Of a DNA stretch of 62,210 nucleotides, positions 1 through 62,210 are shown piece by piece. Under the pieces are notes generated by a model. That model ran no database searches, had not been told where the DNA came from, and saw nothing but the letters and a program-made list of their open reading frames with translations. Position numbers and translations under genes: made by a program. The DNA is taken from positions 1 to 62,210 of the forward strand of contig CALUFC010000012.1 in NCBI GenBank assembly GCA_944319885.1. The letters run 5' to 3'. The DNA is from an uncultured Coriobacteriaceae bacterium. Lineage in GTDB: Bacteria > Actinomycetota > Coriobacteriia > Coriobacteriales > Coriobacteriaceae. Numbering within the stretch: position 1 is the first letter of the stretch; every line of letters starts with the position of its first letter.

Positions 1-1
1 C

Positions 2-502
2 GAGAACCCCGCCTTCAAGAGCGAGGACGCGATCCTGGAGCTCGGCACCGGCGAGGCGCTGGTCTCGTTCCTGAACGCCGATGGCCAGCCCGAGATCGTC
101 GAGCGTGCCAAGATCCTTCCGCCGCAGTGCCTCATGGCCGCGGCGCCCGAGGACATGCTCAACGCCGCCCTCGACGCCCAGGCCGACCTCATGAAGAAGT
201 ACGGCGAGGCCGAGGACCGCGAGAGTGCTTTCGAGAAGCTTGCCGAGCAGGCCGAGAAAGACGAAGAAGCCGAGAAGCTTGCCGCTGAGCGCGCTGAGCT
301 CGAACAGGAGAAGGCGGAGCTGGAAAGGGAGCGTGCCAAGGAGGTCGAGCGCGCCGCCGAGCGCGAGGAGCGCGCTCGGCAGAAGCGGCAGGAGCAGGTG
401 ATGAAGGGCATCGGCAAGTTTGCCGGACAGATCTTTGGCACCTTCGGGCGCGAGGCCACGCGACAGATCACACGCAACCTCTTTGGAGGACGCCGCAGGT
501 AG
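2..502 (+). CDS. HerA/DUF853-type ATPase, C-terminal end (5' truncated)
   Basis: The frame is open from the first base of the window, so only the last 166 residues are present. The opening part (ELGTGEALVSFLN, then VVER/ILPP-type wording seen here as IVERAKILPP) resembles the conserved C-terminal end of the YjgR/DUF853 family of HerA-like helicase/ATPases. It is followed by a long charged Glu/Lys/Ala coiled coil (about residues 70-130 of the visible part) and a basic, Gly/Arg-rich tail ending in GGRRR. The ATPase core with its Walker motifs lies outside the window, so the call rests on the tail alone. The next gene is convergent, with a palindromic element between them. Confidence 0.7.
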   Translation, partial: ENPAFKSEDAILELGTGEALVSFLNADGQPEIVERAKILPPQCLMAAAPEDMLNAALDAQADLMKKYGEAEDRESAFEKLAEQAEKDEEAEKLAAERAELEQEKAELERERAKEVERAAEREERARQKRQEQVMKGIGKFAGQIFGTFGREATRQITRNLFGGRRR

Positions 503-605
503 TATATCGTGCATCTTCGCGCCGCGCGGGCCGTGCGTCAACAGTTCCAGAACGGTGCACCCCGGCGATCCCGCATGCCACGTGTGCGTGCGGGACCGAT
601 TTTTG

Positions 606-739
606 GCGCAAGTGAGTGTGTGTTTGGCGATTTGCCGAGTAGCTGTTTTTTGCTTTCGAAGAAAGCGCTGGTAGACGCCTTGCAAAATTGGACGATTGGG
701 CGATCTACTCGGCGAAATCTGATTCTCACACTCACGTAC
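606..739. repeat. Imperfect long palindrome between convergent genes (element B)
   Basis: The arms GTGAGTGTG (612-620) and CACACTCAC (727-735) are reverse complements. Further in, GATTTGCCGAGTAG (629-642) matches the reverse complement of CTACTCGGCGAAATC (705-719) with a single-base indel. The whole element is about 134 bp, lies between two genes that end towards each other, and resembles the element at 13203-13331 in size, setting and the AAGTGAGTGT end sequence. It could be a miniature mobile element or a two-way terminator. No target duplication was seen. Confidence 0.6.
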
Positions 740-781
740 GCTTTTTCTGTCACGAGCCCCTTTTCTGCCCGGGCCCGATAC

Positions 782-2467
782 CTAGCTCGGGCGGAAATAC
801 TCGTCGCCTCGGTGGTCCGTTTGGATCCTGCCGACCTCCTGGCCGTCTTTGGTGACGATCTTGTCGCTGCTCAACGGCGCATCGCGCACGCGGTATTCGT
901 TGTCCCCCATGCGCACGCTGGTGCTGCCGTCAAAACGATCGCGCACGGTACCAACTGCTGCGCCATGGCGATCGCGAAGTTTCGTGGGGCCAAAGATGCC
1001 GGAGTCATCAACCTCGAGCAGCTTGTTGCCGTAGCGATCGGTGATGGTCTGCCGCTGCGGGTCACGCGAGAAGCCGCCGCCAAAGGAGCTCCCGCCTCCG
1101 CCACCGCCGCCGGCACCCGCTCCCGCGCCGCCACCGCCGCCATCGCCCGAGGCAATCAGCACGATCACTACGAGCGCAACACAGATTCCTACGATTACCA
1201 GCACAACAGTTATCACGAGGTTCACAAGGTAACCCCAGATATTCGGTGTAGCTTGACTCGCTTCCAAGATGTTCCCCAGCGTGGTGATCATCACTGGGAA
1301 GAGACCGGTTAGGGCGATGCGGCGAACAAGTTCTACCAGCAGCGCAAGAAACGCCGCGACAATGGCGAGCGTAAAGAGCCCGTTGAGAAATCCGTGGGTG
1401 CGCCCGGCGGATTCACGCCAGAGCGCTTTGCCTGTCGAGATGAGCCAGAGCAGCGCAAAGCCAAGCAGCGGAGCCGCTGCGGTTGCCGGGAAACAGGCCG
1501 TCCATATGAACGCGAACAATGAGGGCTGGGTGTATTGCGCGGGGTTGGTGAGCGTGAAGCACGATGCGAGAAACTGAACCGCGAGCCATGCCACCGCGGC
1601 GGTGAAGACAATCTTGAACACCGTGCGCAGCAGTTCGAGGGACGGCTTGGCGGCGTGTTCCGCGCGGCGGTTGCGCTCGCGCTGCACATCGAACCAAAGG
1701 ATAACGCGACGCCGTATGGTGAACAGCACGAACCCATAGAGGAAGACCTGGAGCATGCCCGCAGCCCCCAGCTGGCTTACCAACGGCTCGATACCTTGCC
1801 ACCACGTGCCCTCGAACCAAATGGGAACCGACGGGTCGATCGAGCGCAGCCACAGCATCGTCGATGATATTGCCATAAGGGTTGTGAGGAGGTAGGCAAT
1901 GAGGCGAGCTCCGCGCCGCAGGACATCGAGCCACCAGGTGGCTTCGGTTGGCTCGAGGCGCGCGACGGCGCGTTTGGCGGCGCCGGAACAGAGCCGGGCC
2001 GCTGCGATGGCTACCACGGCGACCGGCACACCCGAGGAGAGGAAGGGCTGCACGGATGCATCCATGAAGGTGCTCCATGTTTGCCCTGGCTGGAGGATGC
2101 CGTTGGCGCGCGCCGAGAGATACGCCCAGAACGCAAAGAACGCCATGAAGACAACGACGAGCGTGAGCGCCAACGCGATGCGCATGGCCCATACGAGGAC
2201 CTTGGCCATGCCCTTGTCGTCGTTCGCATTGCGAAATGTGGAATAGTACCAAAAGCCCAGCAGCCAAAAACCGATGCCCACCGCAACGCCGATACCGTTG
2301 CTTTCCTCACGGAAATTGGTCCATGAGAGCGGGGCTTGCGAGATGATGAACCATGCGATGGCCACCGGGATGCCAAAGCATACGATCGCGGAGATGATGA
2401 GCGATTGCGGCTTGAAAGCGAACAGGCGAAGGCGGCCCGCCTCGCTTGCTTGGCTTGGTGTCGTCAT
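782..2467 (-). CDS. Multi-spanning membrane protein with glycine-rich linker and soluble tail, unknown function
   Basis: 561 residues, starting at an ATG with a strong AAAGGAGG site. About nine or ten hydrophobic segments fill residues 20-435. A run made almost only of Gly and Ala (roughly 440-465) then leads to a hydrophilic tail of about 95 residues. The tail holds short related units (TDRYGNKLLEVDD, LRDRHGAAVGTVRDR, TKDGQEVGRI) that look like repeated small beta hairpins. I do not recognise the family. It lies 52 bp downstream of another membrane protein gene on the same strand, and an MscS channel gene is upstream, so the three may be cotranscribed. The soluble tail probably faces the cytoplasm or cell wall, which cannot be decided from the sequence. 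Confidence 0.7.
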   Translation of the reverse strand: MTTPSQASEAGRLRLFAFKPQSLIISAIVCFGIPVAIAWFIISQAPLSWTNFREESNGIGVAVGIGFWLLGFWYYSTFRNANDDKGMAKVLVWAMRIALALTLVVVFMAFFAFWAYLSARANGILQPGQTWSTFMDASVQPFLSSGVPVAVVAIAAARLCSGAAKRAVARLEPTEATWWLDVLRRGARLIAYLLTTLMAISSTMLWLRSIDPSVPIWFEGTWWQGIEPLVSQLGAAGMLQVFLYGFVLFTIRRRVILWFDVQRERNRRAEHAAKPSLELLRTVFKIVFTAAVAWLAVQFLASCFTLTNPAQYTQPSLFAFIWTACFPATAAAPLLGFALLWLISTGKALWRESAGRTHGFLNGLFTLAIVAAFLALLVELVRRIALTGLFPVMITTLGNILEASQATPNIWGYLVNLVITVVLVIVGICVALVVIVLIASGDGGGGGAGAGAGGGGGGGSSFGGGFSRDPQRQTITDRYGNKLLEVDDSGIFGPTKLRDRHGAAVGTVRDRFDGSTSVRMGDNEYRVRDAPLSSDKIVTKDGQEVGRIQTDHRGDEYFRPS

Positions 2468-2519
2468 AGGCGCCTCCTTTGGTACATGCGAGAGCGCGGA
2501 GTGGGTTTGCGTCCGCGTC

Positions 2520-3230
2520 CTATCCCATGAGCGAGCCGTTATAGTGAATGATCAAGGCAACCATTGCGATAAGGCACACGACGAAGAGAGCGACGCAGAG
2601 CGCTAAGAGCACCTTTGCCCAACGCGCTCCGCGATACGTGGCGATGCCGCCTCCCGCCACCACGCCGATGAACACGGCAATGCCGAGCCCGATCATGCTC
2701 AGCCCCTCGCCCAGCGCGAGCGATGGCAGGTCTGCGGCGGCGACGTTGGCGTAGTGGTAGCCATGGAGCAAGCTCACATCGCCTGTGGCGATCATGTAGG
2801 CGCCGGGCCCGATGCCGGTAAGCGAGAGCGCCGCGCCCAAGATGGAGCAGACAGCCATGGTGGCGCGCGGGCTCATGCCACCGAACAGACCGCCTTTCCC
2901 TGTGTCGTCGGGCCCAAACGAGATAAGGCTGCCGTTATAGTGGATGATCGCGGCGAGTGTCACGACAACGCTCGCGACGAGGATAACGATGCCGGCAATC
3001 GACGTCCAGTCGGGGAGGACTGTCGGCACGAGCAAAATGCAGCCCACACCGCAGCCAACAAGCGCCGCGCCGGTAATGCGTGCGAGCTTGGGTTGGTTTG
3101 CGGGCGGTGTGGTGGCGTAGTGGTAGCTGTGGAGCAGGCGTACGTCGCCTGTAATGATTTGGTAGATGCCGAACCCGGCAATGATCAGGCAGACGATGGC
3201 AGTGATGATGACGCCGGCGAACTCGTCCAT
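2520..3230 (-). CDS. Membrane protein with an internally duplicated DUF3784-like unit
   Basis: 236 residues from the ATG at 3230, which has AAGGGGG eight bases upstream. A GTG at 3251 would add seven residues but lacks a good site. The protein has two homologous halves. Each holds a motif of the type TGDV-LLH-YHYA, then a membrane segment with GxGxG-like spacing, and ends with IIHYNGSL (near residues 105 and 230). This looks like a tandem repeat of the small DUF3784-like membrane domain, giving about six membrane segments. Function is unknown. It lies between the MscS gene (87 bp upstream) and the 561-residue membrane protein (52 bp downstream). Confidence 0.7.
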   Translation of the reverse strand: MDEFAGVIITAIVCLIIAGFGIYQIITGDVRLLHSYHYATTPPANQPKLARITGAALVGCGVGCILLVPTVLPDWTSIAGIVILVASVVVTLAAIIHYNGSLISFGPDDTGKGGLFGGMSPRATMAVCSILGAALSLTGIGPGAYMIATGDVSLLHGYHYANVAAADLPSLALGEGLSMIGLGIAVFIGVVAGGGIATYRGARWAKVLLALCVALFVVCLIAMVALIIHYNGSLMG

Positions 3231-3317
3231 GGCGACAGCCCCCTTCGACACCTCATGGTGCGTTGCTGCGAGTATGCTCCTTCACGCCGCGCGAAGCAAG
3301 AGGGGGAACCCCGGCGC

Positions 3318-4118
3318 TCATCCAAGGTCGCGGGAGATGGCGCGTACGACGGCGTCGGCCGCCAACGCTGTTTTGGTGGCGTCTTCAACTTGGAAGATGA
3401 CCTTGCCCTTCACGCCGAACTCGGTGATCTCGGAAAGAAAGACGCGCGGGCCGTCGACGATGGGCGAGACGGTGCCGGCGGACTCCCGGGCGTGCGCGAT
3501 GATCGAATCGGCGAGCGCATCGATAGGGTCGGCAGCCGGTGCCCATTCGCTCACGGCACCGAGCGCTTCGTCGAGGTGATGCCGTGGGATGGCGAACGGC
3601 ACCGCCACGCGATTTGCAGGCAGCAGGTGCACGAGCGCCGTGGTCGAGATGATGGAGTTGGGAATGATGACCGTCTGGCCGAGCGCATCGCGGATGGTGG
3701 TATGGCGCCAGCTCACGTCTTGCACCACGCCGGTCTCGCTGCCCACCTCGATGTTGTCGCCGGGCTTCACGATGCCCATGAACGTAACCTGCAGCCCGCC
3801 GATGAGGTTGGCGAGCGTGTCCTGAAAGCCGAGCGACACGGCGATGCCGCCGACGCCGAGCGCGGCGATGATCGAGCTCGTGTTCACGTTGAAGATGGTG
3901 TCGAGGATGACGCTGGCCCCCATGATCCAGATGATCGCGCGCACGATGTTGACGATGATCGACGAGGTGGGCAGCGGGTTCGAATCCTGATGAAGCAGGC
4001 GCGACACGCCGCGCGCTGCGAGCTTGGCGGCGAGGAGCGTGGCTGCACCGAGCACCATGGTCCAGAATGCTTTGTGGAGCCAGGGGTTGCCGAGTATGTC
4101 GTGTGCGAGATCGAGCAT
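3318..4118 (-). CDS. Mechanosensitive channel of the MscS family
   Basis: 266 residues. The ATG at 4118 follows GGAGG by five bases and is preferred to an upstream in-frame ATG at 4136, which has no ribosome site. The layout is that of a small MscS: N-terminal membrane helices, then the pore helix region with the Gly/Ala-rich stretch GGIAVSLGFQDTLANLIGG, the beta domain (PGDNIEVGSETGVVQDV, then TTIRDALGQTVIIPNS) and a C-terminal alpha/beta domain. MscS channels open under membrane tension and release solutes on osmotic downshock. It is divergent from the lipoprotein operon that starts at 4351 and heads a possible three-gene membrane protein unit. Confidence 0.88.
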   Translation of the reverse strand: MLDLAHDILGNPWLHKAFWTMVLGAATLLAAKLAARGVSRLLHQDSNPLPTSSIIVNIVRAIIWIMGASVILDTIFNVNTSSIIAALGVGGIAVSLGFQDTLANLIGGLQVTFMGIVKPGDNIEVGSETGVVQDVSWRHTTIRDALGQTVIIPNSIISTTALVHLLPANRVAVPFAIPRHHLDEALGAVSEWAPAADPIDALADSIIAHARESAGTVSPIVDGPRVFLSEITEFGVKGKVIFQVEDATKTALAADAVVRAISRDLG

Positions 4119-4350
4119 GACCGCCTCCGTTTTCATGGCTGTCGGGTACCGTTATTATCTCCCAAGTGCCGGGGGATATGCTTTCTGGCGCCGCAGCAGA
4201 CGGCCGCGCCGCGCCACGCGGGCCGTTTGGCAGGCAAGCTCCCTCGCGGCGACTGCCTGCGGCCAACCTTACGGAGCCCTAACATTGGCTTGCTAGAATG
4301 GCGGCAATGTCGATGCCCCGCATCGTCGGGGCCAGATGACGGAGGCTGCC

Positions 4351-6078
4351 ATGAAGCGCTATCTTGCCCGCCTGCTCGCATGCCTGAGTGCCTGCTGCCT
4401 TGTTGCGATGCTTGTCGCGGGTTGCTCAGGCGGCGTGCCTGCTGGAGGCGGCAGCAAGGGCGGCGACGCCTCTGAGGGCGAGGCGGCTCAGGTCTCCACC
4501 GATGATTCCGGTACGGTTCAGACATTCAGCCCGGCAGACGGCGACGCCTCCTATACGCTCAAGATCGCATCGGGCTCCGAGAACAAGGAGGCCGCGCGCG
4601 CGATCGAGTATGCCGTAAACGCATCGGACGTTGCGGTCGAGATCCACTACATGGGCTCGCTCGACATTCGCTCGCTGCTCGAGCGCGGCGGTGATGACTA
4701 CGATGCTGTGTGGCCCGCCTCCTCCATGTGGATCACACTGGGAGACACGGGTCACATCGTGCGCAACGCGCAGTCCACGTCCACCACGCCCGTGGTGTTT
4801 GGCATCGCCCGGTCCAAGGCCGAGGAGCTCGGCTGGGTCGATGCATCGGGCGCTACCGCATCGCCTGCCACCACCGAGATTCTCGAGGCAGTCGAGCGCG
4901 GCGACCTCACGTTTGCCATGACCTCGGCCACGCAGTCAAACAGCGGTGCGAGCGCTTACCTTGCCTTCCTCACGGCGCTGGCGGGCAAAGACGGTCCCCT
5001 CACGGCAGATGACTTGGCGAACACGCAGCTTACCGACCGCGTCGCGGCGCTGCTCGCAGGCGTTGATCGCTCGTCGGGCTCATCGGATTGGCTCAAGGAG
5101 ATGGTCGTTGCCGATCCTGCGGCGCATCCAGCGATGGTGAATTACGAATCGCTTGTCTCGCAGGCGAACCGCGAGCTCGAGGAAGCGGGCGAGGAGCCCT
5201 TGGTTGCCGTCTATCCGGCGGATGGCATCGCCGTCTCCGATAGCCCGCTGGGTTTTGTCGACCGAGGCCAGGGGTCCGATGCCGAGGACGCGTTTTTGGC
5301 ATTCCAGGGCGCGCTCGCCGATAACGAGGCCACGCTCGAGCTCGAGCGCGTGGGCCGCCGCTGCGGCCTGGGCGGCAAGCTGCTCCATGCCGACGATGCC
5401 GAGGTCCAGGCGGCCTTCTCTGCCGACTGGGGCATCGTGCCCGATGCGAACGTGCTCAAGTCTATCCCGCTCCCCGAGGGCGACGTGATCTCGCAGGCGC
5501 TCGTCCTCTATCAGACGGCGCTCAAGAAGCCGTCTTATACCATCTGGGTGGTCGATTACTCGGGCTCGATGTATGGCGAGGGCAAGGACGGCGTGGTCGA
5601 CGGTCTCAACCAGGCGCTCGACCCCGAACTCGCCGCCGCGTCGCTCATCCAACCCACGGAAAGCGACATCAACGTGCTCATACCGTTTTCTGATGAGCCC
5701 CAAGAGCCCATTGAGGCCACGGGATCCGATACCAAGGATTTGCTCTACGCGGCAAAGCGGCACGACGCCGATGGCGGCACCGACATGTACGCCGCTCTCG
5801 CAGAGGCGCTGCGCCTGGCAAAGAGCGCCACTGCAGACGGCGGCTATACCGTGGCGATCGCGCTCATGACCGACGGTCAGTCTGAGACGGACAACCAGGA
5901 GGCCTTCTTTCGCGCCTACGACGCGGTGGGCATCGACGTGCCGGTGTTCTCCATTATGTTCGGCGAGGCGGATCCCACGCAGCTCGACGAGCTCTCCCAG
6001 CGCACCAACGGGCGCACCTTCGATGGCCGCGAAGGCGATCTTGCTGCGGTGTTTCGCCAGGTCAAGGGCTATAACTAG
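4351..6078 (+). CDS. Lipoprotein with substrate-binding-like domain and C-terminal von Willebrand A domain
   Basis: 575 residues. The ATG at 4351 has GGAGG five bases upstream. An export signal ends in a lipobox (MLVAGCSG), so the mature protein should be anchored outside the membrane. Residues about 60-350 resemble a periplasmic-binding-type fold. The C-terminal 190 residues form a vWA domain with an intact metal site: DYSGSM, the Thr of GGTDMYAAL and the Asp of ALMTDGQSE. The binding half shares wording with the protein at 6720-7811 (SNSG near the middle, then MVxYES). No ABC permease or ATPase gene is next to it. It is the first of four closely spaced genes ending in a TelA homologue, so it may sense or present a ligand, or organise an envelope complex, rather than feed a transporter. 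Confidence 0.8.
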   Translation: MKRYLARLLACLSACCLVAMLVAGCSGGVPAGGGSKGGDASEGEAAQVSTDDSGTVQTFSPADGDASYTLKIASGSENKEAARAIEYAVNASDVAVEIHYMGSLDIRSLLERGGDDYDAVWPASSMWITLGDTGHIVRNAQSTSTTPVVFGIARSKAEELGWVDASGATASPATTEILEAVERGDLTFAMTSATQSNSGASAYLAFLTALAGKDGPLTADDLANTQLTDRVAALLAGVDRSSGSSDWLKEMVVADPAAHPAMVNYESLVSQANRELEEAGEEPLVAVYPADGIAVSDSPLGFVDRGQGSDAEDAFLAFQGALADNEATLELERVGRRCGLGGKLLHADDAEVQAAFSADWGIVPDANVLKSIPLPEGDVISQALVLYQTALKKPSYTIWVVDYSGSMYGEGKDGVVDGLNQALDPELAAASLIQPTESDINVLIPFSDEPQEPIEATGSDTKDLLYAAKRHDADGGTDMYAALAEALRLAKSATADGGYTVAIALMTDGQSETDNQEAFFRAYDAVGIDVPVFSIMFGEADPTQLDELSQRTNGRTFDGREGDLAAVFRQVKGYN

Positions 6079-6093
6079 GGAGCGCGCGCGTCG

Positions 6094-6723
6094 ATGGGGT
6101 ACGTGATAGGAGCAATCGCGGGCGTTGCGGCGGGCGTTATATGCGTCGTCTTCGTGGGCGGCGTGGCGGGTATCGCGGCGGGGCTTATCGCAGCGGCGCT
6201 GCTCTATCTGGGGCTGGGCGCACTGCTCAAACCCGAACGCCGGCTGGGCGGCGTGATCGCGAGCAGCTTGCCCGACGGCGAGGCGGCTGCGACGCGCATC
6301 GATGCGGCGCATGAGCTGATGCGCGGCATCCAACATCGCCGTGCCAAGATGCGCGACGCAGCGGTTGCACGCGAGGCGGACGATCTGGTGCAGGACATCG
6401 GGAGGCTCGTTGCTTACGTCGAGGGTCAGCCGGCAGCCTATCGATGCCTGGCGCACGTCCTGTCGACCTACGCCGAGCAGTGCACGCAGATGCTCGACGG
6501 GTACCTGAGCGTCGAGCGCTCCGGCGTGCCCGAGATGATGCAGCAAGGGCGAGAGGACGCGATCGAGGCGCTCTGCGCGCTGCAGGGTGCGGTGCAGGGC
6601 GAGCTCGCGCGGGCAACCGGCGCCAAGGCCTCGCAGCTTGAGGCAAGCTCCGAGGCGATCCAGCGTCTGATCGAGATGGACGGGCACAAGCCCGATGCCC
6701 CTGCGGAAGGGAATACGCGATGA
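6094..6723 (+). CDS. XpaC-like membrane protein
   Basis: 209 residues. Two N-terminal hydrophobic helices (residues 3-45) are followed by an entirely helical, charged domain. Size, layout and position directly before a TelA module fit the XpaC family (named after 5-bromo-4-chloroindolyl phosphate hydrolysis; real function unknown), which is often found in front of telA in Firmicutes. It begins 15 bp after the vWA lipoprotein and overlaps the start of the next gene by four bases, which implies coupled translation. The family call is from architecture and neighbours, because there are no catalytic motifs to check. Confidence 0.6.
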   Translation: MGYVIGAIAGVAAGVICVVFVGGVAGIAAGLIAAALLYLGLGALLKPERRLGGVIASSLPDGEAAATRIDAAHELMRGIQHRRAKMRDAAVAREADDLVQDIGRLVAYVEGQPAAYRCLAHVLSTYAEQCTQMLDGYLSVERSGVPEMMQQGREDAIEALCALQGAVQGELARATGAKASQLEASSEAIQRLIEMDGHKPDAPAEGNTR

Positions 6724-7811
6724 AGTTGTCGAGAGCGAAGATCATCGGCCTTGTATGCGTGCTCGCAGCCGTTGCCGTGGTGGGCGGGGTGTTCGCCTTC
6801 CAGGCGGCGCAGCCCGAGCCGCCTGCGCCGGTTGCGCTAACCGAGGTGAACGGGTATCTCGGCGGCGAGAAGATCTCGCTGTTCGAAGACGGGGAATTCA
6901 CGAAGCTCGCCGAACAGGCGGGGCTCGATATCTCCTATCGCAAGGCTGGTTCGCTGGCCATGATGGAGGCGTCCACCGAGGGTATGAACTACCTGTTCCC
7001 CTCGTCGCAGGCGGCGGTGGAATACGGCCATGAGCTGGGTGTGGCGTCGACAAGCGAGCAGATCGTGCTCAACTCGCCCATAGTCATCTACACCTACCGC
7101 AGCGTTGCCGATGCGCTCGTGGGCTCGGGCATCATGGCGAAGGACGGCGACGTGTACACGATGAACGTCGACGCCGCGGTGCAGGCGATGCTTGCCGACA
7201 AGACGTGGGCGGACCTCGGTTACACCGCAGGCTACGGGCAGTTCCGCATCGATAGCACCGATCCGGCAGCGTCGAACTCGGGCAACGAATGGGCGGCGCT
7301 TATTGCCAACTCGCTCGCCGGCGGGCGCCCGGCGACGGTTGAGACCATCGAGCGCGACGCCGACGCCATTCGGGCCATCTTCTCCAAATCAGGTTGGATG
7401 GAGACGAGCTCGGAGGATTCGTTCAGCCAGTTCCTCACGCTCGGTGAAGGATCAAAGCCCATGATGGTGGGCTACGAGAGTCAGGTGCTCGACCTTGCGG
7501 TGAACGAGCCAGACCTCTACGAGCAGGTGAAAGACGATCTTGTGGTGGCGTACACCACGCCCACGGTGTGGTCGACGCATGTGCTCATGGCGCTCGACGA
7601 GAACGGCGAGCGCCTCTCGGAGTTCCTCATGAGCGACGAGGTGCAACAGCTCGCGTGGGAGCGCCATGGGTTCCGCGGTGCAAGTCAGCTGGGCACCGAC
7701 AGCGCGAGCCGTTTTGGCGTGACCGGAATCGCGGAGCGGGTGCCAGCGGCGGTGGAGCTGCCCGCGCCCGATGCCATGCAGCGGCTCATCGAGATTGTGA
7801 GCGGGGCGTAA
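6720..7811 (+). CDS. Membrane-anchored solute-binding-like protein
   Basis: 363 residues, overlapping the preceding gene by ATGA. One N-terminal hydrophobic helix (about residues 8-28, ending FAFQAAQ) has no lipobox Cys, so it is a signal anchor or a signal peptide. The rest resembles a binding-protein fold: an N-terminal lobe, a central SNSGNEWAALI segment, and a conserved MVGYESQVLDL segment. These parallel SNSGASAYLAFL and MVNYESLV in the vWA lipoprotein at 4351-6078, so the two look like paralogues, here without the vWA domain. There is no neighbouring transporter. Ligand unknown. Confidence 0.65.
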   Translation: MKLSRAKIIGLVCVLAAVAVVGGVFAFQAAQPEPPAPVALTEVNGYLGGEKISLFEDGEFTKLAEQAGLDISYRKAGSLAMMEASTEGMNYLFPSSQAAVEYGHELGVASTSEQIVLNSPIVIYTYRSVADALVGSGIMAKDGDVYTMNVDAAVQAMLADKTWADLGYTAGYGQFRIDSTDPAASNSGNEWAALIANSLAGGRPATVETIERDADAIRAIFSKSGWMETSSEDSFSQFLTLGEGSKPMMVGYESQVLDLAVNEPDLYEQVKDDLVVAYTTPTVWSTHVLMALDENGERLSEFLMSDEVQQLAWERHGFRGASQLGTDSASRFGVTGIAERVPAAVELPAPDAMQRLIEIVSGA

Positions 7812-7915
7812 GGACGGGTTTTCTTCGCAGCGTGAGTGTCGGCGCCGCGGGTGAGTAGGTTGATGAGCGCCATGGCGCAGAGAGAAGCTTTGGCGCAGAC
7901 GGAAGGGAGCTCATG

Positions 7916-9082
7916 ATGGGCGACGAGATCAAGGTCGAGGCGACGGTCGAGCCAGCGAAGGCGCGCGTGAGCCTCTCGGATATCGCGGCTTCGCAGGGCA
8001 GGACGCTCGCCACGTCGCCGGCAGCCACGCCGGTAGCGCCGGACGAGCCGCCGGCGGTGCAGCTGAGTCCCGAGGACCAGCGGCGTGTCAACGAGCTTGC
8101 GCGCTCGATCGATTTCATGAAGGGCGGCATCGAGAGCAGCTACGCGCGCGACGCCCAGCGCTCTATGACCGATTTTGCCGACACCGTGCTCGCTAAGACC
8201 GCCAACAAGTCTGCCGGCGAGGCGGGAGAGCTGCTGCGCGAGCTGCTCGCCAACGTTGAGGACGCCGAGCTCTCGGGTATCAAGCAGGTGCCCATCATTG
8301 GCAAGGTGGTGGTGAGCATCGACAAGCTTCGCCGCACGTACCAGAAGGTTGCTCCTCAGGTGGACGAGATCGTCGAGAAGCTTGAGCGCGCGCAGGCGCA
8401 GATGGTGGCGGACATCGCCATGTTCGACACGATGTACACCCGCAACGTCGAGCAGTACCGTACGCTCAAGATCTCTGTCGCCGCGGGCCGGCAGGCGCTC
8501 GCGGCCTTCCGCGCCGAGCAGCTTCCGGGCCTCGAGGCCGAGGCGCGAGAATCGGGCGACGCGATGGATGCGCAGGTGCTCAAGGACTTCAAAGACAAGC
8601 TCGAGCGCTTTGACAAGCGTCTCGACGACCTTGATCGCGTGAGCGTGGTGGCGCTGCAGATGGCACCCCAGATCAAGCTGATTCAGAATGCCGATAAGAG
8701 CATTTCGGATAAGATCGACACCACCATCTCGACCACCATTCCGCTGTGGAAGTCGCAGATGGTCATTGCGCTGGGGCTCTCGAACCAACGCGCCGCCCTC
8801 GATTTGCAGCGGAGCGTCGATGACACGACGAACAAGCTGCTGCGCGCCAACGCCGAGGCACTCGAGCAGGGCGCCGTGGACGCCGAGCGCGCCAACCAGC
8901 GCGGTTCGGTGGACATCGAGACCCTTGAGGAGGTCAACCAGCGTCTCATTAGCACGCTCAAGCAGACGGTCCAGATCCAGCAGGAAGGGCGCGCGGCACG
9001 CGTCGAGGCCGAAAACCGCATGCGCAAGATCGAGGGCGATCTCAAGACAGCGCTGCTGGAGAATGCACAGGCGCTCTCGTAG
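7916..9082 (+). CDS. TelA/KlaA family toxic anion resistance protein
   Basis: 388 residues. ATG codons at 7913 and 7916 both follow GGGAG, and the second has the better spacing. The protein is soluble and almost wholly helical, with the family's typical stretches (SGIKQVPIIGKVVVSIDKL, then the segment around IPLWKSQMVIALG and a final helix-rich tail). TelA proteins are linked to tellurite and cell-envelope stress tolerance, but no biochemical activity is established. It closes the binding-protein/vWA/XpaC unit after a 104 bp gap. The order XpaC then TelA is a recurrent pairing, which supports both calls. Confidence 0.85.
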   Translation: MGDEIKVEATVEPAKARVSLSDIAASQGRTLATSPAATPVAPDEPPAVQLSPEDQRRVNELARSIDFMKGGIESSYARDAQRSMTDFADTVLAKTANKSAGEAGELLRELLANVEDAELSGIKQVPIIGKVVVSIDKLRRTYQKVAPQVDEIVEKLERAQAQMVADIAMFDTMYTRNVEQYRTLKISVAAGRQALAAFRAEQLPGLEAEARESGDAMDAQVLKDFKDKLERFDKRLDDLDRVSVVALQMAPQIKLIQNADKSISDKIDTTISTTIPLWKSQMVIALGLSNQRAALDLQRSVDDTTNKLLRANAEALEQGAVDAERANQRGSVDIETLEEVNQRLISTLKQTVQIQQEGRAARVEAENRMRKIEGDLKTALLENAQALS

Positions 9083-9282
9083 GGCCTGTTCGCTGCCGTA
9101 TTGCCGTCTGCCGGGATGCCTTCGCGCCGGAAGCCTGTGCCAGCGGGAAGCATGCGCGCGGGCACGCGTCTTGCTACCATGAAGGTGGAAGATGGCGCGA
9201 TTGGGCCCCGTCGGAGCAACCACCCAGAGCAGCTGGTGCGTTGTAAGGCGGGCTCCGCTCAGGGGCATGAAAGGGCGCAGCG

Positions 9283-11847
9283 ATGGCTTTGAACAACGAT
9301 CGGCGTGGATCCGCAGGGTCTGCTGGTGTCGCACCGGCGTCACGGCGCACGGCGGCACCTACGTGCATCCAGGTGCGCGGTGCTCGCGTGCACAACCTCA
9401 AGAACGTCGACGTAGACATTCCGCTCGGGTGTCTTGTGGGTATTGCGGGCGTTTCGGGCTCGGGCAAGAGCTCGCTTGCGCTTGGTACCCTCTACGCCGA
9501 GGGTAGCCGCCGTTATCTAGATGCGCTCTCCACCTACACGCGCCGTCGTATTGGGCAGGTGTCGCGCGCCACGGTCGATGAGGTGCTGCATGTTCCCGCC
9601 GCCCTCGCGCTGCGCCAGCGCCCCGGCGTGCCGAGCGTCCATTCCACGTTTGGCACCTCAACCGAGCTGCTCAACTACCTCAGGCTCATATTCTCGCGCC
9701 TGGGCAGCCACCAGTGCCCGGAGTGCGGCGCGCACCTGCCGCCTTCCATGGACGTGGCTATGGGGCTCAAGTCGCGCTGCCCCGCATGCGGCGCCGAGTT
9801 CTATGCCCCCGGCGCCGAGGACCTCGCCTTCAACAGCGCGGGCGCCTGCCCCACGTGCGGCGGCACCGGTGTCGTGCGTACGGTCGACGAGTCCACGCTC
9901 GTGCCCGACGAGTCGATCTCGATTGAAGATGGCGCGGTGGCCTCATGGAATCAGCTCATGTGGAAGCTCATGGTGCAGATTGCTCGCGAGATGGGCGTGC
10001 GCACCGACGTGCCGTTTTGCGAGCTCACGCCCGCCGAGCGCGAGATCGTGTTCCGCGCGCCCGCCGAGAAGCGCCACATCATCTACCAGAGCCCCAAGAC
10101 CGGCGACGTGGCCGAGATGGACTTCACCTATTACAACGCGGTTTACACCGTAGAGAATGCGCTTTCCAAGGTGAAGGATGAGAAGGGCCTTGCACGCGTG
10201 GCGAAATTCTTGAAGGAGGAGACCTGCCCCGATTGCCAGGGGACGCGCCTGTCGGCGCGCGCCCGCGGGCCGGTGATCGACGGGATGAACCTCGGCGATG
10301 CGACACGCATGACGCTCGATGAGCTTGCGGCGTGGGCTCCCTCTGTGCCCGCGCTTATGCCCGACGAGATGCGATCCATGGCGCAAACGATCGTTTCCGG
10401 GATGGCAGAGCCCATGGAGCGTTTGCAGCAGCTTGGCCTGGGTTACCTTTCGCTCGACCGCGCGAGCTCGACGCTCTCCACCGGCGAGCGCCAGCGCGTG
10501 CAGCTTGCCCGCGCCGTGCGCAACCGCACCTGCGGGGTGATGTATGTGCTCGATGAGCCTTCGATTGGGTTGCACCCTTCGAACGTCGAGGGGCTCCTTG
10601 GTGTCGTGGGAGATCTCATCGCCGATGGCAACTCCGTGGTGCTCGTCGACCACGACGTGCGGGTGTTGCGCCATGCCGACCACCTCATCGAGATCGGGCC
10701 TGGTTCGGGCACGGCGGGCGGCGAGGTCATCGCCCAGGGCACGGTCGCTGTGGTCGAGGCGTCGCCGGCAACGCGCATCGGGCCGTTTCTCGCGGGCACA
10801 CGGCGCATTCGCGCGCGCGAGCGCGCTCTGCCCGAAGCGATGTTCGACGAAGGCGCCATTCATCTTGCAACCGACGGCATCCACACGGTGCGTCCGCTCG
10901 AGGTTGATATTCCACGCGGCAGGCTCACCGCCGTTACGGGCGTCTCGGGTTCGGGCAAGACAACGCTCGTGCTCGAAAGCTTGATTCCCGCGCTCAAAGC
11001 TTCGATAGCGGGCGAGCGGCTGCCGGTGCACGTGCGTTCGATCGAAGCGTCGGGCGTGCGCCGCGCGAACCTCATCGACGCGACGCCCATCGGGGCAAAT
11101 GTGCGCTCTACGGTCGCCACCTACTCTGGCGTACTCGACGATCTGCGCCGCGCGTTTGCCAAGTTGCCCGAGGCGCGCGAGCGCGGCCTCAAGGCAGGGG
11201 CGTTCTCGTATAACACTGGCTCGCTCAGGTGTCCTACCTGCGATGGCACAGGCCAGATCTCGCTCGATGTGCAGTTTCTGCCCGATGTCGATATTCCGTG
11301 CCCTGCCTGCAACGGCGCACGGTACAGTCGGGATGCCTACGGCATCAAGCTCGCGGGCGACCTGAGCTTGCCCGAGCTGCTCTCCTATACCGTCGACCAA
11401 GCGCGCGAGGTGCTTGCCGATACCGGCCTGCGCCCGGCGCTTGGCAAGCTGCGCACCCTCTCCGAACTGGGCTTGGGGTATCTCACCTTGGGCGAGGCAA
11501 CGCCGGTGCTCTCGGGTGGCGAGGCGCAGCGTCTCAAGCTCGCAAGCGAGCTCACGCGCAACCAGAACGACGCGCTGTTTGTGTTCGACGAGCCTACGAT
11601 CGGCTTGCATCCGCTCGATGTGGAGGTGCTGCTTACGGTGCTGCAGCGGCTTATCGACAACGGAGCGACGGTGGTGGTGATCGAGCATGATCTCGATATG
11701 ATCGCGAACGCAGATTGGGTGGTTGACATGGGGCCGGGCGGTGGAGACGCCGGTGGCCGCGTGGTTGCGACGGGCACACCCGAGCACATCGCCGCTTGCC
11801 CCGAGAGCATTACCGGCCGCTATATCGCCGAGGAGCTCGGCACGTAG
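9283..11847 (+). CDS. UvrA-family ATPase of the UvrA2 type (no UvrB-binding domain)
   Basis: 854 residues, against about 940-970 for UvrA proper. Two ABC modules are complete: Walker A GVSGSGKSS and GVSGSGKTT, signatures LSTGERQRVQLA and LSGGEAQRLKLA, and Walker B VLDEPSIGLHP and VFDEPTIGLHP. Zinc-type Cys pairs are CPECG, CPACG, CPTCGGTG, CPDCQGTR, CPTCDGTG and CPACNGAR. Between the first Walker A and the CPTCGGTG motif the UvrB-binding insertion of canonical UvrA is absent. Such shorter paralogues occur beside a true UvrA and are linked to DNA damage or drug tolerance. No uvrB or uvrC is nearby. The ATG follows AAAGGG. Confidence 0.85.
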   Translation: MALNNDRRGSAGSAGVAPASRRTAAPTCIQVRGARVHNLKNVDVDIPLGCLVGIAGVSGSGKSSLALGTLYAEGSRRYLDALSTYTRRRIGQVSRATVDEVLHVPAALALRQRPGVPSVHSTFGTSTELLNYLRLIFSRLGSHQCPECGAHLPPSMDVAMGLKSRCPACGAEFYAPGAEDLAFNSAGACPTCGGTGVVRTVDESTLVPDESISIEDGAVASWNQLMWKLMVQIAREMGVRTDVPFCELTPAEREIVFRAPAEKRHIIYQSPKTGDVAEMDFTYYNAVYTVENALSKVKDEKGLARVAKFLKEETCPDCQGTRLSARARGPVIDGMNLGDATRMTLDELAAWAPSVPALMPDEMRSMAQTIVSGMAEPMERLQQLGLGYLSLDRASSTLSTGERQRVQLARAVRNRTCGVMYVLDEPSIGLHPSNVEGLLGVVGDLIADGNSVVLVDHDVRVLRHADHLIEIGPGSGTAGGEVIAQGTVAVVEASPATRIGPFLAGTRRIRARERALPEAMFDEGAIHLATDGIHTVRPLEVDIPRGRLTAVTGVSGSGKTTLVLESLIPALKASIAGERLPVHVRSIEASGVRRANLIDATPIGANVRSTVATYSGVLDDLRRAFAKLPEARERGLKAGAFSYNTGSLRCPTCDGTGQISLDVQFLPDVDIPCPACNGARYSRDAYGIKLAGDLSLPELLSYTVDQAREVLADTGLRPALGKLRTLSELGLGYLTLGEATPVLSGGEAQRLKLASELTRNQNDALFVFDEPTIGLHPLDVEVLLTVLQRLIDNGATVVVIEHDLDMIANADWVVDMGPGGGDAGGRVVATGTPEHIAACPESITGRYIAEELGT

Positions 11848-12042
11848 CGCGTGGGCCAGCGCAGCCTGGGGCGCGATATGCGCGCCATTCCTCTCGAGCT
11901 CCTCGGCCGCGACATCGCCTTGTTGGATAGTCCATACGCTGTTGTTAGATTTCGCGTACTGGCTGCTAGAAGTTCGTGAGACGACGTTTCGGTTTTTTCA
12001 TGCGGGCCCTTGCCAGTGTTTACCAGCGCGTATCGTAGAGAT

Positions 12043-13116
12043 ATGGATACCACGCTGTGCGACATATCTGCCTTTCAGTACTATCGTATTCCGCCCTGTC
12101 TCCTGCGACGCATGGTCGAGGAAATCGACCTGTCGACGAAGGGCGGACGCAAGAAGCTGGCGGACGCCAATTCGTTCCTGGGGTATATAGAGACGCCACT
12201 TCATGTGCTCGAGACCGATCGCGCGCGTCGCTTTACCGCGCGGGGCATGGTCAAACATCTGTGGAGCGGCGAGCTGCCGCTCGGCGCAAAGCGCGAGATC
12301 GACGTCTACCATTATGTGACCTCGCCTGCGATGACATTGCTGATGCTTGCGCGCCACTTGGATAAGACGTGCCTTACGATGGCGATTTACGAGATGGTGG
12401 GTACCTTCTCCGTAATCAGGATGCTGCCCGGGGATCGTGCGTATGTTCAGCAGTGCATCGACGCGGGGCAGGTTGCGTTCGAGGGCGGCTGGGAGCCGGC
12501 GCGTGACAAAAATGGCAGGCTCGCAGGCGATTTGTGGGAGCGTCCTGCCTTGCTCACGCTGGATGAGCTGTGGGCGTTTATCCACGAGATGAAAGGCGTT
12601 CGCGGCTGCAAAGCGCTTGCTAGCGCCGCGCGCGAGGTGGTGGGTTCGGCGGCGTCGCCGTTTGAGGCACGTGCCGCGATGCGAATCTGCGGGAGCAGAT
12701 CGAGCGGAGGCGAGGGAATCGGGAGGGCGGAGCTCAACACGGTCATTCGCTTCACATCTGCTGCGGCTTCGATTGCCGGGCACGACTACGCTATCGCGGA
12801 TATGCTCCTACGCGCCCACGACGGCGCGGCTGAGCTGGTGATTGAGTGTCAGGGTAGGTCGTCTCATGGGGCGGGCGGTGTCTCAATTGCAGACGCCGAT
12901 CGTCAGCTTGCGCTGCAGCGTATGGGGTACGAGGTCATTTTGCTCACGCACGAACAGATCGAAGACGAGTGGCGATTCCGTCAACTGGCGCGTTACCTGG
13001 CGGAGCGGCTCAACGGCTGCTACACAGAGAAAAACTCGTGGGAAATGGAGCGGCAGCGCGAAATGATGCGCGTTCTGTTTAGCAATTGGGCCGATTTGTT
13101 GTGTGGAGCGCGGTGA
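12043..13116 (+). CDS. Hypothetical protein with a DUF559/Vsr-like nuclease-type C-terminus
   Basis: 357 residues from the ATG at 12043; a TTG at 12010 would extend it by 11. The last 100 residues contain LVIECQGRSSHGAG, a spacer with ADRQLALQRMGYEVILLTHEQI, and a final helix. This resembles the core of DUF559/Vsr-like nuclease folds, where an acidic-x-(D/Q)-G strand, a His pair and DRxRxxxLxxxGW usually occur. The usual EYDG is here ECQG, so activity is uncertain. The N-terminal part (residues 1-200, with FQYYRIPP and RRFTARGM) recalls AbiEi-like proteins of actinobacteria but has no firm match from memory. It stands alone, and a terminator and a palindrome follow it. Confidence 0.6.
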   Translation: MDTTLCDISAFQYYRIPPCLLRRMVEEIDLSTKGGRKKLADANSFLGYIETPLHVLETDRARRFTARGMVKHLWSGELPLGAKREIDVYHYVTSPAMTLLMLARHLDKTCLTMAIYEMVGTFSVIRMLPGDRAYVQQCIDAGQVAFEGGWEPARDKNGRLAGDLWERPALLTLDELWAFIHEMKGVRGCKALASAAREVVGSAASPFEARAAMRICGSRSSGGEGIGRAELNTVIRFTSAAASIAGHDYAIADMLLRAHDGAAELVIECQGRSSHGAGGVSIADADRQLALQRMGYEVILLTHEQIEDEWRFRQLARYLAERLNGCYTEKNSWEMERQREMMRVLFSNWADLLCGAR

Positions 13117-13174
13117 TAGTGCTCCCGAGGCGTCTTTTCGGAGATTTGGGCGGGTTTCGCGCGTAGAAATTAAG

Positions 13175-13202
13175 GGCGCAGGACACATGCGCCGGGCTTT
13201 TT
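13175..13202 (+). terminator. Probable Rho-independent terminator
   Basis: GGCGCA (13175-13180) pairs with TGCGCC (13188-13193) over a seven-base loop. After GGGC comes TTTTT (13198-13202). It sits 58 bp after the stop of the gene ending at 13116. The stem is only six pairs, so strength is uncertain. Confidence 0.5.
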
Positions 13203-13331
13203 CACGAAGTGAGTGTTTCTATGCGGATTTTGCAACTAGACAAAGCGTGTTTAGCATGAAAAGACGAGGGAATACTTTAGTAAAATAAAGCAGTATACTA
13301 GCTGAATCGCCAGAGAAACACTCACTTCGTG
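13203..13331. repeat. 129 bp palindromic element with perfect 18 bp terminal inverted repeats (element A)
   Basis: CACGAAGTGAGTGTTTCT (13203-13220) is the exact reverse complement of 13314-13331. The 93 bp between them are AT-rich and hold no gene. Just inside the arms, the reverse complement of the right side reads GGCGATT, as does the left arm of the element at 606-739, so the two are probably one family. Both lie between genes that end towards each other. No target-site duplication is visible. The rest of the gap from 13117 to 13442 contains only the terminator at 13175-13202. Confidence 0.75.
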
Positions 13332-13442
13332 GAGGATGGGTTACTTAATTGCAGATTTTGGAGCGCCTGAATGGCTTAAGCCGTTCTTGCGGGTGCGGGG
13401 TCTCGTGTATGCCCGGCAATGGCGGCTGCTGCCGCGCACGCG

Positions 13443-14114
13443 TTAGCCCATGAGCTCCGAGATCACGCTTGCAACTAGGGTGCGTGGCAGCAGCACATCG
13501 AGCCCCGATGCCTCGCGGGCAGCTTCGCGCATGGTAGCGGTGAAGCCCATGCAGTCAAGGCAGAGGAAGGCGCAGCCCGAGCCGCGCAGCGTCGCGGCGG
13601 CTTGGGCGACGCCATCGATTTCGGCATATGGCGAGGCGTGCACCACGTGCACGTTCATGCCCGCCGCACTCCACCACGCATGCGCCTGTTCGACCTGTGC
13701 AGCATCGGGAACCATGACCGCGATCTTGGAATCGCCTGCCAGCGCACGGGCGACGCTGTAGAAGAGCGGTTGCGGAAACACCAGCGGAACCGTGTGCCTG
13801 AGCTGGGGGAAGCTGCCGGTGCAGAGCACGACGACGGCGCTCGCGCCTGCAGCCTCTGCCTCGTCGATGCGCTGCTGCACGAGCGGCACCACCTTCGTGC
13901 CGGAAAACGTTGCCTGACTGCCGTCGCGCATGCGGGACACCAGAACCTCGTCGCCCGGTTCCGGGGCAAGTTCGCGTTCGACATCGGCGAGCGTCATGTG
14001 GTCGAGCGCACCGTATTCCACGAGCTTGAGCCCGGAGGCAAGATGAGCACGAAGGTCGCCGGTCATATCGACGCGCGGCGCTTGTCCTACGGTGATGCCG
14101 GCGATGGTGCGCAT
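13443..14114 (-). CDS. AroM family protein
   Basis: 223 residues. The ATG at 14114 has AAAGGA seven bases upstream, and the frame is open further upstream without a site. The start RTIAGITVGQAPRVDM and the segments VVVLCTGSFP and CAFLCLDCMGF are typical of the AroM family, a racemase-like fold of unknown activity. Despite its name there is no aromatic pathway gene nearby. It lies 142 bp downstream of the DUF1177 gene on the same strand, and both diverge from a peptidase and peptide transporter operon, so a role in peptide or amino-acid metabolism is a reasonable inference. Confidence 0.85.
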   Translation of the reverse strand: MRTIAGITVGQAPRVDMTGDLRAHLASGLKLVEYGALDHMTLADVERELAPEPGDEVLVSRMRDGSQATFSGTKVVPLVQQRIDEAEAAGASAVVVLCTGSFPQLRHTVPLVFPQPLFYSVARALAGDSKIAVMVPDAAQVEQAHAWWSAAGMNVHVVHASPYAEIDGVAQAAATLRGSGCAFLCLDCMGFTATMREAAREASGLDVLLPRTLVASVISELMG

Positions 14115-14165
14115 GCGGGATCCTTTCGAAGAGCGTGCGATCAGTTGTCGTGTGGGGGTGTGGTG

Positions 14166-14201
14166 CTGCGGGCGCGCCGCGCTGGAGCGGTGCGCCCGCA
14201 G
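14166..14201 (-). other. Stem-loop between DUF1177 and AroM genes
   Basis: CTGCGGGCGC (14166-14175) and GCGCCCGCAG (14192-14201) form a perfect ten-pair, GC-only-type stem with a 16-base loop. No T run follows on the transcribed strand, so it may act as an mRNA stability or processing element between the two genes rather than as a terminator. Confidence 0.45.
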
Positions 14202-14256
14202 GTGTGGGTGGCGTGTGGGCGGCAAAACGCGTGGCGCTGCGAAGACCGTGCCCCTT

Positions 14257-15195
14257 TTATGCCTGGCCACCCATGGTCTGGTAGCGCTCGCAGGTGCCGT
14301 AGAGCTCGGTGAGGTGCGCGAACTCACGCTCGTCGTAGAACGCGCAGCCGTGCGCGCCGAAGAGCTTGGCGACCTCGAGCGCGAAGCGCGCTGCCTCCTC
14401 GACGTCCGTTCCATGGGTAGCGCCGGTGGCGCAACCTGCGACCATCTGCTCGGTGGCAATCGCCACGCCCACCACGGGCGCATCGGTGGCGGTGGCGGGC
14501 TGCAGGATGGAGTTGAGGTGATAGAGGTCGTTGCCGTACGGGGTGATGTCCTGCTGCGAGAGCGCGAATACCTGCGGCATCTTGCCGGTCACGCGGGTCA
14601 TGACATCCATGAGATCATTGGCCACGGGCAGGATGTAGCCCTGCATCACGGTAGGCGAGATGGCGATGCCGTTCACGTTGATGATGCGGTTGCCCTTGGT
14701 GGTGTCGATGGACACGATGGCGTCCATGCGCGGATCGACCTCCATGCGGTTCATGGTCTCCATGTCGATGGGGGAGTCCATGAACGGTACGGGCTCATGC
14801 GGCAGCGTGGGCGCGTCGGGACAGATATGGGTTGCCACGATGACGTCGCCGGGGAGCACGTCGCCGGCGGCGTGCATCTCCACCAGCTTGAGCGCACAGG
14901 TGAGGGCGGCAACCGCGCCGTCGCCGTCGGAGACGGCACCGATCATCTCGGGGCGCGCGCCCAGACCGCCCAAGCGCCCCACGATGCCGAGCGTGGGCGC
15001 GTCGCCGCCGGCGCTCTTGCCGTGCGTGCCGGGGATGAGGATCTTGATGCAATCGGTGTCGCCGCGCTCGTCGCCCACGGTGGTGACGGTTACATCGGCG
15101 GCACCGCGCTTGCGCAGCAGGTCGGCCATCTCCTCGCCGCTCGCCTGTGGTTTGTCGATGAGATCATAGACTTCCAGCATCTGACGGATAAGCAT
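14257..15195 (-). CDS. DUF1177 family protein
   Basis: 312 residues. The ATG at 15195 follows GGAAAGGGA. Conserved-looking features of the family include LVEMHAAGDVLPGDVIVATH, SIDTTKGNRIINVNG and YGNDLYHLNSI. Acidic and His residues in these loops suggest a metal or nucleophile-using enzyme, but no reaction is established. In other bacteria DUF1177 and AroM genes are commonly neighbours and lie near peptide transport functions. Here they form a two-gene unit divergent from a C1B aminopeptidase and an oligopeptide ABC transporter, which fits that link. Confidence 0.85.
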   Translation of the reverse strand: MLIRQMLEVYDLIDKPQASGEEMADLLRKRGAADVTVTTVGDERGDTDCIKILIPGTHGKSAGGDAPTLGIVGRLGGLGARPEMIGAVSDGDGAVAALTCALKLVEMHAAGDVLPGDVIVATHICPDAPTLPHEPVPFMDSPIDMETMNRMEVDPRMDAIVSIDTTKGNRIINVNGIAISPTVMQGYILPVANDLMDVMTRVTGKMPQVFALSQQDITPYGNDLYHLNSILQPATATDAPVVGVAIATEQMVAGCATGATHGTDVEEAARFALEVAKLFGAHGCAFYDEREFAHLTELYGTCERYQTMGGQA

Positions 15196-15496
15196 ACGCG
15201 TCCCTTTCCTATGCCGCTGCGGTGAACCCGACGAGTATTGCATATACGACCATCGCGCTGCGTGATATTGTATATGCGGTTGCGGGGCGCACGTGCACCG
15301 GGCATTCTGCATGACCGCACTATTGTAGGACGCACGCTGCGTTCGGCAAATAATCTGCTTCGTTTGGATAAAGTGTTACCGGTGCATGAAATCGTGGAAA
15401 TCTGCCCTGCATCATGCATGCTGCTACCTAAAGTTATCAACCATATCTGCATGAGCGCTTGCGCTGGATGCAGTCGACGAGGGAGGAGTGCACGCT
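15196..15496. promoter_or_regulatory. Divergent control region with a GCATATAC/GTATATGC inverted repeat
   Basis: This 301 bp gap separates the divergent DUF1177 and C1B peptidase genes and holds no gene. GCATATAC (15240-15247) and GTATATGC (15270-15277) are exact reverse complements 22 bp apart. Each is also preceded by ATT, so the two blocks read ATTGCATATACG and ATTGTATATGCG, almost direct repeats as well. They are AT-rich islands near the DUF1177 start and may be an operator or overlapping promoter elements. The remainder is unremarkable. Confidence 0.4.
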
Positions 15497-16927
15497 TTGA
15501 CCGAGATGAAAGCTGTGGTTCCGGGCAACGCGGTATGCGTTGAGCAGATGAACGCCTGCTCCAAGGCGTTTCCCGAGAGCCGCGCAAACAGGGTTGCACG
15601 TAACGCGGTGACGTCGATGGGCATCGTGAATGCCGGTCGCGATCAGCGCGCCGCGCGCGTATACCGTGAGACGTTCGGGGTGTCGCTGCCTTGCGCCAAG
15701 ACCGTGACCCATCAGGACAAATCGGGCCGCTGCTGGATGTTCTCGACGCTCAACGTGCTGCGTTCAAAACTCATGCGCACGCTCGACATCGATGACTTCG
15801 AGTTTTCTCAGGCCTACGTGACCTTCTTCGAGAAGCTCGAGAAGTCGAACGCGTTTCTTGAGCGCATCATCGAAACCGCCGACCGCCCCGCAAACGATCG
15901 CGTGGTGAACCACATCACGCTGCACAATGCCTCCGACGGCGGACAGTTCATGTTCTGTGCGAGCATCGTGGAAAAGTGGGGGCTTGTGCCCAAAGACGTC
16001 ATGCCCGAGACGGCGTGTACGGTCGATACCAAGTTTATGAACGAGGCGCTGGGCGAGCTGCTCATCGCCGACGCCGCGAAGCTGCGCGCCGCCCGTGCGA
16101 AGGGCGCGACGGTCGAAGAGCTCGAGCAGCAGAAAAACGAGATGCTCGAGAGCGTGCATCGTTTGCTGTGCTGCTGCATCGGCGAGCCGCCCACCACGTT
16201 TGACCTCGCGCTCGCTGTGGGCGAGCATGCCCAGGTGGACGCGGCGCTTGTGAGTGAACCCAACGCGTGCGGCGAGCGCATCCTGCGCGATCGCGGCCTC
16301 ACCCCGCAGCAGTTCGTGGAGCGCTATGTGGGCTTTGACGCCGACGACTACATCGAGCTCGCGAGCATGCCGGGCGCGACGCGCCCCTTTGGCCACCTCT
16401 ACGGCATCGACTGGTTCGATGCCGTGATCGGCGGGCGCCCGCTGCGTCTGCTCAACATGGAGATGGGTGTGCTCGAGCAGGCTATCATCGCTTCGCTCAA
16501 GGCCGGTGTGCCCGTGTACATGATGTGCGATGTGGGCAAGCGCGCGCTGCGCTACGCCCAAGACTTCAAGGGTCTCATGGCAACCGATGCCGTAAACCTC
16601 GAGGACCTCTTCGACATCGATCTCTCCATCGATCGTGGCGACGCGTTCGATCTCAACGCGACCGGCATGTCGCACTGCATGGTGTTCCAGGGCGTCGAGC
16701 TCGACGAGAACGGCGAGCCCGTGATGTGGCGCGTCGAGAACAGCCATGGTGCCGACGAGGATTACCAGGGCTTCCTGCACATCACCCGCGATTGGTGGCG
16801 CGCCTTCGGCGGCGACATCGTGGTGGAGCGCCGCTTCGTACCGGCAGAGGTGCTTGAGCTTCGCGATACGCTTCCCGTCGAGCATCGCGATCCCTGGGAC
16901 GGTTTCATCAACTATCGGCCCTGGTAA
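15497..16927 (+). CDS. pepC: C1B family cysteine aminopeptidase (PepC/bleomycin hydrolase type)
   Basis: About 476 residues. GGGAGG lies ten bases before a TTG at 15497, which I take as the start; GTG at 15488 and ATG at 15506 are alternatives. The papain-like catalytic set is complete: Cys in HQDKSGRCWMFSTLN, His in GMSHCMVFQGV and Asn in WRVENSHGA. Length and motifs match bacterial aminopeptidase C, a cytosolic enzyme that removes N-terminal residues from peptides, usually as a hexamer. It comes just before the peptide-binding protein and ABC transporter, so imported peptides are its likely substrates. The C-terminus ends INYRPW. Confidence 0.9.
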   Translation: MTEMKAVVPGNAVCVEQMNACSKAFPESRANRVARNAVTSMGIVNAGRDQRAARVYRETFGVSLPCAKTVTHQDKSGRCWMFSTLNVLRSKLMRTLDIDDFEFSQAYVTFFEKLEKSNAFLERIIETADRPANDRVVNHITLHNASDGGQFMFCASIVEKWGLVPKDVMPETACTVDTKFMNEALGELLIADAAKLRAARAKGATVEELEQQKNEMLESVHRLLCCCIGEPPTTFDLALAVGEHAQVDAALVSEPNACGERILRDRGLTPQQFVERYVGFDADDYIELASMPGATRPFGHLYGIDWFDAVIGGRPLRLLNMEMGVLEQAIIASLKAGVPVYMMCDVGKRALRYAQDFKGLMATDAVNLEDLFDIDLSIDRGDAFDLNATGMSHCMVFQGVELDENGEPVMWRVENSHGADEDYQGFLHITRDWWRAFGGDIVVERRFVPAEVLELRDTLPVEHRDPWDGFINYRPW

Positions 16928-17007
16928 GGCCGCGAGTTTGGTTCATCGCAACCGCCTGTCGTTCCACGGTCGGTTGCAGGACATCTCCAATGAAGGGGGA
17001 ACGGAAC

Positions 17008-18606
17008 ATGAACAACATCATCGCCAACACGAACGTCTCGCGCCGCAGCGTGCTCGCCGGCCTCGCCGGGCTGGGCATCACGGGAGCGGTTGTCTCTATG
17101 ACCGGCTGCTCTTCCGACGGCGGCTCCGCTTCGGGCGGCAACGTGCTCAACATCTCGCTCGCCTCTTCGCCTTCTAACCTCGATCCGTGCCGTTATACCG
17201 GCGTGTATGAGTCCCAGGTCATTGGCTGCGTGTGCGACACGCTCGTCACGTACAACAGCGACCTCACCGAGATCGTGGGGTGCCTGGCCACCGACTGGAC
17301 CGTATCCGAGGACGGCCTGACCTACACGTTCACCCTGCGCGACGACGCCAAATTCCAGCCAGGCGAGTACCAGGACGGCCGCCTCATGACCGCCGAGGAC
17401 GTCAAGTACTCCCTCGAGCGCAGCCATGCCGAGTCTGCCGCGCAGCGCCTCACGATGCTCGATCACTGCAACGTGGTTGACGATACGCATATCGAATGCG
17501 TCTTGCCTACGCCCAACGCGGCGTTCATCACCGCCCTCACCGACATGGGCAACGCCATCGTGCCGCAGGAAGAGGTCGAGGGCTGGGGCGACTCCTTCGG
17601 CGACCACCTCATCGGCACCGGTCCGTTCAAGCTTGACGAGTTTGCGCGCGACCAGCAGTCGACGCTCTCCCGCAACGATGATTACTGGGGCGAGACGCCC
17701 AAGCTCGACGGTGTGGTCTGGAAGGTCATCGAGGACACCACCCAGGCCGCGAACGCGCTCTTTACCGGCGACGTCGACATGGTGACCGACCTCACCGGCG
17801 AGTCGCTGCAAACCGTGAAGGCCGACTCCAACTATGTGGTCGAGGATACCGAGGGCCTGCATGTCACCTACTTCTACATGAACAACGTCTCCGGTCCCAC
17901 CGCCGATCAGCGCGTGCGCAAGGCCATCCTCATGTCTGTGAAGCGCGAGGACCTGGTAGCCGCCGCGTATCCGTATGGCGGCGGCTCCGAGGCATGCCTG
18001 CCGCTTCCCAAGGGCAGCTGGGGCTACGACGCGTCGGTCGAGGAGGTCGTGCCGGCGTACGACCCCGAGGGCGCCAAGGCGCTCATGGCCGAGGCGGGCT
18101 ATGCCGACGGCTGCGCGCTCACGTACTACACCAGCTCCACCACCACCGGCGTGGACGTGGGCACCATCGTGCAGCAGCAGCTCAAGGAGAACCTGAACAT
18201 CGACATGGAGATCCAGACCCTCGACTGGGGCGCGTTCTCCGAGATCACCGCAGCGGGCGAGTGCGACATCTTCGCCATGTCCTGGACCTGGTACCCCGAT
18301 CCGTACTTCTTCCTCAACAACCTCTTCAGCTCCGACAACCTGGGCTCCCAGGGCAACGGCGCCGGCTTCAGCCATCCGGAAGTCGACGAGCTGCTGCAGC
18401 AGGCCGTGCTCGTGACCGATCAGGAGGAGCGCGCCGCCATCTACAAGCAGGCGCTGCGCAAGATCGTGGAGTACGATCCCATCTACGTGTACGGTTCCGC
18501 CAACGTGACCACCGGCATGACCCCCAACATCGAGGGCTATAAGCAGCGCTCCGACAAGACCGTCAAGATCGTCGGCCCCGATGTCAACATCTCCAAGACT
18601 GCGTAG
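17008..18606 (+). CDS. Peptide ABC transporter substrate-binding lipoprotein (SBP family 5)
   Basis: 532 residues. The ATG at 17008 is preceded by a purine-rich GGGGGAACGG. The N-terminus combines a twin-arginine-like motif (SRRSVLAGLAG) with a lipobox (SMTGCSS), so it is probably a TAT-exported lipoprotein. The mature part is a classic family 5 protein: LNISLASSPSNLDPC, then ATDWTVSEDGLTYTFTLRDD, GTGPFKLDEF, and ADQRVRKAILMSVKRED. It binds oligopeptides or dipeptides outside the cell and delivers them to the permeases encoded downstream. A GC-rich stem-loop separates it from those genes, which may let it be made in excess. Confidence 0.93.
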   Translation: MNNIIANTNVSRRSVLAGLAGLGITGAVVSMTGCSSDGGSASGGNVLNISLASSPSNLDPCRYTGVYESQVIGCVCDTLVTYNSDLTEIVGCLATDWTVSEDGLTYTFTLRDDAKFQPGEYQDGRLMTAEDVKYSLERSHAESAAQRLTMLDHCNVVDDTHIECVLPTPNAAFITALTDMGNAIVPQEEVEGWGDSFGDHLIGTGPFKLDEFARDQQSTLSRNDDYWGETPKLDGVVWKVIEDTTQAANALFTGDVDMVTDLTGESLQTVKADSNYVVEDTEGLHVTYFYMNNVSGPTADQRVRKAILMSVKREDLVAAAYPYGGGSEACLPLPKGSWGYDASVEEVVPAYDPEGAKALMAEAGYADGCALTYYTSSTTTGVDVGTIVQQQLKENLNIDMEIQTLDWGAFSEITAAGECDIFAMSWTWYPDPYFFLNNLFSSDNLGSQGNGAGFSHPEVDELLQQAVLVTDQEERAAIYKQALRKIVEYDPIYVYGSANVTTGMTPNIEGYKQRSDKTVKIVGPDVNISKTA

Positions 18607-18628
18607 TCGATACATCGCTCGGCGAGCT

Positions 18629-18662
18629 GGCCGTGCGCGGGCATCCGCGTCCGCGCACGGCC
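18629..18662 (+). other. GC-rich stem-loop between binding-protein and permease genes
   Basis: GGCCGTGCGCGG (18629-18640) and CCGCGCACGGCC (18651-18662) form a perfect 12-pair stem with a ten-base loop. Only a weak TTGT follows, so complete termination is unlikely. Partial termination or protection of the upstream mRNA would raise binding protein over permease, as is common in ABC importer operons. Confidence 0.6.
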
Positions 18663-18718
18663 TTGTACGTATAAGCCGCTGCTCGCAGACGGGCATGGGC
18701 TGGAAAGGATGCGCTTAG

Positions 18719-19678
18719 GTGCTAAGGACGATTCTCAAGAGGGTGCTGCAGGCGATACCCGTGCTCTTCGTGGTAATCACCGTGACCTTCATCCTCACTC
18801 GCTTGATTCCGGGAGACCCGGCGCTCACGATGCTCGGTCCCCAGGCGACGGCCCAGGCCGTCGACGCCCTGCGCGAGCGGCTTGGCCTCAACCTGCCGCT
18901 CTGGCAGCAGTTCATCGATTACATCCTCGGTGTGTTCCAGGGGGATTTCGGCTGGTCGACGTCGTATAACACCGACGTAATGCCGCTCATCTTGAGCAGG
19001 CTTCCGGCCACGCTCTCCATTACGCTCACGGCGCTCGTCATCGCGGTGATCATCGGCATCCCCATCGGCGTGGAGAGCGCGCTCAAGCAGAACACCTGGT
19101 TCGACTACGTGTTCATGGTGCTCGCGCTCGTTGGCGTGTCGATGCCCATCTTCTGGCTGGGTCTCATGCTCGTGCTCACGTTCAGCGTGAACCTGGGGCT
19201 GCTGCCCTCCATGGGCATGGGATCGATGGCGAACGGCATCGGCGATGTCATCAGCCATATGGTGCTGCCGGTCTTCTGCCTCGCCACCATCCCCACCTCC
19301 ACGATTGCGCGCATCTCGCGTTCGAGCATGCTCGACACGATCGGCTCCGACTACATCAAGTCGCTGCGCTCGCGCGGCATCCGCGAGACCGCCGTCATCT
19401 GGAAGCACGCGTTCAAAAACGCGCTGCCGCCCATCGTCACGGTGCTCGGCATGCAGCTCGCGAGCGCCTTCACCGGCGCCATTCTCACCGAGAGCATCTT
19501 CTCGTGGCCAGGCATCGGCACGCTCATCGTGAACGCGGTGAACTCGCGCGATTACTCGCTCATCCAGGGCACGGTGCTCTTTACCGCCGTGGTCTTCGTG
19601 GTGGTCAACCTTATCGTCGATATCGTCTACACCCTCATCAACCCGAGGGTCAGCTATGAAGGAGGTGGCCAGGACTGA
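18719..19678 (+). CDS. Peptide ABC transporter permease (DppB/OppB type)
   Basis: 319 residues, starting at GTG with GGAAAGGA about ten bases upstream. Six membrane segments are evident, beginning with the standard first helix (PVLFVVITVTFILTRLIPGD). The cytoplasmic EAA loop reads DYIKSLRSRGI followed by the KNALPP element typical of peptide permeases. It forms the channel with the product of the next gene, whose start codon overlaps this stop (TGATG), indicating coupled translation. Confidence 0.93.
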   Translation: MLRTILKRVLQAIPVLFVVITVTFILTRLIPGDPALTMLGPQATAQAVDALRERLGLNLPLWQQFIDYILGVFQGDFGWSTSYNTDVMPLILSRLPATLSITLTALVIAVIIGIPIGVESALKQNTWFDYVFMVLALVGVSMPIFWLGLMLVLTFSVNLGLLPSMGMGSMANGIGDVISHMVLPVFCLATIPTSTIARISRSSMLDTIGSDYIKSLRSRGIRETAVIWKHAFKNALPPIVTVLGMQLASAFTGAILTESIFSWPGIGTLIVNAVNSRDYSLIQGTVLFTAVVFVVVNLIVDIVYTLINPRVSYEGGGQD

Positions 19679-20589
19679 TGGCAGAGCATACCCCCCAGAC
19701 GCGCGGCGCGCTTTCGGTGGAAGCGCAGATCGAGATGGTCAAGCGCGAGCGCCGCGCCAACAGCGCATGGCACAAGCTCAGTCGCAACAAGATGGCTGTT
19801 GTCGGCCTCGTGATCGTGGCCATCATGGTCTTCATGGCCGTCTTCGCGCCGCTCATCTCGCCGCAGGACCCCAACTTCGTCGATATGACCAAGGCGTTTT
19901 TGCCGCCGGGAGCCGAGGGCCATGTCTTCGGTACCGATAACTATGGTCGTGACCTGCTCTCGCGCATCATCTACGGCGCGCGCATCTCGATTTTTGTCGC
20001 CGTGGGCGGCACGGTGTTCGGCGCGGTCGCCGGCGTGCTCATCGGCCTTGTCGCCGGCTTCTTTGGCGGCATCGTCGACTCGGTCATCATGCGCATCGCC
20101 GACGGTCTCATGTCGTTCCCGTTCGTGCTGCTCGCGCTCATCCTCATGACCATCTTGGGTCAGGGGACCTTCAACGTGATCTTGGCAATCGGCATCGGCA
20201 ACGTGCCGTACTTCGCGCGTCTGGTGCGCGGCCAGGTGCACATCGTGAAGAACGAGGAGTACTGCAACGCCGAGCGCGTGCTGGGTGCCAGCCCCTCGCG
20301 CATCCTCTTCACGCACATCCTGCCCAACGCCATCTCGCCGATTATCGTGTACTTCACGCTCAACGTGGCGAGCGCCATCATCTCCGAGGCGGCGCTGTCG
20401 TTCCTTGGCATGGGCATTCAGCCGCCCACCGCATCGTGGGGCAACATCCTGTCGGGTGGCCGCACGTGTCTGCGCACGAGCCCGCATATCGCCACCGTTT
20501 CGGGCATCTTCATCCTGCTCACGGTGCTCGGCTTCAATTTGCTGGGCGATGGCATCCGCGACGTGTTCGACCCCAAGCAGAAGCGATAA
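19678..20589 (+). CDS. Peptide ABC transporter permease (DppC/OppC type)
   Basis: 303 residues. The start overlaps the upstream permease stop, with GGAGG about 12 bases before it. A cytoplasmic N-terminal segment (KLSRNKMAVVGLVIVAIM) is the usual OppC_N unit. Then come GTDNYGRDLLSRIIYGARIS, conserved in this family, and the EAA loop VLGASPSRILFTHILPN. It pairs with the DppB-type permease. The first ATPase gene follows after 11 bases. Confidence 0.93.
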   Translation: MAEHTPQTRGALSVEAQIEMVKRERRANSAWHKLSRNKMAVVGLVIVAIMVFMAVFAPLISPQDPNFVDMTKAFLPPGAEGHVFGTDNYGRDLLSRIIYGARISIFVAVGGTVFGAVAGVLIGLVAGFFGGIVDSVIMRIADGLMSFPFVLLALILMTILGQGTFNVILAIGIGNVPYFARLVRGQVHIVKNEEYCNAERVLGASPSRILFTHILPNAISPIIVYFTLNVASAIISEAALSFLGMGIQPPTASWGNILSGGRTCLRTSPHIATVSGIFILLTVLGFNLLGDGIRDVFDPKQKR

Positions 20590-20600
20590 GGAGGCATCTC

Positions 20601-21614
20601 ATGGCTGAGAACCACGAGCACCTCCTTGAGGTGCGCGATCTGAAAACGTACTTCCATACCTCGGCGGGCGTCTCGCGCGCGGTCGACGGCGTGAGCTTCA
20701 CGCTCGACCGTGGCAAGACCCTCGGCATCGTAGGCGAGTCCGGCTCGGGCAAGAGCGTCACGGCGTCCTCGGTGATTCGCTTGCTGCCCAAGACGGGTAA
20801 GATCGAGCAGGGCTCGATCACCTTCGATGGCAGGGACATGACCACGATCAGCGACAAGGAGCTGCTTGCCATTCGCGGCTCCGACATCGCTATGATTTAC
20901 CAGGACCCCATGACCTCGCTCGATCCGGTGTTCAAGGTAGGCAACCAGATGGTCGAGCTCATCTTGTCGCACGAGAAGATGAGCAAGGCAGAGGCACGCA
21001 AGCTGGCCGTCGAGATGCTGCGCCGCGTGGGGATTCCCGAGCCCGAGCGCCGCATGGACTCCTATCCGTATGAGCTTTCCGGCGGCATGTGCCAGCGCGT
21101 GATCATCGCTATGTCGATGTGCTGCCACCCCAAGATCATCATCGCCGACGAGCCCACCACCGCGCTCGACGTGACGGTGCAGTCGCAGGTGCTCGACCTG
21201 CTCAAAGAGCTGCAGGATACCTTCGGCACCTCGATTCTGCTCATTACGCACAACCTGGGCATCGTGTGGAAGATGGCCGACGACGTCATGGTGATGTACG
21301 CCGGCCGCACCGTGGAGCACGCCTCGACCGAGGAGCTCTACGCCAATCCGCTGCACCCGTATACCTGGGGCCTGCTGGATTCCATGCCCAAGCTCTCGGA
21401 CAACGCCGACGAGGATCTCAAGACCATCCCCGGCGTGCCGCCCGACCTGCGCTTGACCGGCGCGTGCTGTAATTTCTGCAATCGCTGCCCGTATGCCACC
21501 GAGATCTGCGAGCGCGAGGTGCCCGAGACGCGCGAGGTCGCGCCGGGCCACTTCGTGGCGTGCCATCTTCAGGACGGCAAGGGGAGCCTCAAGAGGGGAG
21601 AGGTGAGACGATGA
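20601..21614 (+). CDS. Peptide ABC transporter ATP-binding protein (DppD/OppD type)
   Basis: 337 residues from the ATG at 20601, with AAGGAGG upstream; the open frame extends further upstream but that part overlaps the permease. Motifs are complete: Walker A GESGSGKSVT, signature ELSGGMCQRV, Walker B IIIADEPTTALD and the switch His in LITHNLG. The C-terminal oligopeptide/dipeptide extension has four Cys (CCNFCNRCPYATEIC), the spacing that binds an iron-sulfur cluster in OppD/DppD-type ATPases. It overlaps the second ATPase gene by four bases. Confidence 0.93.
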   Translation: MAENHEHLLEVRDLKTYFHTSAGVSRAVDGVSFTLDRGKTLGIVGESGSGKSVTASSVIRLLPKTGKIEQGSITFDGRDMTTISDKELLAIRGSDIAMIYQDPMTSLDPVFKVGNQMVELILSHEKMSKAEARKLAVEMLRRVGIPEPERRMDSYPYELSGGMCQRVIIAMSMCCHPKIIIADEPTTALDVTVQSQVLDLLKELQDTFGTSILLITHNLGIVWKMADDVMVMYAGRTVEHASTEELYANPLHPYTWGLLDSMPKLSDNADEDLKTIPGVPPDLRLTGACCNFCNRCPYATEICEREVPETREVAPGHFVACHLQDGKGSLKRGEVRR

Positions 21615-22636
21615 GCGAGACCACGACTGTTGCCACCGCGCCCGACGCGCGCCAGCCCATCCTCTCCATCAAGCATCTCTGCAAGGATTTCAAGCTGCGT
21701 GGCGACGGGCTGTTCGAGAAGCCCAAGGTGCTGCATGCGCTGTCCGATGTGTCGCTCGACGTGTACGAGGGCGAGACCCTGGGCATCATCGGCGAATCGG
21801 GCTGCGGCAAGTCGACGCTCGGCCGCTGCATCGTGCAGCTGCATCGCGCCACGTCGGGCCAGATCCTGTATAACGGGCAGGACATCACCGGGCTCACCGG
21901 CGCCGATCTCAAGACGATGCGCAAGAACATCCAGATGATCTTCCAGGATTCCTATTCGTCGCTCGACCCGCGCTTTACTGCGGCACGTGCGATCGAGGAG
22001 CCGCTGCGCATCTACAACCTCGTGCCCGATAAGGCCAAGCGCGAGCAGATCGTGTTCGACCTCATGAAAGAGGTCGGCCTCGACGTGCAGCATGTGGAGC
22101 GCTACCCGCACGAGTTCTCGGGCGGTCAGCGTCAGCGCATCAACGTGGCGCGCGCGCTCGTGCTCGACCCCAAGATCATCGTGTGCGACGAGCCGGTCTC
22201 GGCGCTCGATGTGTCGGTGCAGGCGCAGGTGCTGAACCTCTTCCGCCGCCTGCAGCGCGACCGCGGTCTCACGTATGTGTTCATCAGCCACGATCTCTCG
22301 GTTATCAAGCACATCTCTGATCGTATCGCCATCATGTACCTGGGTCGCGTCGTGGAACTCTGCCCGGCGCACCGCGTATACGAGAACCCCATGCACCCCT
22401 ACACCAAGGCGCTGCTCTCGGCCGTGCCGCCTGAGAGCCCCTTCCAGAAGACGGAGGAGCTCAAGCTCTCGGGCGAGATCGCGAGTCCGGTGGGCGATAT
22501 GGTGGGCTGTCCGCTTGCAGGGCGCTGTCCGTTCGCCACGGATCGCTGCCGTACCGAGCGTCCCTCGCTCGAGGAGGTGGAGCCGCAGCACCACGTGGCG
22601 TGCTTCCGCTACCACGAGATCGCGCAGGAGCAATAG
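21611..22636 (+). CDS. Peptide ABC transporter ATP-binding protein (DppF/OppF type)
   Basis: 341 residues. The ATG overlaps the stop of the first ATPase gene (ATGA). Walker A GESGCGKST, Q-loop FQDSYSSLDPR, signature EFSGGQRQRI, Walker B IIVCDEPVSALD and FISHDLSV are all intact, and the Cys-bearing C-terminal extension (CPLAGRCPFATDRC) is present. It pairs with the DppD-type subunit to power the importer. It is the last gene of the transporter unit; a tandem repeat and a palindrome follow. Confidence 0.93.
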   Translation: MSETTTVATAPDARQPILSIKHLCKDFKLRGDGLFEKPKVLHALSDVSLDVYEGETLGIIGESGCGKSTLGRCIVQLHRATSGQILYNGQDITGLTGADLKTMRKNIQMIFQDSYSSLDPRFTAARAIEEPLRIYNLVPDKAKREQIVFDLMKEVGLDVQHVERYPHEFSGGQRQRINVARALVLDPKIIVCDEPVSALDVSVQAQVLNLFRRLQRDRGLTYVFISHDLSVIKHISDRIAIMYLGRVVELCPAHRVYENPMHPYTKALLSAVPPESPFQKTEELKLSGEIASPVGDMVGCPLAGRCPFATDRCRTERPSLEEVEPQHHVACFRYHEIAQEQ

Positions 22637-22640
22637 CGCC

Positions 22641-22728
22641 GCGGCACCGCACCCGGCACCGCACCCCTATGTTTTGCCCCGCGGCACCGCACCCGGCACC
22701 GCACCCCTATGTTTTGCCCCGCGGCAGC
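22641..22728. repeat. 40 bp tandem repeat, two copies plus a partial third
   Basis: Bases 22641-22680 and 22681-22720 are identical, and 22721-22727 (GCGGCAG) restarts the unit. Inside each unit the 12-mer GGCACCGCACCC is itself present twice in a row. It lies directly after the transporter operon. It is not a CRISPR, because there are no spacers. A replication-slippage duplication is the simplest reading. Confidence 0.9.
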
Positions 22729-22740
22729 TGGATTATGACG

Positions 22741-22785
22741 AATTGACCTCTAAGGGCCGTCTCATGGGCCTCTTAGAGGTCAATT
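22741..22785. repeat. Intergenic palindrome (hairpin P1)
   Basis: AATTGACCTCTAAG (22741-22754) is the exact reverse complement of 22772-22785. An inner GGCC pair extends the stem, around the loop GTCTCAT plus one G. The centre ACC-TCTAAGG resembles ACC-ATTAAGG in the palindromes at 29706-29768 and 36481-36539. No T run follows, so it is not a standard terminator. Confidence 0.7.
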
Positions 22786-22863
22786 TGGCATGAAATAAAG
22801 AATTGCAGGCCCGAGATGATGTGGCGGAGTAGAATCGAGCCAGGCAACTGAAAGAGAGGGATC

Positions 22864-24135
22864 ATGTCGCTAACGAAAGAGCAACTTCACGAGCAGGTGC
22901 TGGCGCGCAAGGACGAGCTTATCGCCCTGTGCCAGGATCTCATTCGCATCAAGAACCAGAGTCCCATCGACGATCAGGCTCCGGCGCTCGACTTTGTGCA
23001 GAACTATCTGGCGGAGGCGGGCATTGCCTCCGAGCGCATCGTGGCCGATGCCGGCGAGGACTACCCGGTGGTGTTCGCGCAGATGGGTGACGCGAGCGCC
23101 GAGGGCAGCTTCCGCGTGGTGCTGAACGGCCATGTTGACGTGGTGCCGGTGGGCCAGCGCTCGGGCTGGGATTTCGATCCCTTCGGCGCCGAAATTCGCG
23201 ACGGCAAATTGCTCGGTCGCGGCACCTCGGACATGAAGTGCGGCCTTGCGGTGCTGCTGTTCAGCATGAAGCTGCTCGCGGAGTCGGGCGACACGCTCGG
23301 CGGCGACATTCGCCTGCACGTGGTGTGTGATGAGGAGATTGCCGGCACCGGCACCAAGTGGTTCTGCGAGCACGGCTATGCCGACGGCGCCGACGCCGTG
23401 ATGGTGGGCGAGCCCACGGGCCACGAGACCATCGAGATCGGGCAGAAGGGCATCCTGCACCTTACGCTCACCGCGCACGGCACCCCCGGACACGGCTCGA
23501 CCAACAACTACAAGGGCGACAACGCCATCGTCAAGCTCGCCCGCGTGCTCGTGCATATCGACGAGATCATCTCGGTGCCCGGTCACTTCCTGCCTGAGCA
23601 CGAGCGCGCTGTTGCCAACTCGCGCACGGTCGCCGAGCGCACCATCGCGACGCCCGGCGTGGGCAACGTGGTGGACCATATCTCGTGCAATGTGGGCATC
23701 ATCGAGGGCGGCGGCAAGATCAACCAGGTGCCCGATCGCGCCGTTGCGAAGGTGGATATCCGCCTGCCGTTTGGTACGAACCACGATGACGTGGTGACGG
23801 CAGTAGACCGCGTGATCGCCGAGAGCGGCGTCTCGGGCGTGGAGGCGAGCTACGAGTGGATCGCCGAGGGCAACGTCACGTCTGATACCAGCACGTTGGT
23901 GACGAGCCTCAAGAAGAACATCGAGGACGTTTGGGGCGAGGAGTGCCTGCCGGCGTATCAGTGGGCGTCGAGCGATGCGGCGCACTATCGCCGTCTGGGT
24001 TGTCCCACCATTCAGTTCGGGCCGTGCAACAACGACGGCATCCACGGCTACAACGAGGACGTCGACATCATCGATGTCGTTCATGCCGCCGAGATCTACA
24101 TGCTCACGCTGTGCGACATGCTGGGCATCGCGTAG
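22864..24135 (+). CDS. M20 family metallohydrolase (ArgE/DapE/peptidase type)
   Basis: 423 residues; ATG after AAAGAGAGGG. The metal-binding pattern of the family is present: the His and Asp of LNGHVDVVP, the bridging Asp of GRGTSDMKCG, the Glu pair of VVCDEEIAG, an Asp/Glu in VGEPTGHE, and a late His (FGPCNNDGIHGYNE). A dimerisation domain lies between (about residues 190-300). Members cleave acyl-amino acids or small peptides. With the transporter upstream and peptidases downstream, a di- or tripeptidase-like role is favoured, but the substrate cannot be read from the sequence. Confidence 0.9.
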   Translation: MSLTKEQLHEQVLARKDELIALCQDLIRIKNQSPIDDQAPALDFVQNYLAEAGIASERIVADAGEDYPVVFAQMGDASAEGSFRVVLNGHVDVVPVGQRSGWDFDPFGAEIRDGKLLGRGTSDMKCGLAVLLFSMKLLAESGDTLGGDIRLHVVCDEEIAGTGTKWFCEHGYADGADAVMVGEPTGHETIEIGQKGILHLTLTAHGTPGHGSTNNYKGDNAIVKLARVLVHIDEIISVPGHFLPEHERAVANSRTVAERTIATPGVGNVVDHISCNVGIIEGGGKINQVPDRAVAKVDIRLPFGTNHDDVVTAVDRVIAESGVSGVEASYEWIAEGNVTSDTSTLVTSLKKNIEDVWGEECLPAYQWASSDAAHYRRLGCPTIQFGPCNNDGIHGYNEDVDIIDVVHAAEIYMLTLCDMLGIA

Positions 24136-24219
24136 CACGCCGCATGTGCCGCCGGGGCCGTCGTTTCGGCGCGTCCCGTGCGGATGCTCTGATAAATGTG
24201 TACGAGGGGAGAGACAGTT

Positions 24220-25701
24220 ATGACCTGTGAGACCACCGTATCCGAAGTGGGCGCTACGGCGAACGCCGTACCCGAGCCGGCGTGTTCCGGTGAGCTTAGC
24301 TGGCGGGCGGGTGACAAGAGCGCGGTCTATACGGCGCGCGCCGGCCACCTCGATGTTATCGACGCTGCGGGCGAGCTCGAGGGCAAGATGTTCAACATCG
24401 CCTACATCGCGTCGAAGGTGAACGGTGAGGATGTCGACCGGCGCGAGCGTCCGGTTTCGTTCTGCTTCAACGGCGGTCCCGGTTCGGCGTCGGTGCCCAT
24501 CAACTTTGGCGGCATCGGGCCCAAGCGCGTGGTACCCAACGGTTGCGGTTTCGTGGACGCCGCGCACTACGAGGTCGAGGACAACCCCGGCACGCTGCTG
24601 CCCGAAAGCGATCTCGTCTTCCTCGATGCCCTCGGTACGGGCTGGTCGTTTGTGGCCGAAGGCTACGGCACCGAGCGCGTCTACGGTCTCGAGGAGGATG
24701 CCCGCACCTTCTGCCGCGCTATCTGCGCGTGGCTCGAGGAGAACGGCCGCTGGAACTCGCCGGTGTATTTGGTGGGCGAGAGCTACGGCACCATGCGCAA
24801 CTCGGTGCTCATGCGCTATCTGGGCGAGGCGGGCGTACCGGTTGCGGGCGTCGTGATGATCTCGGCGCTCTTCGACTGGACGCAGAACCTGCCCGGCAAC
24901 GACATGTACTTCGTGGGCATGATGCCGTCGTTTGCCGCGACGGCGCAGTACTTTGGCCTTGTGGGTGCGGGCGTCGACGAGAACGAGTGGTTCGACCGTG
25001 CATCCGAGTTCGCGAGCTGCGAGTACGCCCCGGCGCTCTTGCTGGGCGACCGTATTAGCGAAGACCGTGCACGTGCGGTTGCCGAGAAGCTCTCTGCGTT
25101 CATCGGCCTGCCGGTCGAGTATTTGCTGCAGCGCAACTGCCGCGTGTCGCTTGAGGAGTTCCGCCGCGATTTGCTTGCCGACCGCGGTTTGGTCACGGGC
25201 CGCCTGGATATGCGCTTCGCCGGCACGGCGCCGCTTTCCATCCAGAACGCCTCGTTCTACTTCGCCTGCGACGACCCCGCAAGCCACGCTATCGAGAGCG
25301 CGTGGTACGCGGCGTTCCGTGCCTTCTTGCACGACGAGGTGGGCTATCGCGGTCCTGCCGGCTATCGCCTGAGCGTGTGGGGCGAAATCGGCATCGGCTG
25401 GCGCTGGGTGCACGATGAGCCCGGCGTTGACGAGACCACCGTTGCCGCGCCGAACGTGGCGCTCGATATCGCGGTCGCCCTGCGCCGCAGCCCTACCACG
25501 AAGCTCATGATCATGGGCGGCCGTTTCGACGCTGCCACGCCGTGGTGGAATGTTGAGCACACCATCGCTCAGCTGTATCTGCCGCGCGAGCTGCGCGACA
25601 AGATCGTGTGGTGCCGCTATGGCTGCGGCCACATGTGCTATGTGGACGAGCCCACGCTCGCGCAGATGACGCGCGATCTCGAGGCGTTCTACCGCGCTTA
25701 G
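24220..25701 (+). CDS. S10 family serine carboxypeptidase-like protein
   Basis: 493 residues from the ATG at 24220, preceded by GGGGAGAGA. Family landmarks are clear: CFNGGPGSASV for the oxyanion region, the nucleophile in VGESYGTMR, Asp in GGRFDAATPWWN and His in CGHMCYVDEP, giving a full Ser-Asp-His triad. No signal peptide is seen, so it should act in the cytoplasm, unlike the secreted or vacuolar eukaryotic enzymes. It removes C-terminal residues from peptides by homology and would complement the amino-terminal peptidases encoded around it. Confidence 0.88.
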   Translation: MTCETTVSEVGATANAVPEPACSGELSWRAGDKSAVYTARAGHLDVIDAAGELEGKMFNIAYIASKVNGEDVDRRERPVSFCFNGGPGSASVPINFGGIGPKRVVPNGCGFVDAAHYEVEDNPGTLLPESDLVFLDALGTGWSFVAEGYGTERVYGLEEDARTFCRAICAWLEENGRWNSPVYLVGESYGTMRNSVLMRYLGEAGVPVAGVVMISALFDWTQNLPGNDMYFVGMMPSFAATAQYFGLVGAGVDENEWFDRASEFASCEYAPALLLGDRISEDRARAVAEKLSAFIGLPVEYLLQRNCRVSLEEFRRDLLADRGLVTGRLDMRFAGTAPLSIQNASFYFACDDPASHAIESAWYAAFRAFLHDEVGYRGPAGYRLSVWGEIGIGWRWVHDEPGVDETTVAAPNVALDIAVALRRSPTTKLMIMGGRFDAATPWWNVEHTIAQLYLPRELRDKIVWCRYGCGHMCYVDEPTLAQMTRDLEAFYRA

Positions 25702-25797
25702 ACGTGCATGCAGGGAGCGTGATTGAGCGGGCTGCGTGACGAGCGCGGCCCGCTCCGCTATTCTTGTTGCGTATTGCTTCGACAGAAAGGCGCACAC

Positions 25798-26214
25798 ATG
25801 ATCAAGGAGATCGTCAAAGATAGGGACTTCCTCTCCCAACCTGCCGAGGAGGCAACTGTCGAGGACGCTCAGGTTGCTGAAGACCTGCGCGACACCATGG
25901 CGTCGCTCGAGGGCTGTGCAAGCCTTGCGGCCAACCAGATTGGCTCGACCAAGGCGATCGTTGCCTACGAGGACGGCGGCCGCATCTACGTGATGTACAA
26001 CCCCAAGCTCAAGATGGGCGCGCAGCCGTTTACGGCGCAGGAGGGCTGCTTCTCGCTCGATGAGGTGAGCGAGGTCAAGCGCTTCAATATGATTACCGTG
26101 AACTACCAGGTGCTCGTGAACGGCACGCTGGTGAGCCGCAGCAAGCGCTTCAGCGGCTGGACGGCGCAGATCGTGCAGCATGTGATCGACCATTGCGCGG
26201 GCAAGTTGGTGTAG
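25798..26214 (+). CDS. Peptide deformylase-like protein lacking the catalytic Glu
   Basis: 138 residues, starting at an ATG with AGAAAGG upstream. Motif 1 (normally GxGLAAxQ) reads CASLAANQIG, motif 2 (EGCLS) reads EGCFSLDE, and motif 3 (HExDH) reads HVIDHCAG near the C-terminus. The metal ligands Cys and both His are kept, but the catalytic Glu of HExDH is Val. It is also short, ending soon after motif 3. Either it is an inactive or altered paralogue, or the family tolerates this change. It lies between two peptidase genes, not beside fmt as a housekeeping deformylase often is. Confidence 0.75.
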   Translation: MIKEIVKDRDFLSQPAEEATVEDAQVAEDLRDTMASLEGCASLAANQIGSTKAIVAYEDGGRIYVMYNPKLKMGAQPFTAQEGCFSLDEVSEVKRFNMITVNYQVLVNGTLVSRSKRFSGWTAQIVQHVIDHCAGKLV

Positions 26215-26242
26215 GAGCATATCGATTCGGGAGGCATATGAG

Positions 26243-27628
26243 ATGGGCACGTTGAACGTTGGGCCTCAGGTGGGCTGCGAGGAGCGCGAGGTCGCCCCGA
26301 TCACGCAGGAGGAGATCGCGCTGGCGCGCGAGTTGCTCGCGTTTATCGAGCAGAGCCCCAGCATGTTCCATACCACGGCGTCGATTCGCGCCCAGCTCGA
26401 TGCGCACGGCTTCACGTATCTGCCCGAGCGGGCGCCGTGGAATATCCAGGCGGGCGGCAGCTATTACGCCGTGCGCAACAACTCCAGCGTCATCGCCTTC
26501 AAGGTGGGTAGCGACATGGCGGACGACCTGCATTTCCAGATCGCCGCGTCGCATGGCGATTCGCCGACGTTCAAGCTCAAGGCCCATCCGGTGCTCGAGG
26601 GTCCCGAAGGGACGCTTCGCCTCAACGTCGAGGCGTACGGCGGCATGATCGACTACACGTGGTTCGACCGGCCGCTCTCGCTTGCGGGCCGTGTGCTCGT
26701 GCGCGAGGGGAGCCGCGTGGAGAGCCGTCTGGTGGCGCTCGATGAGGACGTTGCGATCATCCCGAGTCTCGCCATCCATCTCGACCGCGCCATGAACGAT
26801 GGTTTTGCACCTAACCGCGCTACCGATCTGTGTCCGCTCATCTCGGCCGGCGCGCTGAGCCAGGATTCGCTTGCCGAGCTGATTGCCCGGGCGGCAGGCG
26901 TGGAGCCCGACCAGGTGCTCGCGCGCGATCTCTTCTTGGTGAGCCGCACGCCGGCGCGCGTGTGGGGCGCGGCGCAAGAGTTTATCTCCTCACCCAAGCT
27001 CGACGACCTCATGTGCGCCTTCACCTCGCTCAAGGCATTTCTCGCTGCGCAGAACGATGCGTGCGTGACGGTGTATTGCTGCTTCGATAACGAGGAGGTT
27101 GGCTCCAACACCAAGCAGGGTGCGATGTCGACCTTCCTGCCCGATACGCTCACGCGCCTTACGGCAGCGCTGGGGCGCACACCGGAGGACTACCGCCGCG
27201 CCCTCGCCACCTCGATGCTGGTGAGCTGTGACAACGCCCATGCAGTGCACCCCAACCGCCCGGAGAAGTACGATGCCTCCAACCGCTGCTGCATGAACGG
27301 CGGCATCGTGATCAAAGAGGCGGCAAACCAGCACTATTGCACCGACGCCTTCAGCCGCGCCGTATTTGCCGCCGTGTGCGATCGCGCCGGGGTGCCGTAC
27401 CAGACCTTTGCCAACCGCAGCGACATGGCGGGCGGCTCGACCTTGGGCAATCTCTCCAATACGCAGGCGAGCATGCACGCCGTCGATGTGGGTTGCGCAC
27501 AACTTGCCATGCATTCCTCCTATGAGACGGCCGGCACGCGTGATGTGCGCCTCGCGATGTGCGCGCTCAAGGCGTTCTACGAGACAAATCTCGCCATCGA
27601 CGGCGCCGACGCGGTGACACTGGGCTAG
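26243..27628 (+). CDS. M18 family aminopeptidase
   Basis: 461 residues. ATG after GGGAGG. The M18 layout is complete: N-terminal FIEQSPSMFHT, metal His in ASHGDSPTFKLK, the catalytic and metal acids in CCFDNEEVGSNTKQG, SCDNAHAVHPNRPEKYD, and the late segment DMAGGSTLGN with a final His in QLAMHSSYE. M18 enzymes are cytosolic, oligomeric, zinc-dependent and prefer acidic or neutral N-terminal residues. It follows the deformylase-like gene by 28 bases and is followed seven bases later by an MFS gene, so the three are probably cotranscribed. Confidence 0.92.
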   Translation: MGTLNVGPQVGCEEREVAPITQEEIALARELLAFIEQSPSMFHTTASIRAQLDAHGFTYLPERAPWNIQAGGSYYAVRNNSSVIAFKVGSDMADDLHFQIAASHGDSPTFKLKAHPVLEGPEGTLRLNVEAYGGMIDYTWFDRPLSLAGRVLVREGSRVESRLVALDEDVAIIPSLAIHLDRAMNDGFAPNRATDLCPLISAGALSQDSLAELIARAAGVEPDQVLARDLFLVSRTPARVWGAAQEFISSPKLDDLMCAFTSLKAFLAAQNDACVTVYCCFDNEEVGSNTKQGAMSTFLPDTLTRLTAALGRTPEDYRRALATSMLVSCDNAHAVHPNRPEKYDASNRCCMNGGIVIKEAANQHYCTDAFSRAVFAAVCDRAGVPYQTFANRSDMAGGSTLGNLSNTQASMHAVDVGCAQLAMHSSYETAGTRDVRLAMCALKAFYETNLAIDGADAVTLG

Positions 27629-27635
27629 CACGGTC

Positions 27636-28847
27636 ATGGCAGGACAAACTGGATTGGACCGGAAACGCGACATCGTTGCGGGTGATGCGCGCATGTGGCT
27701 ACCGGTCGTTTGCCTCGCGTTCGCGGCGTTCATCATGAACACATCGGAGTTCATGCCCACGGGGCTACTCACCGATATCGCCGCGTCATTCTCGCTCACC
27801 GAGGCCGAGGCCGGCATGATGATCTCGGTATATGCCTGGGCGGTCATGGCGCTTTCGCTGCCGCTCATGGTGCTGGGGTCACGCCTCAATCCCCGTCGGC
27901 TCCTGCTGGCCGTGATCGCGGTCTTTCTGGCGGGGCAGATCGGCTCGGCGCTTGCGCCCACGTTTGTGCTGCTTGTGGCGGCGCGCCTGCTCGTTGCCGC
28001 GGCGCATGCGGTGTTCTGGTCGATCGCGACGCCGCTCGCGACGCGCATCGCCGACGAGCGTCATGCGTCTGCGGCGATGGGCATGGTGGTTACCGGCTCG
28101 TCGGTCGCCATGATTCTCGGCATGCCGCTGGGCCGCGTGATCGGCTTGGCGCTGGGCTGGCGGATGACCTTCGTCTGCGTTGCCGCCGCCGCGCTCGTGG
28201 TGCTCGTGCTGCTCGCTGCCGTGTTGCCGCATCTCGAGCGCGACCGTCCCTTTACCCTCGACCAGCTACCTGTTCTGCTGCGCAATCGCGCGCTGGTGGT
28301 GGTCTATGTGGTTACCGTGCTCATGGCGACGGGTTACTACGCGGGCTACAGTTATATCGAGCCGTTCATGCAGCAGGTGGCCGCGATGCCGGCAGAGACG
28401 ATTACGCTGGCGCTTACGGCGTTCGGTGCCGCGGGCATCGTGGGGAGCATGCTGTTCTCGCGCTGCTACGATGGGCACCGCGCCGGTTTTGTGCGCCTCA
28501 TGACGCTCGGCGTGGCGGCGGCCTTGCTGCTCGTGCTGCCCGCGGCAGGTGCTACGCCGCTCGTGTTTTGCGTGTGCGCGCTGTGGGGTCTGTGCGCGAC
28601 GGCGTTCAACGTTTCATTCCAAGCCGAGATCATCCGGGTTACGCCGCCTGCCGCCTCGGCCGTGGCGATGTCGATCTTCTCGGGACTGTTCAACTTGGGC
28701 ATCGGATGCGGAACGTGGATCGGCGGTTCTGTTTCCACCTGCATGGGCATTGCATATGTAGGCGCTGCAGGCGGCGCGGTGGCGCTCGCAGGGGCCATGA
28801 TGTGCTGGGTGGCCATGACCGGTCCGACGGCCCGGCAGCATGGGTGA
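27636..28847 (+). CDS. MFS transporter, SotB/AraJ-like efflux type
   Basis: 403 residues with 12 predicted membrane segments. The first helix FAAFIMNTSEFMPTGLLTDIA, the loop after helix 2 (GSRLNPRRLLL) and FWSIATPLATRIAD are typical of the drug:H+ antiporter-1 subgroup that includes sugar efflux and arabinose exporters. The start seven bases after the M18 gene has no strong ribosome site, so translation may depend on the upstream gene. Given the setting, export of surplus amino acids or peptides is possible, but the substrate is unknown. Confidence 0.85.
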   Translation: MAGQTGLDRKRDIVAGDARMWLPVVCLAFAAFIMNTSEFMPTGLLTDIAASFSLTEAEAGMMISVYAWAVMALSLPLMVLGSRLNPRRLLLAVIAVFLAGQIGSALAPTFVLLVAARLLVAAAHAVFWSIATPLATRIADERHASAAMGMVVTGSSVAMILGMPLGRVIGLALGWRMTFVCVAAAALVVLVLLAAVLPHLERDRPFTLDQLPVLLRNRALVVVYVVTVLMATGYYAGYSYIEPFMQQVAAMPAETITLALTAFGAAGIVGSMLFSRCYDGHRAGFVRLMTLGVAAALLLVLPAAGATPLVFCVCALWGLCATAFNVSFQAEIIRVTPPAASAVAMSIFSGLFNLGIGCGTWIGGSVSTCMGIAYVGAAGGAVALAGAMMCWVAMTGPTARQHG

Positions 28848-28927
28848 TTGCCGCGCAGCCGTTTGGGTATCCGGGTGAGAGAGGGCGGTGTTGTGCTGCC
28901 CGATTACCGCGATGATAAGGATGGTGT

Positions 28928-29584
28928 ATGGACGAGCGCGCCGATTGCACCCCTGTGCCTGAGCAGGAGACCACGGTGATGACGGATGATGCTGCTCAAA
29001 CGCGTTTGGTGGGAACCGAGCGTATGCCCCGTCCTGCCGATGCGGCATCGCCGGCATGCGAAGCTGCGTTGCCGCAGGGCGATGCGCCTGCTGCAGCGCG
29101 CATCGAGGCGCTCGAGCGGCGGGTGCGACATGATCGGATTGCCATAGGTGTGCTCGTTGCGTTGGTCGCGGTGCTCGCTATCGTGGTTGCATTCATGGCG
29201 GCGGGAGCGTTGAGTACACCGTCTGCGCAGGGGCCTGCCACTGACGTGCAGGATGCTGTTGAGGCGGAGGATGCCAGCGATGACGGTGCGGACACACCCG
29301 ACGGCGTGAACTCGCGTGAGGATGCCGAGACGGATGCCGATTCCGGCGCGTCAAACGACGACGAACGTCTGCGTGCGGCGGATCTAGTGAGCATCGTGGG
29401 GCAGAAGTGGTCGAACGCCAAGCTTATGCTTGATGCGCTTGGTGTCGACGAAAGCGATCTGGTGATCACCACAAACGACGGTGGCATGGTGTTCGATGCA
29501 GGCAACTGGACCGTCTCGACGGTCACGGACCTCGAGGACTCCGGCAAGGTTGAGGTGCGTTTGCGTCACGATATTGCGTGGTAG
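28928..29584 (+). CDS. Hypothetical single-span membrane protein with acidic linker
   Basis: 218 residues. The ATG has AAGGA seven bases upstream. Residues 1-75 are cytoplasmic and Ala/Pro-rich with a short helix (EALERRVRHDR). One membrane helix follows (IAIGVLVALVAVLAIVVAFM), then a very acidic Asp/Glu/Ala linker, then a compact C-terminal domain of about 65 residues (IVGQKWSNAKLMLDALGV to VEVRLRHDIAW) that recalls a PASTA-like fold in size and pattern. No function can be given. It is transcribed with the same orientation as the peptidase region but after an 80 bp gap. Confidence 0.6.
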   Translation: MDERADCTPVPEQETTVMTDDAAQTRLVGTERMPRPADAASPACEAALPQGDAPAAARIEALERRVRHDRIAIGVLVALVAVLAIVVAFMAAGALSTPSAQGPATDVQDAVEAEDASDDGADTPDGVNSREDAETDADSGASNDDERLRAADLVSIVGQKWSNAKLMLDALGVDESDLVITTNDGGMVFDAGNWTVSTVTDLEDSGKVEVRLRHDIAW

Positions 29585-29993
29585 CCTGACGGCGACGTGC
29601 TGCGAGCTGCTGTGCCCCGCTGCGTAGTCACCGCCGCTGCGTGGCATAGGCGTCGTCTCGACGCCCCACAACTGCCTCGCCGCCCCGCCACCGCCCCAGC
29701 GCGCCATGGTGTCTCGTGAACCATTAAGGCCCGCATTTTTGGCCCCTTAATGGTTCACGAGACACCATACGGCATGCCGGCGGATCATTCGCCTCGATAT
29801 TCCGACCGCGCGCGAACCCTGCGTGCAGCTCGATATTGAAAGAAATGAACAAATTGCCGCGTCATCAGCTGCTGGCTCCGGGGTATAGAGCGAGCGGTGG
29901 TTTCGAGCACCGCGGTGGTGCTCATGGGTTGCCACCGCGAATTACAGGCAGACAACTCGCGATGCGCGAGTTGCGCTGGTGAAGGGTATTGCC
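29585..29993. other. 409 bp gap with one large palindrome and no gene
   Basis: Between the hypothetical membrane protein and the histidine phosphatase there is no credible reading frame. The main feature is the 24 bp perfect inverted repeat at 29706-29768. The bases just before 29994 carry the ribosome site of the phosphatase gene. No clear sigma-70-type promoter pair stood out. Confidence 0.6.
29706..29768. repeat. Intergenic palindrome with 24 bp perfect arms (hairpin P2)
   Basis: Bases 29706-29729 (starting ATGGTGTCTCGTGAACCATT) are the exact reverse complement of 29745-29768. A further GGCC/GGCC pairing closes the loop, which contains ATTTTT. The centre reads ACCATTAAGG, shared with the palindrome at 36481-36539, and both outer arms carry GTGTC. 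There is no T run after the stem. It is a strong hairpin in RNA and a possible cruciform or protein site in DNA. Confidence 0.85.
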
Positions 29994-30602
29994 ATGGAGC
30001 GCCATCTCTATCTCGTGCGACACGGTCAAACGATGTTCAATACAAAGCTCATCATCCAGGGATGGTGTGACTCGCCGCTCACGGTGAAAGGTCGGGAGCA
30101 GGCGGAACGCGCGGGCGCTTTCTTTTGCCATGAGGGGATTTCATTCGACCATGCCTATGCCTCACCGCTGGGGCGGACGCGTGAGACCATAGAGCGCATC
30201 ACCACCATGCCTTACGTTTGCGATAGCAGGCTCAAAGAGCTCTTCTTTGGTGACTGCGAGGGTGAGCGCGACGTCATCGTCCCGACGGAGCCGTGGGGAG
30301 ATTTCTTCATGCGTTACGGTGGCGAATCGGTGCAGCAGCTCACGGAGCGCATGAACGAAGCGCTGACCGACATCATGGGCCGCACCGGTCACGAACGCGT
30401 GCTCGTGGTGTCGCACGGAACGGCGTGCCAGGTCTTTCTTGAGCGCTGGCGGGCTATGAGTGCAATCGCGATGGAGGGTATCCCCGGCAACTGCTCGGTT
30501 ATGCATCTGATTTTCGACGGTAAGGCGTTTTCGCTGCGCGAGGTTGTCGAGCAAGGTGAGATGAGGCGCTTGCTAGACAGGATACCGTTTACAGCCAAAT
30601 AA
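29994..30602 (+). CDS. Histidine phosphatase family protein (phosphoglycerate mutase-like)
   Basis: 202 residues from the ATG at 29994, with AAGGG seven bases upstream; a GTG at 29979 would add five residues. The catalytic motif LVRHGQTMFN is at the N-terminus, a Glu acid lies in LKELFFGDCEGE, and the second His is in LVVSHGTACQ. The family includes cofactor-dependent mutases and broad phosphatases. The short length and single-domain form fit a small-molecule phosphatase. Its substrate is unknown. It comes just before the PTS operon but has its own spacing, so coregulation is not implied. Confidence 0.88.
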   Translation: MERHLYLVRHGQTMFNTKLIIQGWCDSPLTVKGREQAERAGAFFCHEGISFDHAYASPLGRTRETIERITTMPYVCDSRLKELFFGDCEGERDVIVPTEPWGDFFMRYGGESVQQLTERMNEALTDIMGRTGHERVLVVSHGTACQVFLERWRAMSAIAMEGIPGNCSVMHLIFDGKAFSLREVVEQGEMRRLLDRIPFTAK

Positions 30603-30824
30603 GTACCGCTCGCGGCGCTGAACTCGAATCAATATCAAACTTTTTTTGACGGAAAATGGGTGATTTGTCTATTCGTGGATGAACATGCCGTGCGCGAAAT
30701 CCCATGATATTGCGAAGGCCAATAGCGTCATGTCTAATCGACGCATTATTCCTGCAGGATTTGTTTCTAATTTGTACAGTCAAAACGCATCTATCTACCT
30801 CGTATTTTCTGTCCATGTCCACTA

Positions 30825-30853
30825 TTGTTCAATTACGTACATGAATGTATAAA
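30825..30853 (+). promoter_or_regulatory. Sigma-70-type promoter of the GntR/PTS operon
   Basis: TTGTTC (30825-30830), a 17-base spacer and TATAAA (30848-30853) make a good match to the consensus inside an unusually AT-rich 270 bp leader region. Transcription would begin near 30860, leaving a very short leader to the ATG at 30874. GntR-family regulators often act on sites overlapping their own promoter; CAATT and AATTG flank this one at 30829-30833 and 30857-30861. Confidence 0.6.
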
Positions 30854-30873
30854 CACAATTGAAGGGACAGGAG

Positions 30874-31605
30874 ATGCTGAAGACGATCAATTCCGTTCCC
30901 CTGCACACCCAAGCGTCCAACTATATGCGGGAGAAGATTTACAACCGCGAATGGAACGTGGATGAGCAGATTCCTACCGAGTTCGAGCTCACCAAAATGC
31001 TCGGTATGAGTCGGGGCACGATCAAGCGAGCGATCAAGGCTTTAGTCGACGAGGGCCTGCTCGTTCAGATTCGCGGGAAGGGCACGTTCGTAACGCGACC
31101 GAACATCACCCATCCGTCGGGCAACTGCCTACTTTCGTTTGCCGAGTCCTTGCATGCGCAGGGAATCGACTTCGAGACGCAGGTGGTAGAACAGACCGTC
31201 ACCACGGCAGACGAGTTTCTAGCGAGCAGGTTACAGATACCCGTCAATGCTCCCATCCTTTACCTGCGGCGCATCAGAACAGTCGAGGGCGAGCCGATTA
31301 TGTATATCGAAAACCGGCTCAACCTCATGGCGGTTCCTGGGTTAGATAAGGTCGATTTCGAACGGGAGGCGCTTTTCTGCGCGATTGAGCGATGTGCGGG
31401 CAAGAGGATCGGGTATTCCCAGGCCCGGTACGCGGCAAAGATCGCAGGGGAGAAGCGCGGAATGATTCTAGGGGTAGGCGAGGAGGCACCGGTGCTTCAT
31501 TTGGAACAGCTTGTCTTTCTCTCTGATAATCACCCGATCGAGTGGGGCAATGTCTGGCTGCGCGCCAACCGATACGTTGTGGGAACAGTTCTGCAACGCG
31601 TGTGA
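30874..31605 (+). CDS. GntR family regulator with UTRA domain (HutC subfamily)
   Basis: 243 residues. The ATG at 30874 has AAGGGA upstream, and an in-frame TTG at 30859 is less likely. The N-terminal winged helix is typical: QIPTEFELTKMLGMSRGTIKRA then VQIRGKGTFV. The rest is a UTRA effector domain (about residues 85-240) with YLRRIRTVEGEPIMYIENRL. Such regulators usually repress the adjoining sugar genes until a phosphorylated sugar binds. It is the first gene of the unit, with the aldolase 27 bases downstream, so self-regulation and control of the PTS genes are expected. Confidence 0.9.
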   Translation: MLKTINSVPLHTQASNYMREKIYNREWNVDEQIPTEFELTKMLGMSRGTIKRAIKALVDEGLLVQIRGKGTFVTRPNITHPSGNCLLSFAESLHAQGIDFETQVVEQTVTTADEFLASRLQIPVNAPILYLRRIRTVEGEPIMYIENRLNLMAVPGLDKVDFEREALFCAIERCAGKRIGYSQARYAAKIAGEKRGMILGVGEEAPVLHLEQLVFLSDNHPIEWGNVWLRANRYVVGTVLQRV

Positions 31606-31632
31606 CCACGCCATTGAAAGGGAGTATCGACC

Positions 31633-32475
31633 ATGCCACTCGTCGATATGAACAAATTGGTTGCGATTGCCAAGAAGAACGATGTGATGCTTCCGGCGTT
31701 CAATACCACCAATATGGAGATGACGCTTGCCATCATGGACGCCTTCGAGGCAAACGGCATGCCGGGCATCATCCAGATCGCGCCAACCAACGTTAGGCTC
31801 ACGGGCTACGATTTCATCTCTGAGGTTGCGCATCGGGCGATTCATGAGTACACCGTGCCGATGGCGCTGCATCTTGACCACGGCAAGACGCTCGACGACG
31901 TGCGCCAGGCGGTCAACGCCGGATTCACCTCGGTTATGATCGATGGGGCAGCGTTGCCGTTCGAGGAGAACATTCGCTTCTCTCGTCAGGCGGTCGACTT
32001 TTGTCATGCATGCGGCGTTCCCGTCGAGGCGGAGCTGGGTGCTATTCGCGGCAAGGAAGACGACCATGTGTCGGAGGCCGATTGCAAGACCGATCCCTCC
32101 CAGGTGGAGGAGTTCGTCGAGCGTACCGGTTGCGATATGCTTGCGGTGTCGATTGGCAATGTCCATGGGTTGGAGGATACGCCGAAGATCGATCTTGAGC
32201 ATCTTGCAAAGATCGCTGCGGTCTCGCCGTGTCCGCTCGTGCTTCATGGCGGCTCGGGCATTCCGTATGAGACGATTTACGCCATGAAGCAGTACAACAT
32301 GATGAAGATCAACATCGCAAGCGATTTGCGTCGCGCGTTCATTGCTGCTGTCGCCGACGCTAGGGATGCAAATCCCGCCGAGACGAACCTGGTAAAGGTG
32401 CTCATCGCGGCGAGAGAAGCGGTAACCGAGGTGGCAAAGCATACGCAGCTTGCCATCAACGGTATGGCGAAGTAA
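31633..32475 (+). CDS. Class II ketose-bisphosphate aldolase (tagatose/fructose type)
   Basis: 280 residues; ATG after AAAGGGAG. Zinc and catalytic residues are recognisable: LHLDHGKTLDDV, EAELGAIRGKEDD, VSIGNVHG, VLHGGSGIP and KINIASDLR. The length and the EDD motif are those of the short GatY/KbaY/Fba group that splits ketose 1,6-bisphosphates into dihydroxyacetone phosphate and glyceraldehyde 3-phosphate. In this operon it should take the product of PTS uptake after a further phosphorylation. Whether it prefers tagatose, fructose or another stereoisomer cannot be told. Confidence 0.9.
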   Translation: MPLVDMNKLVAIAKKNDVMLPAFNTTNMEMTLAIMDAFEANGMPGIIQIAPTNVRLTGYDFISEVAHRAIHEYTVPMALHLDHGKTLDDVRQAVNAGFTSVMIDGAALPFEENIRFSRQAVDFCHACGVPVEAELGAIRGKEDDHVSEADCKTDPSQVEEFVERTGCDMLAVSIGNVHGLEDTPKIDLEHLAKIAAVSPCPLVLHGGSGIPYETIYAMKQYNMMKINIASDLRRAFIAAVADARDANPAETNLVKVLIAAREAVTEVAKHTQLAINGMAK

Positions 32476-32514
32476 GACAAGCCGTCGAGGAAAGACCAGG
32501 AAAAGGAGAGAGCA

Positions 32515-32799
32515 ATGGCTAAGAAGAAGGTTTTGTTTGTCTGCGCGACCGGAATCGCTACCTCAACAGTTGTTGAGGAGAAGGTTATCGAATACTGCAA
32601 AGAACAGGGCATCGATTTCGACTATGATCAGCGTAACACCGCGAGCGTTCAGTCGATTGGCAATGATTTCGACCTGATTGTGTCCACCACGCAAGTTCCC
32701 TATGACGTGGAGACGCCGGTGATTAGCGCATTGCCAATCTTGACGGGTTTTGGTGCTCAGGATGTGCTTGAGCAGATTGCCGAGGCGCTGAGGTCGTAG
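32515..32799 (+). CDS. PTS EIIB component, galactitol type
   Basis: 94 residues, starting after AAGGAGAG. The phospho-acceptor Cys is in VCATGIATSTVV near the N-terminus, followed by the alternating fold of the galactitol/lactose-like IIB domain. It passes phosphate from EIIA (last gene of the operon) to the sugar bound by EIIC. A 161 bp gap separates it from the EIIC gene. That gap contains no gene, but EIIC has its own AAGGAGAAGGG site. Confidence 0.92.
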   Translation: MAKKKVLFVCATGIATSTVVEEKVIEYCKEQGIDFDYDQRNTASVQSIGNDFDLIVSTTQVPYDVETPVISALPILTGFGAQDVLEQIAEALRS

Positions 32800-32960
32800 G
32801 ACGCGCGCCGGCGAACAGGGTGTGTGCTCAAACTGATTGAGCGCGGCATCTTTCGTGCGCCGGTATTTCGAAACACTCATAAACGGAATCGCTGTATCGC
32901 GGTTGGCTGCCATGCCAGCCGGATGGGGACCGCTTTTATTCAAATAAGGAGAAGGGAACT

Positions 32961-34343
32961 ATGGACGGACTTGCTCAGACGCTGTATGACGCAGTGCAAT
33001 ATGTGCTAGGCTTCGGTGCCACGGTCATGCTGCCGTGCGTGATCTTCGTAATCGCGCTTGTATTCCGCATCAAGCCTTCCAAGGCATTCCGCGCCGCACT
33101 GACGGCCGGTATCGGCTTCGTGGGCGTATTTGCGATCTTCAACATGATGGGCGAGGCGATTGGGCCTGCTGCCCAGGCGATGGTCGAACGCACGGGCCTC
33201 AACATGCCGGCGGTCGACTTGGGTTGGGCCCCGCTCTCCGCGATCACCTGGGGCTCTCCCATTGCGCCGTTCTGCATTATCTTGACGTTGATTATTAATC
33301 TGGTGATGCTGGCATTTAAGTGGACCAAAACGATCGATATCGACATCTGGAACTACTGGCACTTCGCATTTGCCGGCTGCTTGGTGTATATCGCTACGGG
33401 CAACTTCGTGCTGGGGCTCGTCGCCGCTGCAGTCGCCACGGTTGTGATTATCAAGATTGCTGACTGGTGCGCCCCGTTGGCGCAGAAGTACTGCAATCTG
33501 CCGGGAATCTCACTGCCCACGCTTTCGAGTGCGACGTTCTTTCCGATTGGCCTGCTGGGTAACTGGATTATCGACAAGATCCCTGGCCTGAACAAGCTCC
33601 ATGCCGATCCGGCAACCATCCAGAAGCGTCTTGGTATCTTTGGCGAGCCCATGATGATTGGTTTCTTCTTGGGCCTGCTGCTTGGTATTCTCGCTGGCTA
33701 TGGTGTCAAGGATCTGCTTGGACTCGCAATTAACCTTGCAGCCGTTATGTACATCTTGCCCCGTATGACCCGCATTCTCATGGACGGCCTGATCCCTGTT
33801 TCCGATGGCGTAAAGGAGTTCATGGCCAAGCGCTTCCCGAATCACTCCGACTTCTACATCGGCCTCGATATCGCCGTTGCCATTGGCAATCCTGCAATCA
33901 TCTCGACGGGTCTTATCCTTACGCCCATCGCAGTGCTGCTTGCCTTCATCGTGCCGGGCAACCAGACCTTGCCCGTCGCAGACCTCGCCAACATGGCGGT
34001 GTTCTGCTCGATGATCGTTGTGGCGTGCAATCAGAACATCGTGCGTGCGGTCATCATCGGCATTCCATGCTTGATTGGCGATTTGCTCATCTGCTCCACC
34101 GCGGCACCCCTTATCACGCAGCTTGCTACCAATGTCGGTTATGACATCTCTAACACCGGTGGTCTGGTGACGGCGTTCCTCGATGGTGGCAACCCGTTCC
34201 GCTACCTCATCTACCAGGGATTCAGCGGCAACGTGATTGCAATCGCCATCGCCGTGGTCGTTATCGCGCTCGTTGTCTTTACCTACCGTGTGACCAAGAA
34301 GCAGGTATTTGGCGAAGGCGCTGCCGAGACTAAGGCCGAGTAA
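32961..34343 (+). CDS. PTS EIIC component, galactitol family
   Basis: 460 residues with about nine to eleven hydrophobic segments. ATG after AGGAGAAGGG. Segments such as GFGATVMLPCVIFVIALVF, DLGWAPLSAITWGSPI, the loop around NYWHFAF and the late GNPFRYLIYQGF are characteristic of GatC-type permeases. The domain binds and carries the sugar or polyol across the membrane during phosphorylation. GatC relatives take up galactitol, arabitol-like polyols, tagatose and others, so the substrate is open. A strong stem-loop follows 35 bases after the stop. Confidence 0.92.
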   Translation: MDGLAQTLYDAVQYVLGFGATVMLPCVIFVIALVFRIKPSKAFRAALTAGIGFVGVFAIFNMMGEAIGPAAQAMVERTGLNMPAVDLGWAPLSAITWGSPIAPFCIILTLIINLVMLAFKWTKTIDIDIWNYWHFAFAGCLVYIATGNFVLGLVAAAVATVVIIKIADWCAPLAQKYCNLPGISLPTLSSATFFPIGLLGNWIIDKIPGLNKLHADPATIQKRLGIFGEPMMIGFFLGLLLGILAGYGVKDLLGLAINLAAVMYILPRMTRILMDGLIPVSDGVKEFMAKRFPNHSDFYIGLDIAVAIGNPAIISTGLILTPIAVLLAFIVPGNQTLPVADLANMAVFCSMIVVACNQNIVRAVIIGIPCLIGDLLICSTAAPLITQLATNVGYDISNTGGLVTAFLDGGNPFRYLIYQGFSGNVIAIAIAVVVIALVVFTYRVTKKQVFGEGAAETKAE

Positions 34344-34377
34344 CGGAAACGGACAGGCGGCGTAACGCCGATACATC

Positions 34378-34405
34378 GGGCGGGGCCAAATCGCTGGCCC
34401 CGCCC
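34378..34405 (+). other. GC stem-loop between EIIC and kinase genes
   Basis: GGGCGGGGCC (34378-34387) pairs with GGCCCCGCCC (34396-34405) around an eight-base loop. It stands between the PTS EIIC stop and the kinase start, with no T run after it. It may cause partial termination or protect the 3' end of the upstream mRNA, lowering kinase expression relative to the transporter. Confidence 0.6.
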
Positions 34406-34424
34406 CCGGATCGGGGGAAATAAC

Positions 34425-35924
34425 GTGCAGGAGGATAGGAAATCGACGGAATGCGCGATAGGAATCGATGTCGGTACGACCAATAGCAAGGTGGTGCTGT
34501 GCGACCTTGATACCTTCGATGTCATTCGCATGGAGAAGTTTCGTTCTCCACAGGTCGAATCTGGTCCCTTAATTGATTTCGATCTCACTGAGCTCACCAT
34601 GCTTCTCGGTAGAGCGCTGCGAGCCTGTGCTGACGCGGCACCGGGGCCTGTGCGCTTCATCTCGATTGCGAGCGTTGGCGAGTCGGGCGTGCTCATGCAT
34701 GCCGATGGATCGCATGAGCCGACCTCGGCGGTTTGGTTCGACCGTCGTGGCGAGCGATTTGCCAAGCAAATGCATGAAGACGGCTTTGCGGCAAAGGCGT
34801 ATGCGATAACCGGGATTCCGGCGCACCCCAATTACGGCTTATTCAAGCTGCTCTGGATGAAAGAGCGGGGTGTGAATCTTGCGGGTTGTCGCTGGCTCCC
34901 GCTGGGCGACTTCGTTGCCTGGTGGCTCTGCGGGGCTGAGTTTCAGGATGAATCGCTCGCTTCGAGAACGTTCGTGCTCGATATTCTTGCGGGCACATCG
35001 GCTGATGTCGTGCTTGATCGTTATGATTTGCAGTCAGATTTGTTTCCCGAGCTCATGGAGAGCGGCGCAGTGCGCGGGACGCTTCGAGCGGGACTCGCCA
35101 ACGACCTCGGTCTGCCGCCTGATTGCACGGTTCATGTTGCGGGGCACGATCATATGGCGGGTTCGATTGCCTGTGGGCTTGATCCAGCAACCGAGCTGCT
35201 CAATTCAACGGGGACTTCGGAGGGCGTGCTCACTGTTAATGAGCATCCGGTGCTCACACAAGATTCGTTCGACAAACGCCTCTCGAATGGTCGATATGTT
35301 CGCTCGGGGCTCTTTTCGTATTATGCGTCGGTGTCGACAGCGGGATACGCACTTGAGTGGGTGCAGCGTCTGTTGAATATTGATGCCGAGGAGTTTTTCG
35401 GTGCGGTGCCCGCCGCGCTTCACCAACGCTACCTTGAGCATGAGTTTGATGGTCGTGAATTGATGTTCGTTCCTCACCTGCGAGGATCGGGGCCACCGCA
35501 TCGCAATGCTGAGGCGCGAGCGTGCCTGTACGGGATGCGTGACACTACGAATCGTGATGACGTGCTGTTCAGCGTGTACCTGGGGCTCGCCTTCGAATTC
35601 AGGCAGCTGTATCTCACAATGGTTCCCCACGGCGGACGAACTGCGAAAGTTATCGGACCAGCGATCAAATCGCCGCTATGGATGCAGCTCAAGGCGGACG
35701 TGCTGGGCATGCGGGTGCAATCATGTCGTGTTGAGGAGCCTGTGGCGCGCGGTGCGGTGATGTTGGCTGCCATGAAGAACGGTCGGGATGTGAACATATC
35801 GTCTGAACGCGAGGTGTACGAGTGCAGCCAGGCGCGTCATGACTATTACACGGAGCTGTACGAGAACGTATACATTCCCATCTCGGATAGCATTGCTGCG
35901 CTTGAGCGCGAAACGTGCTGTTAG
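34425..35924 (+). CDS. FGGY family carbohydrate kinase
   Basis: 499 residues from a GTG at 34425 that follows GGGGGA. The N-terminal phosphate loop GIDVGTTNSKVVL, the catalytic Asp in VAGHDHMAGSIACG, the adenosine-type LNSTGTSEG and the C-terminal AKVIGPAIKSPLWMQL show a full-length FGGY enzyme, nearest in feel to xylulokinase/gluconokinase-like members. FGGY kinases act on sugars or sugar phosphates with a free hydroxyl, so inside a PTS operon it probably adds the second phosphate before aldolase cleavage. That differs from the PfkB-type kinases usual in tagatose pathways. Confidence 0.88.
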   Translation: MQEDRKSTECAIGIDVGTTNSKVVLCDLDTFDVIRMEKFRSPQVESGPLIDFDLTELTMLLGRALRACADAAPGPVRFISIASVGESGVLMHADGSHEPTSAVWFDRRGERFAKQMHEDGFAAKAYAITGIPAHPNYGLFKLLWMKERGVNLAGCRWLPLGDFVAWWLCGAEFQDESLASRTFVLDILAGTSADVVLDRYDLQSDLFPELMESGAVRGTLRAGLANDLGLPPDCTVHVAGHDHMAGSIACGLDPATELLNSTGTSEGVLTVNEHPVLTQDSFDKRLSNGRYVRSGLFSYYASVSTAGYALEWVQRLLNIDAEEFFGAVPAALHQRYLEHEFDGRELMFVPHLRGSGPPHRNAEARACLYGMRDTTNRDDVLFSVYLGLAFEFRQLYLTMVPHGGRTAKVIGPAIKSPLWMQLKADVLGMRVQSCRVEEPVARGAVMLAAMKNGRDVNISSEREVYECSQARHDYYTELYENVYIPISDSIAALERETCC

Positions 35925-35937
35925 GAAAGGAGCTGTA

Positions 35938-36405
35938 ATGGCACAACTTCATTTCGATGAGCATCTGATTAAGGTTTTCGATGGCGAGGGGCTTGATACA
36001 TACGCCATCGAGGAAGCGCTCGCAGGCATCCTTCATGAAGGCGGCTACGTAAAGGAGTCATATGCTAGCGCCCTGCACGAGCGCGAGAAGGTTTTTCCAA
36101 CGGCGCTCGATGTGGGCGGAATCAATGTGGCGATTCCTCATTGCGACACGGAGCACGTTAACCGTGGGGCGCTTTGCGTGGGCGTGCTCAAGCATCCGGT
36201 TACGTGGCGACGCATGGATGATGGATCAAAGACATGCGAGGTAAGCCTAGTTGTGATGCTTGCCCTCGATGAGGCGCATGCCCATCTGGAGATGTTACAA
36301 AAGGTTATCGGGCTCATACAGGATCAGGAACTCGTGGCAGCGATAATCGCCTGCGATGATCAGAAGAAGATATATGACTTGCTCAAAGATAAGCTGGCGG
36401 TGTAG
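35938..36405 (+). CDS. PTS EIIA component, fructose/mannitol/galactitol type
   Basis: 155 residues. ATG at 35938 after GAAAGGAG; the frame stays open upstream within the kinase gene but that part is not used. The phospho-acceptor His is in VAIPHCDTEHV. The size and the segment KVFPTALDVGGINVAIPH fit the GatA/FruA EIIA domain, which takes phosphate from HPr and passes it to EIIB. It is the last gene of the operon; a palindrome lies 75 bases beyond. Confidence 0.93.
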   Translation: MAQLHFDEHLIKVFDGEGLDTYAIEEALAGILHEGGYVKESYASALHEREKVFPTALDVGGINVAIPHCDTEHVNRGALCVGVLKHPVTWRRMDDGSKTCEVSLVVMLALDEAHAHLEMLQKVIGLIQDQELVAAIIACDDQKKIYDLLKDKLAV

Positions 36406-36480
36406 GTGCGCTTGCTGTCGCATTCAACCACATGCCAGCGCATGCAAGATTCAATGCGATGATAATCGCTGCGCATAAAT

Positions 36481-36539
36481 AGTGTCGAACGGACCATTAA
36501 GACCCTGTTTTCAGGCATCTTAATGGTCCGTCTGACACT
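36481..36539. repeat. Intergenic palindrome between convergent genes (hairpin P3)
   Basis: Bases 36481-36502 match the reverse complement of 36518-36539 at 20 of 22 positions (AGTGTC, two mismatches, then ACGGACCATTAAGA). An inner CCTG-TTTT-CAGG pairing continues the hairpin. It shares GTGTC at the outer end and ACCATTAAG at the inner end with the palindrome at 29706-29768. It lies between the EIIA gene and a gene on the other strand that ends towards it, so a two-way terminator role is possible, though no T run follows. Confidence 0.8.
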
Positions 36540-36624
36540 GCGCGCCTCGATGCCAAGCGAATGCTTCGCGTCGAGGCGCTGCGTGTTAGGTACGGCAGAT
36601 GTGCTGCGCGTTGCCTTGCGCGGT

Positions 36625-36933
36625 TTATTTCTTGCCGAAGAAGCTGCCGAGACCCTCAGCGATGCCGCCGAGCGGGGAGTTGCCCAGCAGGTCGCCGATG
36701 CCGCCCAGCGAGGAGAGGTCAATCTTGGAAAGGTCGATGTTCGAGAGGTCGATGCCGCCGTCGGCGATGCGCTCCTGCACGCCGGAGACGATCTGCGAGA
36801 GATCGCCCTCGCCCAACGACTGGCCGGTGATGTCCTCGATAGCTGCCTTGGGATCGGCGAGGATGTCGTTGATCTTCTCGGGGGCGTCGCCCACAACGCC
36901 CAAAACCTGGTCGATGATGGCCTGGATATCCAT
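36625..36933 (-). CDS. Small acidic hypothetical protein with IDLS repeats
   Basis: 102 residues, starting after GAAAGGAACATC. The first half is helical and acidic (IIDQVLGVVGDAPEKINDIL). The centre has a short tandem repeat, IDLSNIDLSKIDLSSL, that could make a small beta ladder. The tail is Gly-rich and ends FFGKK. There is no signal or membrane helix. I do not recognise a family. Both strands have open frames here, but this one has the ribosome site and a coherent composition. Confidence 0.6.
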   Translation of the reverse strand: MDIQAIIDQVLGVVGDAPEKINDILADPKAAIEDITGQSLGEGDLSQIVSGVQERIADGGIDLSNIDLSKIDLSSLGGIGDLLGNSPLGGIAEGLGSFFGKK

Positions 36934-37162
36934 GATGTTCCTTTCTCGACGGGCGCGTTGCGCACCGGGTCATCGATGCAACTATAGCAGGGAAATCGCA
37001 CGAGCAGGTATCCTTCAACAGCTTTTTGGTTAGCGGTTGCAGAGAGGTTGTTTGCTCTGGGCGCGCTCGAGCATCGTGGCGCCAAAATGTGTCCGGACGA
37101 GGATCTATCTTCAAGTTGTTAGGCAAGGGCTTGCACAAGCGAGCAGGACTTGAGGAGGAGCC

Positions 37163-37492
37163 ATGGGGTACCAGCCGTCGCGTTCACTCGATTCGTTCTA
37201 TATCGCAGGATTTCAGTTTTGGGATGGGCCGGAGGTGCTTCACGAGCTCAAGCCGGGTGTGAAGCTTGCGCTTGTGCCAGAGCAAGATAATCCGTACGAT
37301 CCCAGTGCCATCGCCATCTATCACGGCGGCACCAAGCTGGGGTATGTGCCGAGCGAGCGCAATGAACTCATTGCGACCATGATGTTCTACGGCCATGCCA
37401 ACGCCTTTGAGCTCATGGTCTTGCAAGCGGATCCCGAGCGGAGCCCGTGGCATCAGGTGAGGGTGTCGCTGCGTGTTCGCGATGCGCGGTAG
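37163..37492 (+). CDS. HIRAN domain protein
   Basis: 109 residues; ATG after GAGGAGGAG. The sequence is essentially one HIRAN domain: FYIAGFQFWDG near the start, then PGVKLALVPEQDNPYDPSAI and LGYVPSERNELIA. HIRAN domains recognise DNA ends or stalled-fork features and are found alone in small bacterial proteins or fused to helicases such as HLTF. As a free-standing copy its partner is unknown. Neighbours are unrelated (a small acidic protein on the other strand and a patatin). Confidence 0.85.
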   Translation: MGYQPSRSLDSFYIAGFQFWDGPEVLHELKPGVKLALVPEQDNPYDPSAIAIYHGGTKLGYVPSERNELIATMMFYGHANAFELMVLQADPERSPWHQVRVSLRVRDAR

Positions 37493-37633
37493 TGAGAATC
37501 GCCCAATGAAGATAAGCGCCCATAGAGTGACTCCTTGTCAGTGCTGATGCCACTGGTGCGGCGCAAGAGTGATACGCTCGCCCGCGACTCACCCGCGCTA
37601 TACTTCACATTTACGTGAATGGAGGCGTTTGAG

Positions 37634-38506
37634 ATGGTTGAGATACCCACGATGGGCGAGCACACGGTCGGGGTCGTGCTCGAGGGCGGCGGTTTCCGCG
37701 GGATGTATACCGCAGGCGTGCTCGATGTATGGATGGAGCACGGTATCACCGCGACGCATACGGTCGGTGTGTCGGCGGGCGCCACGTTTGGATGCAACTT
37801 CAAGTCGCTCCAGGTAGGGCGCACGTTGCGCTACAACAAGAAGTACTGCGCCGATCCGCGCTATGCGAGTCTGCGGAATCTCATCTTCACAGGCGACCTC
37901 TTTAGCAAGGATTTCGCCTATACCGAGCTGCCGTGGAAGCTCGACGTGTTCGATGCCGAGACGTTCCGGGCGCACCCGATGCGCTTCACGGTGGTCGCGA
38001 CCGACATCAACACCGGCGAGGCGGTGTATCACGATCTCGAGCAGGGCGGCGAGGAGGACATTGAGTGGATTCGCGCCTCGGCGTCCATCCCGGCGCTTTC
38101 TCGTCCCGTGCACCTCGAGGGACGCGAGCTGCTCGACGGCGGAACGGCCGACTCGATTCCCTTCCGTTGGATGTTGAGCCAGGGGTACGACCGCTGTGTA
38201 GTGGTGCGCACGCAGGATGCTGCATACCGCAAGGAACCTAACGAGTTCATGCCCTTCCTGCGCCTCTGGCTGCACAAGTATCCCAAGCTCGTTGAGCTGC
38301 TGGCAAACCGCCACGAGCGCTACAACGCTCAACTCGACGAGTTGGATGAGCTGGAGCGCGCGGGCGAGGTCTTCGTGGTGAAGCCCTCCGAGCCCGTGCG
38401 GCTGCCCACCATGTGTCGCGATCCCGAGCAGTTGCAGGCGGTGTACGATATCGGCCGGCGCGACGGCGCCTCGTCGCTCGAGGCGCTCACGCGCTATCTT
38501 GCCTAG
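37634..38506 (+). CDS. Patatin-like phospholipase family protein
   Basis: 290 residues from the ATG at 37634, which has GGAGG eight bases upstream; an ATG at 37619 overlaps that site and is unlikely. The oxyanion loop [13 protein letters not shown], the serine elbow [10 protein letters not shown] and the catalytic Asp in [12 protein letters not shown] form a full Ser-Asp dyad. No signal peptide is present, as in the RssA/YjjU-type bacterial group. It should hydrolyse acyl esters of lipids in the cytoplasm or at the inner membrane face. Physiological role unknown. Confidence 0.9.
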
Positions 38507-38576
38507 GGCTTGTTTCGCAACATCGCTGTCCGCACGGTCTGCTACCGTTGATGCAAGGCGACGAAGGGATGCATGG

Positions 38577-40220
38577 ATGAACGAGATCAAGTGCCCGAAG
38601 TGCGGAACAGTGTTTACGGTTGACGAGACGGGCTATGCCAACATCGTCAAACAGGTGCGCGACCAGCAGTTTGCCGAGGAACTGCATGAGCGCGAGCAGC
38701 TCTTGGCACGTGAGAAGGAGCAGGCGCTTGCCTTGGTGCGCCAGGAGGCCGCCGGCAAGCTTCAGACAAGCCTTTCGGAGCGCGATGCTAGAATCGCCGA
38801 GCTCGAGGCAAAACTTGCTGCAGCGGCGGATGCGCAAACGATGGCGCGCGAGCAGGCTGCGGCTGAGGCGCGCGAGGCCGCGCAGCGTACGGCGGCGAGC
38901 GAGCGCGAAGAGGCCCAGCGCACGGCAGCGGCCGAGCGCGAAGAGGCTCAGCGTAATGCCGCTGAGCTGCAACGCCAGATCGATGCCTTGAAAGCCCGGC
39001 TGCGCGAGCAGGAAGATGCCGCGAAGCTCGCCGACGCCTCGACACGGCGTGAACTTGCAGCAGACGTGGCGGCACGCGATGCCCAGATTGCCCAGATGAA
39101 AGCACAGCTCGACGCTGCAGACACCCAACGCGCACTTGCGCTCGAAAAGGCGGCTGCCGAGGCGGACCAACGACTGCAGCAAGAGGTTGCGAAGGCGCAT
39201 GAGGAGACCGTTCAGCTTAAAGCGCAGCTGGGCGAGCAGCAAGGGAAGATGGAGCTCGCCCGCGCCCAGGCGGTTGCCGCTGCGGAGCGCGAGCGCGACG
39301 AGGCGCGTGCGGAGCTGGTGCGCGAGCGCGCCGTGCGCGATTCGGAGCGGCAGCAGCTCAAGGCTTCCCATGAGCTCGAGCTCGCTCAAGTACGCAAGAC
39401 GAGCGACGAGCTCATTCGCTACAAGGACGAGGAGATCGAGCGCCTGCGCGATATGAAGGCGCGCCTCTCCACCAAGATGGTGGGCGAAACGCTCGAGCAG
39501 CACTGCGAGACCGAGTTCAACCGCCTGCGCATGACCGCCTTCCCACGCGCCTACTTTGAGAAGGATAACGATGCGAGCGGTGGTACCAAGGGCGACTACA
39601 TCTTCCGTGAGTCCGATGAGGCGGGCAACGAGATTGTCTCGATCATGTTCGAGATGAAAAACGAGAACGACACCACCGCTACCAAGCACAAGAACGAGGA
39701 CTTCTTCAAGAAACTCGACCACGACCGCGCGGCGAAGGGCTGTGAGTACGCGGTGCTCGTGAGTCTGCTCGAGCCGGAGAGCGAGCTCTACAACGCGGGC
39801 ATCGTCGACGTGTCGTATCGCTACCCCAAGATGTACGTCATCCGCCCGCAGTTCTTCATCCCCATGATCACGCTGCTGCGCAACGCCGCCATGAACGCGC
39901 TTTCCTACAAGCAGGAGCTTGCGCTCATGCGGCAGCAAAACATCGACGTCACCACCTTCGAGGAGAAGCTGCTCAAGTTCCAGGACGGCTTCGCGTCGAA
40001 CTACGAGCGCGCCAGCAGGAAGTTCCAAACGGCGATCGATGAGATCGATGCCACGATCAAGCATCTGCAGAAGGTGAAAGACAATCTCATCTCGTCTGAG
40101 AACAATCTGCGGCTTGCGAACGACAAAGCCCAGGGTCTCACCATCCGCAAGCTCACGTACAAGAATCCCACCATGAAGGCGGCGTTCGAGGAGGCGCGGG
40201 GGAGGGCGCACGAGGAATAG
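38577..40220 (+). CDS. DUF2130 protein with N-terminal zinc-type motif and long coiled coil
   Basis: 547 residues; ATG at 38577 with GAAGGGA upstream. It opens with [14 protein letters not shown], a Cys pair followed by few other Cys. Then come about 280 residues of coiled coil that include a near-perfect 10-residue repeat ([20 protein letters not shown]). The C-terminal 230 residues are the DUF2130 domain ([41 protein letters not shown]-like strand), which has a nuclease-like look: an E-x-K in FEMKNE. Function is not established. It is a single gene between unrelated neighbours. Confidence 0.85.
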
Positions 40221-40424
40221 CGCTAACGGGCTGCGGATATCGCGCGAAAGATGTGTAATTGGCCCACGTCGCCATGCTCGCGCGTGCGCACCGTTATCAT
40301 CGGTCGCGTTCTGCAGCGCGCGCTGCAGCGTTGATTGCCATATGGGAAAGACGGGCGCCCGGGTTCGCCGAGTGTCCGAGCGGCCTATAATGGGCAATGG
40401 GAAAGCCCGGACGAGGGGAGCGCA

Positions 40425-41855
40425 ATGGGCGGATTCTTTGGTGCGGCATCGAAGCGCGACGTGGTGCTCGATGTCTTCTTCGGCGTCGACTATCACTCGC
40501 ATCTGGGGACGCGTCGCGCCGGTATGGTGTTTTGCGAGGGCACAGGCGGGTTCCAGAAGGAGATTCATTCGATTGAGAACACGCCGTTCCGCTCGCGGTT
40601 CGACAAGGATCTCGATCGATTCCACGGCACGAGCGGCATCGGCTGCATCTCCGATACCGATCCGCAGCCGTTGCTGGTGCGCTCGCATCACGGCACGTTC
40701 GCGATTACCACGGTCGGTGCCATCAACAACGCCGATGAGCTCATCGAAGAGTATTTCGAGCGCGGCGGCGCGCAGTTTATGGCCATGAGCTCGGGTGCGG
40801 TCAACCATACCGAGCTGGTGGCGGCGCTCATCAACCAAAAAGACGATCTTGTCGAGGGCATCATCTTTGCCCAAAAGGCAGTTCGCGGCTCGCTCACGCT
40901 GCTCGTGATGACCGAGGAAGGCGTTATCTATGCGGCGCGCGACCGCATGGGCAGGCTTCCGGTGATGATCGGCAAGGATACGAAGGGCAGCGGCTACTGC
41001 ATCTCCCTTGAGTCATTCGTGTACCACAAGCTGGGCTATGAGGACGAGTACGAGCTTGGTCCCGGCGAGATCGTGCGCGTGTGCGCCGACGGCTACGAGA
41101 GCGTGGCGCCTGCCGGCACGCAGATGAAGATCTGCGCGTTTCTCTGGGTGTATTACGGCTATCCCAACTCAAATTACGAGGGCGTAAACGTCGAGGTCAT
41201 GCGTTACCGCAACGGCCACATCATGGCGCGCGATGAGGCGCTCGACGGGACGCTGCCCGAGGTTGACTACGTTGCCGGCGTGCCCGATTCGGGTCTGCCG
41301 CACGCGATCGGGTACGCCAACGAGAGCGGCGCCACCTTCGCGCGTCCGTTCATCAAGTACACGCCCACGTGGTCGCGTTCGTTTATGCCCTCCAACCAGG
41401 AGGTGCGCGACCGCATCGCCGAGATGAAGCAGATTCCCGTGCCGGAGCTCATCCGCGATAAGCGTCTGCTGCTCGTGGACGACTCCATCGTGCGCGGCAC
41501 GCAGTTGGGCAACACGGTCGACTTCTTGTACCAGACCGGCGCCGCCGAGGTGCACATGCGCTCGGCATGCCCGCCCATCATGTTCAGCTGCAAGTATCTC
41601 TCGTTCTCGCGTGGCAAGTCCGATATGGACCTCATCGCGCGGCGCGTGGTGCGCGAGCTCGAGGGCCCCGAGGGCGACAAGCACCTCGATGAGTACGCCG
41701 ACAGCTCCACCGAGCGCGGCAAGTGCATGCTCAAGCAGATCTGTGAACAGCTGGGTTTCGACAGCCTTGGCTACCAGAGCCTGCCGGGCATGCTCGAGGC
41801 CATCGGCATCGATCCCGAGAAGGTCTGCACCTACTGCTGGAACGGTAAGGAGTAG
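40425..41855 (+). CDS. Amidophosphoribosyltransferase (PurF) homologue without the glutaminase cysteine
   Basis: 476 residues from the ATG at 40425, preceded by GAGGGGAG. The phosphoribosyltransferase half is intact, with the PRPP loop LLLVDDSIVRGTQLGNTV and C-terminal CTYC as in iron-sulfur-type PurF. The N-terminus, normally MCGIxG with Cys as nucleophile after Met removal, reads MGGFFGAAS. The QHRGQE and HNGNL stretches of the glutaminase site are also changed (DYHSHLGTRRAG, TVGAINNADEL). No Cys occurs in the upstream reading frame. So it probably cannot use glutamine. It may use free ammonia, or do another PRPP reaction. A strong terminator follows. Confidence 0.85.
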   Translation: MGGFFGAASKRDVVLDVFFGVDYHSHLGTRRAGMVFCEGTGGFQKEIHSIENTPFRSRFDKDLDRFHGTSGIGCISDTDPQPLLVRSHHGTFAITTVGAINNADELIEEYFERGGAQFMAMSSGAVNHTELVAALINQKDDLVEGIIFAQKAVRGSLTLLVMTEEGVIYAARDRMGRLPVMIGKDTKGSGYCISLESFVYHKLGYEDEYELGPGEIVRVCADGYESVAPAGTQMKICAFLWVYYGYPNSNYEGVNVEVMRYRNGHIMARDEALDGTLPEVDYVAGVPDSGLPHAIGYANESGATFARPFIKYTPTWSRSFMPSNQEVRDRIAEMKQIPVPELIRDKRLLLVDDSIVRGTQLGNTVDFLYQTGAAEVHMRSACPPIMFSCKYLSFSRGKSDMDLIARRVVRELEGPEGDKHLDEYADSSTERGKCMLKQICEQLGFDSLGYQSLPGMLEAIGIDPEKVCTYCWNGKE

Positions 41856-41901
41856 GCTCGGGCGGAGCGTCGCTTGCATGCGCAGTCATCTGTAATACGT
41901 C

Positions 41902-41938
41902 ACCCGGCCCTGGTTTGGATTCAGGGCCGGGTTTTTTA
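41902..41938 (+). terminator. Rho-independent terminator
   Basis: ACCCGGCCCTG (41902-41912) and CAGGGCCGGGT (41922-41932) form a perfect 11-pair stem with a nine-base loop, followed at once by TTTTTT. It lies 47 bases after the PurF-like gene and is the clearest terminator in the window. Confidence 0.92.
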
Positions 41939-42079
41939 TGCGCCCTCAACCTCGGTCTCGCATCCTTTGCATGGCGTGAGACGCCGATATGCTTCACCTG
42001 CTTTTGCCGAGCTGGTGAGGGCGGGTTGTGCCCCGCATGCCATGGTATGATGCGCGTGAAGGGGAGAGGGGGCGCTGTT

Positions 42080-42637
42080 ATGAGGACGTTCATTGCGCTC
42101 GAGCTGCCGCATGAGGTTGTGTGCGATATCGCGGATACCGGGCGAACGCTCGCCGGCGTGCTCACGGGGAGCGCCAAGCGCCGTGGACGCGGGCCGCGCT
42201 TCATGCCACGAGCGAACTATCACATCACACTGGCGTTCCTCGGCGAACTCGATGAGTGCGGTGTTCGCGCCGCCATGGAGGCTGTTGACGAGGCATGCGC
42301 AGGCCAGAAGCCCTTTGCGATCGCCTGCGACGGGCTGGGGACGTTCGGCCGCCCGAGCGATGCGACGCTTTGGATGGGCGTGAGATGCACCGATCAGCTC
42401 AAGAAGTTTGATGACGATCTGCGTCGTGCCCTAGCTGAACACTGGGTTGCCTACGACGAGAAGTCTTTCCGTCCGCATATCACCATGGCAAGCCATGTGC
42501 GCTTCGAGCGCGGTGTCCTGCCGCAGCTCACATTTCCGCGCGAGGCGGCATGCTCGCGGGTCACGCTCTTTAAAAGCGAGCTCACGCATGAGGGGGCCAT
42601 CTACAAGCCGCTCTATACCGTCGATCTGGCGGAGTAG
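42080..42637 (+). CDS. thpR: RNA 2',3'-cyclic phosphodiesterase
   Basis: 185 residues from the ATG at 42080. Two HxTx motifs mark the 2H phosphoesterase fold: YHITLAFLGE and FRPHITMASHV. The start RTFIALELP is typical of the LigT/ThpR family, which opens 2',3'-cyclic phosphate ends of RNA. The enzyme is cytosolic. It stands between a terminator and the operator-like palindromes of the fic gene, so it is probably transcribed alone. Confidence 0.9.
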   Translation: MRTFIALELPHEVVCDIADTGRTLAGVLTGSAKRRGRGPRFMPRANYHITLAFLGELDECGVRAAMEAVDEACAGQKPFAIACDGLGTFGRPSDATLWMGVRCTDQLKKFDDDLRRALAEHWVAYDEKSFRPHITMASHVRFERGVLPQLTFPREAACSRVTLFKSELTHEGAIYKPLYTVDLAE

Positions 42638-42660
42638 CGCCCGCTGCTCCATTGCATTGC

Positions 42661-42732
42661 ATAACGGAAGTGAATACCACTTCACTTCCGTTATTGCGCA
42701 CTATCGGAAGTGAATTGCTATTCGCTTCCGAT
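42661..42732 (+). promoter_or_regulatory. Twin palindromic operator upstream of fic
   Basis: Two near-identical palindromes lie in tandem. The first has 14 bp arms, ATAACGGAAGTGAA (42661-42674) and its exact complement (42681-42694). The second is ATCGGAAGTGAA (42703-42714) with TTCGCTTCCGAT (42721-42732), one mismatch. Both have a six-base spacer and their centres are 40 bp apart, close to four helical turns, as expected for cooperative binding on one face. They end 36 bp before the fic start codon, where a promoter must lie. The Fic protein has a winged-helix-like C-terminus, so it is a candidate for the binding protein. Confidence 0.75.
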
Positions 42733-42768
42733 GTTGGTACGCTAGGCGCAATGAAAAGGAGGCCGAAC

Positions 42769-43998
42769 ATGGATTCAGCATCATCTCGATGGCCATCACT
42801 AACATTCGAAGAACTTCTGTGGCACAGAGATCTTGATGAACTGCGCTTCCTGTCGAAGACTGCTCGCCAAAAGATTGGTTCGACCTATCGCGCTGCCATC
42901 CCGTTTGCTATCGGTAAGCGTTCGCTTGTCATACCTCCGCAACTGGCTGCGCGCATAGAGGAGGTCACCGGTCTTCTGTCTCGGTTTGACGAGACGCAAC
43001 AGCAACGCGGGTATGATTTGCCGGCGTTGTTGTTAAGAAGTGAATCGGCGGCAAGCTCGCAGATAGAAAATCTCACATCAAGCGCTCGAAATATTGCGCT
43101 CGCCGAGTTAACAAGCGATGCGCCTCACAATGCCCAAATCATTGCAGGCAATATCGCCGCCATGCGCGAAGCGCTATCCGGCGACGGTGAGCTAAGCATC
43201 GAGGCGGTCCTTGCTATCCATAAGGTTCTCATCGACCGTACCGGCCAGTCGTTTGGTGGCGAGCTTCGCGACGAGCAGGTTTGGATAGGCGGCTCGGCCT
43301 ATAGCCCCCATGGTGCGATCTATGTGCCTCCGCATGCAAAGAGGGTCAGGGGCTACTTGGAAGACATCATCGCCTTTGCTCGCCGGGATGATGTGGGCGC
43401 CATTGCAAAAGCTGCACTTGTTCATGCGCAATTCGAAACGGTGCACCCGTTTATCGACGGAAACGGCAGAACGGGAAGAACGCTGCTTCATCGCATCCTC
43501 AAGCAGGGGGGTGTGCTGGGCAGGGTAACATTGCCTGTTTCGGCAGGGTTGCTGCACAATATCGACCAATATCTGGAGAGTATTACGCGCTATCAGGAAG
43601 GCGATCCGCTGCCCGTAATCGAGGAGCTGCTTGACGCGCTTGAGTTTGCGCTTGCACTCGGTGAGATGGCTGCGCACATGGTCGATAAGGTGCTTGCTGA
43701 CTGGGAAGATCGTATAACCGAGCGAGCCGGTTCTAGCATGCACCGGCTTCCTGCCCTGCTTGTTCAGCATCCTGTGGTGAATGTGGCATTTTTGGCAGGG
43801 GAGCTCGAAATTACGCCGCGCGCTGCGCAGAATCTCGTTGCGCGCGCGTGCGAGTACAACATGCTACGAGCATTTGGCAACAAGCGCCGCGGCACCTTTT
43901 ACCAGGCGGACGATATCATTGATATTCTCGAACAGGCATCGAGCGTGCAGGGCGTGCGCCGACTTATTGCGGGGAAGCCGTGCGGCAAAGGTTGGTGA
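42769..43998 (+). CDS. Fic family protein with N-terminal inhibitory motif and C-terminal winged helix
   Basis: 409 residues from the ATG at 42769, with GGAGG six bases upstream; an ATG at 42751 is possible. The Fic active site HPFIDGNGRTGR is intact, so the enzyme should transfer AMP from ATP to a hydroxyl of a target protein. A likely class II inhibitory motif, SSQIEN, is at about residue 93. The last 90 residues (VVNVAFLAGELEITPRAAQ and FYQADDIIDILEQ) look like a winged helix. The gene is lower in GC than its neighbours. Two tandem palindromes directly upstream suggest tight or self control. Confidence 0.9.
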   Translation: MDSASSRWPSLTFEELLWHRDLDELRFLSKTARQKIGSTYRAAIPFAIGKRSLVIPPQLAARIEEVTGLLSRFDETQQQRGYDLPALLLRSESAASSQIENLTSSARNIALAELTSDAPHNAQIIAGNIAAMREALSGDGELSIEAVLAIHKVLIDRTGQSFGGELRDEQVWIGGSAYSPHGAIYVPPHAKRVRGYLEDIIAFARRDDVGAIAKAALVHAQFETVHPFIDGNGRTGRTLLHRILKQGGVLGRVTLPVSAGLLHNIDQYLESITRYQEGDPLPVIEELLDALEFALALGEMAAHMVDKVLADWEDRITERAGSSMHRLPALLVQHPVVNVAFLAGELEITPRAAQNLVARACEYNMLRAFGNKRRGTFYQADDIIDILEQASSVQGVRRLIAGKPCGKGW

Positions 43999-44073
43999 TG
44001 TGCCCTCGTCCGCAGTTCGTGGTCGCTCCCTTTGCTATCCTGAAGGCGATGTTTGCTTGAGAGTGGGGAGGCT

Positions 44074-47031
44074 ATGGGACTTGATGGTGAGATGCAGAAA
44101 GGCTGCTCTGCCTTTGAGCGTAGCTTAGCCGCATCGTTCATTGATGATTCGATCGATTCCGACGAGCGATTTCAAAGCCGTGTCATCGCCAATTCGCGGA
44201 CGATGGGGGAGAGTCTTCTCTCTGCAATCAAGCAACAGTTAAATACGTGCGACTCTTTCGATTTCTGTGTGGCGTTTGTAGCAGAGAGCGGCCTTTCTTG
44301 TCTGGTCCAGGTTCTTGCAGAGCTTCGTGCAAAAAATATACGAGGTAGGTTGCTCACTTCAACCTACCTTAACTTCAACACCCCGGTGGCGTTTCGAAAG
44401 CTCCTCGAGTATGACAACATCGAAACGCGTGTCTACCAAGGTGATCTACATGCAAAGAGCTACGTGTTTCAGCACGGCGGGATCTGTACGGTCATCATTG
44501 GCAGTGGAAACTTGACGCAATCTGCATTGACCTGCAATCGAGAGTGGAACGTCCTATTTCATTCTTACGATACGGGCGCGGTGTCACATTCCATAGGCAG
44601 AGAGTTTGAGGATCTGTGGAATGATGCCTCCACGGTAGGCTTGAGTGAGGCATGGATCAGGGGATACGAGGCTTTTCACGTTCACGCTGACCATAGGCAA
44701 GCGCGCATGAGCGCATATGTCGAAGAGCGTTTGGATCGAGATCTGATGCTGAGCGCTGAGAAGGGGATCAAGCCGAACGAAATGCAGACACGCGCCCTTG
44801 AGGCGCTTGGCGTTCTGCATACACGCAATGAGCCGCGAGCTCTGCTCGTATCGGCTACGGGGACCGGGAAAACCTATCTCTCTGCATTCGATGTCGAGCG
44901 CGTGAGGCCGAGGCGCGTGCTGTTCCTCGCTCATAGAAAACGGATCCTGGAAGCCTCGATGAAGAGCTATCAAAAGCTATTGGGTGATCGATACCGGTAT
45001 GAGGTGTATCGTCCGGGACAACTGTCCGAGGGAGACGCTTGCGTCTTTGCCATGTGCTCAACCATCGTACGGCATCTCGATGAGATCAATCCTGCCTTCT
45101 TCGACTACATCGTAGTTGACGAGGCGCATCGCACGGGATCGTCCAGCTACAAGAAGATCATGTCGTATCTTAAGCCAACGTTTTATCTCGGCATGACGGC
45201 GACTCCCAACCGAACTGACGGTTATGACGTGTTCGCGTTGTTCAATCATGTGATCGCGTATCAGATTACGCTGCAAGATGCTCTGGAAAATCATATGCTG
45301 GTGCCGTTTCACTACTATGGGATCGCGGACCTTACTATCGATTATGAGGAGGCGGATGATCCTGCCTTATTCTCGAGACTTGTATCTGGGGAGCGCGTTC
45401 GTCTCGTAACGGAGAAGATCGAGGAATATTCCGTTGATAAGCAGAACAGGAAAGGTCTGATCTTTTGCAATAGGAACGATGAGGCGCGTGAGCTATCGAA
45501 AAGATTCAACGAGCTTGGTTATAGAACCGAGGCGTTGAGCGGCGAAAACTCTGATGCTGAGCGAGACGATGCAATTGCGCGTCTCGAGACGGGCGAACTC
45601 GAGTACATCTTTTCTGTTGATATCTTCAACGAGGGAATCGATATTCCCAGCGTGAATCAGATTATCATGCTCAGGCGCACTGAGTCGGCGATTGTATTTG
45701 TGCAGCAGCTGGGGCGCGGACTCAGGAAGGACGAGGGGAAAGACTACACCCTCGTTCTGGATTTCATCGGCAACTACCAGAAGAATTTCTTCGTTCCCGT
45801 GGCGTTGTCGGGAGATAAGACGTACAACAAGGACAATCTTAGGACAATCGTAAGGGAGGGAAGTCTCGTCGTTCCGGGTGCCTCTACGGTCAGCTTTGAT
45901 CGAATCGCCGAAGCTCGAATTTACCGTGCGATTGATGGGGGTAACTTTACAGAGGCGAAATTCCTGAAGAATGAGTACACGGGGCTTCGGCAGATGGTCG
46001 GGCACATCCCATCGCTTAAAGAGTTCGACGCGCATGGATCCATCGATCCGCTGCTCATCTTCAAGAAATACGGATCATACCATGCTTTTCTTTTAAAAAA
46101 CGAAGGATCGTATAACGTTGAGTTTTCCCAAGCGCAGTGCGGCGTTCTTAAATTCTTGTCGCAGAAGCTTGCCAACGGCAAGCGGTTTGAGGAGCTCTAT
46201 GTGCTCCGCTCTCTTATCGAGGACGGGAATGAGACTATCGATGGCTTAGGCGATACGGCTCGACGATCCTTTGGTGTGGTTTCTCGAGCAACTATCTGGT
46301 GGTCTGCCGCTCATGTTCTCGAGGGCGATTTTTCCGTGGTTAAAGACGTCACGCCTTTGATGATGCATGATGAAACGGGTTTCCATCTCATGAAGCCACT
46401 CGCGCAGATGCTTCAAGATCATGAGTTTGCACGGCAAGTTATGGAAGTCATCGATTTCGGTATCAGCCGCTATCAGGAACGGTATTCCCAGCGGTATAGG
46501 GAAACGGGTTTCGTCCTCAATGAGAAGTACACCTATGAAGAGGCGTGCAGAATCCTTGGCTGGAAGAAAAATGTTAACGGGCAGAACATCGGAGGATATA
46601 AGTACGATGCGGAGACGAATACATTTCCGGTGTTCATCAACTACGATAAGGCGCCGGATATTGAAGATTCGATTCGTTACGAGGATCGGTTCGTGTCCAA
46701 TCGGGAGCTCATCGCGATCTCAAAGCAACCACGTGATATGCATTCTCCTGAGATTAAGCGACTTCAGGCTTGGCCGGATAACGGGATGAAGATCTATCTC
46801 TTTATGAGGAAGAATAAGGCTGATGAAGGCAGCAAGGAGTTTTATTTCTTTGGAGAAATGAGGCCTACAGGAGAATTCAAACCCATCATCATGCCCAAGG
46901 TAAATAAAAAGGCAGTCGAGATCACGTATTCCCTGGAGACACCAATTCGCCAAGACCTTTATGACTTCATGACCGCCAACCTTGATGAGAGGGAATTGAC
47001 CGCTACGGAGCGGCAGGGTGATAGCGCCTGA
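44074..47031 (+). CDS. HKD-nuclease/DEAD-type helicase/DUF3427 protein
   Basis: 985 residues; ATG at 44074 after GGGGAGG. The N-terminal phospholipase-D-like domain has the HKD-type motif LHAKSYVF and GSGNLTQSAL (about residues 125-155). The superfamily 2 helicase core follows, with ATGTGKTYLSA, VVDEAHR, GMTATPNRTDG and QQLGRGLRKDEGKD. The last 350 residues are the DUF3427 region. This fusion is widespread and, from its distribution, has been predicted to act in defence or DNA repair. The base composition is visibly more AT-rich than that of neighbouring genes, a sign of transfer. A MutT-type NUDIX gene, a common companion, faces it only four bases after the stop. Confidence 0.92.
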   Translation: MGLDGEMQKGCSAFERSLAASFIDDSIDSDERFQSRVIANSRTMGESLLSAIKQQLNTCDSFDFCVAFVAESGLSCLVQVLAELRAKNIRGRLLTSTYLNFNTPVAFRKLLEYDNIETRVYQGDLHAKSYVFQHGGICTVIIGSGNLTQSALTCNREWNVLFHSYDTGAVSHSIGREFEDLWNDASTVGLSEAWIRGYEAFHVHADHRQARMSAYVEERLDRDLMLSAEKGIKPNEMQTRALEALGVLHTRNEPRALLVSATGTGKTYLSAFDVERVRPRRVLFLAHRKRILEASMKSYQKLLGDRYRYEVYRPGQLSEGDACVFAMCSTIVRHLDEINPAFFDYIVVDEAHRTGSSSYKKIMSYLKPTFYLGMTATPNRTDGYDVFALFNHVIAYQITLQDALENHMLVPFHYYGIADLTIDYEEADDPALFSRLVSGERVRLVTEKIEEYSVDKQNRKGLIFCNRNDEARELSKRFNELGYRTEALSGENSDAERDDAIARLETGELEYIFSVDIFNEGIDIPSVNQIIMLRRTESAIVFVQQLGRGLRKDEGKDYTLVLDFIGNYQKNFFVPVALSGDKTYNKDNLRTIVREGSLVVPGASTVSFDRIAEARIYRAIDGGNFTEAKFLKNEYTGLRQMVGHIPSLKEFDAHGSIDPLLIFKKYGSYHAFLLKNEGSYNVEFSQAQCGVLKFLSQKLANGKRFEELYVLRSLIEDGNETIDGLGDTARRSFGVVSRATIWWSAAHVLEGDFSVVKDVTPLMMHDETGFHLMKPLAQMLQDHEFARQVMEVIDFGISRYQERYSQRYRETGFVLNEKYTYEEACRILGWKKNVNGQNIGGYKYDAETNTFPVFINYDKAPDIEDSIRYEDRFVSNRELIAISKQPRDMHSPEIKRLQAWPDNGMKIYLFMRKNKADEGSKEFYFFGEMRPTGEFKPIIMPKVNKKAVEITYSLETPIRQDLYDFMTANLDERELTATERQGDSA

Positions 47032-47035
47032 TCAC

Positions 47036-47428
47036 TCACGCTTCCAGGGCTTTTTCAAGCTCTTCGACGACCTTGATGTCTGCAGGGAGCCAATCAACCG
47101 ACCAGAGGGACTCTTTGGTTAGCCAACGAAGATTTTCATGTTCAGAGTCATGGATTGTTCCCGAGACGATCTGGCATAGGAAGCATTCCATCGAAAGGTG
47201 GAAGGTGTCGTAGTCATGTTCGACTGTGCAGAGATGTTCGAGGTTGTCGATCTCCACCTCGAGCTCCTCGCGGATTTCTCGGATGCATGCTTCAGCCGCG
47301 GTCTCATTGGGCTCGAGCTTGCCTCCCGGGAATTCCCAGCCGTCTTTGAACTCCCCATATCCGCGCTGAGCAGCTAGGATACCCTTACGGTCTTGGATGA
47401 TCGCTGCTGCCACATGAATGCGTTTCAT
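47036..47428 (-). CDS. MutT-type NUDIX (deoxy)nucleoside triphosphate pyrophosphohydrolase
   Basis: 130 residues. The NUDIX box is complete, from GGKLEPNETAAEACIRE to REELEVEID (G-x5-E-x7-REUxEE). The start KRIHVAAAIIQDRKG and the late WLPADIKVVEELEK match the MutT/CTP pyrophosphohydrolase group, which clears oxidised or unusual nucleotides. It converges on the helicase gene, with stops only four bases apart. In other genomes this pair is also adjacent, so a joint role is likely. No strong ribosome site precedes the ATG. Confidence 0.9.
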   Translation of the reverse strand: MKRIHVAAAIIQDRKGILAAQRGYGEFKDGWEFPGGKLEPNETAAEACIREIREELEVEIDNLEHLCTVEHDYDTFHLSMECFLCQIVSGTIHDSEHENLRWLTKESLWSVDWLPADIKVVEELEKALEA

Positions 47429-47477
47429 ATTCTGCTATCCGATCTTTCTTGTCCTAAGTCGATCAATGATACCGCTT

Positions 47478-50165
47478 CTACTCGTCCCCCAACAGCTCCT
47501 CGATGGCGCCGGCGCGGTAGTTGGTAAAGACCGCCTCGCTTTCCTCCTGCGTGGCATCGAGGTCCACGTCGGCCATGATGCCAAAGTCATGGTCGCCGTC
47601 GCTGTCGTGAAAAACCTGGTGTACATGCCAAACGTGATTGGCCTGCTCGTCTGATTCGTCGATGGCGAAAAACGCCGTCGAACGCGCGTCGGCATCGACG
47701 AGCAACTCATCGTGCGCCTCGAAGAACGCATCGAGCGCATGCCGCCAGCGCGCCACGCCCATGCCCCATGCGCCATCGAGCTCTCCCAGCTCATCGGCTT
47801 TGTTGCGCGCGGCGAGCTTCACGCGGCGGAACAGCGCGTTGCGCACGAGCAGCTGGACACCGCGGCGGTCGGCGACAACGGCGTCGGCGGCGGTGGGCGG
47901 AGCCATGTCGAGCGCAGCGGCATCGCCTGCAGCCGCCCATTCGTCTACCAGGCTCGAGTCGACCGAGCGCACCATGAAGCCCAGCCACGAGATGATCTCG
48001 TCGAGCTGCTCGTTGCGCTTCGAGACCGGTACGGTGCGGTCGAGGGAGCGGAATGCCTCGGCGAGGTAGCGCAGCAGGATGCCCTCCGAGCGAGCAATCT
48101 TATAGCGCTGGATGTAATCCTTGAAGTCAGATGCCGTCTCGAGCATGTCCCTCAGCACCGATTTGGGGCTGAGCGCATAGTCGTTTGCCCAGGGCACCTC
48201 GGCGCAATACTGCGCAAACGCCGCGTCAAGCAGCTCTTCGAGCGGCTTGGGGTACGTAACGTCGGCAATGCGTTCCAAGCGCTCCTCGTAGTCGATGCCC
48301 TCGGCCTTCATGGCGGCCATGGCGCGGTCGCGCTCTGCGCGCTCTTGGGCGCGCAGCACCTGCTTGGGATCTTCGAGTGTGGCCTCCACCATGGAGATGA
48401 GGTCCAGCGTGTAGGTTTCGCTTTCGGGATCGAGCAGCTCCAGCGCGGCGAGCAAAAACGGCGAGAGCGGCTGGTCGAGGGCGAAGTCCTCGGGCAGATC
48501 GACGGTGAGGGAATACTCGATGATGGGCTCGCCGCCCGTTGCCTCGCTATCATCTGCTGGCGCGTGCTCGGTGCGAACCACCACGCCGGTGTCGATGAGG
48601 GTCGCGAAGATCTCGTTGGCGCGCGCTTCGAGCTTGAGCTTTTCCTCGGGCGTCTGCAGGCTCGCGGCGATGAGCTCGCTGACGCGCTCGCGCGCGTTGC
48701 CGCCGCGCTCCACCATGGAGAGCACCATGGAGTGCGTGATGCGCAGGCGTGGCTTGAGCGTTTCGGGCTGGGTTTCTATCAGGCGATTGAACGTTTGCTC
48801 GTTCCAGGTGACGAAGCCTTCGGGCGCCTTTTTCTTGCGAATCTTGCGCAGCTTCTTGGGGTCGCCGCCCGCTTTGGCAACGAGCTTGGCGTTCTCGATG
48901 TCGTGCTCAGGGGCTTCGGCGATCACCAGCCCCTCGGTGTCAAAGCCAGCGCGTCCTGCACGTCCGGCAATCTGGTGGAATTCGCGGGCGCGCAGCCTGC
49001 GCATGCGGTATCCGTCGTATTTGGTGAGCGCGGTGAGCACCACCGTGTGGATGGGCACGTTGATACCTACGCCGAGCGTGTCGGTGCCGCAGATGACGGG
49101 GAGAAGCCCCTGCTGGGCAAGGCGCTCGACCAGCAGACGGTATCTCGGCAGCATGCCGGCGTGGTGCACGCCCACGCCGCACCCGATGAGCCGGCGCAAG
49201 ATCTTGCCGAACGCGGTGGTGAAGCGCGTGCCCTTGGCTGCCTGCTTGATGGCCTCGCGCTGCTCTTTGGTGGCGATGCCGAAGTTGGCGAGCGAGCTCG
49301 CCGTGGCAAGTGCGGCATCCTGGCTGAAATGCACGATGTAGAGCGGCGCGTTGCCTTGGCGCAGCGCCAGCTCCACGGTTCCCTCGAGCGCGGTGTCCAC
49401 GTATTCGAACGCGAGCGGCACGGGGCGCGGGGCGTCGGTAACGAGGTCGACCTCGGCGCCGGTTTGCGTGCGCAGGGCATCGGCGACCTGCGTCATGTCG
49501 CCGAGCGTGGCGCTCATGAGCATGAATTGCGTGTGCGGAAGCGTGAGCAGCGGGACCTGCCATGCCCAGCCGCGATCGGGGTCGGCGAAATAGTGGAATT
49601 CATCCATGGCAACGAGGCCCACGTCGGTATCTTCGCCTTCGCGCAGCGCTTGGTTGGCGAGGATCTCGGCGGTGCAGCAGATAACGGGCGCACCTGTGTT
49701 GATGTGCGTGTCGCCGGTAATCATGCCTACGTTATCGCGACCAAGAACGTCGACAAGATCGAAGAACTTCTCGCTCACGAGTGCTTTGATGGGCGCGGTG
49801 TAGTAGGCATGGCGGCCCTGCGCCATACCAAAGAAGAGCAGGCCCAACGCCACAAGCGATTTGCCCGAGCCAGTGGGCGTGCCCAGAATCACATGGTCGC
49901 CGGCTGCGAGATCCATGAGGGCCTCTTCTTGGTGCGGCCACAGCTCGATGCCGCGCTCTTCGCACCAGCCCCAGAAGCGCTCGAACGCCTCGTCTGCCGT
50001 GAGCCACGGCTCGGGTTCCGAGTCATCTTCGGGCATGCGCCAGCTAGGGGAGAGCGCGCCCAGCGAGCCGGGCGCGCCGACGCCGCCTGTGCCGGCAGCA
50101 AACGAGCTTGCCGACGAACGGCTGGTCTCGGGCGCGGATGTAGATGCGTTCTCGGCGTGCGTCAT
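47478..50165 (-). CDS. Ski2-like DEAD/DEAH helicase with DUF3516
   Basis: 895 residues. After a low-complexity N-terminus (Ser/Ala/Gly, to about residue 45) comes a helicase core: WPHQEEALMDLAAGDHVILG, TPTGSGKSLVA, MDEFHYFADPDRGWAW, MSATLGDM and HQIAGRAGRAGFD. The C-terminal 400 residues are the DUF3516 region typical of actinobacterial members. The enzyme should be an ATP-dependent RNA or DNA translocase; its target is unknown. The gene has the high GC of the native genome, unlike the HKD helicase beside it, so it is probably a resident housekeeping gene. Confidence 0.9.
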   Translation of the reverse strand: MTHAENASTSAPETSRSSASSFAAGTGGVGAPGSLGALSPSWRMPEDDSEPEPWLTADEAFERFWGWCEERGIELWPHQEEALMDLAAGDHVILGTPTGSGKSLVALGLLFFGMAQGRHAYYTAPIKALVSEKFFDLVDVLGRDNVGMITGDTHINTGAPVICCTAEILANQALREGEDTDVGLVAMDEFHYFADPDRGWAWQVPLLTLPHTQFMLMSATLGDMTQVADALRTQTGAEVDLVTDAPRPVPLAFEYVDTALEGTVELALRQGNAPLYIVHFSQDAALATASSLANFGIATKEQREAIKQAAKGTRFTTAFGKILRRLIGCGVGVHHAGMLPRYRLLVERLAQQGLLPVICGTDTLGVGINVPIHTVVLTALTKYDGYRMRRLRAREFHQIAGRAGRAGFDTEGLVIAEAPEHDIENAKLVAKAGGDPKKLRKIRKKKAPEGFVTWNEQTFNRLIETQPETLKPRLRITHSMVLSMVERGGNARERVSELIAASLQTPEEKLKLEARANEIFATLIDTGVVVRTEHAPADDSEATGGEPIIEYSLTVDLPEDFALDQPLSPFLLAALELLDPESETYTLDLISMVEATLEDPKQVLRAQERAERDRAMAAMKAEGIDYEERLERIADVTYPKPLEELLDAAFAQYCAEVPWANDYALSPKSVLRDMLETASDFKDYIQRYKIARSEGILLRYLAEAFRSLDRTVPVSKRNEQLDEIISWLGFMVRSVDSSLVDEWAAAGDAAALDMAPPTAADAVVADRRGVQLLVRNALFRRVKLAARNKADELGELDGAWGMGVARWRHALDAFFEAHDELLVDADARSTAFFAIDESDEQANHVWHVHQVFHDSDGDHDFGIMADVDLDATQEESEAVFTNYRAGAIEELLGDE

Positions 50166-50237
50166 GTGGGCGGCTTTCTCTCGTATCGAACGCTCCCATT
50201 ATGGCAGACGCCGCGGACGCGCGTCGCGTGCGTAGCG

Positions 50238-51101
50238 TCAGCGTGTCCCCGCGTGCCGTTGTGCGCGTTCGCGTTCGCGACGACGGCGGTTGATGAGGTT
50301 GGTGACCGCGGCTTCCATGCCGAGCGGCACGTAGGCAAGGCGCTCGAGGTCATCGGGCAGGTAGCTTATGAGGCTCTGCTCCCGGTTCCGCGCATGCGCG
50401 ATGGCGTCTCGATCAAGCTGGTCGGTGGGAGTGGAGGTCGGGGTGATGCAGAGCCCCCAGACGGCGGCGCCCTGCTCGACAAGACGACTTTCGTATTCGG
50501 TCTGCGGATGTTCCGGGTGGTCGCGCCGTACATCGTCCGATGCCCAGAGCAGTTTGTAGCCCGCCGCTTTGATCTGCGTGAGCGTGAAGTCGCGCAGCGG
50601 CTGGCTGTCGGTGCGCAGGGTCACGGTTGCGCGCGGCGCGAGCAGTGGACGATATGCAAGCAGGTGGTCGACGTTCGTGAGACGGCGCTGGGCGAAGTGG
50701 CGCTTAGGGTAGGGCGTGGGGAAGTTAAGCGTGATGGCGTCGAGCTCGCCTGCTCCGAAGATTTGGCCGAGCGCGCCTGCCCCGCGCGGGATAACGAGTG
50801 CGTTGGCAAGCTCAGATTCGCAGATGCGCTGCGCTGCGTAGGCGATGCAGACCGGCTCGACATCCATGCCAATGAATAGCGTCATTGGATCCCGACGAGC
50901 TGCTTCAACAAGATAGCTGCCCTTGCCGCAGCCCAGGTCGAGCGCGACGGCGCGCAGCGGCCGGCTGCCGTCGAGCGGGCTTGTGGCATCTGCCCATCTG
51001 CTGCGATAGTGCGCCGGATGCGTTTCGATGGCCCGCGCATAGCGCTCGAGGCGATCTTCGAGCACGAAGTTCTTCGGTTTGCGCATATGGGTAAGTCCCA
51101 C
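50238..51101 (-). CDS. TrmB-like tRNA (guanine-N7)-methyltransferase
   Basis: 287 residues from a GTG at 51101 with GGAGGA just upstream; ATG at 51086 is an alternative. SAM-binding motif ALDLGCGKGSYLVEAA is followed by FIGMDVEPVC, then LNFPTPYPKRHFAQRRLT, the counterpart of the TrmB signature (NFPDPWPKxxHxKRRL). The C-terminal extension of about 80 basic residues is longer than usual. The enzyme would methylate G46 of tRNA. The Asp-Pro-Trp of the signature is Thr-Pro-Tyr here, so it is a divergent member and the assignment is a bit less firm. Confidence 0.8.
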   Translation of the reverse strand: MGLTHMRKPKNFVLEDRLERYARAIETHPAHYRSRWADATSPLDGSRPLRAVALDLGCGKGSYLVEAARRDPMTLFIGMDVEPVCIAYAAQRICESELANALVIPRGAGALGQIFGAGELDAITLNFPTPYPKRHFAQRRLTNVDHLLAYRPLLAPRATVTLRTDSQPLRDFTLTQIKAAGYKLLWASDDVRRDHPEHPQTEYESRLVEQGAAVWGLCITPTSTPTDQLDRDAIAHARNREQSLISYLPDDLERLAYVPLGMEAAVTNLINRRRRERERAQRHAGTR

Positions 51102-51148
51102 GATTCCTCCGAACGTTTTCTAGGTCTCTGTCTCGAACGTCGTATGCA

Positions 51149-51928
51149 TTACGGGCGTTCGAGTATGACGTAGCGGTTGAGCGTTCCCGAGGTGCCGTCT
51201 GCTGAGAAGCGGGCGAGCTCGTGTGCGTTTGCCGCATGCAGCAGCCGGTCAATTTCCTCATCGTTGGTATGGTGGCAATAGCGAAGCGCTGCTGGGTCGC
51301 TCTGCCAGCCGAGAAGCCAGTCGTTATCCTCCAGGATATCCGCGATATCGTGGCGCGCGACGTGTGCCTGCGCGGTGACACTGCGCGCCTTGCCCGCGAG
51401 CCGCGCATCATTCATGAACTGCCAAAAGGATACGACCGCGATGCCGTGAGGCGCGAGGTGCGCGAGCAGGAGGCGCAGCACCTCGGCGCGCAGCGCGAAG
51501 CCGGGGATGTGGTGCAAGAACCCAAAGCTGCATGCGAGCTCGCAGGGCACGGAGGTGATGCGGCGCTGCTCACCTTCTGGTTGTTCGAGCAGCGCAGAAA
51601 GGACGTCGAGCTTCTGAAACTGCACCGAGCACCGGGGAAGCTCGCGGAACGCCTGCGTGTCAAATGCATCGCAGTTATCGGTCGCAACATACGTAATGCT
51701 GGTCTGGGGAAAGCATCCGTGCAGGTAATGGGCGAGGCGCATGTTGCCACACGCAAGGTCGAGCACGGAAAGCGTTGCCGGTTCGTCGCCAAAACGGTCG
51801 TGCAGCAGCGGGAGCACGCGGTTCCATCCGGTCCATGGTGCCTGTCTCGTGGCAGAGAATGACGCAGCATGTTGCTGGTAGAACGTCGTGTTGAGTGCAA
51901 TGAGCGTGCGGGCCGAAGCGTGGTCCAT
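51149..51928 (-). CDS. Class I SAM-dependent methyltransferase
   Basis: 259 residues; ATG after AGGAGAACC. Motif I VLDLACGNMRLAHYL, an acidic end of strand 2 in YVATDNCDAFD, and FGFLHHIPGFALRAEVLRLLL mark a small-molecule type methyltransferase fold. It starts like TehB/UbiE-type enzymes, but the substrate is not recognisable. It is upstream of the TrmB-like gene by 47 bp in the same direction and shares its divergent control region with elp3. Confidence 0.85.
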   Translation of the reverse strand: MDHASARTLIALNTTFYQQHAASFSATRQAPWTGWNRVLPLLHDRFGDEPATLSVLDLACGNMRLAHYLHGCFPQTSITYVATDNCDAFDTQAFRELPRCSVQFQKLDVLSALLEQPEGEQRRITSVPCELACSFGFLHHIPGFALRAEVLRLLLAHLAPHGIAVVSFWQFMNDARLAGKARSVTAQAHVARHDIADILEDNDWLLGWQSDPAALRYCHHTNDEEIDRLLHAANAHELARFSADGTSGTLNRYVILERP

Positions 51929-52422
51929 GGTTCTCCTGTATTCGGGTGATGTCCGGGGTCATTGTAACAGGGAGGCACGAACGCGGGCCGCGCGTTGCTC
52001 CTGAGGCCTTGACCGAGCCTGCTCGAGCAGTTTTTCTTGAATTTGAGGCTCATGTTGCCAGTTAGTTCAGATTCCGGAGCAAATCGACCGTGCAGACGCG
52101 TTTCCTGTCGCCCCGATTATGCTCTTAACGATAGCAAATACTAATAACTGGTATATAAGTCTATATTATATAGACTTATATACCTATCAATGTTTCGTGT
52201 TTCGTTTCGAAAGGGCGGAAACAGGCAACCATCGCTCCGGAATCTGAACTAAATGACAAAAAAAGAAGCGGAATAGCAAAAAAGTTACCACTGAGCAGTT
52301 TCTATGGCGTACTCAGCGTGGTTTTGCCGGGCAGCGAGGTTCAGTTCCAGCCGAATCGAGTCGCGTCTCAACATGCTTGGCCTTGCTCGCATCACCATGG
52401 GCATATTCGATAGAATGCTTGC
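51929..52422. other. 494 bp divergent gap before elp3, no gene
   Basis: The gap between a minus-strand methyltransferase and elp3 contains the complex palindromic element at 52063-52252 and no plausible gene. The remaining right part (52253-52422) is ordinary sequence leading to the elp3 start. Promoters for both sides must lie here, but no strong consensus pair was evident. Confidence 0.55.
52063..52252. repeat. 190 bp element: 19 bp inverted repeats around a 35 bp AT-rich palindrome
   Basis: The ends are TTAGTTCAGATTCCGGAGC (52063-52081) and its exact reverse complement (52234-52252). Near the middle, 52151-52185 is a nearly perfect palindrome: two 17 bp arms (GGTATATAAGTCTATAT and its complement) around one T. 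No coding frame lies inside. The AT content of the centre contrasts sharply with the surrounding genome. It could be a miniature transposable element, a protein-binding site or a cruciform-forming element. No target duplication was found at the ends. Confidence 0.8.
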
Positions 52423-54354
52423 ATGGAAACGATTATTCTTGACATTCTTGATCGGTTGCGGCGCGGCGAGGCGGTTGATGACCGTACGCTCGTGAAGCTC
52501 ATTCATGCCGAGGCCAAGCGTGCGGGTGGCGACAAGCGCGCGTTTGCCAAGCGGCGTTTGCTGCCGTTTTACCAGCGCGTTAAAGCTGAGGAGCCAGAGC
52601 GCTGGGCGCGTTGGCACATCACACCCGAGCTTGAGCGCAGGCTCGTGGGCGTTTTGCGTATGAAACCGCGTCGATCGGCTTCGGGCGTGGCGACCATCAC
52701 GGTCATCACCAAACCGTGGCCCTGCTCGGGGCGATGCGTGTTCTGTCCCAGCGATATTCGCATGCCGAAAAGCTATCTTGCCGATGAGCCCGCCTGCGCC
52801 CGCGCAGAGCAAAGTTGCTTCGATCCGTATCTGCAGGTTTCCGCACGTCTCACCGCGCTTTCACAGATGGGGCATGCAACCGACAAGATCGAGCTCATTA
52901 TCCTTGGTGGCACGTGGAGCGATTATCCGCGCGCCTACCAAACATGGTTTGTGACCGAGCTTTTCCGAGCCCTGAACGACGATGCCGTGGCAAGGGTCGG
53001 AGCGAATCCCATGTTGCGGGGCTTTGCCGACGGGACGGAGGGCGCACTTGCAGGGGCAGATGACACCGATCAGGCCGGTCTTGTGCCCGAGGGTGTCCTC
53101 ATGCGCCGCGCACGCTACCGCGCCTGTGGGCTTATGGATGCGGATGCCGAGAAAACCCGCATGTCACGCGCTGCGTCAGCAGGGGAGCTGCAGCAGCGCA
53201 TCAACGCGGGCGAGCTCACCTACAACGAGACCGTTGCACGCATCACAGGTTCCGGTACGCCATGGGGGGAAGCTGCGCAGTGGCAGACGGCAACGCTTGG
53301 CGAGCTCGAGGTCGAGCAGCGCCGGAACGAACATGCGCGGCATCGCGTGGTGGGTCTTGTAGTGGAAACGCGGCCCGACGCCATCACGCCCGAGCGGCTC
53401 GAGCTTATTCGGCGCATGGGCGCGACCAAGATCCAGATGGGCATTCAAAGCCTTGACCAGCATATTCTCGATGTCAACCACCGTGGCATCACGGTCGAAG
53501 AGATCAGGCACGCGTTTGCGCTCACGAGGCTCTTCGGCTTCAAGATCCACGCGCATTTCATGGTGAATCTGCTGGGCGCCACGCCCGAGGGCGACAAGCG
53601 CGATTACGAGCGATTCGCTACCGAGGAGCCGTTCCAGCCCGATGAGGTGAAGCTCTATCCTTGCGCGCTTATCGACGGCGCCGAGCTCTGCCGCTGCTAT
53701 GAGGCGGGGACATGGCGTCCGTACGCCGAGGAAGAGCTCATCGACGTGCTCACCGAAGACGTGCTCGTCACGCCGGCATGGACGCGCGTCTCGCGCATGA
53801 TTCGGGACTTCTCGTCCAACGATATCAAGGCGGGCAATAAGAAGCCCAACCTTCGGCAGCTTGTGGAGCAGCGCGTTGCGGCGGCAGGGCGCGAGGTGCG
53901 TGAGATCCGATATCGTGAGGTGGGCACGCGCGAGATCGATCTCTCGGAGATTTTACTTAAGGTGGTGCCGTACGAAACGGGTGCCACCAGCGAGCGTTTC
54001 TTGCAGTGGGTGACACCCGACGGGCACATCGCGGGCTTCTTGCGGCTCTCGCTGCCGAGCGAGCAGGCCGTGCGCACGCTCTCGGATGAGCTGGGTGACA
54101 CCGCGCCGGTGCGCCTCGGCGAGGCGATGATTCGCGAGGTTCATGTATACGGCATGGCGACGCGGGTGGGTGCAGCGGGGTCTTCGGCGCAGCACCATGG
54201 GCTCGGCCGGCAGCTTATTGAGCGCGCCTGCGAGCTTGCGCGCGAAGCGGGATACAGCCGCATCAACGTGATCAGCGCGGTGGGCACTCGCGAGTACTAC
54301 CGTCGGCTTGGATTTGTGGATAACGGCCTCTACCAGCAAAGGAGGCTTCTATGA
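52423..54354 (+). CDS. Elp3-type tRNA uridine(34) modification enzyme (radical SAM plus GNAT)
   Basis: 643 residues. The radical SAM cluster site reads PCSGRCVFCPSD (Cys-x3-Cys-x2-Cys). Further Elp3 landmarks are IILGGTWSDYPRAYQ, VVGLVVETRPDAI and QMGIQSLDQHIL. The C-terminal acetyltransferase domain has QHHGLGRQLIERA and REYYRRLGF. Bacterial and archaeal Elp3 acts alone to form carboxymethyl uridine at the tRNA wobble base using acetyl-CoA and a radical. The stop overlaps the next gene (ATGA) with AAAGGAGG upstream of that start, so the two are coupled. Confidence 0.9.
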   Translation: METIILDILDRLRRGEAVDDRTLVKLIHAEAKRAGGDKRAFAKRRLLPFYQRVKAEEPERWARWHITPELERRLVGVLRMKPRRSASGVATITVITKPWPCSGRCVFCPSDIRMPKSYLADEPACARAEQSCFDPYLQVSARLTALSQMGHATDKIELIILGGTWSDYPRAYQTWFVTELFRALNDDAVARVGANPMLRGFADGTEGALAGADDTDQAGLVPEGVLMRRARYRACGLMDADAEKTRMSRAASAGELQQRINAGELTYNETVARITGSGTPWGEAAQWQTATLGELEVEQRRNEHARHRVVGLVVETRPDAITPERLELIRRMGATKIQMGIQSLDQHILDVNHRGITVEEIRHAFALTRLFGFKIHAHFMVNLLGATPEGDKRDYERFATEEPFQPDEVKLYPCALIDGAELCRCYEAGTWRPYAEEELIDVLTEDVLVTPAWTRVSRMIRDFSSNDIKAGNKKPNLRQLVEQRVAAAGREVREIRYREVGTREIDLSEILLKVVPYETGATSERFLQWVTPDGHIAGFLRLSLPSEQAVRTLSDELGDTAPVRLGEAMIREVHVYGMATRVGAAGSSAQHHGLGRQLIERACELAREAGYSRINVISAVGTREYYRRLGFVDNGLYQQRRLL

Positions 54355-55361
54355 GCGAGCGGAAAGGGCCTTCCCACGAAGCGTCCGAGCTGCAGCATAC
54401 CGCGGGTGTGATCGCTGCCGTGGTAACGGTTGTGGTGGTTGCGGCGACGTTGCAGATCGCACAGCTTGAGAGCCCCGTGGCCGAGATCATGCTCGTGATC
54501 CTGGCGGCGGCGATCGCGTTGGCGTGGATCCGCATCATGTTTGATCCTCATCTTGTGCGCACTAAGCACGGCATGGCATACGTCTACACAAGACCGGCGG
54601 CGGATGGCGAGCCGGTGCGCGTGTTGCGCCAAGGCGGGGTGTTCCAGTCGGCATCGTATCTGGGCGAGCGCTGCTTCGAGCCCGTATTCGCGTACCATCG
54701 CGCGTTCGATGCGATGTTCGAGACGGGGCGCGATGTGCGGCATGTTCTTGCACTTGGCGGCGGCGGGTTCGCTTGGCCCAAGCATGCGCTTGCCGAGCAT
54801 CCCGATCTGCAGGTCGATGTGGTCGAGATCGACCCTGCTATCGTAAACGCAGCGCGCCGATGGTTCTTCGTTGACGAGCTTGCTGCGCAGGTGGGCGCGG
54901 TCGAAGGATCGTGTGTAGCAGGTGCCGCGCAGGGTGCATCGGCCTCGTCGGGTCAGGCCGCGCGCCTGGGCATCATCGTGGCGGACGCACGCGCGTACCT
55001 CGAGCGCGCCGATGCGCCTCGCTACGACGCCGTCGTGAACGACACCTTCTCCGGGCGCGAGCCCGTGCGCCGTCTCGCAACTGCCGAGGCGGCCCGTGCG
55101 TGCAAGGACCATCTGGTTCCCGGCGGGTTGTATCTTGCCAATGTGGTTTCGCAGCGCGATGGCGCGGACCTCGCGTTCTTGCGCGATACGGTGGCGACGC
55201 TCTCGCAGGTGTTCGCGAACGTGCAGATTGTCCCCGCACTCGACGAGGGCCTAGCCGGAGAGGATAATTACCTCGTGGTGGCAACTGACGGCGCGCTGTC
55301 GCTGGCAGAAGCCATCCCGTATGATGACGACTTCCTGGGCAGTGTGATGCACGATGGCTGA
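54351..55361 (+). CDS. Membrane-anchored spermidine synthase-like protein
   Basis: 336 residues. Two N-terminal hydrophobic helices (about residues 18-60) precede a methyltransferase-type domain with LALGGGGFAWPKHAL, VVEIDPAIVNAARRWF and VVNDTFSGREP. The last is the aspartate loop region of fused spermidine synthases. Such proteins are often labelled polyamine synthases but many lack proof. No SAM decarboxylase (speD) gene is near. It overlaps elp3 by four bases and the CapA-like gene by eight, so expression is coupled to tRNA modification and an envelope protein, an odd but tight arrangement. Confidence 0.8.
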   Translation: MSERKGPSHEASELQHTAGVIAAVVTVVVVAATLQIAQLESPVAEIMLVILAAAIALAWIRIMFDPHLVRTKHGMAYVYTRPAADGEPVRVLRQGGVFQSASYLGERCFEPVFAYHRAFDAMFETGRDVRHVLALGGGGFAWPKHALAEHPDLQVDVVEIDPAIVNAARRWFFVDELAAQVGAVEGSCVAGAAQGASASSGQAARLGIIVADARAYLERADAPRYDAVVNDTFSGREPVRRLATAEAARACKDHLVPGGLYLANVVSQRDGADLAFLRDTVATLSQVFANVQIVPALDEGLAGEDNYLVVATDGALSLAEAIPYDDDFLGSVMHDG

Positions 55362-56631
55362 GATATCTCGCAGCGCAACCACGGACGGCGCGTTAGGCGG
55401 CGCCACGCATCTCGTGTCGCGCCGCGGGTTCGTCTCGGCGCTCGCCGCGGGCGCGCTGCTGCCGCTCGCGGGTTGTGCGGGGCTTCCGGGCTCGCAAGGC
55501 TCCGCCGTCGGCTCGGCAGATGCCCACGCCGCGACGAATCTCGCGACCATCTCCGATGCCGCCGCCGCACCCGATCGCGTGTCCATCTGCATGGTGGGCG
55601 ACGTGCTCGTGCACCCCGGCGTGTGGATGAGCGGCGAGCGCGGTGACGGCACGCGCAACTACGACCACATCTACGCCCAGCTTGCGCAAACGTTCACCGA
55701 GGCGGACATCGCCATCGTGAACCAGGAGACCATCCTGGGCGGCGCGGCGCTGGGGCTTTCGGGCTATCCCATGTTCTGCAGCCCGCAGGAGTTTGGCGAC
55801 GCCGAGGCGGCGGTGGGGGTGGACGTTGCCTGCGCTGCGACCAACCATGCGCTCGACAAGGGGTTCGAGGGCATCCAGGCAGAGCTCTCCTTCTGGGCGG
55901 AGCGTCATCCCGAGGTGACCTGCGCGGGCATCTTCGATTCGCAGGAGCGCTCCGCCACAATACCCATCGTGGAGCGCAGCGGCATCAAGGCCGCGGTCCT
56001 CAACTACACCGAGAGCACCAACGGCATCCCCGTACCCGCGTCCGCGCCGTGGTGCGTGGCCATGCTCGACCGCGACCGCGTGGCGAGCGATGTCTCGGCG
56101 GCGCGCGAGCAGGGCGCCGATATCGTGATCGTGTGCCCGCACTGGGGCGTCGAGTACCAGTACCAGCCCAACGAGGCGCAGCGCAGCTGGGCGGACTATT
56201 TCCTCAGCCTGGGGGTCGACGCGGTCATCGGCACGCACCCGCATGTGCTCGAGCCGCTCGAGCTCCTCACCGGCGCCGACGGGCATGCCATGCCGGTCTT
56301 TTGGTCGCTTGGGAACTACGTGTCGTGGCAGGCGCGCAAAGACACCATGGTGGGCGGTCTGGCCGAGCTCGCGTTCGAGCGCGCGGCAGACGGCTCGGGC
56401 GTGCGCGTGACGGCGGCAGCCCTCACGCCGGTCATTACGCACCTGGCGATGGACCCCAGCATGGCGGTGTACCCCATCGCGGCGTATACCGAGGAGCTGG
56501 CCCAGGCAAACCGCATCCGCACGCAAGGCGGTGCCGGCGACTTCTCCCTCGAGTGGTGCCACAGCCATTGCGCCGAGGTGCTCGGCGAGGGCTACGACCG
56601 CGCCTCCGGCGTATTCGCGCTCGCGGTGTAG
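55354..56631 (+). CDS. CapA family (PGA_cap) secreted lipoprotein
   Basis: 425 residues. The N-terminus joins a twin-arginine-like motif (SRRGFVSALAAGALL) to a lipobox (LAGCAG), so it should be an exported lipoprotein. The PGA_cap/CapA domain follows: SICMVGDVLVHPG, IAIVNQETILGG, AATNHALDKGFEGI, VVCPHWGVEYQY and VIGTHPHVLEPLE, the metal-site Asp, Asn and His residues of the calcineurin-like fold. CapA proteins take part in poly-gamma-glutamate capsule formation, though many family members have other or unknown roles. No capBC genes are here, so a capsule role is not supported. Confidence 0.9.
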   Translation: MAEISRSATTDGALGGATHLVSRRGFVSALAAGALLPLAGCAGLPGSQGSAVGSADAHAATNLATISDAAAAPDRVSICMVGDVLVHPGVWMSGERGDGTRNYDHIYAQLAQTFTEADIAIVNQETILGGAALGLSGYPMFCSPQEFGDAEAAVGVDVACAATNHALDKGFEGIQAELSFWAERHPEVTCAGIFDSQERSATIPIVERSGIKAAVLNYTESTNGIPVPASAPWCVAMLDRDRVASDVSAAREQGADIVIVCPHWGVEYQYQPNEAQRSWADYFLSLGVDAVIGTHPHVLEPLELLTGADGHAMPVFWSLGNYVSWQARKDTMVGGLAELAFERAADGSGVRVTAAALTPVITHLAMDPSMAVYPIAAYTEELAQANRIRTQGGAGDFSLEWCHSHCAEVLGEGYDRASGVFALAV

Positions 56632-56637
56632 AGGGCG

Positions 56638-56853
56638 CTACCGCACCACGGCGAACCCGAGCCGCTCCAAGATGCCGATGATGCCGCGTGCGGCAACGCG
56701 GTCGTACTCGCGACTCTGCTCGGAGAGCTCGTCGTAGGGGATGAGGTCGGGATGGATGCGGCGCTCGTCGTCGCGCGGGAATCCGGCGATCCAGCCGTCG
56801 CGCAGGCGCTCTAATTTTTCGCTAGAATCAACGGATTCCTGCTCAGCGGACAT
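56638..56853 (-). pseudogene. RyR domain protein, 5' truncated
   Basis: The last about 60 residues match the RyR (ryanodine receptor) domain as it occurs in bacteria: RDGWIAGFPRDDERR, HPDLIPYDELSEQSREYDR, ILERLGF. Only the second half of the domain is present. The start codon at 56853 has no ribosome site, and the residues ahead of the match look unrelated. Insertion sequence remnants lie next to it, so the upstream part was probably lost by recombination. The 293 bp upstream (56854-57146) show no gene. It converges with the CapA-like gene. Confidence 0.55.
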
Positions 56854-57146
56854 TAACGGAATTATGAGAACGAATACATTGCATTTCATAACGCCGACAG
56901 TTTGATTCAGCCTGCTCAACTCTCGATGTGCGCACTGCTCAGAAATTGGCGTTAATTCAGACCATTTCTTATTGTATTGCCTATCAGCACTCCGGAGAGG
57001 ATGCGCCTGACGCTGGCGGCTTTCTTCCGAGTGGGCAGTGTTATCCGAAGGGGTACGGGCCGGCCAATTCTTCTCAGGTGTGTGTGACAGGATTCCTTCT
57101 ATCCCGCTCTCGGGGATTCCAGCCGTACTCTCAGCCAAGATAAACA

Positions 57147-57344
57147 ATGCAGAATCGGGGCGTCATCAGGGCCGAGTGCGCGCATGCGAGAACCTTCGAG
57201 ACGCGCGAGCAGGCATCGCTCGAGATCTCCGAGTACATCGAGTGCTTCTGCAACAGGGTCAGGATCCACTCGGCGCTGGGGAACCTCAGCCCGGCGGAGT
57301 TCGAGGCGAGGCATCGGGAGGGCGCCGCCCTGAATGCGGCGTAG
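57147..57344 (+). pseudogene. IS3-family transposase, C-terminal remnant
   Basis: The 65-residue frame ends with ETREQASLEISEYIECFCN and RVRIHSALGNLSPAEFEAR, the hallmark end of IS3 OrfB transposases (rve_3). The catalytic DDE core is missing. The match starts near 57180. It stops just before the IS21-type remnant at 57382, so two unrelated elements meet here. Confidence 0.75.
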
Positions 57345-57381
57345 GGGTGTAAACGGAATCGGGGTAGATTCAAATTCAGAT

Positions 57382-57555
57382 TCACACCTCGGCGGCGCCC
57401 ATCGCGGCGACGTCGTCGAACGTCAGGCCGCGCTCGCGGATCGCCTTGGCGCACGCCGAGACGTCGCGCTTGCTCGCGTGCAGGGCGGCGGCGACCCCGG
57501 CCTGGGAGACCCCTCCCTTCGCCAGCATCAGGAGGATCTTCTTTCTCTTGGACAT
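57382..57555 (-). pseudogene. IstA-like transposase, N-terminal fragment
   Basis: 57 residues from the ATG at 57555, preceded by AAAGGGG. The fragment SKRKKILLMLAKGGVSQAGV and SKRDVSACAKAIRERGLT is the helix-turn-helix start of an IS21-type IstA. It stops at 57382 after AAEV, far short of about 400-500 residues, with no catalytic domain. Confidence 0.6.
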
Positions 57556-57697
57556 GGGCACCAGCCCCTTTCCGTTTCGCGGCGCCCGCCCTTCGGGCGC
57601 CCTCCCCACGGATTCTAGGAGCGGTACCATGCGAGCCGATTCCCGGTACCACCGGTGCTGACCGCTGGTACCAAAAATCGCTGACCCGCGTTACCAG
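57382..57697 (-). mobile_element. IS21-type insertion sequence, left-end remnant
   Basis: Read on the minus strand, the end near 57697 begins with GGTAACGCGGGTCAGC, then GGTACCAGCGGTCAGC and another GGTACC. This is a row of repeated GGTCAGC/GGTACC blocks like the multiple terminal repeats of IS21 elements. They lead into the start of an istA-like gene, which is cut at 57382. The rest of the element, including istB, is gone. Confidence 0.55.
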
Positions 57698-57937
57698 ATT
57701 GGGTTACTACTCACTCTGGGAGTTTGCGAAGGGCGCGTTATCGAAGTGTATCGCGTTGCGGGCTGGTTTTACGCCGGTGAAGTTATGAGGCAAGATGAGG
57801 GCTTCGTGTCCGCGGATGGTCGCATCGAGTTCGTCGGCAACCTTGCAAGTGAGGCGCTGCGGCGGCGTTACAAAGACCGGCTCGTCACGGATCTGTTCCA
57901 TGGACAGAATCCGATCAAGTATGTCGGTGACGCCTGA
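57698..57937 (+). pseudogene. 3' fragment of a gene cut by the IS21-type element
   Basis: The frame runs straight out of the insertion sequence end and continues as RVIEVYRVAGWFYAGEVM, DGRIEFVGNLASEAL and RYKDRLVTDLFHGQNPIKYV, ending GDA. It reads like the C-terminal end of a larger globular protein of unknown family (a GQNPIKYV-type ending is familiar from uncharacterised restriction-associated proteins, but I cannot name it). The GTG at 57746 has no clear site. It converges with the DUF262 gene, four bases away. Confidence 0.5.
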
Positions 57938-57940
57938 TTG

Positions 57941-59752
57941 CTAGAGCGAGTCGAAGTACTCCTTGATGCGCTTTGCCATAAGCTGGCGTCTCTTTGCGAG
58001 GAACTCGTCATAGTCTGACGCGGTCATCTCGAAGATGCCATCTGGAATGCAATTCGCCTCGAGGTTCGCCCGAAGGTCTTCCAGATCGGCGATATCTCCA
58101 AAATAGCTATCGCCATGTACGCAGGCATCGCGTGCAACGGAGAAGTATTCTTTTGGGCTCTTCTTTCCAATAGCTATGTTGATCTTCTTTTCGAGATATG
58201 TGTAGTTTGCAACCTGATTGTAGAGGCGTTGCGGTGCATCCAGCTCCTTCCTTAGGTATGCCTTCGGGAAGATGTGGTGGATGTCGCCTACATTGGCAAC
58301 AACGTCGGACACCTTGAAGCCCTGCGTGAACAACGTATTGTCTGCAGCCCTTACTTGAGCAGCAACATAAACAAGCCACGCTCCCGTTCGGATACTCGTG
58401 GTATTCAGACGCTGCGGTAGTTCAACATTCCAGAACGTATCAGAAAGGCGCGCGGCTACGATTTCATCGTAAAGCGATTTAAATCCTTCTTCGGAGATCC
58501 TTCTGATGTCGCGATCCATGATCGACTCGGAAGAGCCCGAGTAGCGTCCTGTTAAAACCGACATGACGTACCAACGCTGGACCCACCGCTTCACGTCGGT
58601 GGAAGAGACGCTCTTGTCCTCGCGCAGCGTGAGGTACAGATTGTATGCAAAGTTAACGGCACCTTGTGATCCGATGAGCGTGGAGGTAGAAAAACCTGCC
58701 GCGCGGAGTGCCATGACAAAATCTTTGAAGTTACCTGCAGACATGAATCTCAAAAGGCCCTCATGAAGCTTAGCGAAAGAGTCGTCTGCAATCTCACTCC
58801 GATATTCCCGCTTCTCAAAGTCACGGCCGGAGAGGAGCGAAACAAGGTCCGCAAGCTTGCCGCGACCGAACATGTGCATAAATGCCACGCGGAGCATGTC
58901 GTTGTAGTCCGGATCGTAGATGTCGTCGTGGTCGGATTTGAGCCATGCGGTCTTCGGGACGTACTCGGATTCCATATACTCGGGGTCATGGGCAGCGATG
59001 GTCGACCAAAACTCCGGCTTAACTGCCATATGGCACCAGTAGTCAATTGCTTTGCGCATGAGCGCGCCAGAGTGCGTCTCATCGGCGGCAATCTTTGACA
59101 TGGCAAAATCTGCCTGCGAAAGGACAACGCCCTTCGAATTAATTCGAATAAAGATGTTCGTAACCTCATCAATGGTGCAGGACGCATCGATTACGATGCA
59201 GCCAAGCTGGCGCGATCCAATAGACGTCAGGTCGGAAACGCGCTGGCTAACCACCGTGGGATCACAGCTTGGGTTCGCCTTGATGTAGTCATTCGTGAAC
59301 GTCCACGAATTAAACCCGGGCCTGAACAGCTCGGCAATATCGGGAATCCAGCTGCTGTTCTTCTCAATAACGGGAGTCAGCACTGCAAACGGCGTGTCTT
59401 CTCCTTCGTAGACCGGGTTAAATGCAATCTTTATTCGCTTCGATTCGTAGTTTTCATTCAGGATTGGCATGCCCGAAAGTGCCGCCATCAAAGCGGTTAC
59501 TCGCTGCTGGCCATCAATAAGAACGGTCTTGCCCTCGGCGGTTCCACCGCCCTTTATTTTCACATCGGGGTTTTTCCACGTAATGAGATATCCCGTTGGG
59601 TACCCGTGGTAAAGCGAATCGATGAGATCGCGCACTTTCGTGCTGTCCCATACAAAGGGCCGCTGGATCTCGGGGATAGCGATGTCGCGTGACTCAATCA
59701 GGCCTAAGATTGATTGAACGGAGTAGGTTGTTACGGTGTAGCAATCTTTCAT
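57941..59752 (-). CDS. DUF262 protein with C-terminal HNH-like (DUF1524-type) region
   Basis: 603 residues. The DUF262 signature is complete: IPEIQRPFVWDSTKVRDLID, LIDGQQRVTAL and NIFIRINSKGV. This domain, related to ParB, hydrolyses or senses nucleotides in the GmrS half of the GmrSD type IV restriction enzyme. Near the C-terminus GDIHHIFPKAYLRKE resembles the HNH-type DUF1524 (GmrD) site, so one protein may hold both activities. The AT-richer composition and the IS debris nearby suggest an acquired, defence-like gene. A role against modified phage DNA is possible but unproven. Confidence 0.85.
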   Translation of the reverse strand: MKDCYTVTTYSVQSILGLIESRDIAIPEIQRPFVWDSTKVRDLIDSLYHGYPTGYLITWKNPDVKIKGGGTAEGKTVLIDGQQRVTALMAALSGMPILNENYESKRIKIAFNPVYEGEDTPFAVLTPVIEKNSSWIPDIAELFRPGFNSWTFTNDYIKANPSCDPTVVSQRVSDLTSIGSRQLGCIVIDASCTIDEVTNIFIRINSKGVVLSQADFAMSKIAADETHSGALMRKAIDYWCHMAVKPEFWSTIAAHDPEYMESEYVPKTAWLKSDHDDIYDPDYNDMLRVAFMHMFGRGKLADLVSLLSGRDFEKREYRSEIADDSFAKLHEGLLRFMSAGNFKDFVMALRAAGFSTSTLIGSQGAVNFAYNLYLTLREDKSVSSTDVKRWVQRWYVMSVLTGRYSGSSESIMDRDIRRISEEGFKSLYDEIVAARLSDTFWNVELPQRLNTTSIRTGAWLVYVAAQVRAADNTLFTQGFKVSDVVANVGDIHHIFPKAYLRKELDAPQRLYNQVANYTYLEKKINIAIGKKSPKEYFSVARDACVHGDSYFGDIADLEDLRANLEANCIPDGIFEMTASDYDEFLAKRRQLMAKRIKEYFDSL

Positions 59753-60386
59753 GGTGGCCTCGCCTGATTAGTACGTTGAGAGATTGGGCGTTCTCATATG
59801 GAGACGTCATTGTGGATAATGATAGCCGAGATGCCAGCTTCACAAAGGAATGGGCGAAACCAAGCAAAGCTGTATTGGCCTGACATGTTCGTCGTGCAGT
59901 TCGTCAGGCTTTGGCGCGGTTCGTGCTTACGGAAGATGAAGCGCTTGCAAGCTATAGAATAGAGATGTCCCCATACCCATGCGCTCGATGCTCCCCCGCC
60001 GAAAGGGTCGTTCTCATGAAGGTTAAAACCAGAGAGTCAGGTACCGGAGAGATTGTCGAGACGGAGATTGCGAATCCCTATCCTGTTTGCTCGATTATGT
60101 ACTAGGAGTTCGAAAAGGGCATTCGGTGGATTCAGGTTCACGAAAAGATGATTAAGAAAGATGAGTTCGGCAACTACATCATCTACAAGACATCTGGCAT
60201 CCAGCGTCTGTCAACCATTCTGCTCATTCTCATCTTCCTCGCTTTGCTTGCGAAATAGATGGGTGAGGTTTTTAACTTGCGATGCAGACGTTTCATGTCG
60301 TCTTGAGGTGGGGTGCCTGTCGCTCCTCATAGGGGGTTGCGTAACGGGAGCGTACGTAAGTAGACGTTATGAGAAAGGAGTGCGCT
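59753..60386. other. 634 bp region with only broken small reading frames
   Basis: Apart from the interrupted frame at 59911-60258 this stretch has no gene. Its left end must contain the promoter of the minus-strand DUF262 gene, and its right end the promoter of the ADP-ribosylglycohydrolase gene. No strong consensus elements or hairpins stood out. Confidence 0.5.
59911..60258 (+). pseudogene. Small gene interrupted by an in-frame TAG
   Basis: One frame runs from about 59911 (TTG; ATG at 59965) through MSPYPCARCSPAERVVLMKV and ANPYPVCSIMY to a TAG at 60103-60105. It continues in the same frame as EFEKGIRWIQVHEKMIKKDE and a hydrophobic tail RLSTILLILIFLALLAK ending at 60258. Together this would be a roughly 98-115 residue protein with Cys pairs and a C-terminal membrane helix. 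The second part alone has an ATG at 60148 (36 residues) but no strong site. A decayed gene is likely. Confidence 0.4.
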
Positions 60387-61166
60387 GTGGCAAGAACACT
60401 TCGCGACTGCGTCTATGGCCAGGCGGTGGCTGACGCGCTGGGCGTTCCGTATGAGTTTCGTCCGCGGGGCTCGTTCCGCTGCACGGACATGGTCGGCCAC
60501 GGCAGCCACGACCAGCCGGCGGGCACGTGGAGCGACGACACGTCGATGGCGCTCGCCATTTGCGACAGCTACCGCGAGTTGGGATGCATCGATGCCGATG
60601 ACATCCGCGGGCGCTTCGTGCGGTGGTATCGCGAGGGCGCCTATACCGTCGACGGGCTCTTCGACATCGGCAACGCTACGCGCGAGGCGCTCGAGCGTGG
60701 GCACGGCCTTACGGGGGAGTGGGACAACGGCAACGGTTCGCTCATGCGCACGGTTCCGCTCGCGTTCACCGATGCCACCGACGATGGGGTGCGTGTCGTC
60801 TCCGCGATCACGCATGCGCATCCAACCTCGACGGAGACATGCGTGGTCATGGTACATATCGCGCGCGAGCTCATTGCCGGTGCGACTCCTGCAGACGTGA
60901 CGGGCGGCATCGCCGCGCGGCCCATGGACGAGATTTGCTCCGGCGGCTTCGTGCGTGACACCTTCGACGCTGCGCTCTGGTGCCTCGCCAACACGTCAAG
61001 CTATGCCGAGTGCGCGCTCGCCGCGGTGAACCTCGGGGATGACACGGACACCACAGCCGCCGTCGCCGGTGCGCTCGCGGGTATCGTCTACGGCGTCGAG
61101 GGGATTCCGGCCGAGTGGCTCGACAAGCTGCGGGGAACAGACGTCATCGAGGCGTGCCTGTTCTGA
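60387..61166 (+). CDS. ADP-ribosylglycohydrolase family protein
   Basis: 259 residues from a GTG at 60387, with AAAGGAG six bases upstream; an ATG at 60369 would overlap that site. The DraG-type motifs are present: GQAVADALGVPYEF, GTWSDDTSMALAI (metal-binding Asp pair) and NLGDDTDTTAAVAGALAGIVYG. The family removes ADP-ribose from arginine or other groups on proteins or nucleic acids. No partner ADP-ribosyltransferase is visible. It is convergent with the ATPase gene at the right edge. Confidence 0.9.
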   Translation: MARTLRDCVYGQAVADALGVPYEFRPRGSFRCTDMVGHGSHDQPAGTWSDDTSMALAICDSYRELGCIDADDIRGRFVRWYREGAYTVDGLFDIGNATREALERGHGLTGEWDNGNGSLMRTVPLAFTDATDDGVRVVSAITHAHPTSTETCVVMVHIARELIAGATPADVTGGIAARPMDEICSGGFVRDTFDAALWCLANTSSYAECALAAVNLGDDTDTTAAVAGALAGIVYGVEGIPAEWLDKLRGTDVIEACLF

Positions 61167-61175
61167 GGCATATGC

Positions 61176-62210
61176 CTACCGATACAGCTCCTCCAGCCCA
61201 ATGAGCACCGTGCGCTCGTTGGCCTGCGCCTCGAACCCGGAGCATGAGAAGAACCCGTATCTGTGGCACACGAGTCCCGTCCGCTGCACCTGCTCGATCT
61301 CCTCCTCGATCATTCGTTGTGTGATGGGCGTTGAGCGGAACTTAGCCTCGTAGAAGGCGTATCCGAGTGTGTCTCTGGTGACGACGTCGAACTCTCCGTT
61401 CGTTCTTGTCGCTGCGTCGTCGTAAGAATACGCGCCAATCAGGTCGAAGGGCGGCTCGATGTTGCCCATGCGGTTCTGGCGTATGAGGTACTGGCGGCAC
61501 ACCTCCTCGAAGGCGTGGGGGACAAACTGGGTCTCAAAGTCGTCGTGTACGTAGCGGTTGTAGAAAACCTCGGGGTCAAGGACGCTGCGCTGCGACAGGT
61601 ACCTGAAGACGTAGCGGTAGTAGAACTTGGAGAGCCCGTCGCAGATGACGTACGAGGTGCGCTTTTTGTTGTTGGGATTGTTGATGGGCGAACGCCGCTG
61701 GACAAGCTGCATCCCAATTAGCCTGTTGAGCACGTTGACCAGCGTCGCACCGCTGGGGACGTGCGACTGGCTCAGGATGTCCCGGTAGCGGGCGTGACCG
61801 CCGGCGAGGGCGGAGAAGATCTCGTGGGCGTTTCCTATCTTCGAGACCCCGGAGAGCAGATAAGAGGGCACCTCGTCTTCAAGCCGCGCGTCTGGCTCAA
61901 GAATCAGACAGATGAGGTTCTCCCGGACTGAGGCATTCTTGTCAATGAGACGGTTGTAGTACGGAATGCCGCCAAACACGCTGAAGAGACGAACCTTGTC
62001 CTCGCACGAACGCTCCGGATAGAACTGCGCAGACTCGTAGTAGTCCATCGGCTGGAGGTTAATCTTGAGGTCGATGCGCCCATAGAGGGGGTTGTCACGC
62101 TCCAGCAGGGATTTCATGACATCTACGTACGATCCGCAGAGGATGAGCGAGAGGTGCGAGCGGTCGCGATGCTCGTCGAGAAGAACCTGGAGGATGCTGT
62201 CCATTCCCTT
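61176..62210 (-). CDS. ATP-binding protein with DUF234 C-terminus (5' truncated at window edge)
   Basis: The frame is still open at the last base, so the N-terminal part with the Walker A motif is missing. What is seen begins late in the AAA core (SLILCGSYVDVMKSLLERDNP, then QPMDYYESAQFYP), continues with winged-helix wording (LSQSHVPSGATLVNVLNRLI), and ends in the DUF234 nuclease-like domain (NGEFDVVTRDTLGYAFYEAKF, with D and ExK). This is the archaeal-ATPase/DUF234 type common in gut actinobacteria, of unknown function. Confidence 0.85.
   Translation of the reverse strand, partial: KGMDSILQVLLDEHRDRSHLSLILCGSYVDVMKSLLERDNPLYGRIDLKINLQPMDYYESAQFYPERSCEDKVRLFSVFGGIPYYNRLIDKNASVRENLICLILEPDARLEDEVPSYLLSGVSKIGNAHEIFSALAGGHARYRDILSQSHVPSGATLVNVLNRLIGMQLVQRRSPINNPNNKKRTSYVICDGLSKFYYRYVFRYLSQRSVLDPEVFYNRYVHDDFETQFVPHAFEEVCRQYLIRQNRMGNIEPPFDLIGAYSYDDAATRTNGEFDVVTRDTLGYAFYEAKFRSTPITQRMIEEEIEQVQRTGLVCHRYGFFSCSGFEAQANERTVLIGLEELYR

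Follow-up and report, generated by a model that had tools for sequence, protein, structure and literature searches.

The window analyzed here is a stretch of 62,210 nucleotides from an uncultured Coriobacteriaceae bacterium. It contains four consecutive genes on the same strand (hereafter the cassette, with genes and proteins A to D), which lie between two conserved flanking genes as follows:

4351-6078, + strand: gene A, an SBP_bac_11 (ModA/sulphate-binding type) domain plus a C-terminal vWA domain, lipoprotein
6094-6723, + strand: gene B, an N-terminal hydrophobic stretch, KPERR and a helical domain, distantly XpaC/Halogen_Hydrol-like
6720-7811, + strand: gene C, a membrane-anchored SBP_bac_11 protein, paralogue of the first domain of A
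7913-9082, + strand: gene D, TelA (PF05816)
4098..9366, no strand assigned: block holding the cassette between the conserved MscS and UvrA-like flanks
3318-4136: MscS gene, flank of the cassette
9283-11847: UvrA-like ABC-type ATPase gene, flank of the cassette

Genes A and B are separated by 15 bp, B and C overlap by 4 bp, and C and D are 101 bp apart. The preliminary description had reported four same-strand genes with spacings of 15, -4 and 104 bp, and this layout was confirmed, the last gap measuring 104 bp if gene D begins at its second ATG (7916). Another in-frame ATG for gene A is present upstream, at 4336. A promoter scan of the region retrieved one site versus 0.8 expected, and two terminator-like sites versus 2.6 expected, numbers that are not informative.

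Eight genes of the window (782-11847) were scanned against Pfam, and no ABC permease or ATPase was found among genes A to D. The permease and ATPase that an ABC uptake system carries in its operon are not encoded in the conserved set. In the genome of a sister organism (G003) the MscS and UvrA-like genes are both present, the cassette is absent, and only ~337 bp occupy the site. This empty site leaves the flanking genes outside the unit, and MscS and the UvrA-like gene were both ruled out as parts of the cassette. Together with the arrangements found at other loci, these results bear out the earlier claim that the set lacks a transporter. Among the same eight genes, Pfam identified no TerB, TerC or TerD domains, no MoxR AAA+ ATPase partner for the vWA domain, and none of the PspA, PspC and LiaF proteins of PSP/LiaFSR envelope-stress operons. 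None of the four cassette proteins was matched by the anti-phage models of PADLOC.

Protein A is an outward-facing lipoprotein in which a binding domain of the sulphate/molybdate type (~4564-5304) is joined to a vWA domain (~5545-6015) whose metal site is intact. Its lipobox cysteine (Cys25, at 4423-4425) is invariant in 18/18 A proteins. After removal of the vWA part, the first half of A matched SBP_bac_11 with an E-value of 5.8e-11 (43 bits versus a curated cut-off of 25), and half of the A-domain members (9/18) matched this family at an E-value of 0.01. The vWA domain matched VWA_3 in Pfam (7.3e-11, residues 399-555). Residues D402, S404, S406, T477 and D508, which we take to be the MIDAS metal-site positions of vWA domains, were invariant in an alignment of 18/18 A proteins and then in one of 22/22, in agreement with the metal site proposed previously. 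This vWA domain is predicted from the sequence to lie outside the cell, carried on the lipoprotein. The profile of A also matched that of ModA (93%, E 3e-7). However, two comparisons of A with ModA placed ModA Ser12 in registers one residue apart, and therefore we make no claim on the positions of ligand residues. Single-sequence comparisons of E. coli ModA and Sbp with the A and C profiles gave no significant match.

Protein C matched SBP_bac_11 as well (2.6e-6, 27.8 bits versus a curated cut-off of 25) and has an N-terminal membrane helix at residues 5-29. The preliminary description considered both binding proteins to be lipoproteins, which holds for A but not for C, since no lipobox was found in the sequence of the latter. 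The surface location of both proteins is proposed because the lipobox cysteine of A is invariant and C has this N-terminal helix. Direct BLASTP between A and C of this locus was not significant (E 0.098), and their shared core was therefore assessed by comparing profiles. These matched with a probability of 98.1% (E 1.2e-13, 234 columns), which rose to 99.0% (E 5e-18, 260 columns) when members from Actinomycetes were included. The SNS core of the SNSG segment and the YES of NYES/GYES were invariant in the A and C alignments alike, so that the common binding-protein-like core reported earlier from its SNSG and MVxYES segments is supported by the profiles (98-99%). Within the binding-protein domain, A and C are true paralogues as judged by these comparisons. 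Structure models of the two binding proteins (mean pLDDT 88.1 and 87.0) displayed a two-lobed type II binding-protein fold. Sulphate-binding proteins were at the top of the fold matches of both models, the best being 5um2 (Z 23.6 with 274 aligned residues at 3.1 A for one model, and Z 25.9 with 288 at 3.6 A for the other). The modelling that had been suggested as a check thus returned binding folds for both proteins, and not the unrelated, non-binding folds that would have spoken against the idea. A and C are accordingly predicted by the models to have binding folds of the sulphate/molybdate type. The profile match of C to ModA was weak (19%), and PDB sequence searches found no relative, with a single row at chance level (E 0.78).

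Protein B, which contains a helical domain, sits in the membrane and appears distantly XpaC-like. Its residues 1-47 are hydrophobic, which we read as a hairpin, and are followed by KPERR and the helical domain. The XpaC-like label given previously stands for the Anaerococcus relative, which clearly matched Halogen_Hydrol/XpaC (PF10112; 3.5e-18, 66.7 bits), but is marginal for B of the window, which fell below the curated cut-off (2e-4, 21.8 bits versus 29.8). By profile, B scored 61% against its Actinomycetes counterpart (11 sequences; 2.2% for the reversed control). The B variants compared through two or three sequences could not be joined, and a type-2 B' showed no detectable relation to B by profile (0.5%). 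The fourth protein is TelA. Residues 61-382 of D cover positions 3-331 of the 332 in PF05816 (2.4e-90, 303 bits). No other TelA match occurs in this genome, and no hydrophobic segment was found in D.

A neighborhood search based on protein C retrieved 75 loci, among which three partial or contig-end loci (L123, L097 and L106) are counted. The order A-B-C-D on one strand was found in 42 of them and the arrangement C-A-x-D in 18, which confirms that the gene set is kept in other genomes. The overlap between B and C was exactly 4 bp in 33/43 loci. In Actinomycetes the loci read C-D-A-B or C-A-B. We considered 20 strong matches in this class, leaving out weak rows, the split match of G696 and places already retrieved. 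C adjoins A in all 20, TelA lies between C and A in 10, and B follows A in 15. TelA is missing from the other half (10/20) and is therefore not part of the constant core, which consists of C and A; it is usual but not universal, which amends the preliminary description. Within family f1, TelA was above the curated cut-off in exactly eight sampled genomes, the same eight with a full-length A (one of them, G014, being doubtful). Pairwise distances of A to D over the 42 loci were correlated (0.87-0.93), in part due to host ancestry.

Carriers belong to Actinomycetota (Coriobacteriia, Bifidobacterium and Actinomycetes), plus one genome of Bacillota (Anaerococcus). The distribution of the cassette is patchy. 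Seven Coriobacteriia genomes without it have a vWA match within ~2 kb of TelA. At one Actinomycetes cassette (L145), a PP2C-like and a kinase-like gene were recognized alongside by eye. Altogether, the four genes form a genuine unit of gut and, probably, soil bacteria, one that is mobile and conserved again and again.

Given that their folds are canonical for SBP_bac_11, near sulphate, ferric and molybdate binders, and that ABC transporters encoded away from their binding protein are known, A and C might be orphan transport receptors that hand a nutrient anion to a permease encoded elsewhere, with TelA and B as bystanders or regulators of uptake. We find this unlikely, since none of the arrangements found includes a permease in the conserved set, a linked pair of paralogues with one vWA-fused and one membrane-fixed member is unlike delivery binding proteins, and in family f1 TelA occurs together with the cassette. 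Even less probable is a device for surface adhesion or envelope assembly, in which the metal site would attach to a partner on the host or in the cell wall, with binding domains that are structural rather than ligand-gated. Domains of the vWA type whose metal site is intact frequently act in adhesion, and many cassette-carrying genera are presumably gut-associated. However, the same core is present in Actinomycetes with large genomes, a size that suggests soil bacteria similar to Streptomyces, and adhesion leaves the linkage to TelA and B unexplained.

A third alternative is a branch of the Ter-type stress and conflict systems, with TelA and the vWA protein forming a sub-membrane barrier against phages or xenobiotics, and A and C as its outer recognition part. 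A passage of PMC7824862 places TelA and the vWA protein TerF in sub-membrane structures of Ter systems, proposed to block the entry of phages or xenobiotics. The patchy distribution, the empty site in G003, the vWA matches near TelA at cassette-less loci and the genes beside the L145 cassette would all be compatible with such a branch. It seems improbable nonetheless, with TerC, TerD and TerB domains absent from the eight window genes scanned, no PADLOC match for the four proteins, and a vWA domain predicted to be extracellular.

Most likely, by analogy, the cassette specifies an envelope-stress complex. Specifically, we assign a probability of roughly 0.45 to the four genes encoding a single complex of the envelope, in which a surface receptor that has no ABC transporter is coupled to TelA for tolerance of envelope stress or toxic anions. 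A and C would bind a small ligand arriving at the envelope (the fold points first to an anion) or recognize a perturbed envelope component. Through its vWA metal site, A may hold on to an acidic residue, either of C or of some other surface partner, depending on ligand or metal, and this state could be relayed inward via the helix of C and the hairpin of B. TelA would then assemble or be released under the membrane, which it would reinforce or re-model, and the cell would as a result tolerate toxic oxyanions or antimicrobials that act on the envelope. The sensing or stress role is suggested by the TelA/XpaC regulons of other bacteria, whose listed operons lack A and C. The chaperone-like role also put forward in the preliminary description found no positive support.

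As TelA is absent from 10/20 Actinomycetes loci, C and A must act without it there. More tentatively, A and C (with B) may represent a previously uncharacterized class of transporter-free surface receptors, with one paralogue vWA-fused and the other membrane-fixed, that couple an outside ligand to TelA assembly under the membrane, or to another effector where TelA is absent. If true, the binding-protein fold would here serve signalling without the help of a kinase, a chemoreceptor or an ABC permease, and binding proteins would be acting without a transporter across the Actinomycetota groups listed above and in Anaerococcus. A conserved operon tying TelA to two outward-facing binding proteins provides candidate inputs for it and makes its molecular action testable.

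No account of A-B-C-D as a unit was found in the open literature, a scope that does not extend to the review on Ter systems by Anantharaman, Iyer and Aravind (2012). Among the closest known systems are the XpaC-TelA pairs, namely xpaC-yaaN of B. subtilis, lmo1966-1967 of Listeria and llmg_1115-1116 of Lactococcus, in which TelA likewise lies beside a small XpaC-type protein. The xpaC-yaaN pair belongs to the core sigma-W regulon (PMC3498285), lmo1966-1967 is named as regulated by LiaRS and the lmo1967 mutant as 4-fold more sensitive to nisin and 2-fold to tellurite (PMC12791056, citing others), and the xpaC-like and telA1 genes of Lactococcus go up in the response listed by the CesSR paper (PMC3139573). 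PMC12791056 also describes TelA function in Listeria as not well established. In the passages on these pairs no binding or vWA proteins are listed with them, and B of the cassette is a borderline case for the XpaC family. Ter/TelA-vWA stress systems share the link between TelA and a vWA protein, whereas the vWA domain of the cassette is predicted to be exported, in fusion with a binding domain, and TerB/C/D are absent nearby (eight window genes). ModA/sulphate-type binding proteins (SBP_bac_11) share the fold and family of C and of the first domain of A, but the cassette is devoid of permease and ATPase, A is vWA-fused and C is membrane-anchored. Finally, the architecture of A itself resembles the SBP_bac_11-VWA fusion in a table of PMC13293324, where, in a passage that gives no operon or function, VWA is among the domains co-occurring with SBP_bac_11.

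The four genes of the cassette lie at the positions proposed for them in the preliminary description:

4351-6078, + strand: A, lipoprotein with a binding-protein domain and a vWA domain
6094-6723, + strand: B, membrane protein, distantly XpaC-like
6720-7811, + strand: C, membrane-anchored paralogue of A's binding domain
7913-9082, + strand: D, TelA

Pfam and NCBIfam scans assigned SBP_bac_11 to C, TelA to D and vWA to the C-terminal part of A; SBP_bac_11 was also visible in the first half of A once the protein was cut ahead of its vWA domain. The XpaC-like label proposed for the second gene is tentative, since B matched XpaC below threshold. The vWA metal site, described as intact in the first protein, is intact in all 22 A members aligned. 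The first and third proteins had both been taken for binding lipoproteins, which applies to A, whose lipobox Cys25 is invariant in 18 of 18 proteins (nearly so in the 22-member alignment, the exception being L067, a gene call shortened at its start), but not to C, where residues 5-29 form a membrane helix. Residues 1-47 of B are hydrophobic and read as a hairpin followed by KPERR, and by the positive-inside rule the helical domain of B would be cytosolic. No hydrophobic segment was found in D.

Likeness between A and C was too low for BLASTP. Profile comparison matched them at 98.1% (99.0% with more members), in agreement with the binding-protein core they were suggested to share. Structure prediction gave confident models of C (pLDDT 88.1) and A (87.0), whose best solved neighbours are sulphate-binding proteins: 5um2 for C (Z 23.6, 274 aligned, 3.1 A), and, for the binding domain of A, both 5um2 (Z 25.9) and 1sbp (Z 25.6), followed closely by thiamin-, ferric-, polyamine- and molybdate-binding proteins. 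The modeled vWA domain of A resembled 4fx5 (Z 22.5). Sharing a fold with sulphate binders does not identify the ligand.

Scanning a collection of genomes with the alignment of C proteins retrieved 75 loci. The gene set proved to be conserved in other genomes, as A-B-C-D occurred in order on one strand in 42 of them (33 Bifidobacterium and 9 Coriobacteriia), and the cassette is thus a real unit. Of the 43 loci having both B and C, 33 show an overlap of exactly 4 bp between these two genes. The order C-A-x-D was found at 18 loci, where x stands for a membrane protein similar in size to B; profile comparison detected no relation between the two. Lone C genes occurred at 11 loci, all Bifidobacterium (L087, L089, L091-L095, L098, L099, L101, and L105), with cassette genes nearby on the opposite strand at L091, L092, L093, and L098. 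Several of these species also own a full cassette, and some lone copies lie near an inverted one. In Anaerococcus (L103) an XpaC gene occupies the place of B, which BLAST missed; L097 and L106 are contig-end halves, seemingly of one Collinsella cassette; and L123 has C only. At one Olsenella locus, C and D enclose a further B-like gene in addition to B (L057:9246-9767).

Among Coriobacteriia, C was present in 25/296 genomes. Full-length A was found in 24 of the 292 genomes sampled and TelA above cut-off in 90; matches to A at E 0.001 (85 genomes) beyond the full-length ones were mostly to the vWA part alone. In the sample of one family (f1), TelA carriers above cut-off and full-length-A carriers were the same eight genomes, one of them doubtful. 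This genome, G014, is assigned to a different genus, yet its cassette lies on an 18-kb contig (C28, locus L031) that is 98.8% identical to window positions 781-13108 over 12.3 kb, and it owns a separate MscS and UvrA-like locus elsewhere. Contamination or very recent transfer is therefore likely, and the locus, included among the 42 as L051, is not countable as independent. The UvrA-like gene on the 18-kb contig contains a TAG codon in frame.

In the window, the cassette is flanked by MscS (3318-4136) and UvrA-like (9283-11847) genes, whose last aligned bases are 5270 bp apart versus ~337 bp in the sister genome G003. Since G003 has both flanks, the four genes were gained or lost as a single block. 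No sign of a mobilising agent (repeats or a transposase) was noticed, as far as a non-systematic inspection can tell. Across the 42 loci, the pairwise distances of the four cassette members were correlated (0.87-0.93), as would be expected of genes traveling together, with shared host ancestry also contributing. The UvrA-like protein (854 aa) scored 710.2 bits against an NCBIfam uvrA cut-off of 729.8; relatives have this type plus a longer UvrA-like one (about 39% identical).

Across the phylum, C was detected in 10/296 genomes. In Actinomycetes (the class around G427), the A binding domain was found in 29/197 genomes, about 20 strongly, and 20 strong places were fetched for gene-order reading. 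C and A are neighbours at all 20, with TelA between the two at 10, and at 15 the gene after A is B; Actinomycetes B matched window B at 61% in profile comparison (reversed control 2.2%). The order C-D-A-B also occurs at L142, L143, and L145, and C-A at L144. At L140 and L141 only C was found: these C-like frames (L140:7526-9007, L141:7480-9036) are extended at the N-terminus by a long stretch, and none of the other three cassette genes was detected near them. Three gene orders thus occur, and C and A form the constant core. By eye, PP2C-like and kinase-like genes lie beside the L145 cassette, of order C-D-A-B (L145:2428-4409), and polyphosphate-kinase-looking genes, perhaps by chance, lie near two Actinomycetes cassettes (L199:3775-5937, L209:2091-2879).

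Sequences and models show two outward-facing binding domains, those of A and C, together with an exported vWA domain whose metal site is intact, the membrane protein B, and TelA. A and C would bind ligand, A would contact C or another acidic partner metal-dependently, and the state would be passed inward via C and B, with TelA assembly beneath the membrane as the final step. An envelope role draws its support from TelA and XpaC of other bacteria. Published work places xpaC-yaaN within the sigma-W regulon (PMC3498285), names lmo1966-1967 as LiaRS-regulated with an lmo1967 mutant sensitive to nisin and tellurite (PMC12791056, PMC11765107, citing Collins 2010), lists an XpaC-like gene, along with telA1, among those raised in Lactococcus (PMC3139573), and describes TelA together with a vWA protein as parts of Ter systems located beneath the membrane (PMC7824862). 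The TelA-vWA tie extends beyond the cassette, since seven Coriobacteriia genomes without it (G045, G055, G090, G230, G248, G257, and G304) have a vWA match within ~2 kb of TelA; these are perhaps other TelA-vWA systems. TelA is usual in the set, but half of the Actinomycetes loci have none nearby, which counts against a TelA-coupled mechanism.

Searches of an open-access library listed no paper on the unit; an SBP_bac_11-VWA protein is already on record, as one table row (PMC13293324). Because the 2012 Ter review lay beyond the reach of this search, we rate the cassette as akin to the TelA-vWA and XpaC stress systems already known, not as a category of its own.

Follow-up and report, generated by a model that had tools for sequence, protein, structure and literature searches.

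The window analyzed here, a stretch of 62,210 nucleotides from an uncultured Coriobacteriaceae bacterium, contains a gene for a Fic-domain protein that is preceded by two palindromes. The components of this locus are as follows:

42661-42694: palindrome 1 (distal), from the sequence and a repeat search; arms 42661-42674 and 42681-42694, 14 nt each, 100% complementary, 6 nt between them
42662-42674 (+) and 42681-42693 (opposite strand): half-sites of palindrome 1, TAACGGAAGTGAA, with a 6-nt spacer; conserved before orthologous fic genes
42703-42732: palindrome 2 (proximal); arms 42703-42715 and 42720-42732, 13 nt each, 92% complementary
42702-42714 (+) and 42721-42733 (-): half-sites of palindrome 2, with one core mismatch, TTCGCTTCCG
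42681-42714: inner inverted pair, formed by the right arm of palindrome 1 and the left arm of palindrome 2
42715-42743 (+): possible, weak promoter, TTGCTA-N17-TACGCT, whose putative -35 element falls inside the spacer of palindrome 2
42758-42762 (+): Shine-Dalgarno-like GGAGG before the fic ATG, read from the sequence
42769-43998 (+): fic, encoding a predicted 409-aa class II Fic protein with a C-terminal winged helix
43054-43071 (+): inhibitory motif S96-SQI-E100-N101, of the form (S/T)xxxE(G/N)
43444-43479 (+): Fic active-site motif HPFIDGNGRTGR, residues 226-237
43747-43941 (+): predicted winged helix, residues 327-391; helices 327-333, 339-346 and 350-362, strands 367-369 and 377-379
43816-43854 (+): presumed recognition helix, within the winged helix

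The motifs of the fic product mark it as a class II Fic protein, and AMP transfer is its predicted function. The active-site motif fits the signature HxFx(D/E)GNGRxxR and nearly all its residues are invariant in 37 homologues. N-terminal to it lies an intact inhibitory motif, SSQIEN, which is nearly invariant across the same homologues, with S96 and E100 being invariant in the alignment. The Pfam Fic model covers residues 142-244 (77.6 bits), Fic_N is sub-threshold and HTH_13 falls just under its cut-off (26.0 versus 26.1 bits). The C-terminus is confidently predicted to fold as a winged helix: an AlphaFold2 model based on the 37-homologue alignment (mean pLDDT 88.5; block means mostly >90 in residues 327-391) displays three helices plus a two-stranded wing at 327-379. 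Among solved structures, a FIC-domain protein from Mycobacterium marinum ranks first, followed by SoFic, with CccR (7XUX) and CbFic2 (8cil) lower. The M. marinum protein (PDB 7cb8, solved with CDP) is the closest relative of known structure that aligns over the full length, including the winged helix (Z 45.5, rmsd 2.4 over 383 residues, 29% identity); the model and the alignment to this relative agree on the winged-helix-like C-terminus that the first-pass annotation had noted. A partial literature search found no paper on DNA binding or regulation of the 7cb8 protein.

The two near-identical palindromes, whose centres at 42677.5 and 42717.5 lie exactly 40 bp from each other, can be read directly from the DNA, and their arms were confirmed by repeat search; as described at first pass, the pair ends 36 bp before the fic start codon (between 42732 and the ATG at 42769). 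The core said to be shared by both is perfect in palindrome 1, whereas palindrome 2 deviates from it at one position, and their placement on the same face of the DNA holds approximately: at about 10.5 bp per helical turn, 40 bp corresponds to about 3.8 turns. Since the right arm of the first site and the left arm of the second also form an inverted repeat, the two sites together make up a 66-bp super-palindrome (42665-42730; 33-nt arms, 85% complementary), and the repeat search reveals four half-sites of alternating orientation. The consensus CGGAAGTGAA-N6-TTCACTTCCG, with up to three mismatches allowed, has two matches in the window versus none in 100 dinucleotide-preserving shuffles. The whole 2.02-Mb genome has no further match, and none to the reversed control pattern: these palindromes are the only two, not members of a scattered repeat family. 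The possible promoter at 42715-42743 is also kept in an 89%-identical orthologue (L020).

The palindrome goes with fic well beyond the window. The 200 bp before the gene were scanned in 70 homologues, mostly actinobacterial, irrespective of the operator letters: a palindrome with at least 11 of 13 pairs precedes fic in 55 of these, versus 0/70 and 1/70 in two equal intragenic control windows. Among 398 genomes of the class, the palindrome is present in 43 of the 50 with a close fic homologue versus 38 of the 348 without one (Fisher P 9e-28); many of the latter 38 are probably noise, because a reversed control pattern is matched by chance in about 22 genomes. Conservation across 30 non-redundant Coriobacteriia loci amounts to 1.67 and 1.64 bits per position in the arms, 0.32 in the spacer, and 0.25 and 0.18 in the flanks, and in most Coriobacteriia orthologues some 30-60 bp separate the proximal palindrome from fic. 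The same scan recovered no clear operator in two Bacillota homologues (L029, L031), and the scan used found no strong palindrome just before the Fic paralogues of the bacterium's own genome (L009, L011, L013). A second Fic clade with fic-like genes about 33% identical (L085, L086, L087) has another palindrome upstream, TAACCTTG...CAAGGTT, which suggests the same arrangement in different letters.

Coriobacteriia loci with two or more palindromes space them by 40 bp (3 cases) or 41 bp (7 cases). In addition, outward-facing single half-sites are found 32-33 bp from the centre of the outermost palindrome, on the upstream side in 18 of 30 Coriobacteriia loci and on the downstream side in 14 of the 30; all remaining combinations of offset and orientation, taken as a control at these loci, give 4 and 2 matches. 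In 22 homologues with other operator letters, with all 22 operators assigned by eye, 14 of the 15 extra half-sites are in phase and one lies elsewhere, while shuffled flanks of these 22 contain 0.08 in-phase half-sites on average and at most 1. Five plasmid homologues were fetched later and their cores read off each sequence: three alternate, with gaps of 17-24-17, 17-24 and 21-20 bp, and two agree partially. The computational tests support the reading of the palindromes as an operator; the supposed pair, as judged from the aligned loci, is part of a longer row in which half-sites alternate in orientation and repeat every 40-41 bp, or nearly four helical turns. The window's own locus is without the additional flanking half-sites of its relatives. 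The simplest reading of the array is one of dimers arranged side by side, which may contact each other.

Outside Coriobacteriia the letters of the palindrome differ, e.g. TTACCAAAGGCTA, TATCCAAGCTTTC, TATTTGCACTTAG and TAGCATCACTTA; L038, with CCAAAGGCTA, is an example from a clade with a different operator. Similar operators are common to species with similar recognition helices. When Fic-domain distance is controlled, operator distance correlates with that of the HTH with a partial r of 0.65 (ten operators of the curated co-variation set were assigned by eye); the values for its parts are 0.58-0.61 for the recognition helix and 0.42-0.45 for the wing, versus 0.09-0.20 for the linker just before the winged helix. 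If Coriobacteriia are taken by themselves, the value is 0.42 for the recognition helix versus -0.01 for the linker; outside them the HTH signal is weaker, at 0.16-0.26. The N-terminal block used in the control has a small partial correlation of 0.22-0.30, which is partly built in by that use. Mantel-type permutation P values are inflated by shared ancestry; as the linker shares that ancestry, its contrast with the winged helix is a useful control. Comparison of these sequences indicates that the operator letters track the winged helix and not the neighbouring linker, and that across actinobacteria the array is maintained, with letters that vary in step with this domain.

The feature is real, and probably serves as operator for a class II Fic enzyme that regulates its own gene. 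The comparative basis consists of the sites, their association with fic, the geometry of the array and the co-variation with the winged helix; on it, we consider it very likely that the palindromes are bound by the winged helix of Fic itself in a negative feedback on its own gene. A pair of dimers, or a row of dimers touching one another, would sit on the four alternating half-sites with their 40-41 bp period; bound next to or over the fic promoter, they would keep expression low, and the target of this feedback would be a potentially toxic AMP-transferring enzyme. A sigma-70 consensus scan of the fic upstream region found no promoter, and promoter occlusion is hence suggested by the position of the sites. 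We likewise infer repression rather than activation, and cooperativity, at fic.

The principle of self-repression by a Fic-HTH protein is already known: CccR from Yersinia pseudotuberculosis has been shown experimentally to repress its own promoter via an inverted repeat (PMC9755527; PDB 7XUX). It has a class II Fic domain and a C-terminal HTH in the same order as the protein reported here, an inverted repeat before its own gene, and a distant structural match to this Fic (Foldseek TMq 0.54). However, the CccR operator is a single inverted repeat whose 10-bp boxes have 26 bp between them, a geometry that was looked for and not found at fic, where the arms are 6 bp apart and the period is 40-41 bp; moreover, CccR is a type VI secreted effector. 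By analogy, this fic may work like CccR, though with another type of operator. CbFic2 of Coxiella burnetii, also a class II Fic with a C-terminal HTH, binds DNA, and this binding can change the enzyme activity, with a switch from AMPylase to deAMPylase having been proposed (PMC10628234); in that case, binding was measured on random DNA, the activity is histone AMPylation and no operator is known (PMC10628234). A partial literature search turned up no publication about operators of actinobacterial Fic proteins, nor one naming the Fic family together with Collinsella. New here are the layout of the operator and the way in which it co-evolves with the winged helix.

The most serious objection to the operator reading comes from palindromes without fic, most of which, among those examined, look like scars of fic loss. 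The flanks of G010 and G012 are 95-97% identical; G012 is without the 1.3 kb holding fic and retains the first site and half of the second. In the genus g11, the flanks are common to species that have fic and species that lack it, and several retain only the last 25-60 fic codons beside the operator; in G401 (L143), an open frame without stops beside the operator still covers 81 residues of the winged helix. Essentially the whole catalytic part is missing in all fic remnants seen. The palindrome in G053 adjoins a DUF2130 gene that comes after fic in G042; in G059 and G063, three palindromes lie beside a helicase gene that in the window comes after fic and a restriction gene. A reading of the orphans as a wider regulon was largely rejected on account of the fic deletion in G012 and the G053 and G059/G063 sites beside genes that neighbour fic; palindromes in G034, G051, G221 and some others are not accounted for by such scars. 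Because the orphan loci were found by palindrome search, retention of the operator after fic loss is not readable as selection. The fic gene is reduced to a C-terminal remnant directly behind the operator in L133, L134, L138, L124, L063 and L143. L077 (1500-1604) and L080 (about 1460-1570) have three palindromes in 40-41 bp steps without fic, amid diverged intergenic DNA, and neither genome yielded a Fic-type winged helix; these are probably scars, though with arms that look unusually well kept. L078 and L079, two species of one genus, have a weaker palindrome, GGAAGCGAAGGCAGGCTCGCTTCC, near 1501, which in L079 is about 650 bp from a broken fic-like gene.

Most genomes with orphan palindromes, among them G059, G063, G012 and G034, yielded no Fic-type winged helix elsewhere, and this persistence of the palindromes would favour an unlinked transcription factor, rather than Fic, as the protein that binds them and controls fic. 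We hold this to be quite improbable: differences in operator sequence between clades follow those of the Fic winged helix, such a factor would have one target in the bacterium's own genome, with sites only before fic, and the orphan sites of G012, G053 and G059/G063 occupy positions at which relatives have fic or its neighbours. A different question is what Fic would do once bound. It could act mainly as an activator, or the operator could serve chiefly to switch its activity from AMPylase to deAMPylase, with repression being secondary; DNA binding induces dimers of CbFic2 and shifts its activity (PMC10628234), and this Fic likewise combines the class II motif with a winged helix. The proximal site, however, adjoins the ribosome-binding region and any promoter, which favours repression, and CccR, the nearest functionally tested case, represses (PMC9755527); hence, we regard this alternative as unlikely.

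The perfect 14-bp stem and 6-nt loop that directly follow the upstream gene thpR could in principle act as RNA, either as the terminator of thpR or as a hairpin in the fic leader. This was rejected as very improbable, given that the scan found no terminator-like site at the palindromes, that the sequence is conserved and not the pairing alone, and that many of the conserved extra elements are partnerless single half-sites in fixed phase, which a hairpin leaves unexplained. The occurrence of palindromes in some genomes lacking fic, together with fic homologues on plasmids, might instead point to a dispersed REP-like repeat or to mobile-element ends that happen to precede fic; yet each genome has only a few copies, which almost always form a single cluster, either in front of fic or at a fic scar, and the bacterium's own genome has two copies, both before fic, and no other. 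A dispersed repeat was rejected on these grounds, and this origin appears extremely improbable.

If self-repression by Fic's own winged helix is true, Fic-HTH autoregulation would no longer be limited to CccR, the one protein tested, but would extend to a large set of actinobacterial proteins, and the conserved operator geometry, with letters that change with the winged helix, would offer a natural series for learning the recognition code. It would also suggest a way in which class II Fic toxins of the SoFic kind that consist of a single gene may stay low in uninfected cells; descriptions to date mention autoinhibition for these and, in one case, an antitoxin. This Fic shares with SoFic the two-domain layout and the class II motif, and the PADLOC SoFic model matches residues 41-388 (E 5.6e-61, 204.9 bits, profile positions 7-359 of 361). 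The NCBIfam SoFic equivalog, however, scores 52.4 bits versus a cut-off of 550: by these profiles it is a distant relative of SoFic and not its orthologue. EcSofic is toxic and dimeric and is countered by AS1, a 47-residue antitoxin encoded downstream; DNA binding is not discussed for it (PMC12249575). A downstream AS1-like antitoxin was rejected for the present locus from the ORF table, the gap of about 55-80 bp between fic and the next gene being too short for one. A bolder proposal, which we consider unlikely, is that SoFic-like Fic-winged-helix proteins of actinobacteria are one-gene toxin-repressors: dimers would stack on the 41-bp-period array, DNA occupancy would keep the enzyme harmless (dimeric, deAMPylating), and loss of the array complex in phage infection would both derepress fic and switch the enzyme on.

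No fic homologue was found in phage records at E 1e-20. By its PADLOC match (mREase_IV, E 4e-183), the gene after fic (44053-47031) resembles type IV methyl-directed restriction enzymes; it has the Pfam domains ResIII (helicase), PLDc_2 and DUF3427. Judged from these resemblances, a role in defence is plausible. A relative of this gene also adjoins fic in L020 and L082.
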